Notes under the pieces: model-generated | Told to the model about the DNA's origin: nothing | What the model saw: the letters and a program-made list of their open reading frames with translations, nothing else | The model's database searches: none | Program-made: the position numbers and the translations under genes | Shown: piece after piece, positions 1 to 44,287 of the stretch | Position numbering within the stretch: position 1 is the first letter of the stretch | Layout: the number at the start of each line of letters is the position of its first letter | DNA from: Clostridia bacterium | GTDB lineage: Bacteria; Bacillota; Thermoanaerobacteria; Thermoanaerobacterales; Thermoanaerobacteraceae | NCBI GenBank assembly: GCA_012840485.1 | Contig: DULG01000046.1 | Coordinates: 1 to 44,287 of the forward strand | Direction of reading: 5' to 3' | Length of the DNA stretch: 44,287 nt

Positions 1-52
1 TTTCAATTGTTTGTTGAATGATGATTAATTTTTGTAATTCCCTCTTTGTCAT
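1..52 (-). CDS. Transposase, N-terminal 17 codons only
   Basis: An ATG at 50-52 on the minus strand, 4 nt after the purine-rich run AGAAGGGAAGAAA, opens a frame reading MTKRELQKLIIIQQTIE to the window edge. An identical start occurs at the right edge. The beginning resembles the N-termini of ISNCY-type transposases that start with a winged-helix/HTH region, but only 17 residues are visible, so the family is a guess. The gene runs out of the window. Confidence 0.55.
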   Translation of the reverse strand, partial: MTKRELQKLIIIQQTIE

Positions 53-126
53 ATTAATTTCTTCCCTTCTCATACTGACATTATCGCAGAATACTTTTAA
101 TATGACAATATCACAGAATAATAACA
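1..126 (-). mobile_element. 5' end of an insertion sequence (left copy, truncated by window edge)
   Basis: This segment is the exact reverse complement of 44162-44287 (126 of 126 bases by eye), and the match stops abruptly at base 127, as expected for an element end. It holds the start of a transposase gene reading out of the window. Upstream of that gene lie two near-identical 18-bp boxes, TATTCTGTGATATTGTCA and TATTCTGCGATAATGTCA on the minus strand, spaced by 9 bp, which look like transposase binding sites. The outer tip reads TGTTATTATTCTG. The family cannot be fixed from this much sequence. Confidence 0.8.
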
Positions 127-144
127 CATATTGATTTATCACTA

Positions 145-173
145 TTGACATCATTTAAAACATGTTTTATTAT
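145..173 (+). promoter_or_regulatory. Promoter P1 of adhE
   Basis: TTGACA (145-150), a 17-bp spacer and TATTAT (168-173) make a near-consensus sigma-A promoter. It starts only 19 bp inside the left insertion-sequence end. A Rex-like operator begins 15 bp after the -10 box, so bound repressor would sit on the start of the transcript. Confidence 0.65.
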
Positions 174-188
174 AAAAGTGTAAAGAGA

Positions 189-206
189 TTGTTAAATGAA
201 TAACAA
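189..206. promoter_or_regulatory. Rex-like operator 1 upstream of adhE
   Basis: TTGTTAAATGAATAACAA matches the Rex consensus TTGTTAANNNNTTAACAA at all but one fixed position. Rex is the NADH/NAD+-sensing repressor of fermentation genes, including adhE, in Firmicutes. The site lies just downstream of promoter P1. Binding by Rex is inferred from the match. Confidence 0.7.
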
Positions 207-278
207 TTAAAATATGGAGCAAACTATTGTTGACTTCTAATTTTTATAGAAAAATACTTAAATTTTTCAAAGTATGCT

Positions 279-305
279 TTGACAATCTCTTTATTTAAAT
301 AAAAT
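279..305 (+). promoter_or_regulatory. Promoter P2 of adhE (candidate)
   Basis: A perfect TTGACA (279-284) is followed by TAAAAT at 300-305 with a short 15-bp spacer. A weaker alternative uses TTGACT (230-235) with AATACT (253-258) at 17 bp. The second Rex-like operator begins 4 bp after the TAAAAT box. Confidence 0.45.
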
Positions 306-308
306 ATT

Positions 309-326
309 TTGTTAAATTATTATCAA
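309..326. promoter_or_regulatory. Rex-like operator 2, next to the adhE ribosome-binding site
   Basis: TTGTTAAATTATTATCAA matches TTGTTAANNNNTTAACAA with one mismatch. It ends 3 bp before the GGAGGTG ribosome-binding site of adhE and would cover the transcription start of P2. Confidence 0.6.
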
Positions 327-341
327 TATGGAGGTGTCTTT

Positions 342-2960
342 ATGCCTACTTTATTACAAGAAAAACCGGAAGTAAAAGAAAAAATGCAGGCAAAAGAAAC
401 GCTAAATGTTAAAGAGCAAATAGACCTATTAGTAGAAAAAGCACAAAAAGCGCAGGAGAAATTTATGTCTTACACACAAGAACAAATTGATGAAATTGTT
501 AAAGCCATGGCCCTTGCAGGTGTGGAAAAACATGTGGAACTGGCAAAATTAGCCTATGAAGAGACAAAAATGGGTGTTTATGAAGATAAAATAACAAAAA
601 ACCTTTTTTCGGTAGAGTATGTGTACAATTATATAAAAGGCAAAAAGACTGTGGGTATTCTCAGTGAAAACTTAGAAGAAAACTACATTGAAGTGGCAGA
701 ACCTATAGGAGTCATAGCTGGTGTAACACCTGTCACAAACCCGACTTCTACAACAATGTTCAAATGTTTAATCGCCATTAAAACAAGAAACCCAATAATT
801 TTTAGCTTCCACCCAAAAGCATTAAAATGCAGCATGGAAGCAGCAAAAATTATGTACGAGGCAGCCTTAAAAGCTGGTGCACCAGAAGGATGCATAGGTT
901 GGATTGAAACGCCTTCAATTGAAGCAACGCAACTTCTCATGACACATCCCGGCGTCTCCCTTATCCTCGCAACAGGCGGCGCTGGAATGGTAAAAGCCGC
1001 TTACAGCTCAGAAAAACCTGCCCTTGGCGTAGGTCCTGGCAATGTCCCCTGTTATATTGAAAAAACTGCAAATATCAAAAGAGCAGTCTCAGACCTGATA
1101 CTTAGCAAAACTTTTGACAATGGTACAGTATGCGCGTCAGAACAAGCCGTGATAATAGACGAAGAAATAGCTGATGAAGTAAAAAAATTGATGAAAGAAT
1201 ACGGCTGCTATTTCCTCAACAAAGAAGAGACTAAAAAATTAGAAGAATTCGCTATAGACAAAAATACCAATTCAATGAATCCAGCAGTAGTAGGTCAGCC
1301 TGCAGCGAAAATTGCCAAAATGGCCGGATTTAGTGTACCTGAAGATACAAAAATACTTGTAGCTGAATATCCTGCTGTAGGTCCTGAATATCCTCTCTCC
1401 AGAGAAAAACTAAGCCCAATACTTGCTTTGTACACAGTTAAAGATTACAAAGAAGGAATAAAAAGATGTGAAGAAATGATACAATTTGGTGGAATGGGAC
1501 ATTCTGCCGTAATACACTCTGAAAACCAATGGATTATCAATGAATTTTCAAAAAGGGTCCCTACAGGAAGAATTCTTGTAAACGCTCCTGCTTCACAAGG
1601 CGCTATTGGAGATATTTACAACACTGCTATTCCCTCTTTAACTTTGGGTTGTGGCACAATGGGCGGAAACTCAACAACAGACAATGTAAATGTGTATAAC
1701 CTCATAAATGTAAAAAGAGTTTTTATAAGAAAAGAAAGAATGAAATGGCTCAGATTACCTCCACAAATTTACTTTGAAAGAGGATCATTACAATATCTTT
1801 CTCAAGTAAAAGGCAAAAAAGCCTTTATTGTTACAGACCCTATAATGCTTAAATTAGGTTTTGTAGACAAGGTAATATATCAACTTAATAAGGCAAATAT
1901 TAGATACGAAATTTTCTCTGAAGTAGAACCCGACCCTTCTGTTGACACTGTTGAAAAAGGTGTAAAAATAATGAGAGAATTTGAACCTGATTTAATAATA
2001 GCTGTAGGAGGAGGTTCTCCAATAGACGCAGCAAAAGGAATATGGCTTTTCTACGAATACCCTGATACAAAATTTGAAGACTTAAGGTTAAAGTTTATGG
2101 ACATACGAAAAAGAACTTATAGATTTCCTGAACTGGGGAAAAAAGCTTTATTTATCGCAATACCAACCACCAGCGGCACAGGTTCTGAAGTTACTGCCTT
2201 TGCAGTCATAACAGACAAAAAGAAAAATATAAAGTACCCTCTGGCAGATTACGAATTAACACCAGATATTGCTATAATAGACCCTGACCTCACAATGACA
2301 ATACCGCCTTCTGTCACAGCAGATACTGGTATGGACGCTTTGACCCACGCTATTGAAGCCTATGTATCTGTCATGGCATCAGACTACACAGACGCCCTCG
2401 CAGAAAAAGCTATAAAATTGATATTTGAATACCTGCCCAAAGCATACAAAAACGGGCAAGATAAAGTCGCCCGCGAAAAGATGCACAATGCTTCCTGCAT
2501 AGCTGGAATGGCTTTCACAAATGCATTTTTAGGAATAAACCATAGTATGGCTCATATACTTGGTGCTAAATTCCATCTTCCACACGGAAGAGCAAACGCA
2601 ATACTTCTGCCCTATATCATAGAATACAATGCTGAGTTACCTAAAAAATTTGCTTCATTCCCACAATATGAATATCCCAAAGCAGCCGAAAAATATGCAG
2701 AAATTGCAAAATTCTTGGGACTTCCTGCTTCAACAGTTGAAGAAGGAGTAAAAAGCCTCATTGAAGCTATAAAAAATCTCATGAAAGAGCTTAATCTTCC
2801 TTTGACACTTAAAGAAGCAGGCATAAATAAAGAAGAATTTGAAAAAGAACTTATGGAAATGTCTGATATAGCCTTTAATGACCAGTGCACTGGCTCAAAT
2901 CCAAGAATGCCATTGGTATCCGAAATTGCAGAAATATATAGAAAAGCTTATGGTGAATAA
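342..2960 (+). CDS. adhE: Bifunctional acetaldehyde-CoA/alcohol dehydrogenase AdhE
   Basis: AdhE reduces acetyl-CoA to acetaldehyde and then ethanol, using NADH at each step; it is cytoplasmic, usually forms spirosome filaments and is central to ethanol fermentation. The 872-residue protein has the usual length. The N-terminal half is a CoA-acylating aldehyde dehydrogenase with the catalytic cysteine in NGTVCASE (Cys264). The C-terminal half is an iron-dependent alcohol dehydrogenase with the nucleotide-binding motif GGGSPIDAAKG and metal-ligand histidines in INHSMAH and LPHGRAN (about His734, His738, His748). The start is the ATG at 342, 5 bases after GGAGGTG; an in-frame start 11 codons upstream lies inside the operator and has no ribosome-binding site. 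It stands alone, with two promoter/Rex-operator modules before it and a terminator right after it. Confidence 0.97.
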   Translation: MPTLLQEKPEVKEKMQAKETLNVKEQIDLLVEKAQKAQEKFMSYTQEQIDEIVKAMALAGVEKHVELAKLAYEETKMGVYEDKITKNLFSVEYVYNYIKGKKTVGILSENLEENYIEVAEPIGVIAGVTPVTNPTSTTMFKCLIAIKTRNPIIFSFHPKALKCSMEAAKIMYEAALKAGAPEGCIGWIETPSIEATQLLMTHPGVSLILATGGAGMVKAAYSSEKPALGVGPGNVPCYIEKTANIKRAVSDLILSKTFDNGTVCASEQAVIIDEEIADEVKKLMKEYGCYFLNKEETKKLEEFAIDKNTNSMNPAVVGQPAAKIAKMAGFSVPEDTKILVAEYPAVGPEYPLSREKLSPILALYTVKDYKEGIKRCEEMIQFGGMGHSAVIHSENQWIINEFSKRVPTGRILVNAPASQGAIGDIYNTAIPSLTLGCGTMGGNSTTDNVNVYNLINVKRVFIRKERMKWLRLPPQIYFERGSLQYLSQVKGKKAFIVTDPIMLKLGFVDKVIYQLNKANIRYEIFSEVEPDPSVDTVEKGVKIMREFEPDLIIAVGGGSPIDAAKGIWLFYEYPDTKFEDLRLKFMDIRKRTYRFPELGKKALFIAIPTTSGTGSEVTAFAVITDKKKNIKYPLADYELTPDIAIIDPDLTMTIPPSVTADTGMDALTHAIEAYVSVMASDYTDALAEKAIKLIFEYLPKAYKNGQDKVAREKMHNASCIAGMAFTNAFLGINHSMAHILGAKFHLPHGRANAILLPYIIEYNAELPKKFASFPQYEYPKAAEKYAEIAKFLGLPASTVEEGVKSLIEAIKNLMKELNLPLTLKEAGINKEEFEKELMEMSDIAFNDQCTGSNPRMPLVSEIAEIYRKAYGE

Positions 2961-2988
2961 GGGTAAAACCAAAAGGGTTTTTACCCTT
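2959..2988. terminator. Bidirectional terminator between adhE and the NlpC/P60 gene
   Basis: AAGGGTAAAACC pairs with GGGTTTTTACCCTT (one bulged T) around a 4-nt loop. The hairpin overlaps the stop codons of both convergent genes. The T-tract is modest on both strands. Confidence 0.75.
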
Positions 2989-4270
2989 ATTCTATTTCCA
3001 AAACAGAAGTAAATTTTTCTATAAAAGGTACACCCGAGGCCGTTGGCAAAAGGACAGATGTCACCATTACCTCATTTACAGGAATAAATTCATAATTATC
3101 TTCTTTTTTCTCTCCATATCCATGAAAGTCATGTATTATATAAGGAAGTTTTTTTTCTTTACCAATGTACATCATAGTATGCCCCGGCATATAAACTAAA
3201 GCTCCCGGCTTCAAACCGTCAAATATTTCTATTCTTTCTTTAATTGATATTTTTTTACTAAATTTATAAGATTTTCCCTCACTAACCTCTTGCTCATTTG
3301 CATTTCTAGGAAGCCTTATGCCAAAAGTCTTAAAAATATACATTATATAGCTGGAGCAATCTCTTCCTCCCAAACTATCCCCCCAACCGTATCTATCTCC
3401 TATTAACTTAAAAGCCTGTTTTAAAATATTTTCCCTTGTGTAAGGAAGATATCCAGCATTTACATCTTCCTTTTTTGAAATTAAAGCATATTTAAACTCA
3501 AGACCGCCTTCTTCCCCTCTCACAGGCAGTTTTACAAGATAATTTCCAATAACTAATTGATTGCCAACCTGTTCTAAAATATTTTTTCCTTCTAAATATA
3601 TTTTTGTCCCCATTGTAAATTCAACTTTAGAGACTCTATTATCAAAGGGGTTGCTTTGTGTCTTTATATAATTTCCCGTAACAACTAAAAAACTATTGGA
3701 ATTCACATAGTCAAATATCTCCTTTTTATCTTTTGCAATTGCTATATCTTCTTTTTTTACCCAGCCTCTGTAATTGTACATTTGCACAAAATACCATTTT
3801 TTATCCTTACTTTCATGTAAAATAACTACAGGTTCAAAAGCCTGACAGCCTGTCTCCTGAAACCTGTCAAATTCAATATCTCCTTCTTTGTCAAAGACAG
3901 CTTCCTCCGTGGGAAAACTTCTAATAGAAGTATTTTTAATCACTATTCCATATTTCACTAAATTTACCTCTTCAATCTCTTCTATATTTGTATTTTTTAT
4001 TATCTCTTCATAAAAATCTTCTTTTATTGATTCCCTTTTTTTATTGTACATAGGCTTTTTGGGTATTTCATAAGCTTTAATTAATTTGAGAAGTTCATCT
4101 TTTTTAAAACTTTCTTTATAGTTCTTAATGTCATATACTGTTTCTACCTTATCTATTATTCTTCTATTAAAGTCTTCGATTTCTCTCTGAGCCATAATAA
4201 CTTTGTCAGCATCATTTATTTTTTCAATCCAATATTCCGCTTCCAATAAATTTTCAAAAAACGCCAACAT
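2987..4270 (-). CDS. SH3-domain NlpC/P60 family cell-wall peptidase
   Basis: A 427-residue protein. The N-terminal ~120 residues resemble the helical N_NLPC_P60 region, followed by two SH3b-like segments (residues about 125-260, with YNYRGWVKKEDIA typical of the fold) and a C-terminal NlpC/P60 domain. The catalytic cysteine is in GRDCSSY, preceded by YGWGDSLGG, and the histidine is in MPGHTMMYIG, with a second polar residue likely in IIHDFHG. The family cleaves gamma-D-glutamyl-diamino-acid bonds in peptidoglycan stem peptides. There is no signal peptide, so it may act on recycled muropeptides in the cytoplasm, as YkfC-type enzymes do, or leave the cell by another route. GGAGAAC lies 5 nt before the ATG. 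It is monocistronic and convergent with adhE. Confidence 0.85.
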   Translation of the reverse strand: MLAFFENLLEAEYWIEKINDADKVIMAQREIEDFNRRIIDKVETVYDIKNYKESFKKDELLKLIKAYEIPKKPMYNKKRESIKEDFYEEIIKNTNIEEIEEVNLVKYGIVIKNTSIRSFPTEEAVFDKEGDIEFDRFQETGCQAFEPVVILHESKDKKWYFVQMYNYRGWVKKEDIAIAKDKKEIFDYVNSNSFLVVTGNYIKTQSNPFDNRVSKVEFTMGTKIYLEGKNILEQVGNQLVIGNYLVKLPVRGEEGGLEFKYALISKKEDVNAGYLPYTRENILKQAFKLIGDRYGWGDSLGGRDCSSYIMYIFKTFGIRLPRNANEQEVSEGKSYKFSKKISIKERIEIFDGLKPGALVYMPGHTMMYIGKEKKLPYIIHDFHGYGEKKEDNYEFIPVNEVMVTSVLLPTASGVPFIEKFTSVLEIE

Positions 4271-4367
4271 ATAAGTTCTCCTTCCATAAAATTTTAAAAA
4301 AGTGAAACCAAAAAGGATTTTTTTCGTCTATATTATAGGAGATATTTGCAAAGGGGAGAAAATCAAA

Positions 4368-4469
4368 ATGGAAAAGAAATTTTACTTAGCTATTATTCTC
4401 ATACTTAGTATATTGTGCCTCTTCCTTGGAGTAATGGTATTTTTAACCGCTTTCTACCCTAAAACGTAA
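4368..4469 (+). CDS. 33-residue single-pass membrane peptide
   Basis: AAGGGGAG lies 9 nt before an ATG that opens a 33-codon frame ending in TAA. The peptide begins MEKKFYLAIILILS, continues as an uninterrupted hydrophobic stretch of about 23 residues and ends FYPKT. This is one transmembrane helix with a short positive N-terminus; there is no cleavage site or lipobox. A TATTAT box at 4331-4336 could be its -10, but no -35 is clear. It lies between the NlpC/P60 gene (divergent) and the aldo-keto reductase gene (convergent). No function can be assigned. The good ribosome-binding site and coherent hydrophobicity are the evidence that it is real. Confidence 0.5.
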   Translation: MEKKFYLAIILILSILCLFLGVMVFLTAFYPKT

Positions 4470-4484
4470 CTTTTATATCTCTAT

Positions 4485-5615
4485 TCATCTTTCAAAATAG
4501 GCAGCAACCTCTTTAAGGTAATCAATTATTGTAAGATGTTGTGGACATACGCTCTCACATGTGCCACATTCTATACATGAACTTGCTTTTGCATCCCCTA
4601 AACCCTCATAAGCCTTGCGGTTGGCTTCATACATATTGTACATATGAGCTTCATTGTAAAGTTCAAAATTCCTTGGTATATTTACACCATTTGGACAGGG
4701 CATGCAGTAATTACATCCTGTACAGGCAATTGGTGAAAGCTCTTTGTATTTGTTTCTAACTTTACTCACAATCTCAAGTTCTTCTTTTGTTAAGGTATTT
4801 ATTCCTGACATTTTTGCGCTTTCAATATTTTCTTTTAACTGTTCAAACGTGCTCATGCCACTTAAAACAACCGAAACTTCTGGCTGATTCCATAACCATT
4901 GAAGTGCCCACTCTGCAGGGGTACGCTTAACTTTTGCAGTACCCCATATATCCGTCACAGCTTTTGGAGGATTAGCAAGTCTGCCTCCCCTTATAGGCTC
5001 CATTATTACAACCCCTAAACCTTTTGAAGCTGCGTATTTTAGTCCCTTCTCTCCTGCTTGTACGTCTATATCCATATAGTTGTACTGTATTTGACAGAAA
5101 TCCCATTTGTCATAATAATCTACAATCTCTTGAAATACAGGATACTCATCATGGAAGGAAAACCCTATGTATCTTATTTTTCCTTCTTGTTTTTTCTTTT
5201 CAGCCCAGCTTAAAGCATCAACCCTTTTCATGTTTTCCCATTTGCTTTTATCTAAAGCATGCAAAAGATAAAAATCTATGTGGTCTGTCTGAAGTTTTTT
5301 AAGCTGTTCATTTAAATATTTGTCCATGTCTTCTTTTTCGTTGATTAGCCATGTAGGAAGCTTTGTGGCAAGAAAGGTCTTCTCTCTGTATCCATCTTTT
5401 AAAGCTTTACCTGCAACTATTTCGCTGTTACCTCCATGATACGGCCATGCTGTATCAATATAATTCACGCCACTGTCAATGGCATATCTTATCATCTTTA
5501 TCGCTTCAGCCTCATCTATTTTACTGTTGTCATTATCAATTACAGGAAGTCTCATTAAACCAAATCCCAATGCAGATACTGCTATATTTAGTTTGCCAAA
5601 TTGTCTGTATTGCAT
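4485..5615 (-). CDS. Aldo/keto reductase with C-terminal 4Fe-4S ferredoxin domain
   Basis: Residues 1-290 are an aldo-keto reductase barrel. The catalytic-tetrad positions are visible as Asp and Tyr in YIDTAWPYHGG, Lys in ATKLP and His in LLHALDK. The C-terminal ~80 residues carry cysteine clusters CTGCNYCMPC and CIECGTCESVCP, i.e. one or two iron-sulfur clusters. The fused AKR-ferredoxin class is common in anaerobes; its substrate is usually unknown and electrons may come from ferredoxin as well as NAD(P)H. The gene has AAGGGGAGAGG before the ATG and a TATAAT box on the minus strand (plus-strand 5652-5657) in the divergent intergenic region shared with the GntR operon. Confidence 0.9.
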   Translation of the reverse strand: MQYRQFGKLNIAVSALGFGLMRLPVIDNDNSKIDEAEAIKMIRYAIDSGVNYIDTAWPYHGGNSEIVAGKALKDGYREKTFLATKLPTWLINEKEDMDKYLNEQLKKLQTDHIDFYLLHALDKSKWENMKRVDALSWAEKKKQEGKIRYIGFSFHDEYPVFQEIVDYYDKWDFCQIQYNYMDIDVQAGEKGLKYAASKGLGVVIMEPIRGGRLANPPKAVTDIWGTAKVKRTPAEWALQWLWNQPEVSVVLSGMSTFEQLKENIESAKMSGINTLTKEELEIVSKVRNKYKELSPIACTGCNYCMPCPNGVNIPRNFELYNEAHMYNMYEANRKAYEGLGDAKASSCIECGTCESVCPQHLTIIDYLKEVAAYFER

Positions 5616-5695
5616 CTCATCCTCTCCCCTTTTTTAATATGTTTTAAGTTAATTATAACATAGGGAATTGCATAAACAAAAATCTCTTTAAACTA

Positions 5696-5723
5696 TTGAC
5701 ATTTAGAAATATTAGTGTATTAT
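5696..5723 (+). promoter_or_regulatory. Promoter of the GntR/ABC operon
   Basis: TTGACA (5696-5701), 16-bp spacer, TATTAT (5718-5723). A second -10-like TATAAT lies at 5723-5728. The -10 region is embedded in the palindromic operator listed next. Confidence 0.65.
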
Positions 5724-5739
5724 ATAATTAGTACACTAA
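5712..5739. promoter_or_regulatory. Palindromic operator, probably for the adjacent GntR/YtrA-type repressor
   Basis: Perfect inverted repeat TTAGTGTA-N12-TACACTAA overlapping the -10 box. YtrA-subfamily GntR repressors bind AGTGTA/TACACT-type palindromes at their own promoters, so autoregulation is the natural reading. The assignment to this regulator is inferred from position and motif type. Confidence 0.6.
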
Positions 5740-5759
5740 CACAATATGAAGGTGTTGAG

Positions 5760-5786
5760 CAGACAAGGGGACGGTTCCTCTGTCCG
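5760..5786 (+). repeat. REP-like palindromic repeat, copy 1
   Basis: Copy of the AGACAAAGGGGACGGTTCC family, here with one A fewer and a TGTCCG right end, so it is the most degenerate of the seven copies. It lies in the untranslated leader of the GntR operon, between the operator and the ribosome-binding site. Confidence 0.8.
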
Positions 5787-5820
5787 AATTTTAATCAATT
5801 TTCTATACGGAGGTGTTGCT

Positions 5821-6192
5821 TTGAAAATTGAATTTGATGAAAAAAGACCCATTTACCTTCAAATAATGAAGGCAATAAAGCAAGAGATAGCTACAGCAAA
5901 CTTAAAAGGAGGGGATAAATTACCTTCTGTCAGAGAAATGGCAGAAATTTTAAAAGTAAATCCTAATACTGTCCAAAGAGCATATCAGGAACTGGAAAGA
6001 GAACAAATCACCTATACACAAAGAGGAATGGGAACCTTTATTACAAACGATGTACAAAAACTAAAATCATTAAAAAAAGAAATGGCAACGGAATTAGTCA
6101 CATCCTTTGTAAATGAAATTAAAAATTTAGGCTTTAGCAGTGATGAAATAATAGAAATTGTAAAAGAATCCTTAGAAAGGGAGGTTAAGTAA
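5821..6192 (+). CDS. GntR-family repressor, YtrA type
   Basis: A 123-residue regulator: an N-terminal winged helix (residues about 10-75, with REMAEILKVNPNTVQRAYQ as the recognition region) and a short helical tail instead of a large effector domain. That is the YtrA subfamily, which represses neighbouring ABC transporter operons and often responds to cell-envelope antibiotics. The start is TTG at 5821 after GGAGGTGTTGC. An upstream in-frame ATG at 5746 would translate through the REP repeat and is rejected. Its stop abuts the ATPase start with no gap. The palindrome at 5712-5739 is the probable autoregulatory site. Confidence 0.9.
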   Translation: MKIEFDEKRPIYLQIMKAIKQEIATANLKGGDKLPSVREMAEILKVNPNTVQRAYQELEREQITYTQRGMGTFITNDVQKLKSLKKEMATELVTSFVNEIKNLGFSSDEIIEIVKESLEREVK

Positions 6193-6894
6193 TTGGACAC
6201 AATTTTAAAAATCTCTAATTTAACAAAAAATTATTACAATACTCAAGCCTTGAAAGGCATAGACTTAGAAGTTGAAAGAGGAAAAATCTTAGGGCTTTTA
6301 GGTCCTAATGGCAGTGGTAAAACTACTTTAATGAAAATTATAGCTGGCATACTAAAGCCCACTTCAGGAGAAGTGCTAATTGAAGATAAAAAACCGGGAA
6401 TTTATACGAAGCAAATTGTATCTTATTTACCTGATGTAAATCCTCTTTATAAGTGGATGAGGGTGAAGGATGCTGTAAATTTTTTTAAAGATTTTTACAA
6501 TGATTTTGATGAAGAAAAGGCTAAATCAAATTTAGACTTTATGGAGCTCAAAGAAAACCAAAAAGTCTCTTCCCTTTCAAAAGGCATGTTAGAAAGGCTT
6601 CTTTTGGCACTTTTCTTGTCAAGAAATGCTAAACTTTATGTTCTAGACGAACCTTTAGGCGGCGTAGACCCCAGTGCAAGAGACAAAATAATAGATACCA
6701 TAATAAAAAATATAAATGAAGGCAGTTCAATGATTATTTCTACTCATATTATAAGTGATATAGAAAAAGTTTTTGATGAAGTTGCTTTTATCTCTGAAGG
6801 AAAAATAATTTTAAAAGAAAATGCAGAAGAATTAAGGGCCAAAAAAGGAAAATCAATTGATGAAATTTTTAGGGAGGTATATGCTAATGTTTAA
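6193..6894 (+). CDS. ABC transporter ATP-binding protein
   Basis: A 233-residue ATPase with Walker A GPNGSGKTT, a divergent signature SLSKGMLER and Walker B LYVLDEPLGG followed by a switch histidine in STHIIS. The start is TTG directly after the TAA of the GntR gene, with AGGGAGG 8 nt upstream inside that gene. It overlaps the permease gene by 8 nt, so the three genes are translationally coupled. YtrB/BcrA-like exporter ATPases with a GntR partner usually serve envelope-stress or bacteriocin resistance; the substrate here is unknown. Confidence 0.93.
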   Translation: MDTILKISNLTKNYYNTQALKGIDLEVERGKILGLLGPNGSGKTTLMKIIAGILKPTSGEVLIEDKKPGIYTKQIVSYLPDVNPLYKWMRVKDAVNFFKDFYNDFDEEKAKSNLDFMELKENQKVSSLSKGMLERLLLALFLSRNAKLYVLDEPLGGVDPSARDKIIDTIIKNINEGSSMIISTHIISDIEKVFDEVAFISEGKIILKENAEELRAKKGKSIDEIFREVYANV

Positions 6895-7672
6895 ACTTAT
6901 GCAGTATGAATTGAAAGGGAGATATAAATACTACATTGGCGTCTTAATCGGAATACTTTCTTTGTTTCTCTATATCAATCTTAGGTTACCATCTATTACT
7001 AATGAAGGAATTATACTGTTCACAATAGTAACAACCTATATTTTGTTCATAGCCATTGCAATGACATCAAACGTAATATTTTATTCCACTGACCTTTTTG
7101 GCAATGTTTTTGGAAATACAGGATATTTACTTTTTACATTACCCTTAAAAGGAAAAAAAATATTAGGGTCAAAAATTATACTCTCAATTTTAGAATTTAT
7201 ATTATTCCTGATTTCATTCACATTTTTATGGTATCTAACTTTATTAACACATAACTCTTTACAACTATTTATGCCAGTTATCTCAACTCATAAAACTCTT
7301 TTGATGACTGTAACAATGCTTGTAATTGTATATTACTCCTTTTTAATCATAACAGCTTATTTTAGTATGGTATTAGCTAAAACAATTTTTTATGTTAAAA
7401 AGTACGGTATTTTGTTTTTTGTTTTTCTATTTGGGGTTAGTTATTTTATAACAAATAAATTATATATCTTTTTATCAAAGTTATTTCCTTATTATATTGA
7501 TATCACTGGTACTTCTCTTACTTTTACTAAAATTGTAGAAATAAATCCAACAACAAGCATTTCCTTTAATATAACGAACTTAAATATAGCCGTAATTATT
7601 TTTCAGATTTTAATAATTGTAACTCTCTTTTTTACAACCTCTTATCTGATTGACAACAAAATGAATCTATAA
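6887..7672 (+). CDS. ABC-2-like membrane permease
   Basis: A 261-residue integral membrane protein with about six hydrophobic segments (for example residues 17-35, 44-66, 93-115, 135-160, 170-188 and 228-252) and no soluble domain. It is the membrane partner of the preceding ATPase. The start chosen is ATG 6887, 9 nt after AGGGAGG; the ATG at 6881 is only 3 nt from that site. The sequence is too divergent for a substrate guess. Confidence 0.85.
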   Translation: MFKLMQYELKGRYKYYIGVLIGILSLFLYINLRLPSITNEGIILFTIVTTYILFIAIAMTSNVIFYSTDLFGNVFGNTGYLLFTLPLKGKKILGSKIILSILEFILFLISFTFLWYLTLLTHNSLQLFMPVISTHKTLLMTVTMLVIVYYSFLIITAYFSMVLAKTIFYVKKYGILFFVFLFGVSYFITNKLYIFLSKLFPYYIDITGTSLTFTKIVEINPTTSISFNITNLNIAVIIFQILIIVTLFFTTSYLIDNKMNL

Positions 7673-7706
7673 TAACTAAAAGGGCCAAAAAGCCCTTTTA
7701 GTTATT
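7671..7706. terminator. Bidirectional terminator
   Basis: Perfect 15-bp stem (AATAACTAAAAGGGC with its complement) and a 6-nt loop. The T-rich right arm and A-rich left arm serve both convergent genes. Confidence 0.85.
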
Positions 7707-8376
7707 CCCTTTCTTTTCTGTATTTGTCCATTATCTCTGAGAAAATCTCTGCATTTGTAGGAGGAGTATAGGATATAGCATTGGCACCTGCTTCTATTGT
7801 CTTTAAAATAGTCTCTTCAGTAGGACCTCCTGTTGCAATAATGGGTATGTCGGGACAAATATCTTTTACACGTTTTACCAAATCAGGGGTCTTTTGTGCA
7901 CCAGATATGTTAAGTATTGTAGCGCCAGCTTCTACTCTCCCTTTTATGTCCTCTTTCTCCGACACTATAGTTACAACAATAGGTATATCTATTGTCGCTC
8001 TCATTTTTTTGATTATATCATTGGCAGTAGGAGCATTTACAACAACTCCCATTGCTCCAGAAAATTCCGCGTCAAGAGCTAGGTTTACAACTCTCTTTCC
8101 TTGTGTAAGTCCTCCACCCACACCGCAAAATACCGGTATATCCGCTGCCATCATAAGAGCGTGAGTAATAACTGGCTGAGGAGTAAACGGATATACTGCT
8201 AAAACAGCATGAGCATTAGTATTTCTAATTAAAGCTATATCTGTTGTAAAAACTAAAGACTTTATCAATTTCCCATAAACTTTTATCCCTGAGGCCTTTT
8301 GATGAATAACCTCGGGAACCAAAACCATTTTCTGCCTAAGAGGAGAAGTTATTTCAGGTACAAAATTATCGCCCAT
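7702..8376 (-). CDS. Conserved TIM-barrel-like protein of unknown function
   Basis: About 224 residues of alternating beta-strands and helices. Glycine-rich turns such as CGVGGGLTQG, IPIIATGGPTEET and EAGANAISYTPP resemble the C-terminal phosphate-binding loops of TIM-barrel enzymes (PdxS, thiazole synthase or flavin enzymes). Homologues in Clostridia are, as I recall, annotated only as hydrolase or hypothetical; no catalytic assignment can be made. An ATG at 8376 is preferred (GGTGG 4 nt upstream); a GTG 6 codons earlier has no ribosome-binding site. It is monocistronic. Confidence 0.75.
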   Translation of the reverse strand: MGDNFVPEITSPLRQKMVLVPEVIHQKASGIKVYGKLIKSLVFTTDIALIRNTNAHAVLAVYPFTPQPVITHALMMAADIPVFCGVGGGLTQGKRVVNLALDAEFSGAMGVVVNAPTANDIIKKMRATIDIPIVVTIVSEKEDIKGRVEAGATILNISGAQKTPDLVKRVKDICPDIPIIATGGPTEETILKTIEAGANAISYTPPTNAEIFSEIMDKYRKERE

Positions 8377-8712
8377 TTTACCACCAACTTCCACTTTTAT
8401 TTTATATAAATATTATATCAACATTTACCAGTAAATCAATATTTCATTTAATAAATTTTCATTTTATAATATTATTAAATTACTTTCCTCTATATTAAAT
8501 TTTAAGTTAAATTAAATTTATAACATTTTTTTCTAATCACCGTGAAGATTTGTAAAAATTTTTATATTTTTTATCTTTATCAACCGCAATACAATAAAAT
8601 CAAAAGTTACATTAATGATTAATAACTTTTAGACCATATTTTAATAAAAGTTTAAAATTAATATATAAAAATTCAAATTAACTTCAAATCTTTTGCTTTT
8701 TTAACAGGTATA
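8377..8712. other. A/T-rich intergenic region with one inverted repeat
   Basis: About 330 bp separate the divergently transcribed barrel protein and oppA. I see no ORF with a ribosome-binding site and no riboswitch fold. One inverted repeat, AAAAGTTA at 8602-8609 with TAACTTTT at 8623-8630, lies about 80 bp upstream of the oppA promoter and could be a regulator site or chance in A/T-rich DNA. Confidence 0.4.
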
Positions 8713-8741
8713 TTGCCAATCCATCTTAAATATGCTATAAT
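8713..8741 (+). promoter_or_regulatory. Promoter of the oligopeptide transporter operon
   Basis: TTGCCA (8713-8718), 17-bp spacer, TATAAT (8736-8741). It gives a leader of roughly 50 nt before the AGGGGGA ribosome-binding site of oppA. Confidence 0.65.
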
Positions 8742-8795
8742 AGTAATCGTCTACAACATAAAAACAAAATAAAATGTAAGGGGGATTTTGAAGAA

Positions 8796-10544
8796 ATGTT
8801 AAGAAAAAAATGGCTTCTTCTAGTGGTGACTTTACTTTTTGTCCTATCTGTTTTTCTGACCTCATGTGGTAAGACAGAAACTCAAACGCCACAACAATCT
8901 CAAGAACAAAAGACAACACCTACAGCTTCAGTTAAAGATAGTGACAACTGGACTAAAGCAAAAGACCCTTCAAAAATACCAGAAGCATCAAAATCTCGTA
9001 CAGACACACTTATAATAGGTCTTCATGAACCAGCAGGAGTTTTCAATCCATTATTTTATGAAACAGCTTATGACGCTTATGTACTAAGTGCTATCTTTGA
9101 CGGTTTAATAGAAGTAGACCTTGATGGAACATATATTCCATCCCTTGCAAAGAGCTGGGATATAAATAAAGAAAACAACACTGTTACTTTCCACTTAAGA
9201 GATGATGTGAAATTCAGTGACGGAACACCTTTGACAGCCAAAGACGTAGAATTTTCATATTACGTAGTCGCAGATCCAACCTACGATGGTCCATACGATA
9301 TTTCAACAGCAGGAATTAAGGGATTTAAAGAGTACCATGATGGAAATGCAGATAAAATTGAAGGAATTAAAGTAATAGATGACCATACAATACAAATTGC
9401 GCTAGAGAAGGTTCTCGGTACTTCTTTAGCAGATTTGCGTATAACTGTTATTCCACAACACTATTATGGTAAAAACTTTGCAAAAGGAAAATTAGAAGGA
9501 GTAAAATCTCTTGAACAACAACCTCTTGGATCAGGTCCATATGTATTTGAAAAATTTGTTCCTGGTCAAGAAGTACGTTTGGTTGCAAATGAAAAGTACT
9601 GGAAAGGTGCTCCAAAAATTAAGAATTTGATTTTCAAGACAACAACTGATGCAACAGCTGTTCAAATGTTACAAACCGGTGAAACAGACTATGAGACCAC
9701 AAATATCGCAGCAAAGAAAGATAATGTAGAGTTGCTAGAAAGCCTTGGATTTGTAGATTATGCTTTGCTTCCAACTAATGGTTATGGATATATTGCTTTC
9801 AACTTCTATCAACCAAAATTCCAAGATGTAAGGGTTAGAAAAGCATTAACTTACGGTCTTAATAGGAAAGCAGTAGTTGACGCAGTATACCAAGGTTTAG
9901 CAGAAGTAAGAGACGTGCCACAATCAAAAGTATCCTGGGCATATCCTGATGAAAAAGACATAATACATTATGACTATAACCCAGAAAAAGCAAAACAGCT
10001 TTTAGATGAAGCTGGATGGAAATTAGGTTCAGACGGATACCGCTATAAGGACGGGCAAAAATTTACTATCCATTTCCTCGCTTCATCCCCTAACGTAGTA
10101 AATGACGCTTTAATACCAGTAGCTGTTGAAAACTACAAACAATTGGGAATAGAGTTTATAGCCGAACCCATGGAATTCAATTTAATACTAAAGAAAATTA
10201 AGGAAAATAAGAATGATTGGGACATGTACTTCATGGCTTGGGGATTAAGTGCAGAACCAGACCCATATAATATCTTTGCTACAAATGGTTCTCAAAATAG
10301 AACAGGGTATTCAAATCCAAAAGTTGATGAACTCCTAGTAAAGGGCCGTGAAGAATTAGATATGAACAAACGCAAAGAAATTTATCATGAACTTTACAAG
10401 GTATTAAATGATGACCTACCATATATCTTCATGTACCAGAGAAATGACCTCAATGCAAAGAGCTGCAGAGTAGTAGGATTCCAGATTTCATCTTTCAGAG
10501 ATTTTACCTCTTCACTGTATCAAGCAGAAATTCTTCAGTACTAA
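8796..10544 (+). CDS. oppA: Oligopeptide/dipeptide ABC transporter substrate-binding lipoprotein
   Basis: A 582-residue family-5 solute-binding protein. The signal peptide ends in the lipobox LTSC (Cys24), so it is lipid-anchored outside the membrane, followed by a Ser/Thr/Gln-rich linker. The mature domain carries family hallmarks such as SLAKSWDI near the N-terminus, VRKALTYGLNR in the middle and WDMYFMAWGLSAEPDP near the C-terminus. It captures peptides, or possibly another family-5 ligand, and delivers them to OppBC. The gene is followed by its own terminator hairpin and then oppB-oppF, so it should be made in excess over the permease. Confidence 0.93.
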   Translation: MLRKKWLLLVVTLLFVLSVFLTSCGKTETQTPQQSQEQKTTPTASVKDSDNWTKAKDPSKIPEASKSRTDTLIIGLHEPAGVFNPLFYETAYDAYVLSAIFDGLIEVDLDGTYIPSLAKSWDINKENNTVTFHLRDDVKFSDGTPLTAKDVEFSYYVVADPTYDGPYDISTAGIKGFKEYHDGNADKIEGIKVIDDHTIQIALEKVLGTSLADLRITVIPQHYYGKNFAKGKLEGVKSLEQQPLGSGPYVFEKFVPGQEVRLVANEKYWKGAPKIKNLIFKTTTDATAVQMLQTGETDYETTNIAAKKDNVELLESLGFVDYALLPTNGYGYIAFNFYQPKFQDVRVRKALTYGLNRKAVVDAVYQGLAEVRDVPQSKVSWAYPDEKDIIHYDYNPEKAKQLLDEAGWKLGSDGYRYKDGQKFTIHFLASSPNVVNDALIPVAVENYKQLGIEFIAEPMEFNLILKKIKENKNDWDMYFMAWGLSAEPDPYNIFATNGSQNRTGYSNPKVDELLVKGREELDMNKRKEIYHELYKVLNDDLPYIFMYQRNDLNAKSCRVVGFQISSFRDFTSSLYQAEILQY

Positions 10545-10554
10545 TTTAAATTTA

Positions 10555-10585
10555 AAAAGCCCGGACTATTATGGGCCGGGCTTTT
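10555..10585 (+). terminator. Intra-operon terminator/attenuator after oppA
   Basis: A 10-bp perfect stem (AAAAGCCCGG with CCGGGCTTTT) with an 11-nt loop and four T's at its 3' end. It lies between oppA and oppB on the same strand, so partial read-through must feed the distal genes unless they have their own promoter; I see none. Confidence 0.8.
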
Positions 10586-10607
10586 CCACTGTATTAGGAG
10601 GGATAGA

Positions 10608-11573
10608 ATGACACAGTTTATCATACGAAGATTACTACAAAGTATTCCAACCTTAATTGGGGCTTCTATTGTAATATTTTTAATATTTGCTTTAGCGCCT
10701 GGAGATTATGTAACCAGACAATTAGAAAATCCAAAAATGACTGAAGAAAGAGCAGCTCAATTAAGGGCTCTTTATGGATTAGATAAACCACTGCCAGAAC
10801 GCTATGTTTCTTGGGCAACCGGTCTACTAAAAGGAGATTTGGGAGATTCCTTAATGTTTAGAAAACCTGTTGTACAGGTAATAAATGATTTTATTTGGAA
10901 TTCCTTTATATTGGGAGTAGCTATAATGTTTTTTGAATGGTTAATTGCCTCTATAGTAGGTATCTATTCTGCTATACGGCAGTATTCTGTATTTGACACT
11001 ATAGCTACCTTACTTGTATTTATTCTTTACTCTTTACCCTCTTTCTTCTTAGGTCTTGTTATGCTTAAAATTTTTGCAGTAGACCATAGATGGTTCCCTC
11101 TAGGAGGAATGATTACAACAGGCTCTAATTATACAGGATGGGCTTATATAGTTGATGTGGCAAAGCATATGGTGCTTCCTGTTGCTACTTTAACTTTAAT
11201 AAGTGTAGGTGGATTAAGCCGTTATTTCAGAGCCAATATGTTAGAAGTTATAAAGCAGGATTATATAAGAACTGCTAGAGCAAAAGGTTTAAAAGAAAGA
11301 ACAGTTATTTTCAAACATGCTTTAAGAAATGCTCTTTTACCTTTAATAACTTTATTCACTTTAGAATTACCTAGTTTATTTGCCGGTGCCATGATTACTG
11401 AAAGAATATATAACTGGCCTGGTATTGGTAAAGTTGTTCTAGAAGCAATTTATGTAAGAGATTATCCTCTGTTTTTAGGATATACAATGCTTATAACTGT
11501 TCTTACAATTTTAGCAAATATTTTAGCTGACGTTTTGTATGGCGTTGCTGATCCGCGTGTAAGACTTAAATAG
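10608..11573 (+). CDS. oppB: Oligopeptide ABC transporter permease, DppB/OppB type
   Basis: A 321-residue inner-membrane permease with six transmembrane segments. The N-terminus (FIIRRLLQSIPTLIGAS) and the EAA loop IRTARAKGLKERTVIFKHALRNA are diagnostic of the DppB/OppB family. TAGGAGGG precedes the ATG. It forms a heterodimer with the next gene product and contacts the ATPases OppD and OppF through the EAA loop. Confidence 0.95.
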   Translation: MTQFIIRRLLQSIPTLIGASIVIFLIFALAPGDYVTRQLENPKMTEERAAQLRALYGLDKPLPERYVSWATGLLKGDLGDSLMFRKPVVQVINDFIWNSFILGVAIMFFEWLIASIVGIYSAIRQYSVFDTIATLLVFILYSLPSFFLGLVMLKIFAVDHRWFPLGGMITTGSNYTGWAYIVDVAKHMVLPVATLTLISVGGLSRYFRANMLEVIKQDYIRTARAKGLKERTVIFKHALRNALLPLITLFTLELPSLFAGAMITERIYNWPGIGKVVLEAIYVRDYPLFLGYTMLITVLTILANILADVLYGVADPRVRLK

Positions 11574-11585
11574 GGGGGATAAAGC

Positions 11586-12515
11586 TTGGATCGACTCAAT
11601 GCAAATCAACCTCTTGATTATAAAAAGAAAAATAATCCGAAAAAAGCACCTTCAATTTGGAGAGACGCTTTCCATAGATTTCTAAAAAATAAATATGCCA
11701 TATTGGGATTAGTAATTTTGACTTTTATGTTCCTTTTTTCTTTTGTAGGACCTTATTTTTCGCCTTACCTGGATGCAAAAATAGATGTATCAAAAGGAAA
11801 TCAACCACCAAGTGCAGAGCATTGGCTCGGTACAGATAATCTAGGAAGAGATGTACTTCTAAGACTTATGCTTGCAGGTAGAATTTCCCTTACAATAGGA
11901 ATTGCTGCTACTTTGATCATCATTTTAATCGGTGGAACGTTAGGCTCTATCGCAGGATATTATGGAGGCTGGTTAGATGTCATAATAATGAGGTTGGCAG
12001 ATATCATTTATGCTATGCCTGGCCTTCCCATTTTAATCATGTTAGGTGCTATAATGTCCGACTTAAAAATTCCGCCCTCTCAAAGGATATACTATGTCAT
12101 GTTTATCTTGGGTTTCGTGTCATGGGTAGGTCTTGCAAGGCTTATACGAAGCCAAATTTTGAGTTTAAAAGAGCAGGAATTCATGCTGGCAACAGAAGTT
12201 TTAGGTTTAAGAGATAGTAAAAAAATAATAAAACACCTTTTCCCCAATGTATTACCCACTGTCATTGTTTCTGCAACACTAGGAGTAGCCAGCTCAATTT
12301 TAGCTGAATCTGCTCTCAGCTTTCTGGGACTGGGTGTCATACCTCCAACACCTTCTTGGGGATATATGCTATCTGCTGCAAATAATATGATCGACTTTGC
12401 AAAGCGTCCTTGGCTTTGGATTCCACCAGGTGTTGCCATAATGTTTTCCGTTGTAGCTATAAACTTTATTGGCGACGCTTTAAGAGACGCTTTCGATCCT
12501 AGACAAAAAATTTAG
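11586..12515 (+). CDS. oppC: Oligopeptide ABC transporter permease, DppC/OppC type
   Basis: A 309-residue permease with the family N-terminus (WRDAFHRFLKNKYAILGLVIL), the periplasmic-type motif HWLGTDNLGRDVLLRL and the C-terminal FLGLGVIPPTPSWG and DALRDAFDPR motifs. The start is TTG at 11586 after TAGGGGGGAT. It follows oppB by 12 nt and pairs with it to form the peptide channel. Confidence 0.95.
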   Translation: MDRLNANQPLDYKKKNNPKKAPSIWRDAFHRFLKNKYAILGLVILTFMFLFSFVGPYFSPYLDAKIDVSKGNQPPSAEHWLGTDNLGRDVLLRLMLAGRISLTIGIAATLIIILIGGTLGSIAGYYGGWLDVIIMRLADIIYAMPGLPILIMLGAIMSDLKIPPSQRIYYVMFILGFVSWVGLARLIRSQILSLKEQEFMLATEVLGLRDSKKIIKHLFPNVLPTVIVSATLGVASSILAESALSFLGLGVIPPTPSWGYMLSAANNMIDFAKRPWLWIPPGVAIMFSVVAINFIGDALRDAFDPRQKI

Positions 12516-12526
12516 GAGGAATCAAA

Positions 12527-13510
12527 ATGGCAAAAAATATTGTAGAATTCCGCAATCTCAAAACTTATTTCTATACTGAAGAAGGTGTTGTAAAAGCGGT
12601 AAACGACGTAAGTTTTTCGATACGCGAAGGGGAAACGGTGTGTGTCGTCGGTGAATCAGGTTGTGGTAAAAGTGTAACTGCTTTATCTCTAATGAGATTA
12701 ATTCAGTCTCCTCCTGGAAAAATTGAGGGTGGAGAAATAATTTTTGATGGTCGTGATGTTCTCAAGTTAAGTGAAGCTGAAATGAGAAAAATACGAGGCA
12801 ATGAAATAGGAATGATATTCCAAGAGCCAATGACTTCATTAAACCCTGTTTTGACAATAGGCGAACAATTGATGGAGCCTTTAATGGTGCATAAATTCAT
12901 GAGTAAAAAAGAAGCCTGGAATAAAGCCATTGAACTTATCAAACAAGTGGGAATTCCTAGAGCTGAGCAAATAATGACAAGTTATCCTCACGAGTTAAGT
13001 GGCGGTATGAGACAGCGTATAATGATTGCAATCGCTCTAAGTTGCGATCCAAAACTTCTAATAGCTGATGAACCAACAACGGCTTTGGATGTGACAATTC
13101 AAGCTCAAATCCTTGACCTTTTAAGAAAAATAAAGCAGGAAAGAAATATGGCTTTAATGCTTATAACCCATGACCTTGGAATTGTTGCTGAAATGGCAGA
13201 TTACGTGGTAGTAATGTATGCTGGAAAAGTAATTGAAGAAGCTCCTGTAAGAGAACTTTTCAAAAATCCTAAACACCCATACACAAGAGGCCTTTTAAAA
13301 GCAAAACCAATAATTGGTAAAAGACAGGACAAACTATATACAATACCGGGCCAAGTACCCAATCCTATTGGTTTGGGAAACTACTGTTATTTTAGCGATA
13401 GGTGTGAATATGCAATGGATATTTGCCGCCAAAAGATACCTCAACTTACAGCTGACGAAAATGGACACAAAGTCGCCTGCTGGCTCTATGAAGGAGAGTG
13501 GAAAAAATGA
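12527..13510 (+). CDS. oppD: Oligopeptide ABC transporter ATPase OppD/DppD
   Basis: A 327-residue ATPase with Walker A GESGCGKS, signature LSGGMRQR, Walker [13 protein letters not shown] and switch His in ITHDLG. The C-terminal oligopeptide-transporter domain carries cysteines in [16 protein letters not shown], the region that binds an iron-sulfur cluster in some family members. AGGAGG precedes the ATG. The stop overlaps the oppF start (ATGA). Confidence 0.95.
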
Positions 13511-14472
13511 GTGAACCTTTAATAGAAGTAAAAAACCTTAAAAAATACTTCCCAATACGAGGCGGTGTCCTGCAAAGGACGATAGGATATGTAAAAGCAG
13601 TAGACGGAGTAACATTCACTATAAATAAAGGGGAAACTTTAAGTCTTGTTGGCGAATCTGGTTGTGGGAAAAGCACAGTCGGGCGCACTATAATAAGGTT
13701 GTACGATAAAACTGACGGAGAAGTTTTTTACAAATCTATTCCTATTCACAGTCTCAAAAAAAGTGAGCTTAGAAAATTAAGACCTAAAATACAATTAGTT
13801 TTCCAGGATCCCTTTAGCTCTTTAAATCCCCGCCTTAGGGTAGGAGATGCTATAGGAGAAGCTCTTTTGGATCATGGTTTAATATCAAAAAATGAATTAA
13901 GGGATAAAGTTATAGAAACATTAGAAATATGCGGATTAGCTCCTTACCACATAGACCGTTATCCCCATGAGTTTTCAGGAGGACAACGTCAGAGAATAGG
14001 AATAGCCCGTGCACTTATTTTAGATCCAGAATTTATTGTATTAGACGAACCTGTATCTTCTCTTGACGTATCAATACAAGCCCAAATAATCAACTTGCTT
14101 ATGGATTTGCAGCAACAAAAGGGATTGACTTATTTGTTTATCTCTCATGATTTGAGTGTAGTAGAGCATATAAGTACAAGAGTTGCAGTTATGTACCTTG
14201 GATCTATAGTTGAAATGGCAGCAAGAGATGAATTATTTGATCATCCACTTCACCCCTATACACAAGCCCTTTTGTCTGCCGTTCCAATTCCAGATCCAGA
14301 TTTAAAGAGAGAAAGAATAATATTAGAAGGCGATATTCCAAGTCCTGCAAATCCACCAAAAGGCTGCAAGTTTCACACAAGATGCCCAATTGCAAAAGAC
14401 ATATGTAGAGAGCAAATACCAGAATACAAAGATGTAGGAGGGGGACATTTTGTAGCTTGCCATTTGGTATAG
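13507..14472 (+). CDS. oppF: Oligopeptide ABC transporter ATPase OppF/DppF
   Basis: A 321-residue partner ATPase with Walker [10 protein letters not shown], signature FSGGQRQR, Walker [13 protein letters not shown] and switch His in ISHDLS, and the C-terminal motif [14 protein letters not shown]. The start is the ATG at 13507, 8 nt after AAGGAGAG and overlapping the oppD stop by 4 nt; a GTG three codons earlier lies inside the ribosome-binding site. The stop TAG is immediately followed by the stop codon of the convergent MFS gene, leaving no room for a terminator. Confidence 0.95.
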
Positions 14473-15747
14473 CTATATCCCCTCTACATCCCTCTGAATT
14501 TCTTCTTCAATATAAAATTTGGTGTTAACTGCGTTGCTAGCGAAAATTGGTCTTACAAAAATTATAAAATACAAAAAGCTTATCAGCAAAACTATAAAGA
14601 CAGTTAAAAAAGGATACAAATAGTTTTTGTTTTCCAATATATAGCCAGCTAAATAGCTGGCTATTGCTGATCCTGTGCTCCTTAAAAGAGTTCTCATGCC
14701 AGCAAATAAATCTCTTTTATTCTCCTCTACCGCTGACATTGTCTGACTGTCTATCATATTATTCAAAAGTGTAAAACTTCCACTTCGCAGTAGAAACAAA
14801 GGTGAAAATATCCATACCGGAACATTAAAAGAAAGCACCATTGTCAAAAGCAGGTTTATCCCATATACATAATAATAAGCCTTTATATTCCCAAATCTGT
14901 TTATCACCCATGGCATTATCATAGAAGCAAAAAACAAAACCAAGCCATTTATTGTCAATAAGTAGGAAACGTATTCATCACTCCAACCCATGCGAAACTT
15001 AATAATAACATTCTGGAAAGGGATAATTATAGAAAAAGCCATACCCATTAAAAAAAGATAAAAAGTCAGTAAAAGAATTTTTTTATCTATTTCTTTCAAA
15101 ATTCTTTTGTGAATTGGCATTGATTCTATCTTTTTTATATTTCTATTTTTGCCATTATTTAAGCATGGCAACAAAATTCCTCTTAATACTGCTGTCACAC
15201 CAATAAAGAAAGCAGATATGTAAATTGCCCACTGGTATTTAGTAGTTCCAAAAGGCAACCAACTAGGGAAATACCCCCCTAAAAGAGTACCTACACCACT
15301 GAATAAAGTAAAACTGGCAAATAACAGACTATAACTCAAGGTTTCCAATTCATTTGTTTTAGCATATGAAAACAAAAGTTGAATTTCTGTTGTAATCAAT
15401 AAAGAAACCCCTACAGAAGTCAAAACTTGCGCTAAGTAAAATACCCAAATAATAGTACCCCATCCAAAAAGATTATATCCCATTCCTATAAGAATTATAC
15501 CTGTAATAAAAATACGTTTTCTTCCTAATCGATTTGCTAAAAATCCAGCTGGAAGTGAGGTTAATCCCATTATTAAAGTGCCCACAGAATTGAGAGCCCC
15601 TATTTGTTCAGGTGAAATCCCCAACACTAAAAAATGTAAATTTAAAACAAAACCTAAAATTCCCATTCCAATTCCTAATAAAGCCTCTGTAGCTACAAAA
15701 TATTTAACCTCTTTAGGCAAAGATTTAACCTGCATAATAAGTGACAT
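14473..15747 (-). CDS. MFS transporter of unknown substrate
   Basis: A 424-residue, 12-helix protein. The motif-A-like loop between helices 2 and 3 is AGFLANRLGRKRIF, and a long loop between helices 6 and 7 (about residues 195-215) is basic. The family exchanges small solutes, often drugs or sugars, by proton coupling; nothing points to one substrate. AAAGGGG lies 10 nt before the ATG. It is convergent with oppF, with adjoining stop codons, and transcribed alone. Confidence 0.88.
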   Translation of the reverse strand: MSLIMQVKSLPKEVKYFVATEALLGIGMGILGFVLNLHFLVLGISPEQIGALNSVGTLIMGLTSLPAGFLANRLGRKRIFITGIILIGMGYNLFGWGTIIWVFYLAQVLTSVGVSLLITTEIQLLFSYAKTNELETLSYSLLFASFTLFSGVGTLLGGYFPSWLPFGTTKYQWAIYISAFFIGVTAVLRGILLPCLNNGKNRNIKKIESMPIHKRILKEIDKKILLLTFYLFLMGMAFSIIIPFQNVIIKFRMGWSDEYVSYLLTINGLVLFFASMIMPWVINRFGNIKAYYYVYGINLLLTMVLSFNVPVWIFSPLFLLRSGSFTLLNNMIDSQTMSAVEENKRDLFAGMRTLLRSTGSAIASYLAGYILENKNYLYPFLTVFIVLLISFLYFIIFVRPIFASNAVNTKFYIEEEIQRDVEGI

Positions 15748-15786
15748 ATAAAAGCCCCTTTCCCTTATCTTTATTTATATCATGCC

Positions 15787-15818
15787 CTAAAAAAGCCGCT
15801 TTTCAGCGGCTTTTTTAG
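15787..15818 (-). terminator. Terminator of the P-type ATPase gene
   Basis: CTAAAAAAGCCGC pairs with GCGGCTTTTTTAG around a 6-nt loop: a 13-bp stem with a strong T run. It is about 60 bp downstream of the ATPase stop and upstream of the MFS gene start. Confidence 0.85.
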
Positions 15819-15875
15819 CTTTAATAAATCTTTTTTGAATTTCTGCTTATAAAAATTACTTCTTAGCATTTTCTT

Positions 15876-18326
15876 CTACTTTTTTATCTGTTTTTCTTTA
15901 TGTTCCCTCAAAAGAAAATACTTTACAAAATCATTAATTCCAAAAGAAAACAGAGCCGATAATCCAATAACAGTTAATGTATTTCCAATAGGAATAGGCT
16001 TTACTCCTGGAATGCCAAAAGTAACTAAAAGTGTAATCACTATGAGGTCTGCCAATACAATATAGAATAATGATTTACTCGGAACTGATTCCCAAAAATG
16101 TCCTCTCTCCCTTACAACAAATACAGTAAACATGCCAAAGTAAAATAATATTGAAAAAGAGTATGTCCTAATCAAATTATAATCTGCTTTTAAACCTAAA
16201 TACTCTAAGCCAATGTACAGAATAGCTAAAGACTCTAATACAACTAATATTCCCAGTAACATTGAAGACTTAACTATTCCTTTAACATCCCAAGTGTCTG
16301 GCTCTTTTGACCATCTTGCATTATCTGTAGAAATTGAGAGCGTAACAAAATCCACCACAAATAAGAGTAAAACCACATCAAAAGCAGATACTATAAATTT
16401 TTTTGTAAGTAAAAATGCCACAACTACAAAAACAACAATTTGGAAAGTCTTCACAACCTTATTAAATATCCATGTCAATAACCTTTGGTATATCATTCTA
16501 CCTACTTTTACTAAATCTACAATGTTAGAAAGCCCTTCTCCTGTCAAAACAACACTGGCAGCTCCTTTAGCCACATCTGTTGCAGTGCTTACAGCTATGC
16601 CAACTTCTGCTTGTTTAAGTGATGGTGCATCATTTACTCCATCTCCTGTCATGCCGACAATATGCCCTTTTTTTTGCAAGCTTTTAACAATAGAATATTT
16701 GTCCTGTGGATACACTTCTGCAAAACCATCACTTTGTTCTGCAATTTCAGCTGCTTTATCAAAGTCTTTTCCAACTATATCCCTAAACTGCGAAGCATCA
16801 GTTATTTTCTCTCCAATTCCTACTTGCCTTGCTGTCTCTTTAGCAATAGGGAGTGCATCTCCCGTTAACATTTTGACTGCTACTCCAAGGTTCTTTAACT
16901 CTTCTATAAACTTTTTTGCGTCGGGTCTTGGCATATCATAAAGAGCAGCTAATCCAACGACTCTTAAAGAATTATCATCTTCTCCCACCGCTACTGCAAG
17001 AGTTCTATATCCCTTTTCCGCAAAATCCATTGCCTTTTCGTTAAAGATATTTTCATCTTCTTTTGTAAGGTCTGCTATTACATTTACAGCACCCTTTACA
17101 ACTTTAAAAGTCTTTCCATCCTTTTCTATAATAGCTTCTGTTCTTCTTGTCTTAGGGTCAAAGGGATAAAAAGCCTTTTGCACATAGTCCTCTAAAAAAA
17201 TATTTTTTTCTTGTGCTGCAGATAAAAAAGCTAAATCTATAGGGTCATGGTTAGCCTCTTGAGAAGCCAAAGCACCATATAATAAAACGTCATTTTCACT
17301 AAAACCTTTTAAGGGGATGACATCTGTTAAAGAAAGTTTATTCATTGTAATTGTCCCCGTTTTATCTAAGCAAATTGTATTCATAGTAGCTGCATCTTCT
17401 GCTGCACTTAACCGCGTAACCAAAACTCCCTTTTTTACTAATTCCATAGATCCTATTGCCATGCTTATTGTGAACATAGCTGGAAGTGCAACAGGAACAG
17501 AAGATGCCAAAAGCACAAGAGCAAGTGGTACAACTTCTATAAGCTTTATACCTATGAAATAAGACACCACAAAAGCTGAAACTAATGCAACCCCTACTAT
17601 TATAAGAAGCCATTTTATAACTTGCGATGTAACTTCTTCAGCATGAAGCTTGGGTCGTGCTAATTGTACCAATTCAGTGGTTTTTCCAAAATATGTTTGA
17701 TTGCCTGTTAAAACTACTACAGCATTTGCTTCCCCTGATTTTATAATAGAACCCGAAAAAAGCATATTTGATTTTTCTTTTGATACAGTCAAAGACTCTC
17801 CTGTAAGGGCTGACTGGTCAACTTCTAATTGTCCTTCTAACAGTTTTAAATCAGCAGGTACAAAATCTCCCGCCCTTATCCTTACTACATCTCCCGGTAC
17901 CAATTCTCTTGCCGGTATCATCTGCCACTTTCCATCTCTCAAAGTTCTAGCATTTATTCTAAGTTTTTGCTTTAAAGTTTCAACAGCTTGAGAGGCTCTT
18001 TCCTCCTGTAAAAATCCTATAACAGCATTTAGAATTAAAAGGGCTAAAATAATATACATATCAAGATATTTATGAAATATATAAGAAAGAACAATCACAG
18101 CTTCTAACATCCATGCTGTAAGTCCCCAAAACTTTTTTGCAAACTTCAAATAGGGATTTTCTTTCTTTTCAGGTATTTCATTATAGCCATAGGTTTTTAA
18201 TCTTTTTACAACTTCTTCCCTTGTTAAACCATTGTCTACATCCACTTTTAAATTGTGTATCACTTCTTCAATACTCATCTTTTCATAAATAATTTTTTTT
18301 ACTTCATCCTCTTTACCTTCCATCAT
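15876..18326 (-). CDS. Plasma-membrane (type IIIA) proton-translocating P-type ATPase
   Basis: An 816-residue P-type ATPase. In order: an N-terminal helical domain (residues 15-60), M1-M2, the actuator loop with TGES, M3-M4 with PVALPAMFTIS, the phosphorylation motif CLDKTGTIT, the hinge TGDGVNDAPSLK and M5-M10. The M4 PVALP sequence, the overall length and the STDNARWSKEPDTW segment after M6 match the fungal/plant H+-ATPase class, not Ca2+, K+ or heavy-metal pumps. The acidic residue in VVDFVTLS (M6) aligns roughly with the proton-binding Asp of plant pumps. Plants regulate these pumps through a long C-terminal domain; here the tail after M10 is only about 15 residues, so that control is absent. 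GGAAGGGGA precedes tandem ATGs. Pumping of H+ is inferred from the subfamily. Confidence 0.9.
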   Translation of the reverse strand: MMEGKEDEVKKIIYEKMSIEEVIHNLKVDVDNGLTREEVVKRLKTYGYNEIPEKKENPYLKFAKKFWGLTAWMLEAVIVLSYIFHKYLDMYIILALLILNAVIGFLQEERASQAVETLKQKLRINARTLRDGKWQMIPARELVPGDVVRIRAGDFVPADLKLLEGQLEVDQSALTGESLTVSKEKSNMLFSGSIIKSGEANAVVVLTGNQTYFGKTTELVQLARPKLHAEEVTSQVIKWLLIIVGVALVSAFVVSYFIGIKLIEVVPLALVLLASSVPVALPAMFTISMAIGSMELVKKGVLVTRLSAAEDAATMNTICLDKTGTITMNKLSLTDVIPLKGFSENDVLLYGALASQEANHDPIDLAFLSAAQEKNIFLEDYVQKAFYPFDPKTRRTEAIIEKDGKTFKVVKGAVNVIADLTKEDENIFNEKAMDFAEKGYRTLAVAVGEDDNSLRVVGLAALYDMPRPDAKKFIEELKNLGVAVKMLTGDALPIAKETARQVGIGEKITDASQFRDIVGKDFDKAAEIAEQSDGFAEVYPQDKYSIVKSLQKKGHIVGMTGDGVNDAPSLKQAEVGIAVSTATDVAKGAASVVLTGEGLSNIVDLVKVGRMIYQRLLTWIFNKVVKTFQIVVFVVVAFLLTKKFIVSAFDVVLLLFVVDFVTLSISTDNARWSKEPDTWDVKGIVKSSMLLGILVVLESLAILYIGLEYLGLKADYNLIRTYSFSILFYFGMFTVFVVRERGHFWESVPSKSLFYIVLADLIVITLLVTFGIPGVKPIPIGNTLTVIGLSALFSFGINDFVKYFLLREHKEKQIKK

Positions 18327-18386
18327 TTATCCCCTTCCATATGACTTTGCCATAACTTTTTACTTCAACTCTTTCTTTATACTTTC

Positions 18387-18415
18387 ATTATACTTTTAGT
18401 TGTTATAAATTTCAA
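18387..18415 (-). promoter_or_regulatory. Promoter of the P-type ATPase gene
   Basis: On the minus strand TTGAAA (18415-18410), 17-bp spacer, TATAAT (18392-18387). It is about 60 nt upstream of the ATG. Confidence 0.7.
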
Positions 18416-18451
18416 TCAATCTAAACGATCTGAGCGCGAAAAATAAAAGAA

Positions 18452-18482
18452 TCAGACAAAGGGGACGGTTCTTTTTGTCTGA
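18452..18482 (+). repeat. REP-like palindromic repeat, copy 2
   Basis: TCAGACAAA (18452-18460) pairs with TTTGTCTGA (18474-18482) around GGGGACGGTTCTT. It lies 3 bp beyond the response-regulator stop codon and could act as its 3' hairpin. Confidence 0.9.
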
Positions 18483-18485
18483 GTC

Positions 18486-19133
18486 TTACGTAAGTTCACT
18501 TTTTGAAAAATAAACAGCAATTTGAGTTCTGTGTTTAAAACCTGTTTTATTGAGAATAGAAGTGACATAATTTTTCACTGTTCCCTCAGAAATGAACAAC
18601 TTTTCAGCTATCTCTCTATTAGATAACCCTTCACATATAAGTTTAATTATTTCTTTTTCTCTCTCAGAAAAAATTGAAAGCTCTATTTGCCTTTCCCTAT
18701 CTGACTTATTTTCTTCAAGGGTTAATTTCTTTTTTAATTTATCCAATACTTCTTCCTGAATTACAGAGTTCCCTTCATATACCATCTTTATCGCTTTTTT
18801 TATGACCTCTGGCGAATTATTTTTAAGCAAATAACCTTTTGCTCCATGCCTTATCGCATCAAAAATATATTCATCCTCATCAAAAGTCGTTAAAATTAAT
18901 ACTTTTGTGTTTGTGGAAGAACATATCTGTTTTGTCGCTTCAACGCCATTTAAAACAGGCATCCTCACATCCAAAAGCGCAACATCCACCGGGTTTTGAA
19001 GTATAAAATTAAAAGCTTTTAATCCATCCTCCACAGCCGCTACAACCTCAAATTCTTCATCCATTCCCAAAATTATCTTTAAACTTTCCCTTATCAAAGG
19101 GTCGTCATCAGCTATTAAAAGCTTAATCGCCAT
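18486..19133 (-). CDS. NarL/FixJ-family response regulator (LnrK-like)
   Basis: A 215-residue regulator. The receiver domain (residues 1-120) has acidic DDD near the N-terminus, the phospho-acceptor Asp in VALLDVRMP and Lys in YLLKNN. The C-terminal LuxR-type HTH carries SEREKEIIKLICEGLSNRE and GTVKNYVTSIL. The start is ATG 19133, inside the kinase gene, after GAGGGTGAGG; the 11-nt overlap couples translation to the kinase. Output is DNA binding, probably at the promoter of the adjacent ABC exporter, as in the Bacillus lnr system. That link is inference from gene order. Confidence 0.93.
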   Translation of the reverse strand: MAIKLLIADDDPLIRESLKIILGMDEEFEVVAAVEDGLKAFNFILQNPVDVALLDVRMPVLNGVEATKQICSSTNTKVLILTTFDEDEYIFDAIRHGAKGYLLKNNSPEVIKKAIKMVYEGNSVIQEEVLDKLKKKLTLEENKSDRERQIELSIFSEREKEIIKLICEGLSNREIAEKLFISEGTVKNYVTSILNKTGFKHRTQIAVYFSKSELT

Positions 19134-20247
19134 TTTCCTCACCCTCTAAAGGCAACAAAGTTATAACAGAAAATCCATTTGAACCGTCCAAAATCACTTT
19201 TCCTCCTACACCTGCTGCCCTTTCTTCTATTCCTATAAGCCCCAATCCTTTTTTAATCGATTCTTTACCTATGCCATTGTCCTTCACTTCCAACTTCACA
19301 AACTTGTTGTACACTCCAATAAATATTTCTACCTTTGTTGCCTTAGAATGTTTTAGAATATTAGTCAAACATTCTCTGAGATTCTCGTACATTATGCTCC
19401 AATACACATAGTTTATTCTTTCAATTTTACCTTCCCACTTAAAACTAACTTCTAAATTGGATGTCCTCTTAAATTCCTCAATGAGAAGTTTTACCCTGTT
19501 AATTTCTACTTTGTCTGATTCCGGCTTTATCTCCTTTAGAACTTTTCTTATTTCTTCATGCCCGCTTCTTAAAACTTCTATAGTTCTTTGTATAAATTCC
19601 TCAGCTTTTTTCTTCTCATTATTTAACACCAATATCTTCACTGCCTCCAATTGCATTAAACTGCCAGATATTGTATGGCCGATATAGTCGTGAATCTTTT
19701 GAGAAATTTCATTTCTTTCCTCTAATTTAGCTACATATTTTAGCTGCTCTTCATACCTGCTATTTTTTAATCTTTCAGCAGACAAAAGATAAATTTTCTT
19801 TCTTAAGTTAGCATTTTCTTCCTTCAATTTTCCTATTTCAACAGACGTTACAAAAGAAAACTGATAGACAGCATATAAAAGAAAAGAAATTAAAAAATAC
19901 TCAGGTAGTAATACTTTATCCAAAAACAGAAAAGAAAATAATACAAAAATAACCCCAGACAAGGGCTTCTTTAAAATTATATAGGCTATATTATATAACC
20001 CAAATGGCAAAAACAAAATAAACAGCCTGTTCCCGTAAACATAATTCCACCACAAAATTACAATAAACAAGCCCATCAGCGAACTTTTTACTAACTTATT
20101 GTCTACTACAAAGTATAGCACATTTATACTAGCAAATAAAAGAAGGAAAAATACAAAAACCGGATAATATTCTATTTTGCCAATGATAACTTTCAATACT
20201 AAATAAAGTGCAATCAAAAAATTGCTTAAAACAACCCACCCTTCCAT
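19123..20247 (-). CDS. Membrane sensor histidine kinase, HisKA_3 type (LnrJ-like)
   Basis: A 374-residue kinase with about five or six transmembrane helices in residues 1-135 and almost no extracellular domain, so it probably senses within the membrane. A coiled coil (about 135-185) follows, then HisKA_3 with the phospho-His in ISQKIHDYIGH and the ATPase domain with NILKHSKAT, KDNGIG and GLGLIG. The start is ATG 20247 after AAGGAGA; a GTG two codons upstream is less well spaced. REP copy 3 lies 43 bp upstream. Few-loop, intramembrane-type kinases paired with ABC-2 exporters typify antibiotic-sensing loci. Confidence 0.92.
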   Translation of the reverse strand: MEGWVVLSNFLIALYLVLKVIIGKIEYYPVFVFFLLLFASINVLYFVVDNKLVKSSLMGLFIVILWWNYVYGNRLFILFLPFGLYNIAYIILKKPLSGVIFVLFSFLFLDKVLLPEYFLISFLLYAVYQFSFVTSVEIGKLKEENANLRKKIYLLSAERLKNSRYEEQLKYVAKLEERNEISQKIHDYIGHTISGSLMQLEAVKILVLNNEKKKAEEFIQRTIEVLRSGHEEIRKVLKEIKPESDKVEINRVKLLIEEFKRTSNLEVSFKWEGKIERINYVYWSIMYENLRECLTNILKHSKATKVEIFIGVYNKFVKLEVKDNGIGKESIKKGLGLIGIEERAAGVGGKVILDGSNGFSVITLLPLEGEENGD

Positions 20248-20289
20248 CTCCACTCTCCTTTACCAGAGTATCAGATAAAGCAAACAAAG

Positions 20290-20319
20290 CAGACAAAGGG
20301 GACGGTTCCTCTTGTCTGA
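20290..20319 (+). repeat. REP-like palindromic repeat, copy 3 (downstream flank of the RAYT gene)
   Basis: Repeat with AGACAAAGGGGACGGTTCC and right arm TTGTCTGA. It is preceded by partial extra copies of the left arm (CAGATAAAG, CAAACAAAG at 20272-20289), like copy 5. It lies between the RAYT stop and the kinase start, in inverted orientation to copy 4 on the other side of the RAYT gene. Confidence 0.92.
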
Positions 20320-20346
20320 TCTTTTAAATTTAATCAGCCTATATAG

Positions 20347-21150
20347 TCAGACTTTGCCTTTTTCTTTCAAAATCTTATGTATACTATACCTACTCACCCC
20401 AGCAATAGAAGCAATATCTTTAATTGAAAGTCCGGTTTTTTCTCTGTATTTTTTTATTAAGTCATGCCATTCTTTACGTTTTTTAATTTCCAGATTTTCT
20501 ATATCTTTAATCCCAAATTCCATCGCCATTTCTTTAAATAACTCTTTGGCTTCTTCCGTACTCATTTTTTCTTCTTCAATGTCGATAAAAACTTCAGTGC
20601 CTTCTGTCTGCTCCATATATTTCTTAAACTGTTCTATAGCTTTCTTTTTATCATCAGAGAAAATGCCTAAAATCAACTCTGTATCTACAATTTGACACAT
20701 TTTATCATTATCGTTAAGATAACAGCTATAACTGCTCCACTTATAATCAGAAACTTTTTTCACTAGTCCCGCTTTTACCGGATTTTGATGAATGTATCTT
20801 ACTAATGCTATAACGTAACTCTCATCTTCAACTGGCTCACTTCTAAACCTATCCTGAAATAAATGCCCTGTCCTATCGTATTTTTTATTAAAATAAGAAG
20901 CATAAATTCCTGCAATCCTCTTAATAGAACTTGACAAATCTTCATTGCCTTCCTTGATCATCAAATGAACGTGATTGCTCATAAGACAAAAAGCAGTTAA
21001 ATAAAACTTCCCGCCTAGCTTTTTCTCTGCCAATATTTCTATAAAGTGCTTTTTATCCTCATCACTTCTGAATATATTTTTCTTTTCATTTCCCCGCAAC
21101 ATCACATGATAATATCCGCTCTTGCTTTTAACTCTTGACTTCCTAGGCAT
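20347..21150 (-). CDS. REP-associated tyrosine transposase (RAYT, Y1/HUH family)
   Basis: A 267-residue protein. The N-terminal ~170 residues are the Y1-transposase fold of the IS200/IS605 type: SGYYHVMLRGN, the HUH-type motif MSNHVHLMI, and the RAYT hallmarks YFNKKYDRTGHLFQDRF and LVRYIHQNPVKAGLV that hold the candidate catalytic tyrosine region. The C-terminal ~60 residues add a helix-turn-helix (GLSIKDIASIAGVSRYSIHKIL), an extension found in some Firmicute RAYTs. RAYTs nick single-stranded palindromic REP repeats and are thought to spread them. This gene is flanked by inverted REP copies (20290-20319 and 21176-21206) and sits between the exporter permease and the kinase genes. The frame is intact. 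Confidence 0.92.
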   Translation of the reverse strand: MPRKSRVKSKSGYYHVMLRGNEKKNIFRSDEDKKHFIEILAEKKLGGKFYLTAFCLMSNHVHLMIKEGNEDLSSSIKRIAGIYASYFNKKYDRTGHLFQDRFRSEPVEDESYVIALVRYIHQNPVKAGLVKKVSDYKWSSYSCYLNDNDKMCQIVDTELILGIFSDDKKKAIEQFKKYMEQTEGTEVFIDIEEEKMSTEEAKELFKEMAMEFGIKDIENLEIKKRKEWHDLIKKYREKTGLSIKDIASIAGVSRYSIHKILKEKGKV

Positions 21151-21175
21151 TTACATCCACTCCAAAAATAATAAT

Positions 21176-21206
21176 TCAGACAAAAGGAACCGTCCCCCTT
21201 GTCTGA
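21176..21206 (-). repeat. REP-like palindromic repeat, copy 4 (upstream flank of the RAYT gene)
   Basis: Inverted relative to copy 3: it reads GGAACCGTCCCCC on the plus strand, with 9-bp arms TCAGACAAA and TTGTCTGA. It lies 26 bp upstream of the RAYT start and 15 bp downstream of the permease stop. Confidence 0.92.
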
Positions 21207-21220
21207 TTATAACATATAAA

Positions 21221-22360
21221 TTAGATAAAATCTCCCATTTTCCCAGAAGTTTTGATTTTATATATTCCCAACAGGATAAAGGTTAATGCAAAAGCTAAAA
21301 GTATGATTATATTCATATAAACATCGCTTAAACTACCACCCATTTGAATTTTTTCTATAGCGTCTATTGCCCATTTCTGCGGTATAAAATCAGAAAGCTT
21401 TTGAAGTGCTTCAGGCATTAAATATAATGGCCAGAAAGCTCCCCCTAACATACAAGTAGGTGTAATAATTAAAGTAGACAAGGTATTAGAATAACTTGTA
21501 GAGGGTGAAAAAGCAACTATCATTGAACTTAAACCAATAGAGGTTATTCCAAAAGAAACTAGTATTAAAAAGACATCAAATGTTGCCTTTGTAAGCCTTA
21601 AGTTTAATATAAAGGTAACCAACACAAGTATAAGAGCTATTTGAAAAACTGCCAAAATTAAATTTACAAAGAAATTGCTCACTAAATAAGTTCTTGGCTT
21701 TAAAGGAGAAGCAAAAATTCTATAAAAAGTTTTATCTCTTTTCTCCACAAGTATAAAATTAGAAATATTAAAAGTGCTAAACATCAAAAACATTATAAAA
21801 AATCCTAAACTTCTTGTTGTTGCCACTGCCATCTTCCCTATATCTTCAACAATATATGTTTTCAAGCTAAAAGGACTGTTCTTATAAAGGTCGTACATCT
21901 TATAAAAATTTTCTTTATTTCCTTCAGATGCCTTGCTTAAATTGTAAAGAACATTTATCTTGCGGTCAAGATAACTTTTCAAAAATAAGCTGGTTTCTTC
22001 CCCTTTTATTGATACAATCTCTACATCCTTTGGATTTCCCTTCAAAATTTCTTCTTCAAATCTTTGAGGAATCACTATAGCGCTGTCAACTTCTCCTTTC
22101 GATACTTTATCATTTATCTCATTTTCTTTCAGAAAAACAACCTTGAATTTATCCGTTTTTTCCAATGAATTAATTAAATCTGTTGAAATCTGACTTTTAT
22201 CTCTATTTACAACACCTATTCTAAGTTGCCCGCTGCCACCATAGGTAAAAAGCAAAAAGAAAAGTGGAATTATAATACCAGAAATCAATAAAATAATATT
22301 CCCTTTCCTTCTAAAAAACAACTTTACTGTATTCTTCATAACCAAAAATAGCTCTCTCAC
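21221..22360 (-). CDS. ABC-2 exporter permease (LnrN-like)
   Basis: A 379-residue permease of the ABC-2 membrane_3 type: one N-terminal transmembrane helix (about 18-38), a large extracytoplasmic domain (about 40-180) and five or six C-terminal helices. The start is GTG at 22360, directly after the stop of the preceding permease, with GGGAGG 8 nt upstream. With the other permease and the ATPase it forms a heterodimeric exporter like LnrLMN, which removes linearmycins and other membrane-active polyenes in Bacillus. Substrate here is unknown. REP copy 4 and the RAYT gene follow it. Confidence 0.9.
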   Translation of the reverse strand: MRELFLVMKNTVKLFFRRKGNIILLISGIIIPLFFLLFTYGGSGQLRIGVVNRDKSQISTDLINSLEKTDKFKVVFLKENEINDKVSKGEVDSAIVIPQRFEEEILKGNPKDVEIVSIKGEETSLFLKSYLDRKINVLYNLSKASEGNKENFYKMYDLYKNSPFSLKTYIVEDIGKMAVATTRSLGFFIMFLMFSTFNISNFILVEKRDKTFYRIFASPLKPRTYLVSNFFVNLILAVFQIALILVLVTFILNLRLTKATFDVFLILVSFGITSIGLSSMIVAFSPSTSYSNTLSTLIITPTCMLGGAFWPLYLMPEALQKLSDFIPQKWAIDAIEKIQMGGSLSDVYMNIIILLAFALTFILLGIYKIKTSGKMGDFI

Positions 22361-23476
22361 TTAAAAAGCCTCCCTTCTGAATAAGTAAGCTGACAACACT
22401 ATGAAAAAAGCTGCAGGAATTAAATTTACCATGAGGGCTGTAGGTACATATTGATAATTGCCTCCCAATATCACATTAAATATGGCTGTATTTGTCCATG
22501 TAATTGGAGAAAAATTTGAAAGTTTCTCAATAAATTGACTTCCCATTTCTTTTACAGGAATATAAGAACCACCTAAGAAGGCTATAAAAGGAATTATACC
22601 GTTTAGTAAACCTTGTGCCATTGCTCCATTTTTTATAATAAACCCCAAACTCACTCCCAAGCCCACCACAAAAATTATCTCACTAATTATAATCACAAAA
22701 ACTGTTACAATATCCTTTCCCCAATTAGCTCCGAAGATGTATTTGCTAAAAAGAACAATAATCAAGGCCTGTATAAAAACAGAAAAAGTTACCCCTAACA
22801 CCTTCCCCATAAATATTTCATATTTCTTAATAGGAGAAGCTAATATTCTGCGCCCTGTCTTTTTTGTCCTTTCCATATCTATTGAAAATACACCACTCAT
22901 AGCACCGTATAAAATTATTAAAGTAAGCATTGTAACAGAATAATAATCGAATGATGTTTGTTTAACTTTTCTGTCAATAGAGGTTATTTTTATAAATTCT
23001 CTATTTAAATTTATATCGCCGCTATTTTTAAGAAAGGCAGGATTTTGTGAAGCTATAGCTGTCATTCCTTTAAAAGTATCAGCAAAAGAGTCAATCATAC
23101 TTGCTGCAATCTCCGTTTTTATATCTCCATGTGCATTCTTATAAAAAGTTATATCTTTACCTTTTAAAAAAACATAACCATCGTATTTGCGTTTTTCTAT
23201 ATCACTTATTCCTTTGTTGACATCTTTTATTTCTACAAATTTTACTCCCATTTTATCAGTTTCTTTAATGAAAATATCAAAACCCTGTGAAAGTATTGTA
23301 TCTCCTTCATCTGTATATATAACTTTTATATCCCCTAATTTTATATCTGATGTTGACGAAAACGCAAAACCTAAAATTCCAATAAGAACTATTGGCAATA
23401 GTATCATGAGTGCCATTACTTGCTTGTCATAAAGGATTTCTTTTATTTCTTTGAGCATTATGGTAAAGATTCTCAT
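22361..23476 (-). CDS. ABC-2 exporter permease (LnrM-like)
   Basis: A 371-residue permease with the same architecture as its neighbour: helix 1 at about 20-38, an extracytoplasmic domain to about residue 180, then helices near 185-205, 230-250, 260-280, 290-310 and 345-365. The internal segment MERTKKTGRRILASPIKKYEI is the cytoplasmic elbow typical of ABC-2 permeases (compare KRDKTFYRIFASPL in the neighbour). It follows the ATPase gene by 10 nt. Confidence 0.9.
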   Translation of the reverse strand: MRIFTIMLKEIKEILYDKQVMALMILLPIVLIGILGFAFSSTSDIKLGDIKVIYTDEGDTILSQGFDIFIKETDKMGVKFVEIKDVNKGISDIEKRKYDGYVFLKGKDITFYKNAHGDIKTEIAASMIDSFADTFKGMTAIASQNPAFLKNSGDINLNREFIKITSIDRKVKQTSFDYYSVTMLTLIILYGAMSGVFSIDMERTKKTGRRILASPIKKYEIFMGKVLGVTFSVFIQALIIVLFSKYIFGANWGKDIVTVFVIIISEIIFVVGLGVSLGFIIKNGAMAQGLLNGIIPFIAFLGGSYIPVKEMGSQFIEKLSNFSPITWTNTAIFNVILGGNYQYVPTALMVNLIPAAFFIVLSAYLFRREAF

Positions 23477-23486
23477 ATTCTCACCT

Positions 23487-24422
23487 CTAATCTCTCAATT
23501 TTCTTCCTGTCAGGGTAAGAAAAACTGTCTCCAAATCGGGAATTTCGTTTCTTAGGTTACGTATTGGTATGTTTTTTGAAATAAAATAGTGGATTATATC
23601 ATCAAAATTGCTCACATCTTTTAAGCTTGTTATCTTTATCGTGCTATCTCTTATCTCAACAGCTTTTACACCCTTTATTCCTTTCAATTCCTCCTCTTTT
23701 ATTCCATCAATTGAGCCAATTTCAATATAAACTGTATTCACATCTGTAACCATTGAAGTGAGTTCTTCCTTTGTTCCTTCAGCTATAACCTTGCCATGGT
23801 CCATTATAGAAATCCGCGTGCAGATAGCCTCTACTTCCTCCATATAGTGACTTGTGTAAATAATTGTACTACCCATTTCATTTAACTTTTTAACAGATTC
23901 CAAAATGTGATTCCTCGATTGAGGGTCTATACCTACTGTAGGTTCATCCATTATTATCAATTTAGGTCTATGGGCAATGGCACAGGCAATATTTAGCCTT
24001 CTTTTCATACCACCTGAAAATTTATTTGGTACTTCTTTCGCTTTATCTGAAAGACCTACAAACTCAAGAGACATCTCTACACTTTCTTTTAACTCTTTTC
24101 CCTTAAGTCCATAAAGGCTTGCAAAAAACTTTACATTTTCATAGGCTGTTAAATCTCCATAAATAGCAACATCCTGAGGAACAATACCTATATTTTTCTT
24201 TATAAATTCAGCATCTTTACGTATGTCTTTGTCAAAAACATAGACTTCACCCCTGTCAAAACTTATCAGTCCGCAGATTATGCTTATAGCTGTCGTCTTC
24301 CCTGCCCCATTAGGACCCAATAGACCGTAAATTTCTCCTTCTTCTATTTCTAAATTTACATTGTCTAAAGCTATAACGTCACCAAACCTTTTTATTACCT
24401 CCTTCATTTTAACTATCTTCAT
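23487..24422 (-). CDS. ABC exporter ATP-binding protein (LnrL-like)
   Basis: A 311-residue ATPase with Walker A GPNGAGKTT, signature KFSGGMKRR, Walker B LIIMDEPTVGID and switch His in TSHYME. The C-terminal ~80 residues are the extra domain of the drug-exporter (CcmA/LnrL) subclass. The size, the two ABC-2 permeases and the downstream NarL-type two-component system reproduce the Bacillus lnrJKLMN composition, with the kinase and regulator placed last. AAGGAGAGGG precedes the ATG; REP copy 6 occupies the leader region 30-60 bp upstream. Confidence 0.93.
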   Translation of the reverse strand: MKIVKMKEVIKRFGDVIALDNVNLEIEEGEIYGLLGPNGAGKTTAISIICGLISFDRGEVYVFDKDIRKDAEFIKKNIGIVPQDVAIYGDLTAYENVKFFASLYGLKGKELKESVEMSLEFVGLSDKAKEVPNKFSGGMKRRLNIACAIAHRPKLIIMDEPTVGIDPQSRNHILESVKKLNEMGSTIIYTSHYMEEVEAICTRISIMDHGKVIAEGTKEELTSMVTDVNTVYIEIGSIDGIKEEELKGIKGVKAVEIRDSTIKITSLKDVSNFDDIIHYFISKNIPIRNLRNEIPDLETVFLTLTGRKLRD

Positions 24423-24451
24423 GCAACACCCTCTCCTTACAAAATAAATTT

Positions 24452-24482
24452 TCAGACGAAAGGAACCGTCCCCTTTGTCTGA
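24452..24482 (-). repeat. REP-like palindromic repeat, copy 6 (upstream of the exporter operon)
   Basis: TCAGACGAAAGGAACCGTCC and right arm TTTGTCTGA; one base of the left arm differs (G for A at 24458). It lies in the leader or promoter region of the exporter ATPase gene. Confidence 0.92.
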
Positions 24483-24512
24483 AATTGATTTGGTTTTCTA
24501 GGAATATAATAA

Positions 24513-24556
24513 AGGAAATGGTGAAAGTTTTGTAGTATACAAAGTCACCATTTCCT
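24513..24556 (-). terminator. Terminator of the lipoprotein gene
   Basis: AGGAAATGGTGA pairs with TCACCATTTCCT, a perfect 12-bp stem with a 20-nt loop, 12 bp beyond the lipoprotein stop. The T tract on the minus strand is interrupted (TTTATTATATT). Confidence 0.65.
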
Positions 24557-24567
24557 CATGACTAAAG

Positions 24568-26025
24568 TCACATTGTATTTAAATTTTTCATCATGTATTC
24601 CATTATTCTTACAGCCTCATTTATAGTTTTTACATCATCCTTTAATGGTCCAAGCCATATGCAGTAAGCTAAATCATTGTCTGCAATTGGAATAATTCCA
24701 AAAATCTCAATATATGTTGCAGGATCATTGGAAGCAGCAGGAGGGCTTCTCCTCAAAACGGCAATTTTTCCTTCTCCGATAGGAGTTTTTATATCTTCTT
24801 CTTTTAAAAGTTCGCTGTGATTTGGAAGAAAACCTCCAAAATATTGGTCTTTGTAATAACTTATAACATATATACCACCGTTAATTTCATCCTTTGAATT
24901 TAAGATATAAACTTCATTTCCGCCTGTAAATTTCTCCTTCCACCCATTTGGCAGAGCAATTTTGAGTTTTTTCAAATAACCAATTTCGTTATTACGACAA
25001 AGCACCATCTCCATATAGGGCATATCTTGAAAGCTATTTAAATCATAAAAGAGTACTTTCTCAGCTCGACTAACGCCAGCCAGCTTCCTTTCAGAAATAA
25101 ATTTCACTGAATTCCATTCCAAATTATCGCTTTCCTTTAATTCCCTCACATTTCCATTTAAATCAACACTTACTATAGGTGCGCCTATAAAATTACCTTT
25201 ATCGTCATATTTATAAATCTTGAATATAACATGTTCACCATCCGGAAATGCCATACTGTCAAGCGAATAAAATTTGTATTTTAAAATGTTTTTGTACGTT
25301 TTTATTATTTTGAAGTTATTTCCATCCAAAACATCTAAGCAGTTTTTCTCATCGTTTAGCACAAATATAGTTCTACTTTTATCTAAACTCCCATACGTTA
25401 CACTTCCGTTAAAACTGTAAACCGGCTTTACGACCTTGTTTTCAAAATTTAGATAGTTTATTTTGTTATCACAAATAAACAGCACCCCTTTATTGTCAAA
25501 ATATGGTTTGATTTTGCCACAAGAATTTATTTCACTTTCTAAAGGATACTTCTCAAATGTTCCTTTATTTACATCATAAGAAAATATATACCCACTTTTA
25601 GCATTTAAAGAATCCGGTGAAATACCATAGATATACTCCCCATCATCACTCCACACTGGATATATTCCATCTCTTACAGGAAGAGTAAGTCTTTCTGGAG
25701 CGCTGCCATCAATGTTTATCACATAGTATTCAAATGAAGCAGCATCGTAATGGATTCCCACAACAATTTTGTCTTGTCTTGGTAATAATTTATAATATCC
25801 AATGCGTTTATTTTTTAAAAATTCACTTGCTATTTTGTTAGAATTGCCATCATACAAAAGGACGGTATAAAGGGTATTATCAAAATCTTCGCTTGAATTA
25901 GGAAGTGAAAATACCAGCCTTATAGGTGGTTCTTTCCTAGTTGTGGATGATTCTTTAAGCTTTACTACATCACAGGAAGTTAAAAAGAACATCACCATAG
26001 TAAGAAATAAAAATAATTTTCTCAT
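24568..26025 (-). CDS. Lipoprotein of unknown function, beta-propeller-like
   Basis: A 485-residue protein with a lipoprotein signal peptide and lipobox LTSC (Cys18). The mature part has recurring beta-rich segments with WSDDGEYIYGIS and FPDGEHVIFKIY, like WD40/TolB-type propeller blades, so a surface-bound propeller is plausible. No catalytic motif is visible. It is alone between REP copy 6 and REP copy 5 and has no recognisable partner. Family not identified. Confidence 0.7.
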   Translation of the reverse strand: MRKLFLFLTMVMFFLTSCDVVKLKESSTTRKEPPIRLVFSLPNSSEDFDNTLYTVLLYDGNSNKIASEFLKNKRIGYYKLLPRQDKIVVGIHYDAASFEYYVINIDGSAPERLTLPVRDGIYPVWSDDGEYIYGISPDSLNAKSGYIFSYDVNKGTFEKYPLESEINSCGKIKPYFDNKGVLFICDNKINYLNFENKVVKPVYSFNGSVTYGSLDKSRTIFVLNDEKNCLDVLDGNNFKIIKTYKNILKYKFYSLDSMAFPDGEHVIFKIYKYDDKGNFIGAPIVSVDLNGNVRELKESDNLEWNSVKFISERKLAGVSRAEKVLFYDLNSFQDMPYMEMVLCRNNEIGYLKKLKIALPNGWKEKFTGGNEVYILNSKDEINGGIYVISYYKDQYFGGFLPNHSELLKEEDIKTPIGEGKIAVLRRSPPAASNDPATYIEIFGIIPIADNDLAYCIWLGPLKDDVKTINEAVRIMEYMMKNLNTM

Positions 26026-26120
26026 TTACTATCCCTCTAATCTTATAATTTTTCCCTCCTTTTTAAAACGATTATATCATAATAAAACAAAAATTTCCAC
26101 ATCATCTATTTTTAAAAATT

Positions 26121-26158
26121 CAGACAAAGCAGACAAAGGGGACGGTTCCTCTTGTCCG
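26121..26158 (+). repeat. REP-like palindromic repeat, copy 5, with duplicated left arm
   Basis: The core AGACAAAGGGGACGGTTCC is preceded by an extra CAGACAAAG (26121-26129). The right arm is TTGTCCG. Together with copy 7, 13 bp away and inverted, it forms a BIME-like pair. Confidence 0.92.
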
Positions 26159-26171
26159 TTTATTTTGATTT

Positions 26172-26201
26172 TCAGACAAAAGGAACCGTCCCCTTTGTCT
26201 G
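26172..26201 (-). repeat. REP-like palindromic repeat, copy 7
   Basis: TCAGACAAAAGGAACCGTCC with right arm TTTGTCTG, inverted to copy 5. The two copies can also pair with each other into one long hairpin. It begins 12 bp downstream of the U-run that ends the predicted structured RNA. Confidence 0.92.
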
Positions 26202-26213
26202 TGTTATGCCAAT

Positions 26214-26582
26214 AAAAAAGTAAGGCTCGTAATGGTCTTCGCTTCAGCCAGTACAAATCTCTTCATACCTCACTTAAAAGGCAAGGTATTGCAAAACCCA
26301 TACTGACCTATGCTCGACTATTATAGATACCTTAGAAACCTTATGCACTTTGCATAAGACCTCCAGTCTAAGTACATGACGTACTTCGACCTGCGGCACC
26401 TATAATAGTCTTAGCTCGACTATAATACATCCTTTTTAGCCTTAAAATTAAGGCTCTACATGGACATATTATAATCTGCCCGCCGACTAGCATCCGACCT
26501 TTTGATCGAATACCAATCTTTGGCCGACCATCACAGAACTTGCGTCCTGTGATGATCTTGGCTCGACCATTACGAACCTTAC
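26214..26582 (-). ncRNA. Large structured RNA of about 370 nt, class not recognised
   Basis: On the minus strand these helices form. P1: 26582-26565 with 26237-26220, 18 bp. P2: 26557-26526, a 14-bp stem capped by a GCAA tetraloop. P3: 26518-26504, 5 bp. P4: 26476-26462 with 26432-26418, 15 bp, enclosing a 7-bp hairpin near 26452-26435. P5: 26410-26395 with 26331-26316, 16 bp, enclosing CUUAUGCA-AAG-UGCAUAAG and a second small hairpin. P6: 26308-26301 with 26253-26246, 8 bp, enclosing 26289-26283 with 26271-26265. All positions in P1, P2, P4, P5 and P6 pair on the minus strand, with about 10 G-U pairs; on the plus strand the same positions are C-A mismatches. That asymmetry identifies the transcribed strand. 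U6 (26219-26214) follows the P1 3' strand. All reading frames are broken by stops. It does not match tmRNA, RNase P, 6S or T-box hallmarks known to me. Confidence 0.75.
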
Positions 26583-26585
26583 ACT

Positions 26586-26591
26586 ATTATA
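26586..26591 (-). promoter_or_regulatory. -10 box of the structured-RNA gene (candidate)
   Basis: A perfect TATAAT on the minus strand ends 3 nt before the first base of helix P1 (26582), so transcription would start at, or a couple of nt inside, the P1 5' strand. The -35 region is A-rich with no TTGACA-like match at 16-18 bp, so the promoter would need an extra contact or is weak. Confidence 0.45.
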
Positions 26592-26715
26592 TTGCCCTTT
26601 TTGTCTTTTTATATTCATTTGTTTTTAAAAAAATTTAAAAAGGAATGAGATACCCACTTTTTTGGTTTAAGCTAAAGCTCTTAGTGAGAACAAAGGAACT
26701 GTACTTCATTTTAAA
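26592..26715. other. Intergenic stretch between the structured RNA and the UPF0173 gene
   Basis: About 125 bp of A/T-rich DNA. I see no ORF and no convincing terminator for the upstream metallo-hydrolase gene, so read-through into the RNA region is possible. Confidence 0.4.
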
Positions 26716-27360
26716 TTATACAGAATACTGATAATTTAAAGCAACTACTCTTGGTTCCCCTTCTAAATCTTCTTTCTTTACATCCATTTCTGTGGATAAA
26801 ATCTTTTTGCCACCTGTCATATCCAAAAAGTTATCCACAGTATCAATAGGGAAATTAATAAACTCCGTTTTATAGTGCATTGGTATGGTTATTTTAGGCT
26901 TTAACTGGTTCATCACTTCTACCGCTTGTTTTGCATCAATTGTATAATAGCCTCCAACAGGAATGAGTAGAACATCAACTGGTCCTATTTCTTCAACTTG
27001 CTTTTCTGTTAAAACATGTCCCAAATCTCCCATGTGACAGACTCTGATTCCATCAATATCAAAGACAAAAACTATATTTTTACCTCTTTTTGCACCATGC
27101 TCGTCATCGTGAAATGTATTTACACCTTTTATGTTGATACCTTTTATATTATGTTCTCCTACTGTGTCAACAATATCAAAGTTTCCCTTTACCGCCTTAA
27201 AATAATTGTGGTCAAAATGGGAATGAGAAGATGTCACAATGTCTGCCTTCACATTTGGCATAGGGTACCCAACTGATTCATCAAAAGGGTCTGTGACAAT
27301 GACCGTACCCTTCTCAGCTGTCAACTTAAAACAGGAATGACCCAACCACTTTATATTCAT
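26716..27360 (-). CDS. UPF0173-type metallo-beta-lactamase-fold hydrolase
   Basis: A 214-residue metal-dependent hydrolase of the YtkL/UPF0173 family. The N-terminus WLGHSCFKL and the metal motif SSHSHFDHN (HxHxDH) are diagnostic; further ligands are His in VCHMGDLGH, and the C-terminal PMHYKTEF gives the last histidine. The fold is that of beta-lactamase/RNase Z enzymes; no physiological substrate is established for the family. It follows the MutS-like gene by 33 bp on the same strand and has an AGGAGG ribosome-binding site. Confidence 0.92.
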   Translation of the reverse strand: MNIKWLGHSCFKLTAEKGTVIVTDPFDESVGYPMPNVKADIVTSSHSHFDHNYFKAVKGNFDIVDTVGEHNIKGINIKGVNTFHDDEHGAKRGKNIVFVFDIDGIRVCHMGDLGHVLTEKQVEEIGPVDVLLIPVGGYYTIDAKQAVEVMNQLKPKITIPMHYKTEFINFPIDTVDNFLDMTGGKKILSTEMDVKKEDLEGEPRVVALNYQYSV

Positions 27361-27393
27361 AAATTAACACCTCCTAACCATATTATACCACAG

Positions 27394-29133
27394 TCATAAA
27401 ATCTTTTGGGTATTGTCTAAAGCGTTTTTATATATTTCTTCTGGATATCCCAATAATTTTAAAATCTTTATTGCATTTCTGCTTTTTGACGGTCCTTCTT
27501 TCAATATATAATTGAATTTAATATCCTTGTCATTGACTTCTTCTTCAAAATGATAATTATCGTAATAATCTGCTGCCAATCTTGTAAGCTCTATATCATG
27601 TGTAGCAGCAACAACCAGGCAATTTCTTCTTATCATATATTTAAGCACTTCATTGGCAGCACTAATCCTCTCTATTGTATTGGTACCCCTGAAAATTTCA
27701 TCAAGAATACATAAAACTGTGACATTGTCATCTATCACATCAATTATCCTCTTTAGCGATTTAGCCTCAACCATAAAATAACTATCTCCACCAATAATAT
27801 TGTCAAGCGTTCCAATCGAAGTTAATATTTTAAAGTAATTAGAGGAATAGCTTTTTGCAAGTACTGTATAAAAAGTATGTGCAAAAATCGCATTAATTCC
27901 TATTGTTTTCAAAAAAGTTGACTTGCCGGACGCATTTGAACCTGTAATTAATATACCCCTATCCCTAACTTCTATAGAATTTGGAACAGGATCTTTAAGC
28001 AAAGGATGATAAATATCTTCCGCTTTTATGAAACGTACATCACTTTTTGTAAGTTGAGGCTCAGTACAATATTTTAAGCTTGCCCTATATGAAGCAAGAG
28101 CAATATAGGTATCAATTTTGCCTATTTCAATATATAGCTCCTGCAAATCTTTTAAATGCTTATTTATCAAATTAGCAGCTTCATAAAAGCCTATAGGCTC
28201 CATCAAAAAAATTATACTAAAAAATCCAGTTATACCCAAATTGTCAGCTACCCCTGTACTATTGCTTAAATAATCTAGATAGTTGAGGTTTCGTCTAATA
28301 ATTTTCGTATTGTTGTATGGATCTTTTAATCTTTCAATATCAAATTCTGGATTACCGTCGCTTTCTTTAATTATATTCTTTGCACAGGATATAAGTTTTA
28401 ATACATATTTAAATGTCATCATTTCCGAATATATCTTATATTTTGTACTAGAATATATCATGCTATTAGAAATAAGCAGCAACATTAACATAAATATACC
28501 TGCACCGGGATTAACAAAAATAATTATCAGAGGAGATATTATAAGTAAAAATACTAAAAGCTTATATAAAAGTACCGGATTGCTGGTAATTTTTATGCCA
28601 TTCCATAAAAATTCTGTAACATCCTCTTTTGGATCTTTCCCAAGAAAATGAAGATACAATTGAATTCTCTTCGCAAAATCATTGTTTTTCATAAAATTAT
28701 TTATAATTTCGCTTCTACCTTCTAATTCTTTCTTGTCATAAACCGGGTTTCTTAAAAGGTTATATAGATACTGCTGACCTGGATTTGACATGGTATGATC
28801 AAGTTTTCCAAAAACAAAGTCCATATCCAAATCTCTCCATGTTATGTCATCTATATTTGAAGAATTTCTACTATCTAATAAAAGAATATCATATAGCTTT
28901 TTAATAAACTCAAAGTTTCGCTTTTCCACATGTTCTTTTCCCCATTGTTCTTCAATCTTTTCTTTTATTTCTTTTATTTTTGCCGTTTTTTTGTAGTTAT
29001 TTATGATGAAAATAAGGATTATTGCTACAAAAAGTAATAGAAAAAATAAAGGGTTCACCTCAAAGCCTAATATTAATCCTCCACCTATTAAAATTACATA
29101 TAGAATCTCTAATACCATCTCATTGTTAAACAC
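27394..29133 (-). CDS. Membrane-anchored MutS-family ATPase
   Basis: A 579-residue protein. Two transmembrane helices near the N-terminus (about 9-45) and another hydrophobic pair near 190-225 enclose soluble segments. A MutS core and domain V follow, with Walker A ITGSNASGKST, Walker B LCILDEIFRGTN and the switch histidine in AATHDIE. The mismatch-recognition and clamp parts of MutS are not recognisable and the size is about two-thirds of MutS, so it is not MutS1 or MutS2. Membrane MutS-like proteins occur in Firmicutes and Bacteroidetes with no known role. It lies between argS and the UPF0173 gene. Confidence 0.85.
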   Translation of the reverse strand: MFNNEMVLEILYVILIGGGLILGFEVNPLFFLLLFVAIILIFIINNYKKTAKIKEIKEKIEEQWGKEHVEKRNFEFIKKLYDILLLDSRNSSNIDDITWRDLDMDFVFGKLDHTMSNPGQQYLYNLLRNPVYDKKELEGRSEIINNFMKNNDFAKRIQLYLHFLGKDPKEDVTEFLWNGIKITSNPVLLYKLLVFLLIISPLIIIFVNPGAGIFMLMLLLISNSMIYSSTKYKIYSEMMTFKYVLKLISCAKNIIKESDGNPEFDIERLKDPYNNTKIIRRNLNYLDYLSNSTGVADNLGITGFFSIIFLMEPIGFYEAANLINKHLKDLQELYIEIGKIDTYIALASYRASLKYCTEPQLTKSDVRFIKAEDIYHPLLKDPVPNSIEVRDRGILITGSNASGKSTFLKTIGINAIFAHTFYTVLAKSYSSNYFKILTSIGTLDNIIGGDSYFMVEAKSLKRIIDVIDDNVTVLCILDEIFRGTNTIERISAANEVLKYMIRRNCLVVAATHDIELTRLAADYYDNYHFEEEVNDKDIKFNYILKEGPSKSRNAIKILKLLGYPEEIYKNALDNTQKIL

Positions 29134-29159
29134 TGTAATCCTCCTCTATACCACAAAAT

Positions 29160-29180
29160 AAAGGCGGAAAAACCGCCTTT
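29160..29180 (-). terminator. Terminator of the ddl-ywiB-argS unit
   Basis: AAAGGCGG pairs with CCGCCTTT around a 5-nt loop, overlapping the argS stop, followed on the minus strand by TATTTT. Confidence 0.85.
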
Positions 29181-30868
29181 TACATCCTTTCTGGTGCAGT
29201 TATTTTTAATATATCTAAGACGTTCTTTATGACAGTCTTTACTGCTAATATAAGCACATACCTTGCTTTCATCAAATCTTCTTCTACGCCTTTTACTCTA
29301 TGACTGTTATAAAAAGAATGGAAAAGCGATGCTACATCAAGTACATATCTCGTAATCCTATGAGGTGCCAATGTCTTTGCTGCAATGGTAATTTCTTCTG
29401 GGAAATATGCCAATTTTTTAATTAATTCTTTTTCCTCTTCTTCTTTTAAAAGGCTTAAATCTACTTCATCTATATTATCTATCTTTACTCCAGTTTCTTC
29501 TAACTGTCTAATAATTGAGCAAATTCTCGCATGGGCATACTGGACATAAAAGACAGGGTTTTCATTTGACTGTTCTTTAGCTAGGTCAAGGTCAAAATCA
29601 ATGGGACTGTCTGCAGACCTCATGTTGAAGAAAAACCGCGCTGCATCTTTCCCTACTTCATCTATCAGATCTCGTAGTGTCACCATTCTGCCTGTCCTTT
29701 TAGACATTCTAACAACTTGACCGCCTTCTATAAGTTTCACAAGCTGCATTAAAACAACGTCAAGCCTGTCAGGATCTATGCCAAGTGCTTGCATCGCTCC
29801 TTTCATAGGAGCAACATGACCATGGTGATCCGCACCCCAAACATTTATAACCCAATCAAATCCGCGAGTTATAAATTTATTTTTGTGATAGGCTATGTCA
29901 GAAGCCAAATAGGTAGGAAATCCATTAGACCTAACTAATACATCGTCTTTTTCCGCGCCAAATAATGTCATTTTAAACCACAAAGCCCCGTCTTTTTCGT
30001 AAGTATACCCTTTTTGCTTAAGCTCTTCAATTACTTTATACACTTCTCCGCTGTCATAAAGAGATTGCTCAGAAAACCACACGTCATATTCTATACCGTA
30101 AAGCGCCAAATCCTCTTTTATTTTTTCTAAATTCTTCTTAAGTCCATATTCTATGAGGGCCTTTCTTCTCTCTTCTGATGGCACATCTTTATATTTATCT
30201 CCGTATATTTCTAAAAACTCTCTCGCTCTATCTATTATGTCCTCTCCGTAGTAGCCGCCTTCGGGCACTTCAGCCGGTATGCCCAATAATTGCAGGTATC
30301 TTGCCTCAAGTGAATATCCAAACTTTTCAATCTGATTTCCTGCATCGTTTATATAAAATTCCCTAGTCACATTATATCCTGCATACTGAAGGACGGAAGC
30401 CAAAGCATCTCCTAAAGCCCCACCTCTTGCATTACCCATATGCATAGGACCTGTAGGATTTGCTGACACAAATTCCACTTGAACTTTCTTGTCATTTCCT
30501 ATATTTACACGTCCATAATCTTTTTGCCTTTTATGAATGACCCTTAAGGTTTCTATTAAAAATTTTTCATTTAAAAAGAAATTGATAAAGCCAGGACCTG
30601 CCACTTCAACTTTCTCTATAAACGTATCTGATATATCTATTTGTGAAAGGATGACCTCAGCAATTTTTCTAGGAGCCATTTTAGCCTGCTTTGCCATTAC
30701 CATCGCCGTGTTTATTGCAAGGTCCCCGTGCTGCTTTTCTTTTGGTTCTTCTATTTCTATTTCAGGAATTACCTCTATATTTATCAAACCTTCTTTTACA
30801 GAATTCTTAATAGCGGTAGTCACCATGTCTTTTATTTCATCTTTTACCTTTTGTATAATGTTCTCCAA
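29180..30868 (-). CDS. argS: Arginyl-tRNA synthetase
   Basis: A 562-residue class-I synthetase that charges tRNA-Arg. The N-terminal Add1 domain recognises the tRNA; the HIGH signature appears as GPMHMGNARGG, the KMSKS-type loop as VRMSKRTGR, and the C-terminal DALR anticodon-binding domain contains VQYAHARICS and FHSFYNSHRV. The start is TTG at 30868 after GGGAGG; it begins 1 nt after the stop of the DUF1934 gene. The ywiB-argS order is conserved in Bacillus. Confidence 0.97.
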   Translation of the reverse strand: MENIIQKVKDEIKDMVTTAIKNSVKEGLINIEVIPEIEIEEPKEKQHGDLAINTAMVMAKQAKMAPRKIAEVILSQIDISDTFIEKVEVAGPGFINFFLNEKFLIETLRVIHKRQKDYGRVNIGNDKKVQVEFVSANPTGPMHMGNARGGALGDALASVLQYAGYNVTREFYINDAGNQIEKFGYSLEARYLQLLGIPAEVPEGGYYGEDIIDRAREFLEIYGDKYKDVPSEERRKALIEYGLKKNLEKIKEDLALYGIEYDVWFSEQSLYDSGEVYKVIEELKQKGYTYEKDGALWFKMTLFGAEKDDVLVRSNGFPTYLASDIAYHKNKFITRGFDWVINVWGADHHGHVAPMKGAMQALGIDPDRLDVVLMQLVKLIEGGQVVRMSKRTGRMVTLRDLIDEVGKDAARFFFNMRSADSPIDFDLDLAKEQSNENPVFYVQYAHARICSIIRQLEETGVKIDNIDEVDLSLLKEEEEKELIKKLAYFPEEITIAAKTLAPHRITRYVLDVASLFHSFYNSHRVKGVEEDLMKARYVLILAVKTVIKNVLDILKITAPERM

Positions 30869-30869
30869 G

Positions 30870-31292
30870 TCAGTTTACCTCCCGCACTTTTAAGTATAGT
30901 TCATTATCGCTCACAGTCTTGTTGTTAAGGTCAAGAGCATATTTTATAGTAATCTCACCGCCAGTTTCCGACATAGCCACTTTTACATCTGTTGGCAGTA
31001 TTCCTAAAGGAATTTTCCCATAAGGAGTATCATAGTCCGATTCGTATTTTTTGTTTTTCTCAAAAACCATTTTCGATTTGTTAGTGCCAAATCGCAATAA
31101 TGTAACTTTGTCTTCTGTAATTTTTAAAGTAGTAGTAGTTCCATCCATTCCTGATAGTTCACTTTCTTCATATACTACATAAAAAGTATTGCCTTTAATA
31201 TAGAAACTACCCTCTGTAATAAGTTCTATTGTATCAGATTCATTTCGATCGTTTTTTTGAGTACCTTTTACAGATATAATCGCTTTTTTCAA
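30870..31292 (-). CDS. DUF1934 beta-barrel protein, YwiB-like
   Basis: A 140-residue small protein of the DUF1934 (lipocalin-like beta-barrel) family, recognised by the N-terminus AIISVKGTQ, the central GMDGTTTTLKI and the C-terminal YALDLNN motif. Function is unknown. It sits directly upstream of argS, as ywiB does in Bacillus, and 27 bp downstream of ddl, so the three genes probably form one operon. Confidence 0.88.
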   Translation of the reverse strand: MKKAIISVKGTQKNDRNESDTIELITEGSFYIKGNTFYVVYEESELSGMDGTTTTLKITEDKVTLLRFGTNKSKMVFEKNKKYESDYDTPYGKIPLGILPTDVKVAMSETGGEITIKYALDLNNKTVSDNELYLKVREVN

Positions 31293-31319
31293 TTACCTCT
31301 CCCCTTCTTCCCTTATTTC

Positions 31320-32399
31320 TCACCATTCCCTACATTTTTCATTATGGCTCTCTATCGCTAAGTTCATAAGCTCATCTAATAATGTTGAATAAGACTTTCC
31401 ACTTGATTCCCATAATTTAGGATACATGCTTATTTTCGTAAACCCAGGAATGGTATTAACTTCATTCAAATAAAGAGTACCTGTATTTCTATCCATTAAA
31501 AAGTCTACTCTCGCCATACCTCTCAAATCCAACGCCTTATATGCTTTTATAGCCAATTGTCTTACCTCTTCCATTTTTTCATCTGGAAGTGGTGCAGGTA
31601 TTAAGAGAAGAGATTTACCCCCATCAAAATATTTAGCATTATAATCATAGAATTCATTAGAAGGAACAATTTCTCCTGCAATAGAGGCTTGCGGATTTTC
31701 GTTACCTAGCACGGAACATTCAATTTCCCTAGCATCTATTCCTCTTTCTATCAACAATTTTCTATCATATTTTGCAGCTAATTTCAAGGCCCCAGGAAGT
31801 TCTTCCTCATTGTGGACTTTGGTAATACCAACACTAGAACCTAAATTAGCAGGTTTTACAAAGCACGGATATCCCAAGTGTTCAACTTTTTTCTTTATAG
31901 CTTCTAAGTCTTCAATCTCTTTTCTATATACTACTACAAAATCAGGTGTAGGTAGCCCCGCTTCCTTAAAAATCCTTTTTGTAAAAACTTTATCCATGCA
32001 TAAAGCAGAAGAAAGCACATTAGCTCCTACATAAGGTATATCTAATAATTCTAAAAGCCCTTGTATAGTCCCATCTTCTCCATTAGGTCCATGCAAAACA
32101 GGAAATACCACGTCTATAGGATAAAAACCATTTTTTCCGTCTTCGAAAGTTATTATTCCTCTATACTTTGTAGAAGCTCCCATAGTTGCAGGAATTCCTT
32201 CTTTTTCCCATTCTCCGGTTTCTATTTTTTCTACATCTCCTCTATATAAATACCATTCTCCTTTTTTTGTAATACCCATCATATAAATCTCGTATTTATC
32301 TTTATCAAGGTTGTTTATTATAGACTTTGCAGACATTAAAGAGACTTCATGTTCTCCCGATTGTCCACCAAATAAAACAGCTATTTTCTTCTTCGCCAT
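31320..32399 (-). CDS. ddl: D-alanine--D-alanine ligase
   Basis: A 359-residue ATP-grasp enzyme that joins two D-alanines for peptidoglycan precursors. Visible motifs are AVLFGGQSGEHEVS, HGPNGEDGTIQG, the ATP-grasp loop KPANLGSSVGI, and ARVDFLM and LNEVNTIPGFT, which hold the Mg ligands. The start is ATG 32399, 9 nt after GGAG; the frame is open 5 codons further to a GTG with no good ribosome-binding site. The enzyme is of the longer (VanA/DdlA-like) length class. Confidence 0.95.
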   Translation of the reverse strand: MAKKKIAVLFGGQSGEHEVSLMSAKSIINNLDKDKYEIYMMGITKKGEWYLYRGDVEKIETGEWEKEGIPATMGASTKYRGIITFEDGKNGFYPIDVVFPVLHGPNGEDGTIQGLLELLDIPYVGANVLSSALCMDKVFTKRIFKEAGLPTPDFVVVYRKEIEDLEAIKKKVEHLGYPCFVKPANLGSSVGITKVHNEEELPGALKLAAKYDRKLLIERGIDAREIECSVLGNENPQASIAGEIVPSNEFYDYNAKYFDGGKSLLLIPAPLPDEKMEEVRQLAIKAYKALDLRGMARVDFLMDRNTGTLYLNEVNTIPGFTKISMYPKLWESSGKSYSTLLDELMNLAIESHNEKCREW

Positions 32400-32490
32400 T
32401 CTCTCACACTCCACTAATTTTTCTTACATTATCTTTATTCTACTCTTTTAAGAATATGTATTCAAGAAAAATTTTATCTTATAAATTTAA

Positions 32491-32523
32491 AGCCGGAAAA
32501 GAAGAAGTTTTTCTTCCCCGGCT
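32491..32523 (-). terminator. Terminator of the SASP gene
   Basis: On the minus strand AGCCGGGGAAGAA pairs with TTCTTC-TTTTCCGGCT in a GC-capped hairpin, followed by TTTAAATTT. It lies 10 bp beyond the stop. Confidence 0.75.
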
Positions 32524-32533
32524 TGGTGGGCAT

Positions 32534-32731
32534 TTAGAAGGTGGTATTTCTGTTGTTATAATTTTCTACAAGCATTTTTTCTGCTTTTTCGATTGCAAGT
32601 TTTACAAGATTACCGCAATTTCTAGAAGAAACACTTCCCCAACCTTCCTTCATTACTGTGTCGTAAACGCCGAGTTCTTTAGCCAACTCATATTTAAGCT
32701 GGTCAGACATTAAGCCTCTGCGTCTACCCAT
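32534..32731 (-). CDS. Alpha/beta-type small acid-soluble spore protein
   Basis: A 65-residue DNA-binding protein that coats and protects spore DNA. Both family signatures are present: [13 protein letters not shown], which holds the germination-protease (GPR) cleavage region, and [23 protein letters not shown]. The start is the ATG after GAAGGAGGG. A CAAAATA box on the minus strand (32768-32762), with ACATA 17 bp upstream, is a candidate forespore (sigma-G-like) promoter. It follows sleB-ypeB by 65 bp. Confidence 0.95.
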
Positions 32732-32761
32732 TTTTATTCCCTCCTTCTTTTGCCCTACAAT

Positions 32762-32790
32762 TATTTTGCACTTTAAAAGCACTTTTATGT
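32762..32790 (-). promoter_or_regulatory. Candidate forespore (sigma-G-like) promoter of the SASP gene
   Basis: ACATA (32790-32786), 17-bp spacer, CAAAATA (32768-32762) on the minus strand. The -10 is the same type as before sleB and gerA. Sigma-G -10 boxes are CATNNTA, so CAAAATA is one mismatch away. Confidence 0.4.
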
Positions 32791-32796
32791 TATGGA

Positions 32797-34131
32797 CTAC
32801 ATGGTCAAATCTCCATGTTCTGTTTTTATAACCTTTAAAATTTTTTCTTCATTTCCATTTAATGCATTTATATACACGTAAAATGTATCACCTTTGTATG
32901 TTCCTTTAAATTCATAGGCTAATACTTCTCTTCCTCCTTCTAAAGGAATAAGAGTCAATTTTATATCTTCTATCTTTAAATTTTTGCTTACCTTTTCTTC
33001 TGCTTCTTTTGCTGTAAGCTTTGGCTTTTCTAATTTTCTATCCGTGTGATTCATGTAGTAAGCTGTAGCATCAAAACCTATTATGTCTCCGTTGTCAAGC
33101 GCCACCTTTACCTTAACAATGTCTGGATATAAATAAACCTCATTTTGCACAGGGACAAAGTTAAATTGTATGCTGCCATCTGCTTTCATAGAATAAGTAC
33201 TTTCCATGTTTGCAAACCCATGCTTTTCTAAAAATTTTTTGGCATATTGCAAAGCTTGAGAAGGAGAAATATTTACTTTGCTTACCGTTCTTTGATCCAT
33301 CAGCCACACAACATGTCCACCTTTTCTGCTGACATTTATATACACTGACAGCTTACCAGGTGACTTTAACTCCACCCCATAGGCTTTTATTTTTCCATTG
33401 TTAGGACTGTATTTATTTTCAGACTCAATAGCTTTTCCATAAAAGTCTCTTGCTATTTGAACAGCTCTATCATAAGAAATTTCTGACCCGGTCAAACCCT
33501 TAGGAGCAGCTTTTGCCAAATTTTCAGAAAAAGGTCCGTCGTATATCAAAGTAGGATAATTTGTCATAGTCTGGTTTACACTGTTCATTTTCACATTTAA
33601 AATTTTGCTATCAACTTGCGCCATTTTCTGTGACCCTTGCTTCCTTAAATTCCCTAATTCATATCCTCCTTGAATTTTCTTTCTCAAATCTTGTAAATTT
33701 TTCCCCAAAAATACTGCATAATTATGTAACTTGGTAATTGTCTCTAAATCCTGCTGAGATAATTCTTGACCTGCAGCAGCCTTTTTTGTAAGACTATAGG
33801 CATAATCTCCAATTTGCGTTAAAAACTTGGAAGTATTGTCTATCTCTGGCTGTCCAATTGGCAATTGATTTAGGTGTTCTTGCCCTGAAAAAGCTTCTCT
33901 CCATATTTCATCTAAAATTGGAATAGTAGTTTTATTTGAAGAAGCTACCATGAGTTTTCCCATAGAAGTTTCAATATTTTCTACATTAGAAACCAATTGA
34001 TAAAAAGACCTATCATATTGAGCCTGCAAATACCTATGATAGGATATTTTTTCTATATACTGCCTATATCCCCATGCTCCCAATATCAACACTAAAATCA
34101 AAGCTAAAGCCGTAAATCCCCTTTTTATCAT
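32797..34131 (-). CDS. ypeB: Germination protein YpeB
   Basis: A 444-residue spore protein with an N-terminal transmembrane anchor (about 5-23), a coiled-coil-rich helical region to about residue 210, and three PepSY-like repeats in the C-terminal half (for example [17 protein letters not shown] and [10 protein letters not shown]). YpeB is needed for assembly and control of the cortex-lytic enzyme SleB. It lies 9 bp downstream of sleB; the pair is conserved in spore-formers. Confidence 0.95.
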
Positions 34132-34140
34132 TTTTTCACC

Positions 34141-34851
34141 TCACCTCGCAAATATATGACTACCTATTTGTGTTATAATTGGCCTGTTGAATATCCAGTA
34201 ATTTGTCACCCTCATGGCATTGTAATAATACAAAGCGCCACCACTGGGGTCCCATCCAGCGATAGCATCCCTTGCTGCCATTATACTTTCCCTTGTCGGT
34301 GGCAACCACATTTGGCCGTCTTCTACAGCAGAAAAAGCTCCCGGTTGAAATATAACATCGGCTATAGTTTTGGGAAACCTTGGGTCTCTAACCCTATTCA
34401 TCACAACAGCTCCAACTGCAACTTTTCCAATATACGGTTCTCCTCTTGCTTCCCCATTTATAAGCATTGCTAAAAGGTAAACATCGTCATTTGTGGTGAC
34501 AGAGGAAGAAGCCTGATAAGCCGCTAAATCTTGAGCAGTAGTTGTAAAACCTAAAGCTGCTTTTGTATCATCATCTACAATACCTGTAACATTAAGCCCG
34601 TTATATGCTTGAAATTTTCTAACTGCCAGCCACGTTCTAACCCCAAAAAATCCATCTACAGCTCCCTTATAATATCCCCAATCTTTAAGCCGTGCTTGAA
34701 CTTTGGCAACATCACTACCTGTATTCCCCCAATAAAGGTTAGACATAGCTACCTCAGTCAAATCATAAGCTGCATACTCAAAAACTCCTGTAACAAAAAT
34801 AACCAATATAGCTATTATAATTTTCATTCGCACAATGAAATCTAACTTCAT
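34141..34851 (-). CDS. sleB: Spore cortex-lytic enzyme SleB
   Basis: A 236-residue lytic transglycosylase that degrades spore cortex peptidoglycan during germination. After an N-terminal transmembrane/signal segment (about 10-28) comes a peptidoglycan-binding domain (about 38-95, GNTGSDVAKVQARL and GFFGVRTWLAVRKFQ), then the Hydrolase_2 domain (about 120-236) with LLAMLINGEARGEPYIG, which holds the catalytic Glu, and FQPGAFSAVEDGQ. AAAGGAGG precedes the ATG. Confidence 0.95.
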   Translation of the reverse strand: MKLDFIVRMKIIIAILVIFVTGVFEYAAYDLTEVAMSNLYWGNTGSDVAKVQARLKDWGYYKGAVDGFFGVRTWLAVRKFQAYNGLNVTGIVDDDTKAALGFTTTAQDLAAYQASSSVTTNDDVYLLAMLINGEARGEPYIGKVAVGAVVMNRVRDPRFPKTIADVIFQPGAFSAVEDGQMWLPPTRESIMAARDAIAGWDPSGGALYYYNAMRVTNYWIFNRPIITQIGSHIFAR

Positions 34852-34882
34852 TTTGAACCTCCTTTTCTTTGGTGTTTGTAAA

Positions 34883-34911
34883 TATTTTTTGTAGTAGTAA
34901 AAGTATTATAC
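34883..34911 (-). promoter_or_regulatory. Candidate forespore (sigma-G-like) promoter of sleB-ypeB
   Basis: GTATA (34911-34907), 15-bp spacer, CAAAAAATA (34891-34883) on the minus strand, about 35 nt upstream of the sleB ATG. Geometry and boxes are almost the same as before the gerA operon. In Bacillus sleB is transcribed by sigma-G. Confidence 0.45.
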
Positions 34912-34933
34912 GTGATTTTTAACTTAAAATAAT

Positions 34934-34955
34934 AAAGCGCCCTTTAAGGCGCCTT
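34934..34955 (-). terminator. Terminator of spoIIR
   Basis: AAGGCGCC pairs with GGCGCUUU on the minus strand (one G-U), loop of 6, followed by ATTATTTT. It overlaps the spoIIR stop. Confidence 0.75.
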
Positions 34956-35579
34956 CCATGCCATTTTAAATTTATTGTAATATTTCTCCATAATTTCTGC
35001 TATTTTAAATTTAACTGGAGGTTTCCCCTTTTTTATAAGGTCTACATCCTCTTGAGATAAATACTTTACTACTTCTTCTGCGGTCTGTTCATCTGTAAAG
35101 CCATGAGTAGCATCAATAAAACAAAGAGGAGGAAATATTACACACCACCAATTTTTCCCTTCTCCATTACCTATTATTACCTTAAGTGCAGTATATCTAC
35201 CTGCGGGAAGAGTAATGGTTCCATAATATCGCGTTGGAAAATCAAATGTACCATAGGCAATTTTTACATTGTAATTTTTCCCTTCTTTATGAATTATTTC
35301 TTCTGCAACTATTTTAATTTCTCTAATATTTTGTTTTATAATTCTTTCTGAATCTTTTACATCTTTTACACCATCAAATTTAGGCGTCAAATCCACAAGT
35401 ATAGCATCTCTCACCTTAAGCTTTAATTGTTGGTCTTCTTCTGAATCACTGTTGGCAATAACATGAAACCTTATTAACTTATGAGATAAGTTTTCTTTTC
35501 TTAAATTTGTAGATTTAACTCCATAAAAATTCCCTATTCCTATGATTGCTAATAAAAACACTGCAATTAATTTTTTCAT
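34944..35579 (-). CDS. spoIIR: Stage II sporulation protein R
   Basis: A 211-residue secreted signalling protein made in the forespore; it triggers SpoIIGA processing of pro-sigma-E in the mother cell. The N-terminal signal segment (about 2-17) is followed by the family hallmarks LIRFHVIANSDSEEDQQLKLKVRD, GTFDFPTRYYG, PAGRYTALKVIIG and GKNWWCVIFPPLCF. The start is the ATG after GGGGGA; an ATG 5 codons upstream is itself the ribosome-binding site. It lies 70 bp downstream of gerAC. Confidence 0.96.
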   Translation of the reverse strand: MKKLIAVFLLAIIGIGNFYGVKSTNLRKENLSHKLIRFHVIANSDSEEDQQLKLKVRDAILVDLTPKFDGVKDVKDSERIIKQNIREIKIVAEEIIHKEGKNYNVKIAYGTFDFPTRYYGTITLPAGRYTALKVIIGNGEGKNWWCVIFPPLCFIDATHGFTDEQTAEEVVKYLSQEDVDLIKKGKPPVKFKIAEIMEKYYNKFKMAWKAP

Positions 35580-35649
35580 ATTTTTATCCCCCAATATAAA
35601 CTTTTGCTTTACTTAAAGTATTAACAGAAATATTAAAAAATATACTTCT

Positions 35650-36801
35650 CTACCTGAAGAGTCCTATCCTTCTCACATGAGAAGTAACATCTACTTTTAT
35701 CTCTACCTCGGGGAAAATTTTACCCCAGTCTTTCCTCACCTTTTCCCATAAACTCGGATGATATTTTTCAATATAATCTCCTATACCTAGCATGTCTACT
35801 TTCAATTCTTTTTGAAATCTATTTATAGCTTTTTGTGTCATCTTCTTTATTTCGTCACTAGTTTTTCTCTCTATGACGTTTAACAAATCACCTTTCATCA
35901 TTTCTCCATGCTTTTCAAAAGTATATTCTGTTACATCCCCTTCCACATCTAATTTAACTCTATATATAATTTTCCCATTTTTCTCTTTGACAGAACGCCT
36001 TCTTATCACATTGGAAATATTAAAAGGAACTTTTATATCTTCTTCATCACCGGGCACAGTAATAGTCACATCTCCGCCTTTTACAAGCTCAGTCAGCCAC
36101 ATATAGCCCATGTTTTCATCATCTTCCATCCAACCTGCCAATTTATAATCCTTGATGATAGCCGATCCTGCTATTTTAATTTCGTTTTTTCCAGCAATTA
36201 TTTTTGGAATTATGGCATTCCCATTTGTTTCATGGAATGATTTAGTAATTTTGTTATAATCAATTTTAGGAAATATTGAAGTTCTATTATAATGCTTAAA
36301 TATATCCCGAATATAAGCCCCTGTATTGGGTTCCATCTCATATTTTTTAAGAAGAATATCCTGAGCTTTTTGAGGAGTCACAAGAAGATATACCTTGCGA
36401 CTGAGCTCATAGCTTCTGTCAAGAGAATCTAAAACTTCTTGAAACCTATCCCTGTTCTCCACTACATCTTTGCCAAAGATAATAGCTTGTGTATGACCTA
36501 AATACAATGCTTTATCAATTCTTGTACTTATATGTCGGGAAGCAGAAAAAATCGTATCAGCTACTTCTGAAACAGCAAAACTGGGTTTTTCACTGCCTCC
36601 TCCTCCACCACTAGTACCCTTTGCAATTTGAGCAGCATTGGGAAACTGAAAAGTCACTACATATCTTTTGTTGGAAGAGGACAAATCTATTCCAATTGCC
36701 ATCACAAAAGCTCTATCTTCTATTTCAATTTTGTCCCAACAACCTGTCAAAATCATAGAAATTAGAACCCATAATATCACTATTTTAAGTTTTTTCTTCA
36801 T
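35650..36801 (-). CDS. gerAC: Germinant receptor subunit C, Ger(x)C lipoprotein
   Basis: A 383-residue lipoprotein with lipobox LTGC (Cys21) followed by the family motif WDKIEIEDRAFVMAIGID. It is the outer-face subunit of a spore germinant receptor in the inner spore membrane. The start is ATG 36801, inside the end of gerAB (17-nt overlap), so translation is coupled. The ligand is not predictable from sequence. Confidence 0.94.
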   Translation of the reverse strand: MKKKLKIVILWVLISMILTGCWDKIEIEDRAFVMAIGIDLSSSNKRYVVTFQFPNAAQIAKGTSGGGGGSEKPSFAVSEVADTIFSASRHISTRIDKALYLGHTQAIIFGKDVVENRDRFQEVLDSLDRSYELSRKVYLLVTPQKAQDILLKKYEMEPNTGAYIRDIFKHYNRTSIFPKIDYNKITKSFHETNGNAIIPKIIAGKNEIKIAGSAIIKDYKLAGWMEDDENMGYMWLTELVKGGDVTITVPGDEEDIKVPFNISNVIRRRSVKEKNGKIIYRVKLDVEGDVTEYTFEKHGEMMKGDLLNVIERKTSDEIKKMTQKAINRFQKELKVDMLGIGDYIEKYHPSLWEKVRKDWGKIFPEVEIKVDVTSHVRRIGLFR

Positions 36802-37894
36802 CACTATCACCCGATCTTTTAACTTTTAAAAGGATAAATAATAGTATTGGCAATATAGCTATAAAAAATACTGACATATATTGGGAAACATAACCCGCAT
36901 ATTTATAAACTGTTACAATAGAATCAGGAATTAAAGCCATCAAATACATTATAGGAACTGCCGGTAACACAAAATAAGAATGTTCTCTAGTTTTTAAAAG
37001 TTTTGAAAAAGTCAATACAGCAAAATAGTAAAAAGAATATATAGAAGAAAAAATAGTAAAAGTCCATATTCCCATTACAATTCCTTCTACATTTTCTATG
37101 AAAAATACAGGAAAATTAATGGATTTAATGAGGGTCAAAAAAGGCCATAATTGTTCCTTTGTCTCTTTATACCCAAATATTCCAATTACAAAAAAAGTTA
37201 TATACATATAAAAAAGCATCGTGGAAATTATTGCTGCATTAACGCCTTTTTTTAACCTTTTTGTATCAATCACATAAGGAAAAAGTAAATAAAGTATTTC
37301 AAAACCTACAAAGCTATAAGTGGTAAAAAGCATGCCTTTAAAAAATTTAACTAACGAAATCCTCATAAATGGGAGGAAATTACTCAAATCTATATCTGAC
37401 ATGGCTGGCAAAAAAAGTAGTACTAGTGGAATAACTATTATAGGGAACAATATCTCTGACATTCGCGCAATTGGTTCAAGCCCATACCTCACTAAATAGG
37501 CAGAGGCAAAAAGCATTGTTATAATTATTGTCTCAATAGGGGTGCTTGGCAACAGATATATTTTTAAAACTTCCCCAAAAATCCTCACATCAAGACTTAC
37601 AAATATAGTAAAGTAAAAAACAAGTACAATGCTTATAAGAATAGAAATAGGCTTCGTCACAAGCTTAGCAGAATACTCAACAAAAGTTTCTGTAGGAAAT
37701 TTAGAAGACAAATACAGTATCATTCTGGCAAAAAAAAGAGAAGCAATTCCTCCTGCAAATACAGCTATAAGCCCATTGGGTCCTACTTCTTTCGAAACAT
37801 CTGCAGGAAGGCTTAATATTCCAGCTCCTACCATAGTAGTGAAAAGCAATATTGATACTTGATTTGCAGAAATTTTATCATTATTTTTTATCAT
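36785..37894 (-). CDS. gerAB: Germinant receptor subunit B, amino-acid-permease-like
   Basis: A 369-residue, ten-helix protein of the GerAB branch of the APC superfamily (N-terminal VSILLFTTMVGAGILSLPADV is the unwound helix-1 region; YGLEPIARMSEILFPI is typical of the family). It probably binds the germinant, usually an amino acid. The start is ATG 37894 after AGGAGA, within the last 14 nt of gerAA. Confidence 0.94.
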   Translation of the reverse strand: MIKNNDKISANQVSILLFTTMVGAGILSLPADVSKEVGPNGLIAVFAGGIASLFFARMILYLSSKFPTETFVEYSAKLVTKPISILISIVLVFYFTIFVSLDVRIFGEVLKIYLLPSTPIETIIITMLFASAYLVRYGLEPIARMSEILFPIIVIPLVLLFLPAMSDIDLSNFLPFMRISLVKFFKGMLFTTYSFVGFEILYLLFPYVIDTKRLKKGVNAAIISTMLFYMYITFFVIGIFGYKETKEQLWPFLTLIKSINFPVFFIENVEGIVMGIWTFTIFSSIYSFYYFAVLTFSKLLKTREHSYFVLPAVPIMYLMALIPDSIVTVYKYAGYVSQYMSVFFIAILPILLFILLKVKRSGDSDEEKT

Positions 37895-39479
37895 TACCGT
37901 CTCTCCTATCATCTTCTATGCTTTCAATCTTTTCTCCTCTTAAATCTCTCATCTTTCTCCTGTCAGGAGTATTCAAAATTTCTGGTCTGTTTTTGAAATA
38001 CATTATAGGAGCTTTTATTAAAGTATCCGCTAAGTCGCTTATGTCTATTTCAACAAAAGGTGAAAGATAAGGAACTCCAAAGCTTTTCAAAACAACTAAA
38101 TGGGTGAGAAGTATCATGAACCCCAGCATTATGCCATACAAGCCAAAAACAGCTGCTAAAATCATAAAAGTAAATCTCAACATTCTAAAAGCAATAGCAG
38201 CACTATAATTCGGAATTGCAAAGGAAGCCACTGCAGTTACAGCCACAACTATTACCATCAGTGGACTGACAATTCCAGCTTGGACAGCCGCCTGACCTAT
38301 AATAAGTCCACCCACAATCCCAATAGTTTGTCCTATAGGTACAGGAAGCCTCACCCCAGCTTCCCTTAAAAGTTCAAAAGTTGCTTCCATAATCAAAGCT
38401 TCAAAGAAGGCAGGAAAAGGTATACCTTGCCTTGTAGCTGCAACATATAAAGTCAATTTTGTTGGTATAAGACCGGGGTGATAGGCTGTAAAAGCTATGT
38501 AGACAGCTGGTGAAATCAGTGCTACAATTGCTGCAAGAAATCTCAAAATCCTCAAAAGAGAAGATATCATCCATCTTTCATAATAATCCTCTGAAGATTG
38601 AAAAAGAGTAGCAAGAGTAGTTGGTATTATTAAAGCAAAAGGAGTATTATCCGTCAAAATTGCAAGCCTTCCTTCTAATAAAGAAGCTGCAACCTTGTCG
38701 GGCCTTTCTGTGTTCAATATCTGTGGAAAAGGGGAATGCCAGTCCTCTTCAATCAATTGTTCTATGTATCCACTTTCAAAAACACCATCTATTTTTATGT
38801 TTTTCAATCTTTCCATCACTTTATTCAAAACATTCCTATCGACAATGTCCTCTACATAAAGAACCGCAACATCGGTGTGGGTCCTTTCTCCAATCTGAAT
38901 CTGCTTTACCTTTAAGTTGGGATCTCTAATCCATCTCCTTACAAGAGCAGTGTTAACCCTTATTGTCTCTGTAAACCCTTCTCTCGGTCCTCTTACAACC
39001 GTCTCTGCCTCAGGAGGGGAAATTGACCTCATCTGCCATCCTTTACTAGAAATGATGACTATTTCAGGAGAACCATTAAAAAGCAAAGCAGTGTCTCCAC
39101 TCAAAATTGACAAAATACACTTGTCTAAATCAGTAATCTCTTTTATGTCTCCTCCAGTTATAGTCCCTTTCTTTATAACCTCATACAAATTCCCCTTTAT
39201 CTTTTCAATAGAAGGGTTTGCTTGCCTTGAATCCAAAAGTAAGGAATGAAGTACATGGTCATTTATAAGGTCTTTATCTACAAGACCATCTATAAACACA
39301 ATTGCAAGATTATACTGCTGGTTTTCCCCTACCCAAATATCCCTATATATGACGTCATCGCAATCTTTTAATTTATTTTTGATGTAATCTAAATTTTGTT
39401 TAAGACTTGGTGAAGAAGGCATACCATCTTTCTTTTTTCTGACCTCTTTTTTGCCAAATATTTTATCAAAAAAACCCAT
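37881..39479 (-). CDS. gerAA: Germinant receptor subunit A
   Basis: A 532-residue protein: soluble N-terminal domain to about residue 290 with VRGPREGFTETIRVNTALVRRWI, a membrane domain with five or so helices containing TLYVAATRQGIPFPAFFEALIM and PVPIGQTIGIVGGLIIGQAAV, and a basic C-terminal tail. GerA-family A subunits form oligomeric channels in the spore inner membrane. It starts 1 nt after the small upstream membrane protein gene. Confidence 0.96.
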   Translation of the reverse strand: MGFFDKIFGKKEVRKKKDGMPSSPSLKQNLDYIKNKLKDCDDVIYRDIWVGENQQYNLAIVFIDGLVDKDLINDHVLHSLLLDSRQANPSIEKIKGNLYEVIKKGTITGGDIKEITDLDKCILSILSGDTALLFNGSPEIVIISSKGWQMRSISPPEAETVVRGPREGFTETIRVNTALVRRWIRDPNLKVKQIQIGERTHTDVAVLYVEDIVDRNVLNKVMERLKNIKIDGVFESGYIEQLIEEDWHSPFPQILNTERPDKVAASLLEGRLAILTDNTPFALIIPTTLATLFQSSEDYYERWMISSLLRILRFLAAIVALISPAVYIAFTAYHPGLIPTKLTLYVAATRQGIPFPAFFEALIMEATFELLREAGVRLPVPIGQTIGIVGGLIIGQAAVQAGIVSPLMVIVVAVTAVASFAIPNYSAAIAFRMLRFTFMILAAVFGLYGIMLGFMILLTHLVVLKSFGVPYLSPFVEIDISDLADTLIKAPIMYFKNRPEILNTPDRRKMRDLRGEKIESIEDDRRDGNDKK

Positions 39480-39480
39480 A

Positions 39481-39702
39481 TTATCCTCCTTGCCACGAAA
39501 AAAAAATTCTCAAAATCAAGGCTATTATCGCTATCAAAAGGTAAAACACCCCAATTCCTTGGCACAATTTAGAATCTCTATCCAGCCCTTTCCTTTCTAA
39601 AAATTTGGGTTCTAGAAAAGTTTCATAAATTCCTACAAGAAACACATTGAAAAACATATAAACAGTAAAATATTGCCTTATGAAGTGCAAAAAATTACCC
39701 AT
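39481..39702 (-). CDS. CLC_0170-like small membrane protein in the gerA operon
   Basis: A 73-residue protein with two transmembrane helices (about 11-28 and 47-68) joined by a charged loop (EPKFLERKGLDRDSK). Small proteins of this kind recur next to ger operons in Clostridia and may act as a receptor accessory, as the GerD/GerX-type small subunits do, but no function is proven. It is the first gene of the operon. Confidence 0.8.
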   Translation of the reverse strand: MGNFLHFIRQYFTVYMFFNVFLVGIYETFLEPKFLERKGLDRDSKLCQGIGVFYLLIAIIALILRIFFSWQGG

Positions 39703-39721
39703 CCTATCACCTTCTGAAATA

Positions 39722-39750
39722 TATATTTTGCACTCAGTAAAAAAATATAC
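39722..39750 (-). promoter_or_regulatory. Candidate forespore (sigma-G-like) promoter of the gerA operon
   Basis: GTATA (39750-39746), 15-bp spacer, CAAAATATA (39730-39722) on the minus strand, squeezed between the terminator of the preceding gene and the first operon gene. ger operons are sigma-G-dependent in Bacillus. Confidence 0.45.
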
Positions 39751-39752
39751 AA

Positions 39753-39776
39753 AAAAATAGGCTTACGCCTATTTTT
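39753..39776 (-). terminator. Terminator of the ispE-gntR-NTP transferase unit
   Basis: AAAAATAGGC pairs with GCCTATTTTT around TTAC, a 10-bp stem that overlaps the stop of the NTP transferase gene and ends in a T run on the minus strand. Confidence 0.9.
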
Positions 39777-40497
39777 GACTAAGATATTTAGTTGCCATTA
39801 TTACATCTTCCTTTTTATCCACATCATTTCCTATCTCCGGGTATTCAGATATAATAGCCTTTCCTTTTATCCCAAAAAGTTCTCCAGCTTTTTCCTCAAT
39901 GTGAGAAATAGAAAGCCTGCCAATTAAAAATAAAAATAAGATTTTACCTCCTAAAAGCTTACCTAATTTCCATGGCTTTTTCCTGTAGGTAATAAACTGT
40001 TTTGCATCTTTTATCAATCTATCTATAATTGCAGGATTCACATAAAAAATATTGCCTCCTGTAAAAATTCCTTCCTTGACTTTAGCATAAGTCCTTTTCG
40101 CCTCTGGGAATTTCTTTAAATTGTCTTCCTTTCTCACAATAGGATAACATAAGTCCGCACCGCTGGCTTCTGCTTTTTCAATAAAGTCACATACAGCTTC
40201 TTTAGTCAGCATAGGAATATCACAAGTCAAAATTAAAACTCTTTTATCTCCTTTAAAAGGCTGTACTCCTTTTAACACATTGTTCATTATATTATCAGCT
40301 TGTTCAATGACAATATCTATTCCCTCTATCTTTTTTAGTTTTCCAGAGTCTCCTACTGCTGCAATTTTTTCTATCTTATCACAGCCTTTTAAAGCCTCAA
40401 TTACATAAGATATCATGTATTTCCCATTTATTTCTATAAATGCTTTATCAGGTAACCTGTCCTCCTTAGTGCTGCCGGCCAATATTATAGCATTCAC
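39769..40497 (-). CDS. MobA-like nucleotidyltransferase
   Basis: A 242-residue NTP transferase-like protein: N-terminal MNAIILAGSTKEDRLPDKAF is the nucleotide-binding loop region (the usual GxGxR is degenerate here), and LILTCDIPMLT is the metal-binding strand. The family activates sugars or transfers CMP/GMP to molybdopterin; the substrate is unknown. It is 5 nt downstream of the FCD-type GntR gene and part of the ispE-gntR unit, an arrangement I recall as common in Clostridia. Confidence 0.8.
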   Translation of the reverse strand: MNAIILAGSTKEDRLPDKAFIEINGKYMISYVIEALKGCDKIEKIAAVGDSGKLKKIEGIDIVIEQADNIMNNVLKGVQPFKGDKRVLILTCDIPMLTKEAVCDFIEKAEASGADLCYPIVRKEDNLKKFPEAKRTYAKVKEGIFTGGNIFYVNPAIIDRLIKDAKQFITYRKKPWKLGKLLGGKILFLFLIGRLSISHIEEKAGELFGIKGKAIISEYPEIGNDVDKKEDVIMATKYLSQK

Positions 40498-40502
40498 TTA
40501 AC

Positions 40503-41180
40503 TCACTCCTTGTGACTAAAATACTTTATGTCTTTCAAAACTTCTGTCTGGAAATTGCGTATATGTTTCTCTGCCCATCTCCTTGCAGCCTCTGTATCCC
40601 TAGATGTTATAACTTCTGCGATTTTCTTGTGTTCCTGATATATTTTTTTGGCTTTTTTTTCATCATTTATATATTTAACTCTAAACCTGTGAACATGTTC
40701 CTGCAAATTATTCATTATCTGCATTAATTTGTCATTGCGGGAAGCGGCAAAAATCAAATCATGAAACTCTTTATCTAACTTCACTAAAGCCTCATTATCA
40801 CCCTCTTCCATCTTTAGTCTGAACTCCTCTACAATCTTCTTTAGTTTTTCAATTTCCTCATCTGTTATCCTTTCCGCAGCCAAAGAGGCAGCTAAACCTT
40901 CTAAAGAACTTCTTACTTCCAAAACATTTAGAAGGTCTTTTGCATCTAAATCCGCCACATAAGCCCCTTTTCTGGGGACCATTACAACTAATCCTTCTAA
41001 TTCTAACTTTCTAATTGCTTCTCTCACTGGAGTTCTGCTTACTCCCAATTTTTCGGCTAATTGCACTTCCATAAGCCTCTCGCCTGGTTGCAGTTTACCC
41101 GTAATTATGGCATTTTTCATGTAATCAAAGACTACATCTCTCAGCGGTTTATAGTTTTCCAATGGCAATAGATTATCCAT
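40503..41180 (-). CDS. GntR-family regulator, FadR/FCD subfamily
   Basis: A 225-residue regulator with an N-terminal winged helix (residues 10-78; LAEKLGVSRTPVREAIRKLELEGLV is the DNA-reading part) and a C-terminal FCD ligand-binding domain (about 85-220; LDKEFHDLIFAASRN and HKKIAEVITSRDTEAARRWAEKHI). The usual metal-ligand Asp/His positions are retained. FCD regulators sense small organic acids. The gene overlaps the end of ispE by 8 nt. A TGTATA-T-TATACA palindrome before ispE is a candidate operator. Confidence 0.92.
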   Translation of the reverse strand: MDNLLPLENYKPLRDVVFDYMKNAIITGKLQPGERLMEVQLAEKLGVSRTPVREAIRKLELEGLVVMVPRKGAYVADLDAKDLLNVLEVRSSLEGLAASLAAERITDEEIEKLKKIVEEFRLKMEEGDNEALVKLDKEFHDLIFAASRNDKLMQIMNNLQEHVHRFRVKYINDEKKAKKIYQEHKKIAEVITSRDTEAARRWAEKHIRNFQTEVLKDIKYFSHKE

Positions 41181-42042
41181 ACAATTCTAACCCCTTATCA
41201 ATAGATTTTGAAATAAACACAAACCTGAAAATTTTTTTTAAGTCTTCATAAGCTTTACTAAGTTTTTGCAAATCATCAAAAATTCCATAGACAGCAGACC
41301 CGCTTCCTGTCATTGCGCACCCTAAGGCACCTTTTTTAATCATTTCCTCTTTTATTTGTTTTATAACTGGATATTCCTGTAAAGTTATTAACTCAAGATC
41401 GTTTTTTACGTTTTTTGCAATTTTATATATATCTCCTTCTTGTATAGCTTGTACCACCAAAGCGGTTACATAACTACTTTTAAAACCAAAGCTATCCCAT
41501 TTATTATAAACATCTTTCGTAAAAACTTCTATATCTGGTTTTACAACAAGCAGGTGCATAGAAGGCCCTTTTAAATCTTCCAGTATCTCACCTATACCTC
41601 TAGCGATCTTTGTACCACCTTCCAGACAGAAGGGAACATCAGCCCCTATTTTCAAAGCAATTTCCATTTTTTCTTCCCGTGACATACCTAAATTCCACAA
41701 TTTATCTAAAGCAACAATTGTAGCGGCAGCATCAGCACTTCCTCCACCAAGACCGGCAGCTAAAGGAATTTTTTTGTTAAGCTTGACCAACATTCCTTCT
41801 TTTATTTGAAATTTTGCTTTTAGGAGATTTATAACTTTTAATATCAAATTATTTTCTCCTAATGGAACTCTGTGGTCATCGCAAAAAATCTTAACTATTT
41901 CACTTTTTTCAAATTCCAAAATATCAGCTAAATCAATTGACTGCATTATAGAAGAAATCTCATGATAGCCATCTTTTCTTTTACCAAGAATATCTAAAGA
42001 AAGATTGACCTTAGCATAAGCTTTGAGCTTTATTTTCTCCAT
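41173..42042 (-). CDS. ispE: 4-diphosphocytidyl-2-C-methyl-D-erythritol kinase
   Basis: A 289-residue GHMP kinase of the MEP isoprenoid pathway. The N-terminus KAYAKVNLSLDILGKRKDGYHE, the ATP-binding loop PLAAGLGGGSADAAA and the C-terminal AMTGSGSAVYGIF are the three GHMP motifs. The gene heads a unit with gntR and the NTP transferase gene. The ribosome-binding site is weak (GGGATGA). Confidence 0.96.
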   Translation of the reverse strand: MEKIKLKAYAKVNLSLDILGKRKDGYHEISSIMQSIDLADILEFEKSEIVKIFCDDHRVPLGENNLILKVINLLKAKFQIKEGMLVKLNKKIPLAAGLGGGSADAAATIVALDKLWNLGMSREEKMEIALKIGADVPFCLEGGTKIARGIGEILEDLKGPSMHLLVVKPDIEVFTKDVYNKWDSFGFKSSYVTALVVQAIQEGDIYKIAKNVKNDLELITLQEYPVIKQIKEEMIKKGALGCAMTGSGSAVYGIFDDLQKLSKAYEDLKKIFRFVFISKSIDKGLELYG

Positions 42043-42083
42043 TTAGTCATCCCATCCATCTATATCCCCTCAATTATATTATA

Positions 42084-42107
42084 ATTGTATATTATACATT
42101 ATACAAT
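42084..42107. promoter_or_regulatory. Palindromic operator candidate upstream of ispE-gntR
   Basis: ATTGTATA-N8-TATACAAT, with an inner perfect palindrome TGTATA-T-TATACA at 42086-42098. The half-sites are of the type bound by FCD GntR regulators, and the operon encodes one. The A/T-rich context makes chance partly plausible. Confidence 0.45.
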
Positions 42108-42125
42108 AAATTTTCTGTAAAAAAA

Positions 42126-42145
42126 ATACGCAGTCTCCTGCGTAT
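42126..42145 (-). terminator. Terminator of the SipL-like gene
   Basis: ATACGCAG pairs with CTGCGTAT around a 4-nt loop, followed on the minus strand by eight T's. It overlaps the stop codon of the gene. Confidence 0.92.
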
Positions 42146-43671
42146 CATTCCTCCATAGGTATTATTATTTTCATTCCTGCTATTGCTTTATCCTCCTCTA
42201 ACTGATTAGCTGCAATCAAATCTTCAAGGCTTACTCTGTACCTTTTTGCAATGTCCCATAAGGTCTCATCTTTTTGCAATATATAAATGACAATACTATG
42301 CCTGTTTTGTTCTTCTCTAGGAATTTCAATTTCCTTAAGGTCCACAATAACTTCTAATTCTCCTTCTTTTAATATTTGTACCCTGCTTTCAATGGCAAAT
42401 TTTAATTCGATTTCTCTCATGGATATTACCTCATAAGTGCTCTGGGAAACCTCCATATCTATAAGCATTGAACCTTTAACATCGCCAATTTCCACAAATG
42501 TTTTAAAGGGGTATTCCTCTGTATAAGTCTTTAAATTTTCTTCCTCTGTCAAATACAGAATAGTATAATTTAATATCCCCTCTATTATTAACTTATCTCC
42601 ATCGATGGCATAATCTGAAACTACTGGTATAACATGTACATCTACACACTTTTTCAACAGAGAAGGTAGCTCCAGATTGGTTTTCACTACAAATTGAGAT
42701 TTAAAAGTTTCTACATTTTCTATTACTGATAAATTCTCTATAATAGGCTGGATATAAACTTTTGTACCATAAGCATCAACTGGAATTTCCCTTTCTTCTG
42801 TTTCCATTACTTGAACCTTTACTCTCATTGTGATTTCTACTTCCAAAAGAGTATTTTCTCCTTTTTCATCGGCTATTACTGTTGTCACAACATCTATTAC
42901 TTCTTCCTGAATATTTGCAGACATATAGTTCAATGCTCCGGGAATATCGACAAAATTAGCATAAGTCAAATTTGCCTCTAGATTTCCAAATTGCTTTTCC
43001 ACGGAAATATATAAAATATCACATTGAATATTTCCCTGCACTATAACCTTATTTTCTGTGATTTTAACTTCTTCTGGCTTTGCCATCGCATTAACCCTTA
43101 TCACTTTTTGTATTGGTGCCTCTCCTTCAGGCAATTTCACTTTCTCTTTTGCAAAAACTTCTACAGTATTTTGTCCAATTGTATGGGTTAATTTTACCTT
43201 TTTTTTGAGAGATTGCATCCTTACAGAATCCTCTGCTCCTACAACTACTTCTTTTCTCTCTGAAACTATAAGCCTGCATTCTATTTTTACAACCGACCTG
43301 ACGTTTATCTTTCTGCTGTTTATTAGTTTATAATCAATATTTTCAACGCTTGCCACCAGTAAACTTCTACTTCTTCTGTCAATATGATCCTCTTCAATCT
43401 CATGATGATAATCCACTTCTTTTTCAATTTTCTCTAATTCTCCATTTTTTTCGCTTAAATACAAAATGTCTAAAACTAATCTACCTTCAAATTGAATTTT
43501 ACCCTCCGTTACCAAAGTCTCTTTGATGTAAGTCCTGGGAGTAACTGCTAAAATCATTAGCACGTCCGGGTCACTTTCAGGAACAATGACGTCACTTTCT
43601 ACAAGAAGTTGTGTATCATATGTACCTTTTGCCAAATCAAATTCCAACACGTCTTTATATACCTGCGGCAT
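42145..43671 (-). CDS. SPOCS (DUF3794) and LysM domain spore morphogenetic protein, SipL-like
   Basis: A 508-residue protein. Three SPOCS/DUF3794-like beta-domains span residues about 20-440 (for example PESDPDVLMILAVTPRTYIKE, PEVKITENKVIVQGNI and IVPVVSDYAIDGDKLIIEG), and a LysM domain ends the chain (DETLWDIAKRYRVSLEDLIAANQL). That order and length match C. difficile SipL, the functional equivalent of Bacillus SpoVID, whose LysM binds SpoIVA to encase the forespore. The neighbourhood of spore genes agrees. AAGGAGG precedes the ATG. Confidence 0.85.
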   Translation of the reverse strand: MPQVYKDVLEFDLAKGTYDTQLLVESDVIVPESDPDVLMILAVTPRTYIKETLVTEGKIQFEGRLVLDILYLSEKNGELEKIEKEVDYHHEIEEDHIDRRSRSLLVASVENIDYKLINSRKINVRSVVKIECRLIVSERKEVVVGAEDSVRMQSLKKKVKLTHTIGQNTVEVFAKEKVKLPEGEAPIQKVIRVNAMAKPEEVKITENKVIVQGNIQCDILYISVEKQFGNLEANLTYANFVDIPGALNYMSANIQEEVIDVVTTVIADEKGENTLLEVEITMRVKVQVMETEEREIPVDAYGTKVYIQPIIENLSVIENVETFKSQFVVKTNLELPSLLKKCVDVHVIPVVSDYAIDGDKLIIEGILNYTILYLTEEENLKTYTEEYPFKTFVEIGDVKGSMLIDMEVSQSTYEVISMREIELKFAIESRVQILKEGELEVIVDLKEIEIPREEQNRHSIVIYILQKDETLWDIAKRYRVSLEDLIAANQLEEDKAIAGMKIIIPMEE

Positions 43672-43762
43672 AATTTTACCTCCTTAAAATAAATAGTATT
43701 TATCAATAAGATATGCTAATACAATATATAAATGTTGAGATAAAATTATGCCAAAAAAATAA

Positions 43763-43780
43763 GACCGAAAGCCTTCGGTC
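43763..43780 (-). terminator. Terminator of veg
   Basis: GACCGAA pairs with TTCGGTC around AGCC, followed on the minus strand by TTATTTTTTT. It overlaps the gene end. Confidence 0.9.
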
Positions 43781-44048
43781 ATTGTAAGCATTCTATTTTT
43801 TTATTGCTCTCCATTAAGGTCAGTTCTACTGTTTCTGTCAAAATATCTGAATAACTGTAAGAAACCCTCCGGGTCGTTCCTTGTCCATCTAGCACAACAA
43901 TAAAAATACTAGGATAAGTTTTTTCTAACAATCCCTCTTTGATTATTGTTTTTTTCCTACCTCCATTTGTTTTAAGCCGAACACGAGCGCCTATATGTTT
44001 ATCTAATTGTTTTTTTATTTCATCAAGGGTTGATCTATCTGCCACCAC
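43779..44048 (-). CDS. veg: Veg family protein (DUF1021)
   Basis: An 89-residue small basic protein. The family core HIGARVRLKTNGGRKKTIIKEGLLEKTYPSIFIV and the C-terminal RVSYSYSDILTETVEL are unmistakable. In Bacillus Veg stimulates biofilm genes and is transcribed strongly; the biochemical role is unknown. The GTG start (44048) is 6 nt after AAGGAG; a second GTG follows it. The open frame upstream to 44144 overlaps the promoters and is not translated. Two sigma-A promoters precede it. Confidence 0.93.
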   Translation of the reverse strand: MVADRSTLDEIKKQLDKHIGARVRLKTNGGRKKTIIKEGLLEKTYPSIFIVVLDGQGTTRRVSYSYSDILTETVELTLMESNKKIECLQ

Positions 44049-44076
44049 TATCAACTCCTTAACAGATGCTGAAAAT

Positions 44077-44105
44077 AGTATACCACAATTTTCAGACAAT
44101 GTCAA
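44077..44105 (-). promoter_or_regulatory. veg promoter P2
   Basis: On the minus strand TTGACA (44105-44100), 17-bp spacer, TATACT (44082-44077): near-consensus sigma-A. Confidence 0.8.
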
Positions 44106-44114
44106 GAGCATAAT

Positions 44115-44144
44115 ATTATAACAGTATACATGCCTACTTGTCAA
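44115..44144 (-). promoter_or_regulatory. veg promoter P1
   Basis: On the minus strand TTGACA (44144-44139), 18-bp spacer, TATAAT (44120-44115): consensus boxes in tandem with P2. The insertion-sequence end begins 18 bp upstream of the -35. Confidence 0.75.
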
Positions 44145-44161
44145 TAATTATTTCTATGCAA

Positions 44162-44287
44162 TGTTATTATTCTGTGATATTGTCATATTAAAAGTATTCT
44201 GCGATAATGTCAGTATGAGAAGGGAAGAAATTAATATGACAAAGAGGGAATTACAAAAATTAATCATCATTCAACAAACAATTGAAA
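44162..44287 (+). mobile_element. 5' end of an insertion sequence (right copy, truncated by window edge)
   Basis: Exact reverse complement of 1-126: outer tip TGTTATTATTCTG, two 18-bp binding-site-like boxes and the start of the transposase frame. With the left copy it makes a divergent pair 44 kb apart, each transposase reading outwards from the window. Confidence 0.8.
44236..44287 (+). CDS. Transposase, N-terminal 17 codons only
   Basis: ATG at 44236 after AGAAGGGAAG opens MTKRELQKLIIIQQTIE and runs off the window. It is identical to the left-edge copy. Confidence 0.55.
   Translation, partial: MTKRELQKLIIIQQTIE

Follow-up and report, generated by a model that had tools for sequence, protein, structure and literature searches.

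The minus strand of the window (the whole stretch of 44,287 nucleotides analysed here) carries a multi-arm element of about 370 nucleotides. Comparison of homologues establishes that selection acts on its RNA fold, and the statistics of the upstream sequences place its promoter in the forespore sigma-F class, sigma-G also being possible. The results point to an RNA that was previously unlisted: it is not in Rfam 15 and no published description was found in the open-licence literature; an earlier description is not excluded. We consider it likely that the element specifies a free-standing, trans-acting structured RNA made in the forespore, probably serving as a scaffold or decoy for protein, the transcript, the partner and the function all being inferred or proposed. 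Sporulation is among the best-studied bacterial developmental programmes and has been described almost wholly through its proteins. If the reading is true, a conserved RNA of such size, with a forespore promoter and present in more than 100 genera, would be a missing part of it. There is thus a ready hypothesis on when and where the RNA acts, something that OLE and raiA RNA did not have at their discovery. Direct testing is possible because the family includes culturable thermophiles, and the alignment, the covariance-model recipe and the search pattern are sufficient to begin an Rfam entry.

Selection on a minus-strand RNA fold

Between positions 26200 and 26610, the minus strand has a minimum free energy of -189.5 kcal/mol, against -99.5 +/- 5.8 kcal/mol for 100 dinucleotide shuffles (z -15.6), while the plus strand of the same region reaches only -113.2 kcal/mol. 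An earlier, sequence-only reading had proposed a multibranched structured RNA from this strand, and the fold energy, the covariation among homologues and the lack of any Rfam match all support that proposal. Its 18-bp closing helix is present (strands GUAAGGUUCGUAAUGGUC and GACCAUUACGAGCCUUAC), its 14-bp stem with a GCAA loop and its helices of 15 and 16 bp lie where they had been placed, and a U6 run is indeed seen after the closing helix, at 26219-26214. The same reading had counted about ten positions that are G-U on the minus strand; the count is larger, 27 of the 150 pairs of the fold being G-U. It had also described the stretch as gene-free, correctly, as the element contains no ORF of 60 amino acids or more; a coding sequence is ruled out on this ground. 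The features are listed in Table 1.

Table 1. Features of the RNA gene and of its sporulation context (window coordinates)
Feature	Position	Strand	Basis
Forespore (sigma-F/sigma-G) type promoter: -35 GAATA, N14, -10 GGGCAATATA	26585..26616	-	9/10 consensus positions
Structured RNA gene, ~370 nt, closing helix to U-run	26214..26585	-	Fold, alignment, covariation, covariance-model distribution
P1 closing helix, 5' strand, 18 bp	26565..26582	-	9/15 alignment pairs changed on both sides
Junction linker P1-P2, GAGCCAA	26558..26564	-	Alignment; GRGC(N)AA theme common to six linkers
P2 hairpin, 14 bp, GCAA loop in window copy	26526..26557	-	10/14 pairs changed on both sides
P3 hairpin, 15 bp	26485..26518	-	10/13 pairs changed on both sides
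P4 arm: P4a proximal helix, internal loop, P4b distal hairpin	26418..26476	-	21/30 pairs changed on both sides
Junction linker P4-P5, GAGCUAA	26411..26417	-	Among best-conserved stretches; included in search pattern
P5 arm: P5a helix, P5c side hairpin, P5b main hairpin	26316..26410	-	Fold and alignment; GAGA loop on P5b in 26/35 family members
P6 arm: P6a helix, internal loop, P6b distal hairpin	26246..26308	-	Fold and alignment; GAAA loop on P6b in 25/35 family members
Second half of RNA, matched by first-third model (internal homology)	26300..26435	-	25.9 bits, E 1.5e-5
P1 closing helix, 3' strand	26220..26237	-	Fold
U6 run 3' of closing helix, probable termination signal	26214..26219	-	T-run at same place in diverged copies
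alpha/beta SASP, ypeB, sleB (forespore context genes)	32534..34851	-	
spoIIR (context gene; forespore, sigma-F regulon)	34944..35594	-	TIGR02837

Covariation among homologues, which had been named as a check on the RNA claim, was examined and is massive. RNAalifold applied to 35 aligned copies returns 145 pairs at -224 kcal/mol, and compensatory changes on both sides are seen in 106 of the 145. Paired cells amount to 97.5%, compared with 82.2% after shuffling and 31-43% after sliding of the partner; the covariation score is 0.582, compared with 0.267 and 0.09-0.14, respectively, and cells changed on both sides number 849 versus 223 in shuffles. The same fold is observed in copies as distant as those of Tepidibacter and Ectobacillus.

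The plan is that of a multi-arm star made up of the closing helix P1, the hairpins P2 and P3, a two-part P4, a P5 with side and main hairpins, and a two-part P6. Short inner pairs tie the linkers together, P1-P2 with P6-P1, P2-P3 with P3-P4, and P4-P5 with P5-P6. With the innermost pair of each of the six arms numbered 0, the mean frequency of wobble pairs is 0.76 at index 2, 0.82 at index 11 and 0.59 at index 13, i.e. at base pairs 3, 12 and 14, base pairs 3 and 14 being one helical turn apart. Intermediate values are found at index 10 (0.40) and index 15 (0.39, two arms), and no remaining index exceeds 0.14. Model R1, a covariance model of the 5' third only (there is no full-length model), has a further match in the second half of the RNA, indicating internal homology within the molecule. 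In P2 and P3, the outer loops are free to vary across the family. Of 72 diverged copies, 42 have a run of at least four T downstream of the closing helix; such a run is present in 12.6% of random 20-mers. Being longer than 300 nt, with a complex fold supported by covariation and an independent gene, the element meets the criteria for a “large ornate stand-alone non-coding RNA”.

Distribution, promoter and sporulation

By BLAST against 101 relatives, the RNA was located in the majority of genomes from the genus itself and from two sister genera, usually in single copy, with weaker matches in other families. A query with a distant copy gave matches in 96 of the 398 phylum genomes. In the species collection, scanning for an exact pattern yielded at least 119 loci, nearly all confirmed by profile. 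The hosts among the matches listed include Moorella, Acetivibrio, Thermoanaerobacterium, Caldanaerobacter, Pelotomaculum, Desulfofundulus, Carboxydocella, Propionispora, Lucifera, Pelosinus, Tepidibacter, Anaerovirgula, Symbiobacterium and Ectobacillus. R1 matches 163 of the 398 phylum genomes (115 of 266 genera), 20 of these 163 being classed as weak, and 40 of 150 genomes in the class of Propionispora; in the Ectobacillus family, the RNA is found in 2 of 19 genomes.

Some genomes contain several dispersed copies, which are 81-98% identical in a lenient alignment and have unrelated flanks for most pairs. Two genomes of the class of Propionispora (G451 and G490) have about half a dozen copies or more each, compared with the usual one. 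At L030 (1513-1612) and L148 (Caldanaerobacter subterraneus DSM 13054), a partial copy of about 100 nt around P4-P5, apparently a broken remnant, is present in addition to a full copy elsewhere in the genome. A contig of 4353 bp from a Pelosinus MAG (L137) has both ends inside an RNA copy and therefore closes on itself, which would reflect either circularity or collapse of the assembly at a repeat. One weak R1 match (G027, E 4.8e-4) lies in a family (f4) that has spoIVA and in whose sampled genomes the RNA is otherwise absent. A match in Saprospiraceae (L141) has no HMM match and was dismissed as chance.

No match to Rfam 15 (4227 families, gathering score) was obtained at the element, either in the window or at seven diverse homologous loci, in agreement with the sequence-only reading, which had recognised no known family. 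The same scans do detect tRNA, rRNA and c-di-GMP riboswitches in these loci. Known classes (tmRNA, RNase P, 6S, SRP, T-box, introns, OLE, raiA and others) are without a match at the element, and a permissive scan produced sub-threshold matches only, almost all of them at the neighbouring REP hairpin. This hairpin is a REP-like, near-perfect 27-nt inverted repeat (GACAAAGGGGACGGTTCC...) directly after the RNA gene (window 26130-26201); a REP-associated tyrosine transposase is also encoded in the window (20347-21150). As to a phage or plasmid origin, the RNA is absent from 50,697 phage and 72,556 plasmid records, the sole IMG/VR match (11 bits) being a chance one.

Upstream of the closing helix, a TATAAT box ending 3 nt before it had been noted earlier. 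The box is present; as evidence of a vegetative promoter it fails, for it lies inside the forespore promoter. The window promoter alone is not significant, with 15 comparable sites in 88.6 kb (both strands), and the case for it therefore rests on its fixed position in 67 diverged copies, pairwise less than 80% identical. Counting words upstream of these 67 copies without any prior motif brought out GAATA, GTATA and GCATA. GNATA is found in 39 of the 67 upstreams, compared with 6.2 after shuffling, and among the upstreams aligned on the -35, 82-84% have a GG at constant spacing from it, followed by A.A.TA. The resulting consensus is GNATA-N14/15-GGnnAnAnTA, that of Bacillus sigma-F being GYATA-N15-GGnnAnAnT, and the family meets the criterion for a promoter of the sigma-F regulon (GNATA-N14/15-GGnnAnAnT). 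We scored ten sigma-F positions in the copies, in shuffles and in control stretches: scores of at least 8 are reached by 97% of the 67 copies (14% shuffled, 9% control), at least 9 by 74.6% (1.3% and 0.7%) and 10 by 21% (0.1% and 0). A vegetative sigma-A promoter is ruled out, as TTGACA occurs in none of the 67 upstreams and no copy reaches 10 of 12 sigma-A positions. The same signature is displayed by spoIIR of the same genomes (GTATA-N15-GGTAATACTT), and it is reported that sigma-F promoters are distinguished from those of sigma-G by a G before the -10 (PMC3789822).

The sporulation gene spoIVA is present in 336 of the 398 phylum genomes and in 160 of the 163 that carry the RNA (Fisher p 9e-12, ancestry uncorrected); two of the three remaining carriers are genomes of 61% and 75% completeness. 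Most sampled genomes of the class of Propionispora lack spoIVA, and there it is found in 36 of 40 carriers versus 15 of 110 non-carriers (p 3e-18, likewise uncorrected for ancestry). Both sets together contain seven carriers without detected spoIVA. No copy of the RNA was detected in 176 of the 336 spoIVA-positive phylum genomes, about half, and thus either sporulation as such can proceed without the RNA or copies of it escape the model.

In the window, SASP, ypeB, sleB, spoIIR and gerXC lie on the same strand as the RNA and 6-10 kb away from it, at 32.5-36.8 kb. Across the family, clustered neighbours are common only within lineages, and no neighbour is constant by position or strand. Two genes from the RNA, a MutS-like protein is encoded (window 27394-29133) that has domains III (weak) and V only. 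The distance from the RNA to dnaA in the window's family is 6-9% of the genome; a general closeness to the replication origin is not supported, there being no clear bias across families (all distances were calculated by hand).

Proposed role in the forespore and its alternatives

Synthesis of the RNA in the forespore, and its stability there, are inferences, no transcript having been observed. We propose that the gene would be transcribed in the developing spore by sigma-F polymerase, and possibly by sigma-G polymerase too, into a trans-acting RNA of about 370-400 nt. The start of the transcript would coincide with the closing helix or lie just upstream of it, and its end would be the U-run that follows, so that both its ends would be locked in one helix. 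The fold is a star of six helices (P1-P6) with similar linkers, in which wobbles occur at base pair 3 and then about one turn out, at base pairs 12 and 14. Because the arms are repeated and share this wobble pattern, they may present one recognition element several times, which would suit a scaffold or decoy for protein; within the forespore or the spore, one protein could be bound along the arms in several copies, or as an oligomer. The scaffold or decoy step, taken alone, remains tentative and on the doubtful side: it rests only on the repeated geometry and no partner protein has been identified. It is quite possible, if short of probable, that the RNA is a forespore component in the form of a pseudo-symmetric six-arm particle, alone or with an arm-repeated protein, which would be made under sigma-F and kept into the dormant spore.

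The main rival is an RNA-only machine or particle, in which the arms pack via wobble pairs and GNRA loops, within or between molecules, and protein is secondary. We find it rather unlikely, but the conserved GNRA loops of P5b and P6b (Table 1) keep it open, and it is also favoured by the matching internal loops in P4 and P6, the conserved wobble pairs, the internal homology and the precedent of RNA-only multimers of GOLLD, ROOL and OLE (PMC12286853). However, no receptor has been identified, there are no tertiary covariation data, and the outer loops of P2 and P3 are free to vary. The forespore promoter class and the long, nearly perfect helices would also be compatible with a 6S-like regulator that modulates the switch between sigma factors in the forespore by binding a sporulation RNA polymerase. 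6S RNA is the precedent for a polymerase-binding RNA, its hallmark being one large open bubble in one long hairpin; the new RNA has many arms, no single long hairpin with a central bubble and no Rfam match to 6S, and we regard such a role as improbable.

Two further readings can be given hardly any weight. According to one of them, the folding would be relevant as DNA rather than RNA, in a mobile or palindromic element of the REP/MITE type, as might be suggested by the REP-like hairpin adjoining the RNA, the REP-associated transposase in the window and the dispersed copies in some genomes. Yet the wobble pairs are kept in one orientation, which DNA would not maintain, within a family the element is syntenic and usually in single copy, the flanks of most paralogues elsewhere are unrelated, and the promoter is conserved. 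A REP/MITE element would be recognised by numerous near-identical copies per genome that have their ends in common; these are not seen, and the RNA element is single copy in its own genome. The other reading, a cis-regulatory leader or riboswitch of the downstream gene, draws on the presence in the window of a lipoprotein gene downstream on the same strand, but no gene keeps its place and orientation next to the RNA outside a single lineage, and the structure is a closed one, with a promoter and a U-run of its own.

Comparison with known RNAs

OLE, ROOL and GOLLD are likewise large ornate stand-alone bacterial RNAs; they differ from the new RNA in architecture, and it has no Rfam match to them. 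OLE is about 600 nt long and favours anaerobic and extremophilic Gram-positive species. The raiA motif RNA (ModT), which has been studied in Clostridioides difficile (PMC11706538), is structured and widespread in Bacillota, as is the new RNA, seven diverse copies of which gave no match to its Rfam family.

In timing, the nearest known RNAs are CsfG and Bvs196/S357, both from Bacillus. Like the new RNA, CsfG is a non-coding RNA of endospore formers with forespore timing, which for the new RNA is a prediction; CsfG is a small RNA of less than 200 nt. Its restriction to the forespore, under sigma-F and sigma-G, is summarised in PMC9147052. Bvs196/S357 (hinT-ecsA) is a forespore RNA of 294 nt with a stable fold, under sigma-F and sigma-G, and its deletion alters the heat and UV resistance of spores (PMC9147052). 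Homology to the Bvs196/S357 region was rejected for the hinT-ecsA interval: the family profile has no match in the hinT-side intervals of nine Ectobacillus-family genomes, and when folded these intervals reach only some -74 to -87 kcal/mol per 320 nt. In Bacillus, the Bvs196/S357 RNA occupies the interval adjoining the HIT gene; in the Ectobacillus family (L235-L243), the interval beside the HIT gene contains repeats of the type AAATGAGGTGTCTCGA(G/C)CAGAGCA.

Follow-up and report, generated by a model that had tools for sequence, protein, structure and literature searches.

A conserved stand-alone RNA of repeated rods and pairing linkers behind a forespore-type promoter in spore-forming Bacillota

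The locus and the parts of the RNA

The window, that is, the whole stretch of 44,287 nucleotides analyzed here from a clostridial genome of the Thermoanaerobacteraceae, carries on its minus strand, at 26580-26222, a stand-alone structured RNA that holds the near-identical 7-nt linkers to which the initial annotation had drawn attention. Upstream of it lies a putative promoter (26616-26585) that is of the sigma-F/sigma-G type by resemblance and consists of GAATA (26616-26612), GG and CAATATAATA (26594-26585); the same arrangement recurs, at a near-fixed distance, upstream of most homologues, and the transcript is expected to start near the 5' strand of the closing helix P1 (16 nt, 26580-26565). 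Linker L1 (GAGCCAA, 26564-26558) then leads into the hairpin arm P2 (26557-26526) and L2 (GGCCAAA, 26525-26519) into arm P3 (26518-26485). L3 (GGCGGGCA, 26484-26477) precedes arm P4 (26476-26418), which in the source genus is composed of the P4a rod, an internal loop and a short P4b hairpin. L4 (GAGCUAA, 26417-26411) is followed by arm P5 (26410-26316), in which a three-way junction separates the P5a and P5b rods, and L5 (GAGCAUA, 26315-26309) by arm P6 (26308-26247), in which an internal loop separates P6a from P6b; both of these arms end in a GNRA cap in most homologues. Finally, L6 (UGAAGCGAA, 9 nt, 26246-26238) joins P6 to the P1 3' strand (26237-26222), and a T-run directly past P1 (26219-26214) is the likely end of the transcript, given the hairpin and T-run that come after P1 in many homologues. 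The fold and covariation both support the arms P2 to P6 and both strands of P1, and the minus-strand fold as a whole (376 nt) reaches -184.9 kcal/mol, against a mean of -95.75 kcal/mol for shuffled sequences (z = -15).

The four 7-nt linkers (L1, L2, L4 and L5) do lie where the initial annotation had placed them, with GUC before each and with GAUC, GAUU, GACU and GGUC, respectively, after them. This is more than chance would give, the linker pattern stated there being met about once per 950 bases on either strand of the whole window. The longer gap of 27 nt proposed between P3 and P4, on the other hand, arose from a mis-paired P3: because this arm is a hairpin of 15 bp (26518-26504 with 26499-26485), the linker that follows it measures 8 nt. 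The sixth linker, L6, had been overlooked.

A long inverted repeat (AAAGGGGACGGUUCC..., 26130-26204) lies immediately downstream of the RNA, and GGGGACGGTTC stretches like it come after the RNA in four other loci (L004, L005, L007 and L122). The window also contains an ORF (20347-21150) that presumably resembles a REP-associated transposase.

Homologues, covariation and the hub

Of 61 related genomes, 24 contain the RNA or a part of it according to blastn. When 398 sampled genomes of the phylum were searched with a covariance model built on the P5 arm, 153 of them, representing 107 of 266 genera, proved to carry the RNA; the same model gave no match in 95 kb of loci for small acid-soluble spore proteins (SASP) taken from carrier genomes. 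A pattern scan of genome contigs returned 35 stretches, the titles of which include Moorella, Pelotomaculum, Desulfofundulus, Desulfoscipio, Sporotomaculum, Fervidicola, Thermovorax, Thermoanaerobacter and Caldanaerobacter, and one of which is titled as a deltaproteobacterial MAG. A full-length profile built from 11 sequences matches all 35 of these stretches and 74 of 75 further covariance-model regions, 70 of them end to end; of the remaining regions, four are matched in part and one (L181) has no profile match. A mobile or phage RNA was rejected on the collections searched, since blastn found no match to the RNA in 50,697 phage records or in 72,556 plasmid records and the exact pattern did not occur in viral contigs. 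Some genomes hold more than one copy: close same-strand pairs are seen in Sporotomaculum, Pelotomaculum and a Firmicutes MAG (L071 683-1596; L066 218-2613; L056 1321-4340) and three copies in G406 (L102-L104), and a partial second copy of about 107 nt of P4-P5, 87% identical and apparently a fragment (L025 1501-1614, on contig 6 of G003), stands apart from the full-length copy that this genome also holds.

The alignments support a structure that is selected as RNA. Among 39 sequences of less than 85% identity, 97.0% of the cells at 153 consensus pairs are standard, double changes occur at 111 pairs, and G-U outnumbers A-C by 1383 to 43. The larger alignment of 106 non-redundant sequences comprises 152 pairs and 15,686 cells, 95.0% of which are standard, compared with a mean of 73.8% and a maximum of 74.3% over 100 shuffles. 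Sliding the partners by 1-3 columns lowers the figure to 32-43%, a comparison biased in favor of the structure, which was derived from the alignment on which it is tested. Double changes are found at 133 of the 152 pairs, and the great excess of G-U over A-C (3660 to 185 cells, about 20:1) fixes the strand as the RNA strand and led us to reject a DNA element such as a repeat or cruciform.

The length of the linkers is conserved as well. In 70 full-length homologues L1, L2 and L4 are always 7 nt and L3 always 8 nt, while L5 is 7 nt in 68 and L6 is 9 nt in 67. In a wider set of 151 homologues, restricted to matches that span the profile nearly end to end, the same lengths are found for L1 in 145, L2 in 141, L3 in 149, L4 in 148, L5 in 134 and L6 in 126. 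The initial annotation had conceded that linkers of variable length or sequence in homologues would make the regularity accidental; since the lengths are near-constant in both sets while the helices covary, the regularity stands, although not everywhere. The chief departure is seen in a divergent group (L143-L145, L161, L162 and L173) whose L5 and L6, GAACGAAC-like and GCAAGGUA-like, are each of 8 nt, so that the hub is built differently on the side of P6.

Covariation extends into the linkers themselves. Of the 172 pairs of linker positions with a canonical combination as the most frequent one, 13 reach 90% canonical or more and show at least one double change. Counting only sequences with linkers of the usual length (82 to 101 of the 106 for the pairs quoted here), base 3 of L2 and base 5 of L3 are canonical in 98 of 98 sequences with 21 double changes, base 5 of L4 and base 2 of L5 in 92% with 16, and base 3 of L5 and base 6 of L6 in 98.8% with 8. 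On this comparative evidence, L2-L3, L4-L5 and L5-L6 form conserved pairs, which rules out the view of the linkers as unpaired spacers. L1 probably pairs with L4, a case that rests on few changes: base 3 of L1 and base 4 of L4 are canonical in 101 of 101 sequences with a single double change. An additional G in L4 (GAGGCUAA; three sequences) faces GCC in L1, and one in L1 (GAGGC...; two sequences) faces GCC in L4, so that in either linker the added G is met by a third C of the partner. The additional G in L4 that is matched by L1 is a feature of the RNA of the three f48 genomes (L098, L109 and L175).

The regular modular junction suggested in the initial annotation is thus supported and, at the same time, refined, because the linkers pair with one another. 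Given these conserved linker-linker pairs, the best interpretation of the six-way junction is a pair of four-way junctions that a short L1-L4 helix connects. In the model that we favor, P1, P5, P6 and the L1-L4 bridge would form the outer junction, and the bridge, P2, P3 and P4 the inner one; the bridge is its weakest part.

Promoter, gene neighborhood and link to spore formation

The upstream regions of the homologues have in common G-N-A-T-A, followed after about 17 nt by a -10 element of the form GG-N-C-A-T-A-A-T-A. We collected 82 distinct upstream regions and reduced them to 64 non-redundant ones, all of which were kept in the counts, including two that are visibly mis-anchored (L040 and L048) and several others shifted by a few bases. 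With general consensus strings as the reference for every sigma factor, sigma-G-type matches with at most one mismatch are present in 36 of the 64 regions (5.2% of shuffles) and sigma-F-type matches in 14 (1.1% of shuffles). None of the 64 contains a sigma-A match with up to two mismatches, and a promoter of this kind was rejected. In Clostridium difficile, the sigma-F and sigma-G promoters are described as closely alike; those of sigma-F have a conserved G ahead of the -10 element, and those of sigma-G a conserved A downstream of it (PMC3789822). A matrix derived solely from the RNA promoters gives a median score of 8.6 for 30 SASP upstream regions, compared with 3.5 for 22 other genes (p = 1e-5) and 5.4 for shuffled SASP regions, and 15 of the 30 SASP regions exceed the 95th percentile of the other genes; the SASP set consists of the 30 listed SASP places for which loci were available, with guessed starts, and the negative set of 22 is small.

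Downstream of P1, TTTT occurs within 14 nt in 42 of 106 sequences and within 60 nt in 73. No neighboring gene is common to the RNA beyond single lineages, and clusters of neighbors appear within lineages only, which rules out a partner gene adjoining the RNA. The near-fixed promoter, the terminators after P1 and the lack of a common neighbor show that the RNA is a stand-alone gene of its own.

The genomes that carry the RNA are those of spore-formers. SpoIVA is encoded by 336 of the 398 genomes, and the RNA is present in 149 of these, compared with 4 of the 62 SpoIVA-negative genomes (Fisher p = 1.3e-9, kinship being ignored); 60 of the 62 are classed as negative by their absence from the SpoIVA list, and the other two are not RNA carriers. 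Of the four SpoIVA-negative carriers, three score above the cut-off for sigma-G; the remaining one, a genome of 61% completeness, is the only one of the 153 carriers to lack both SpoIVA and an over-cut-off sigma-G. SASP genes were found in all 14 carriers tested. Conversely, 187 of the 336 SpoIVA-positive genomes have no RNA match, and the RNA is therefore not needed for spores in general. Seven class-mates (f4/g7), which we take to be Caldicellulosiruptor, encode SpoIVA and lack the RNA; absent spore genes were accordingly dropped as the cause of its absence there. In the three genomes of family f48 (G080, G327 and G388) spoIVA lies within a few hundred bases of the RNA on the opposite strand. 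In the window itself, a spore gene cluster occupies the minus strand at 32534-39479, 6-13 kb from the RNA gene, and comprises a SASP-like ORF (PF00269 at 32573-32704), YpeB, SleB, SpoIIR and a GerXC/permease/GerXA germination receptor cluster. Taken together, the resemblance of the promoter and the association with spore formation point strongly to a probable expression in the forespore.

Repeated rods, candidate roles and known RNAs

The helices of the RNA are uniform in length, and nine of them hold 15-16 bp in most of the 106 sequences; the 5' strand of P5a is 16 nt in all 106, and the P1 strands are 16 nt in 105 and 106, respectively. They are also alike in sequence. Within one RNA, identity between the outward strands of the six proximal helices (P1 being one of them) amounts to 50.8%, as compared with 27.2% after shuffling and 24.5% out of register. 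The three distal helices are 49.5% identical to the inward strand (27.3% when shuffled) and 30.0% identical to the outward one, and hence are taken as inverted copies. Judged by these identities, the nine helices, each of 15-16 bp, represent a single rod in variant form, which is inverted in three cases. In a similar vein, the covariance model of the P5 arm also matches other arms, with 60 matches in 28 loci, of which 28 are the P5 arm itself. The initial annotation had proposed an origin by duplication of an arm-plus-linker unit, and the pattern of repetition (51% strand identity, inverted distal copies and matches across arms) agrees with it, but convergent selection for one rod fits the repetition equally well. 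In all six proximal helices the outward strand carries G at position 1 in 98% of cases and at positions 11-12 in 74% and 92%, and these repeated positions could represent a repeated recognition site.

Considering that the nine rods all repeat a single duplex with variations, a scaffold is the most likely mechanism, and we would assign a probability of about 0.6 to the reading that this stand-alone forespore RNA is a multi-site scaffold for several copies of one partner. In this reading, a structured RNA that acts in trans and measures about 360-440 nt from P1 to P1 would be transcribed in the developing forespore from its sigma-F/sigma-G-type promoter and would stop just past the closing stem. 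It would fold into a hub with six rods of 15-16 bp, three of which (P4, P5 and P6) are extended by an inverted second rod, and the near-identical linkers, by pairing with one another, would set the geometry of the hub. Near-equivalent duplex sites, spaced as on a ruler, would thereby be offered to several copies of one partner, which may be a forespore protein or another copy of the RNA, at a stage that may be spore maturation or dormancy. The binding of repeated protein subunits put forward in the initial annotation is compatible with such a role, and our searches returned no partner protein or target of the RNA. As a tentative extension, one could picture an endospore structural RNA, a nine-rod scaffold made in the forespore on which many copies of a protein, or of the RNA itself, assemble into an ordered particle that is kept in the dormant spore and is widespread in anaerobic and in thermophilic spore-formers.

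Other readings of the same features have to be weighed against the multi-site scaffold. In the forespore, the RNA might instead assemble with itself alone and form a ring, cage or lattice held together by its GNRA loops or by arm strands. The loops of P5b and P6b are GNRA in 82 and 85 of the 106 sequences while those of P2, P3 and P4b vary, all arms have near-complementary strands in common, the hub is pseudo-sixfold, and OLE, ROOL and GOLLD offer a precedent (PMC12286853). Against this, neither intermolecular contacts nor receptors for the GNRA loops were identified, and cognate strands pair at 96.3% compared with 68.0% for non-cognate ones, so that an exchange of strands among the arms, while possible, is not favored; we regard an RNA-only oligomer as doubtful. 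A forespore sRNA that binds mRNAs would share the forespore-type promoter and find its precedent in Bvs196 (PMC9147052), but nearly the whole RNA is taken up by long covarying helices, the linkers are paired and the variable loops of P2, P3 and P4b provide no evident conserved single-stranded seed, all of which makes a base-pairing regulator unlikely.

A housekeeping or stress RNA with no tie to the spore could owe its promoter likeness to AT-rich promoters and its SpoIVA link to shared ancestry, and it is true that the association ignores kinship and that SpoIVA is common in the sample. The complete lack of sigma-A-like promoters, the ability of the RNA promoter matrix to single out SASP promoters and the solitary, incomplete carrier genome without SpoIVA and an over-cut-off sigma-G render this explanation more unlikely still. 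Least probable is a ribozyme, or a repeat or cruciform acting at the level of DNA: large size, near-invariant junction bases and abundant inverted repeats would suit one or the other, but the 20:1 ratio of G-U to A-C reveals selection on one strand as RNA, and the gene has a dedicated promoter and terminator.

Comparison with catalogued RNAs points to a family of its own. Rfam 15, which we take to include OLE, ROOL, GOLLD, raiA, 6S and tmRNA among its families, gave no match in the window at the gathering threshold. With E values up to 5, the region 26100-26720 yielded matches only to the neighboring inverted repeat and a short upstream stretch, and none inside 26222-26580; in 20 homologous loci, a search at E values of 0.5 or less yielded nothing but tRNA and chance matches away from the RNA. 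The CsfG RNA, of about 200 nt, differs in structure from the RNA described here and is set apart by description only. For CsfG of endospore formers, control by sigma-F and sigma-G in the forespore has been reported (cited in PMC9147052), and Bvs196/S547 of Bacillus is, like the RNA of the window, a stand-alone structured RNA, for which forespore control by sigma-F and mainly sigma-G and binding to the spo0A and sspN-tlp mRNAs are reported (PMC9147052). Bvs196/S547 is 294 nt long, and the available text of that source reports no six-way junction for it; here too the distinction is one of description only (PMC9147052). OLE, ROOL and GOLLD are described as large, elaborately folded and conserved bacterial noncoding RNAs of poorly understood function, with multiway junctions and possible oligomers (PMC12286853), and the RNA of the window resembles them in its large, elaborate, conserved fold and multiway junction. 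It differs from them in having no Rfam similarity, in being a chromosomal gene with a forespore-type promoter and in its uniform, repeated 16-bp rods. Unlike ROOL and GOLLD, which are carried by phages or prophages, it is unmatched in the phage, plasmid and viral collections, and its junction joins six helices, in contrast to the five-way junction domain of OLE, the model of which does not match it. The raiA motif (ModT) is a structured RNA widespread in Bacillota (PMC11706538), but no Rfam family matched the RNA in the window or in the 20 homologous loci. Our literature searches, which covered sources other than preprints and reached all but several key papers, returned no description of the RNA, so that an earlier one is possible, and no motif in the available text of a 2010 survey of 104 candidate RNAs could be tied to it (PMC2864571). 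As far as these searches and our knowledge reach, no known family shares the rod-and-hub plan, and we therefore rate the RNA as new, an apparently uncatalogued family that falls into the very wide class of large structured noncoding RNAs.

In this RNA the idea that junction linkers pair among themselves can be put to the test, and a natural RNA whose many rods repeat a single duplex is of use for RNA structural biology and design. The spore state has so far been explained mostly by proteins and small molecules. With a ruler-like structured RNA that has a forespore-type promoter and occurs in more than one third of the genomes sampled from the phylum, the spore would gain a component made of RNA.
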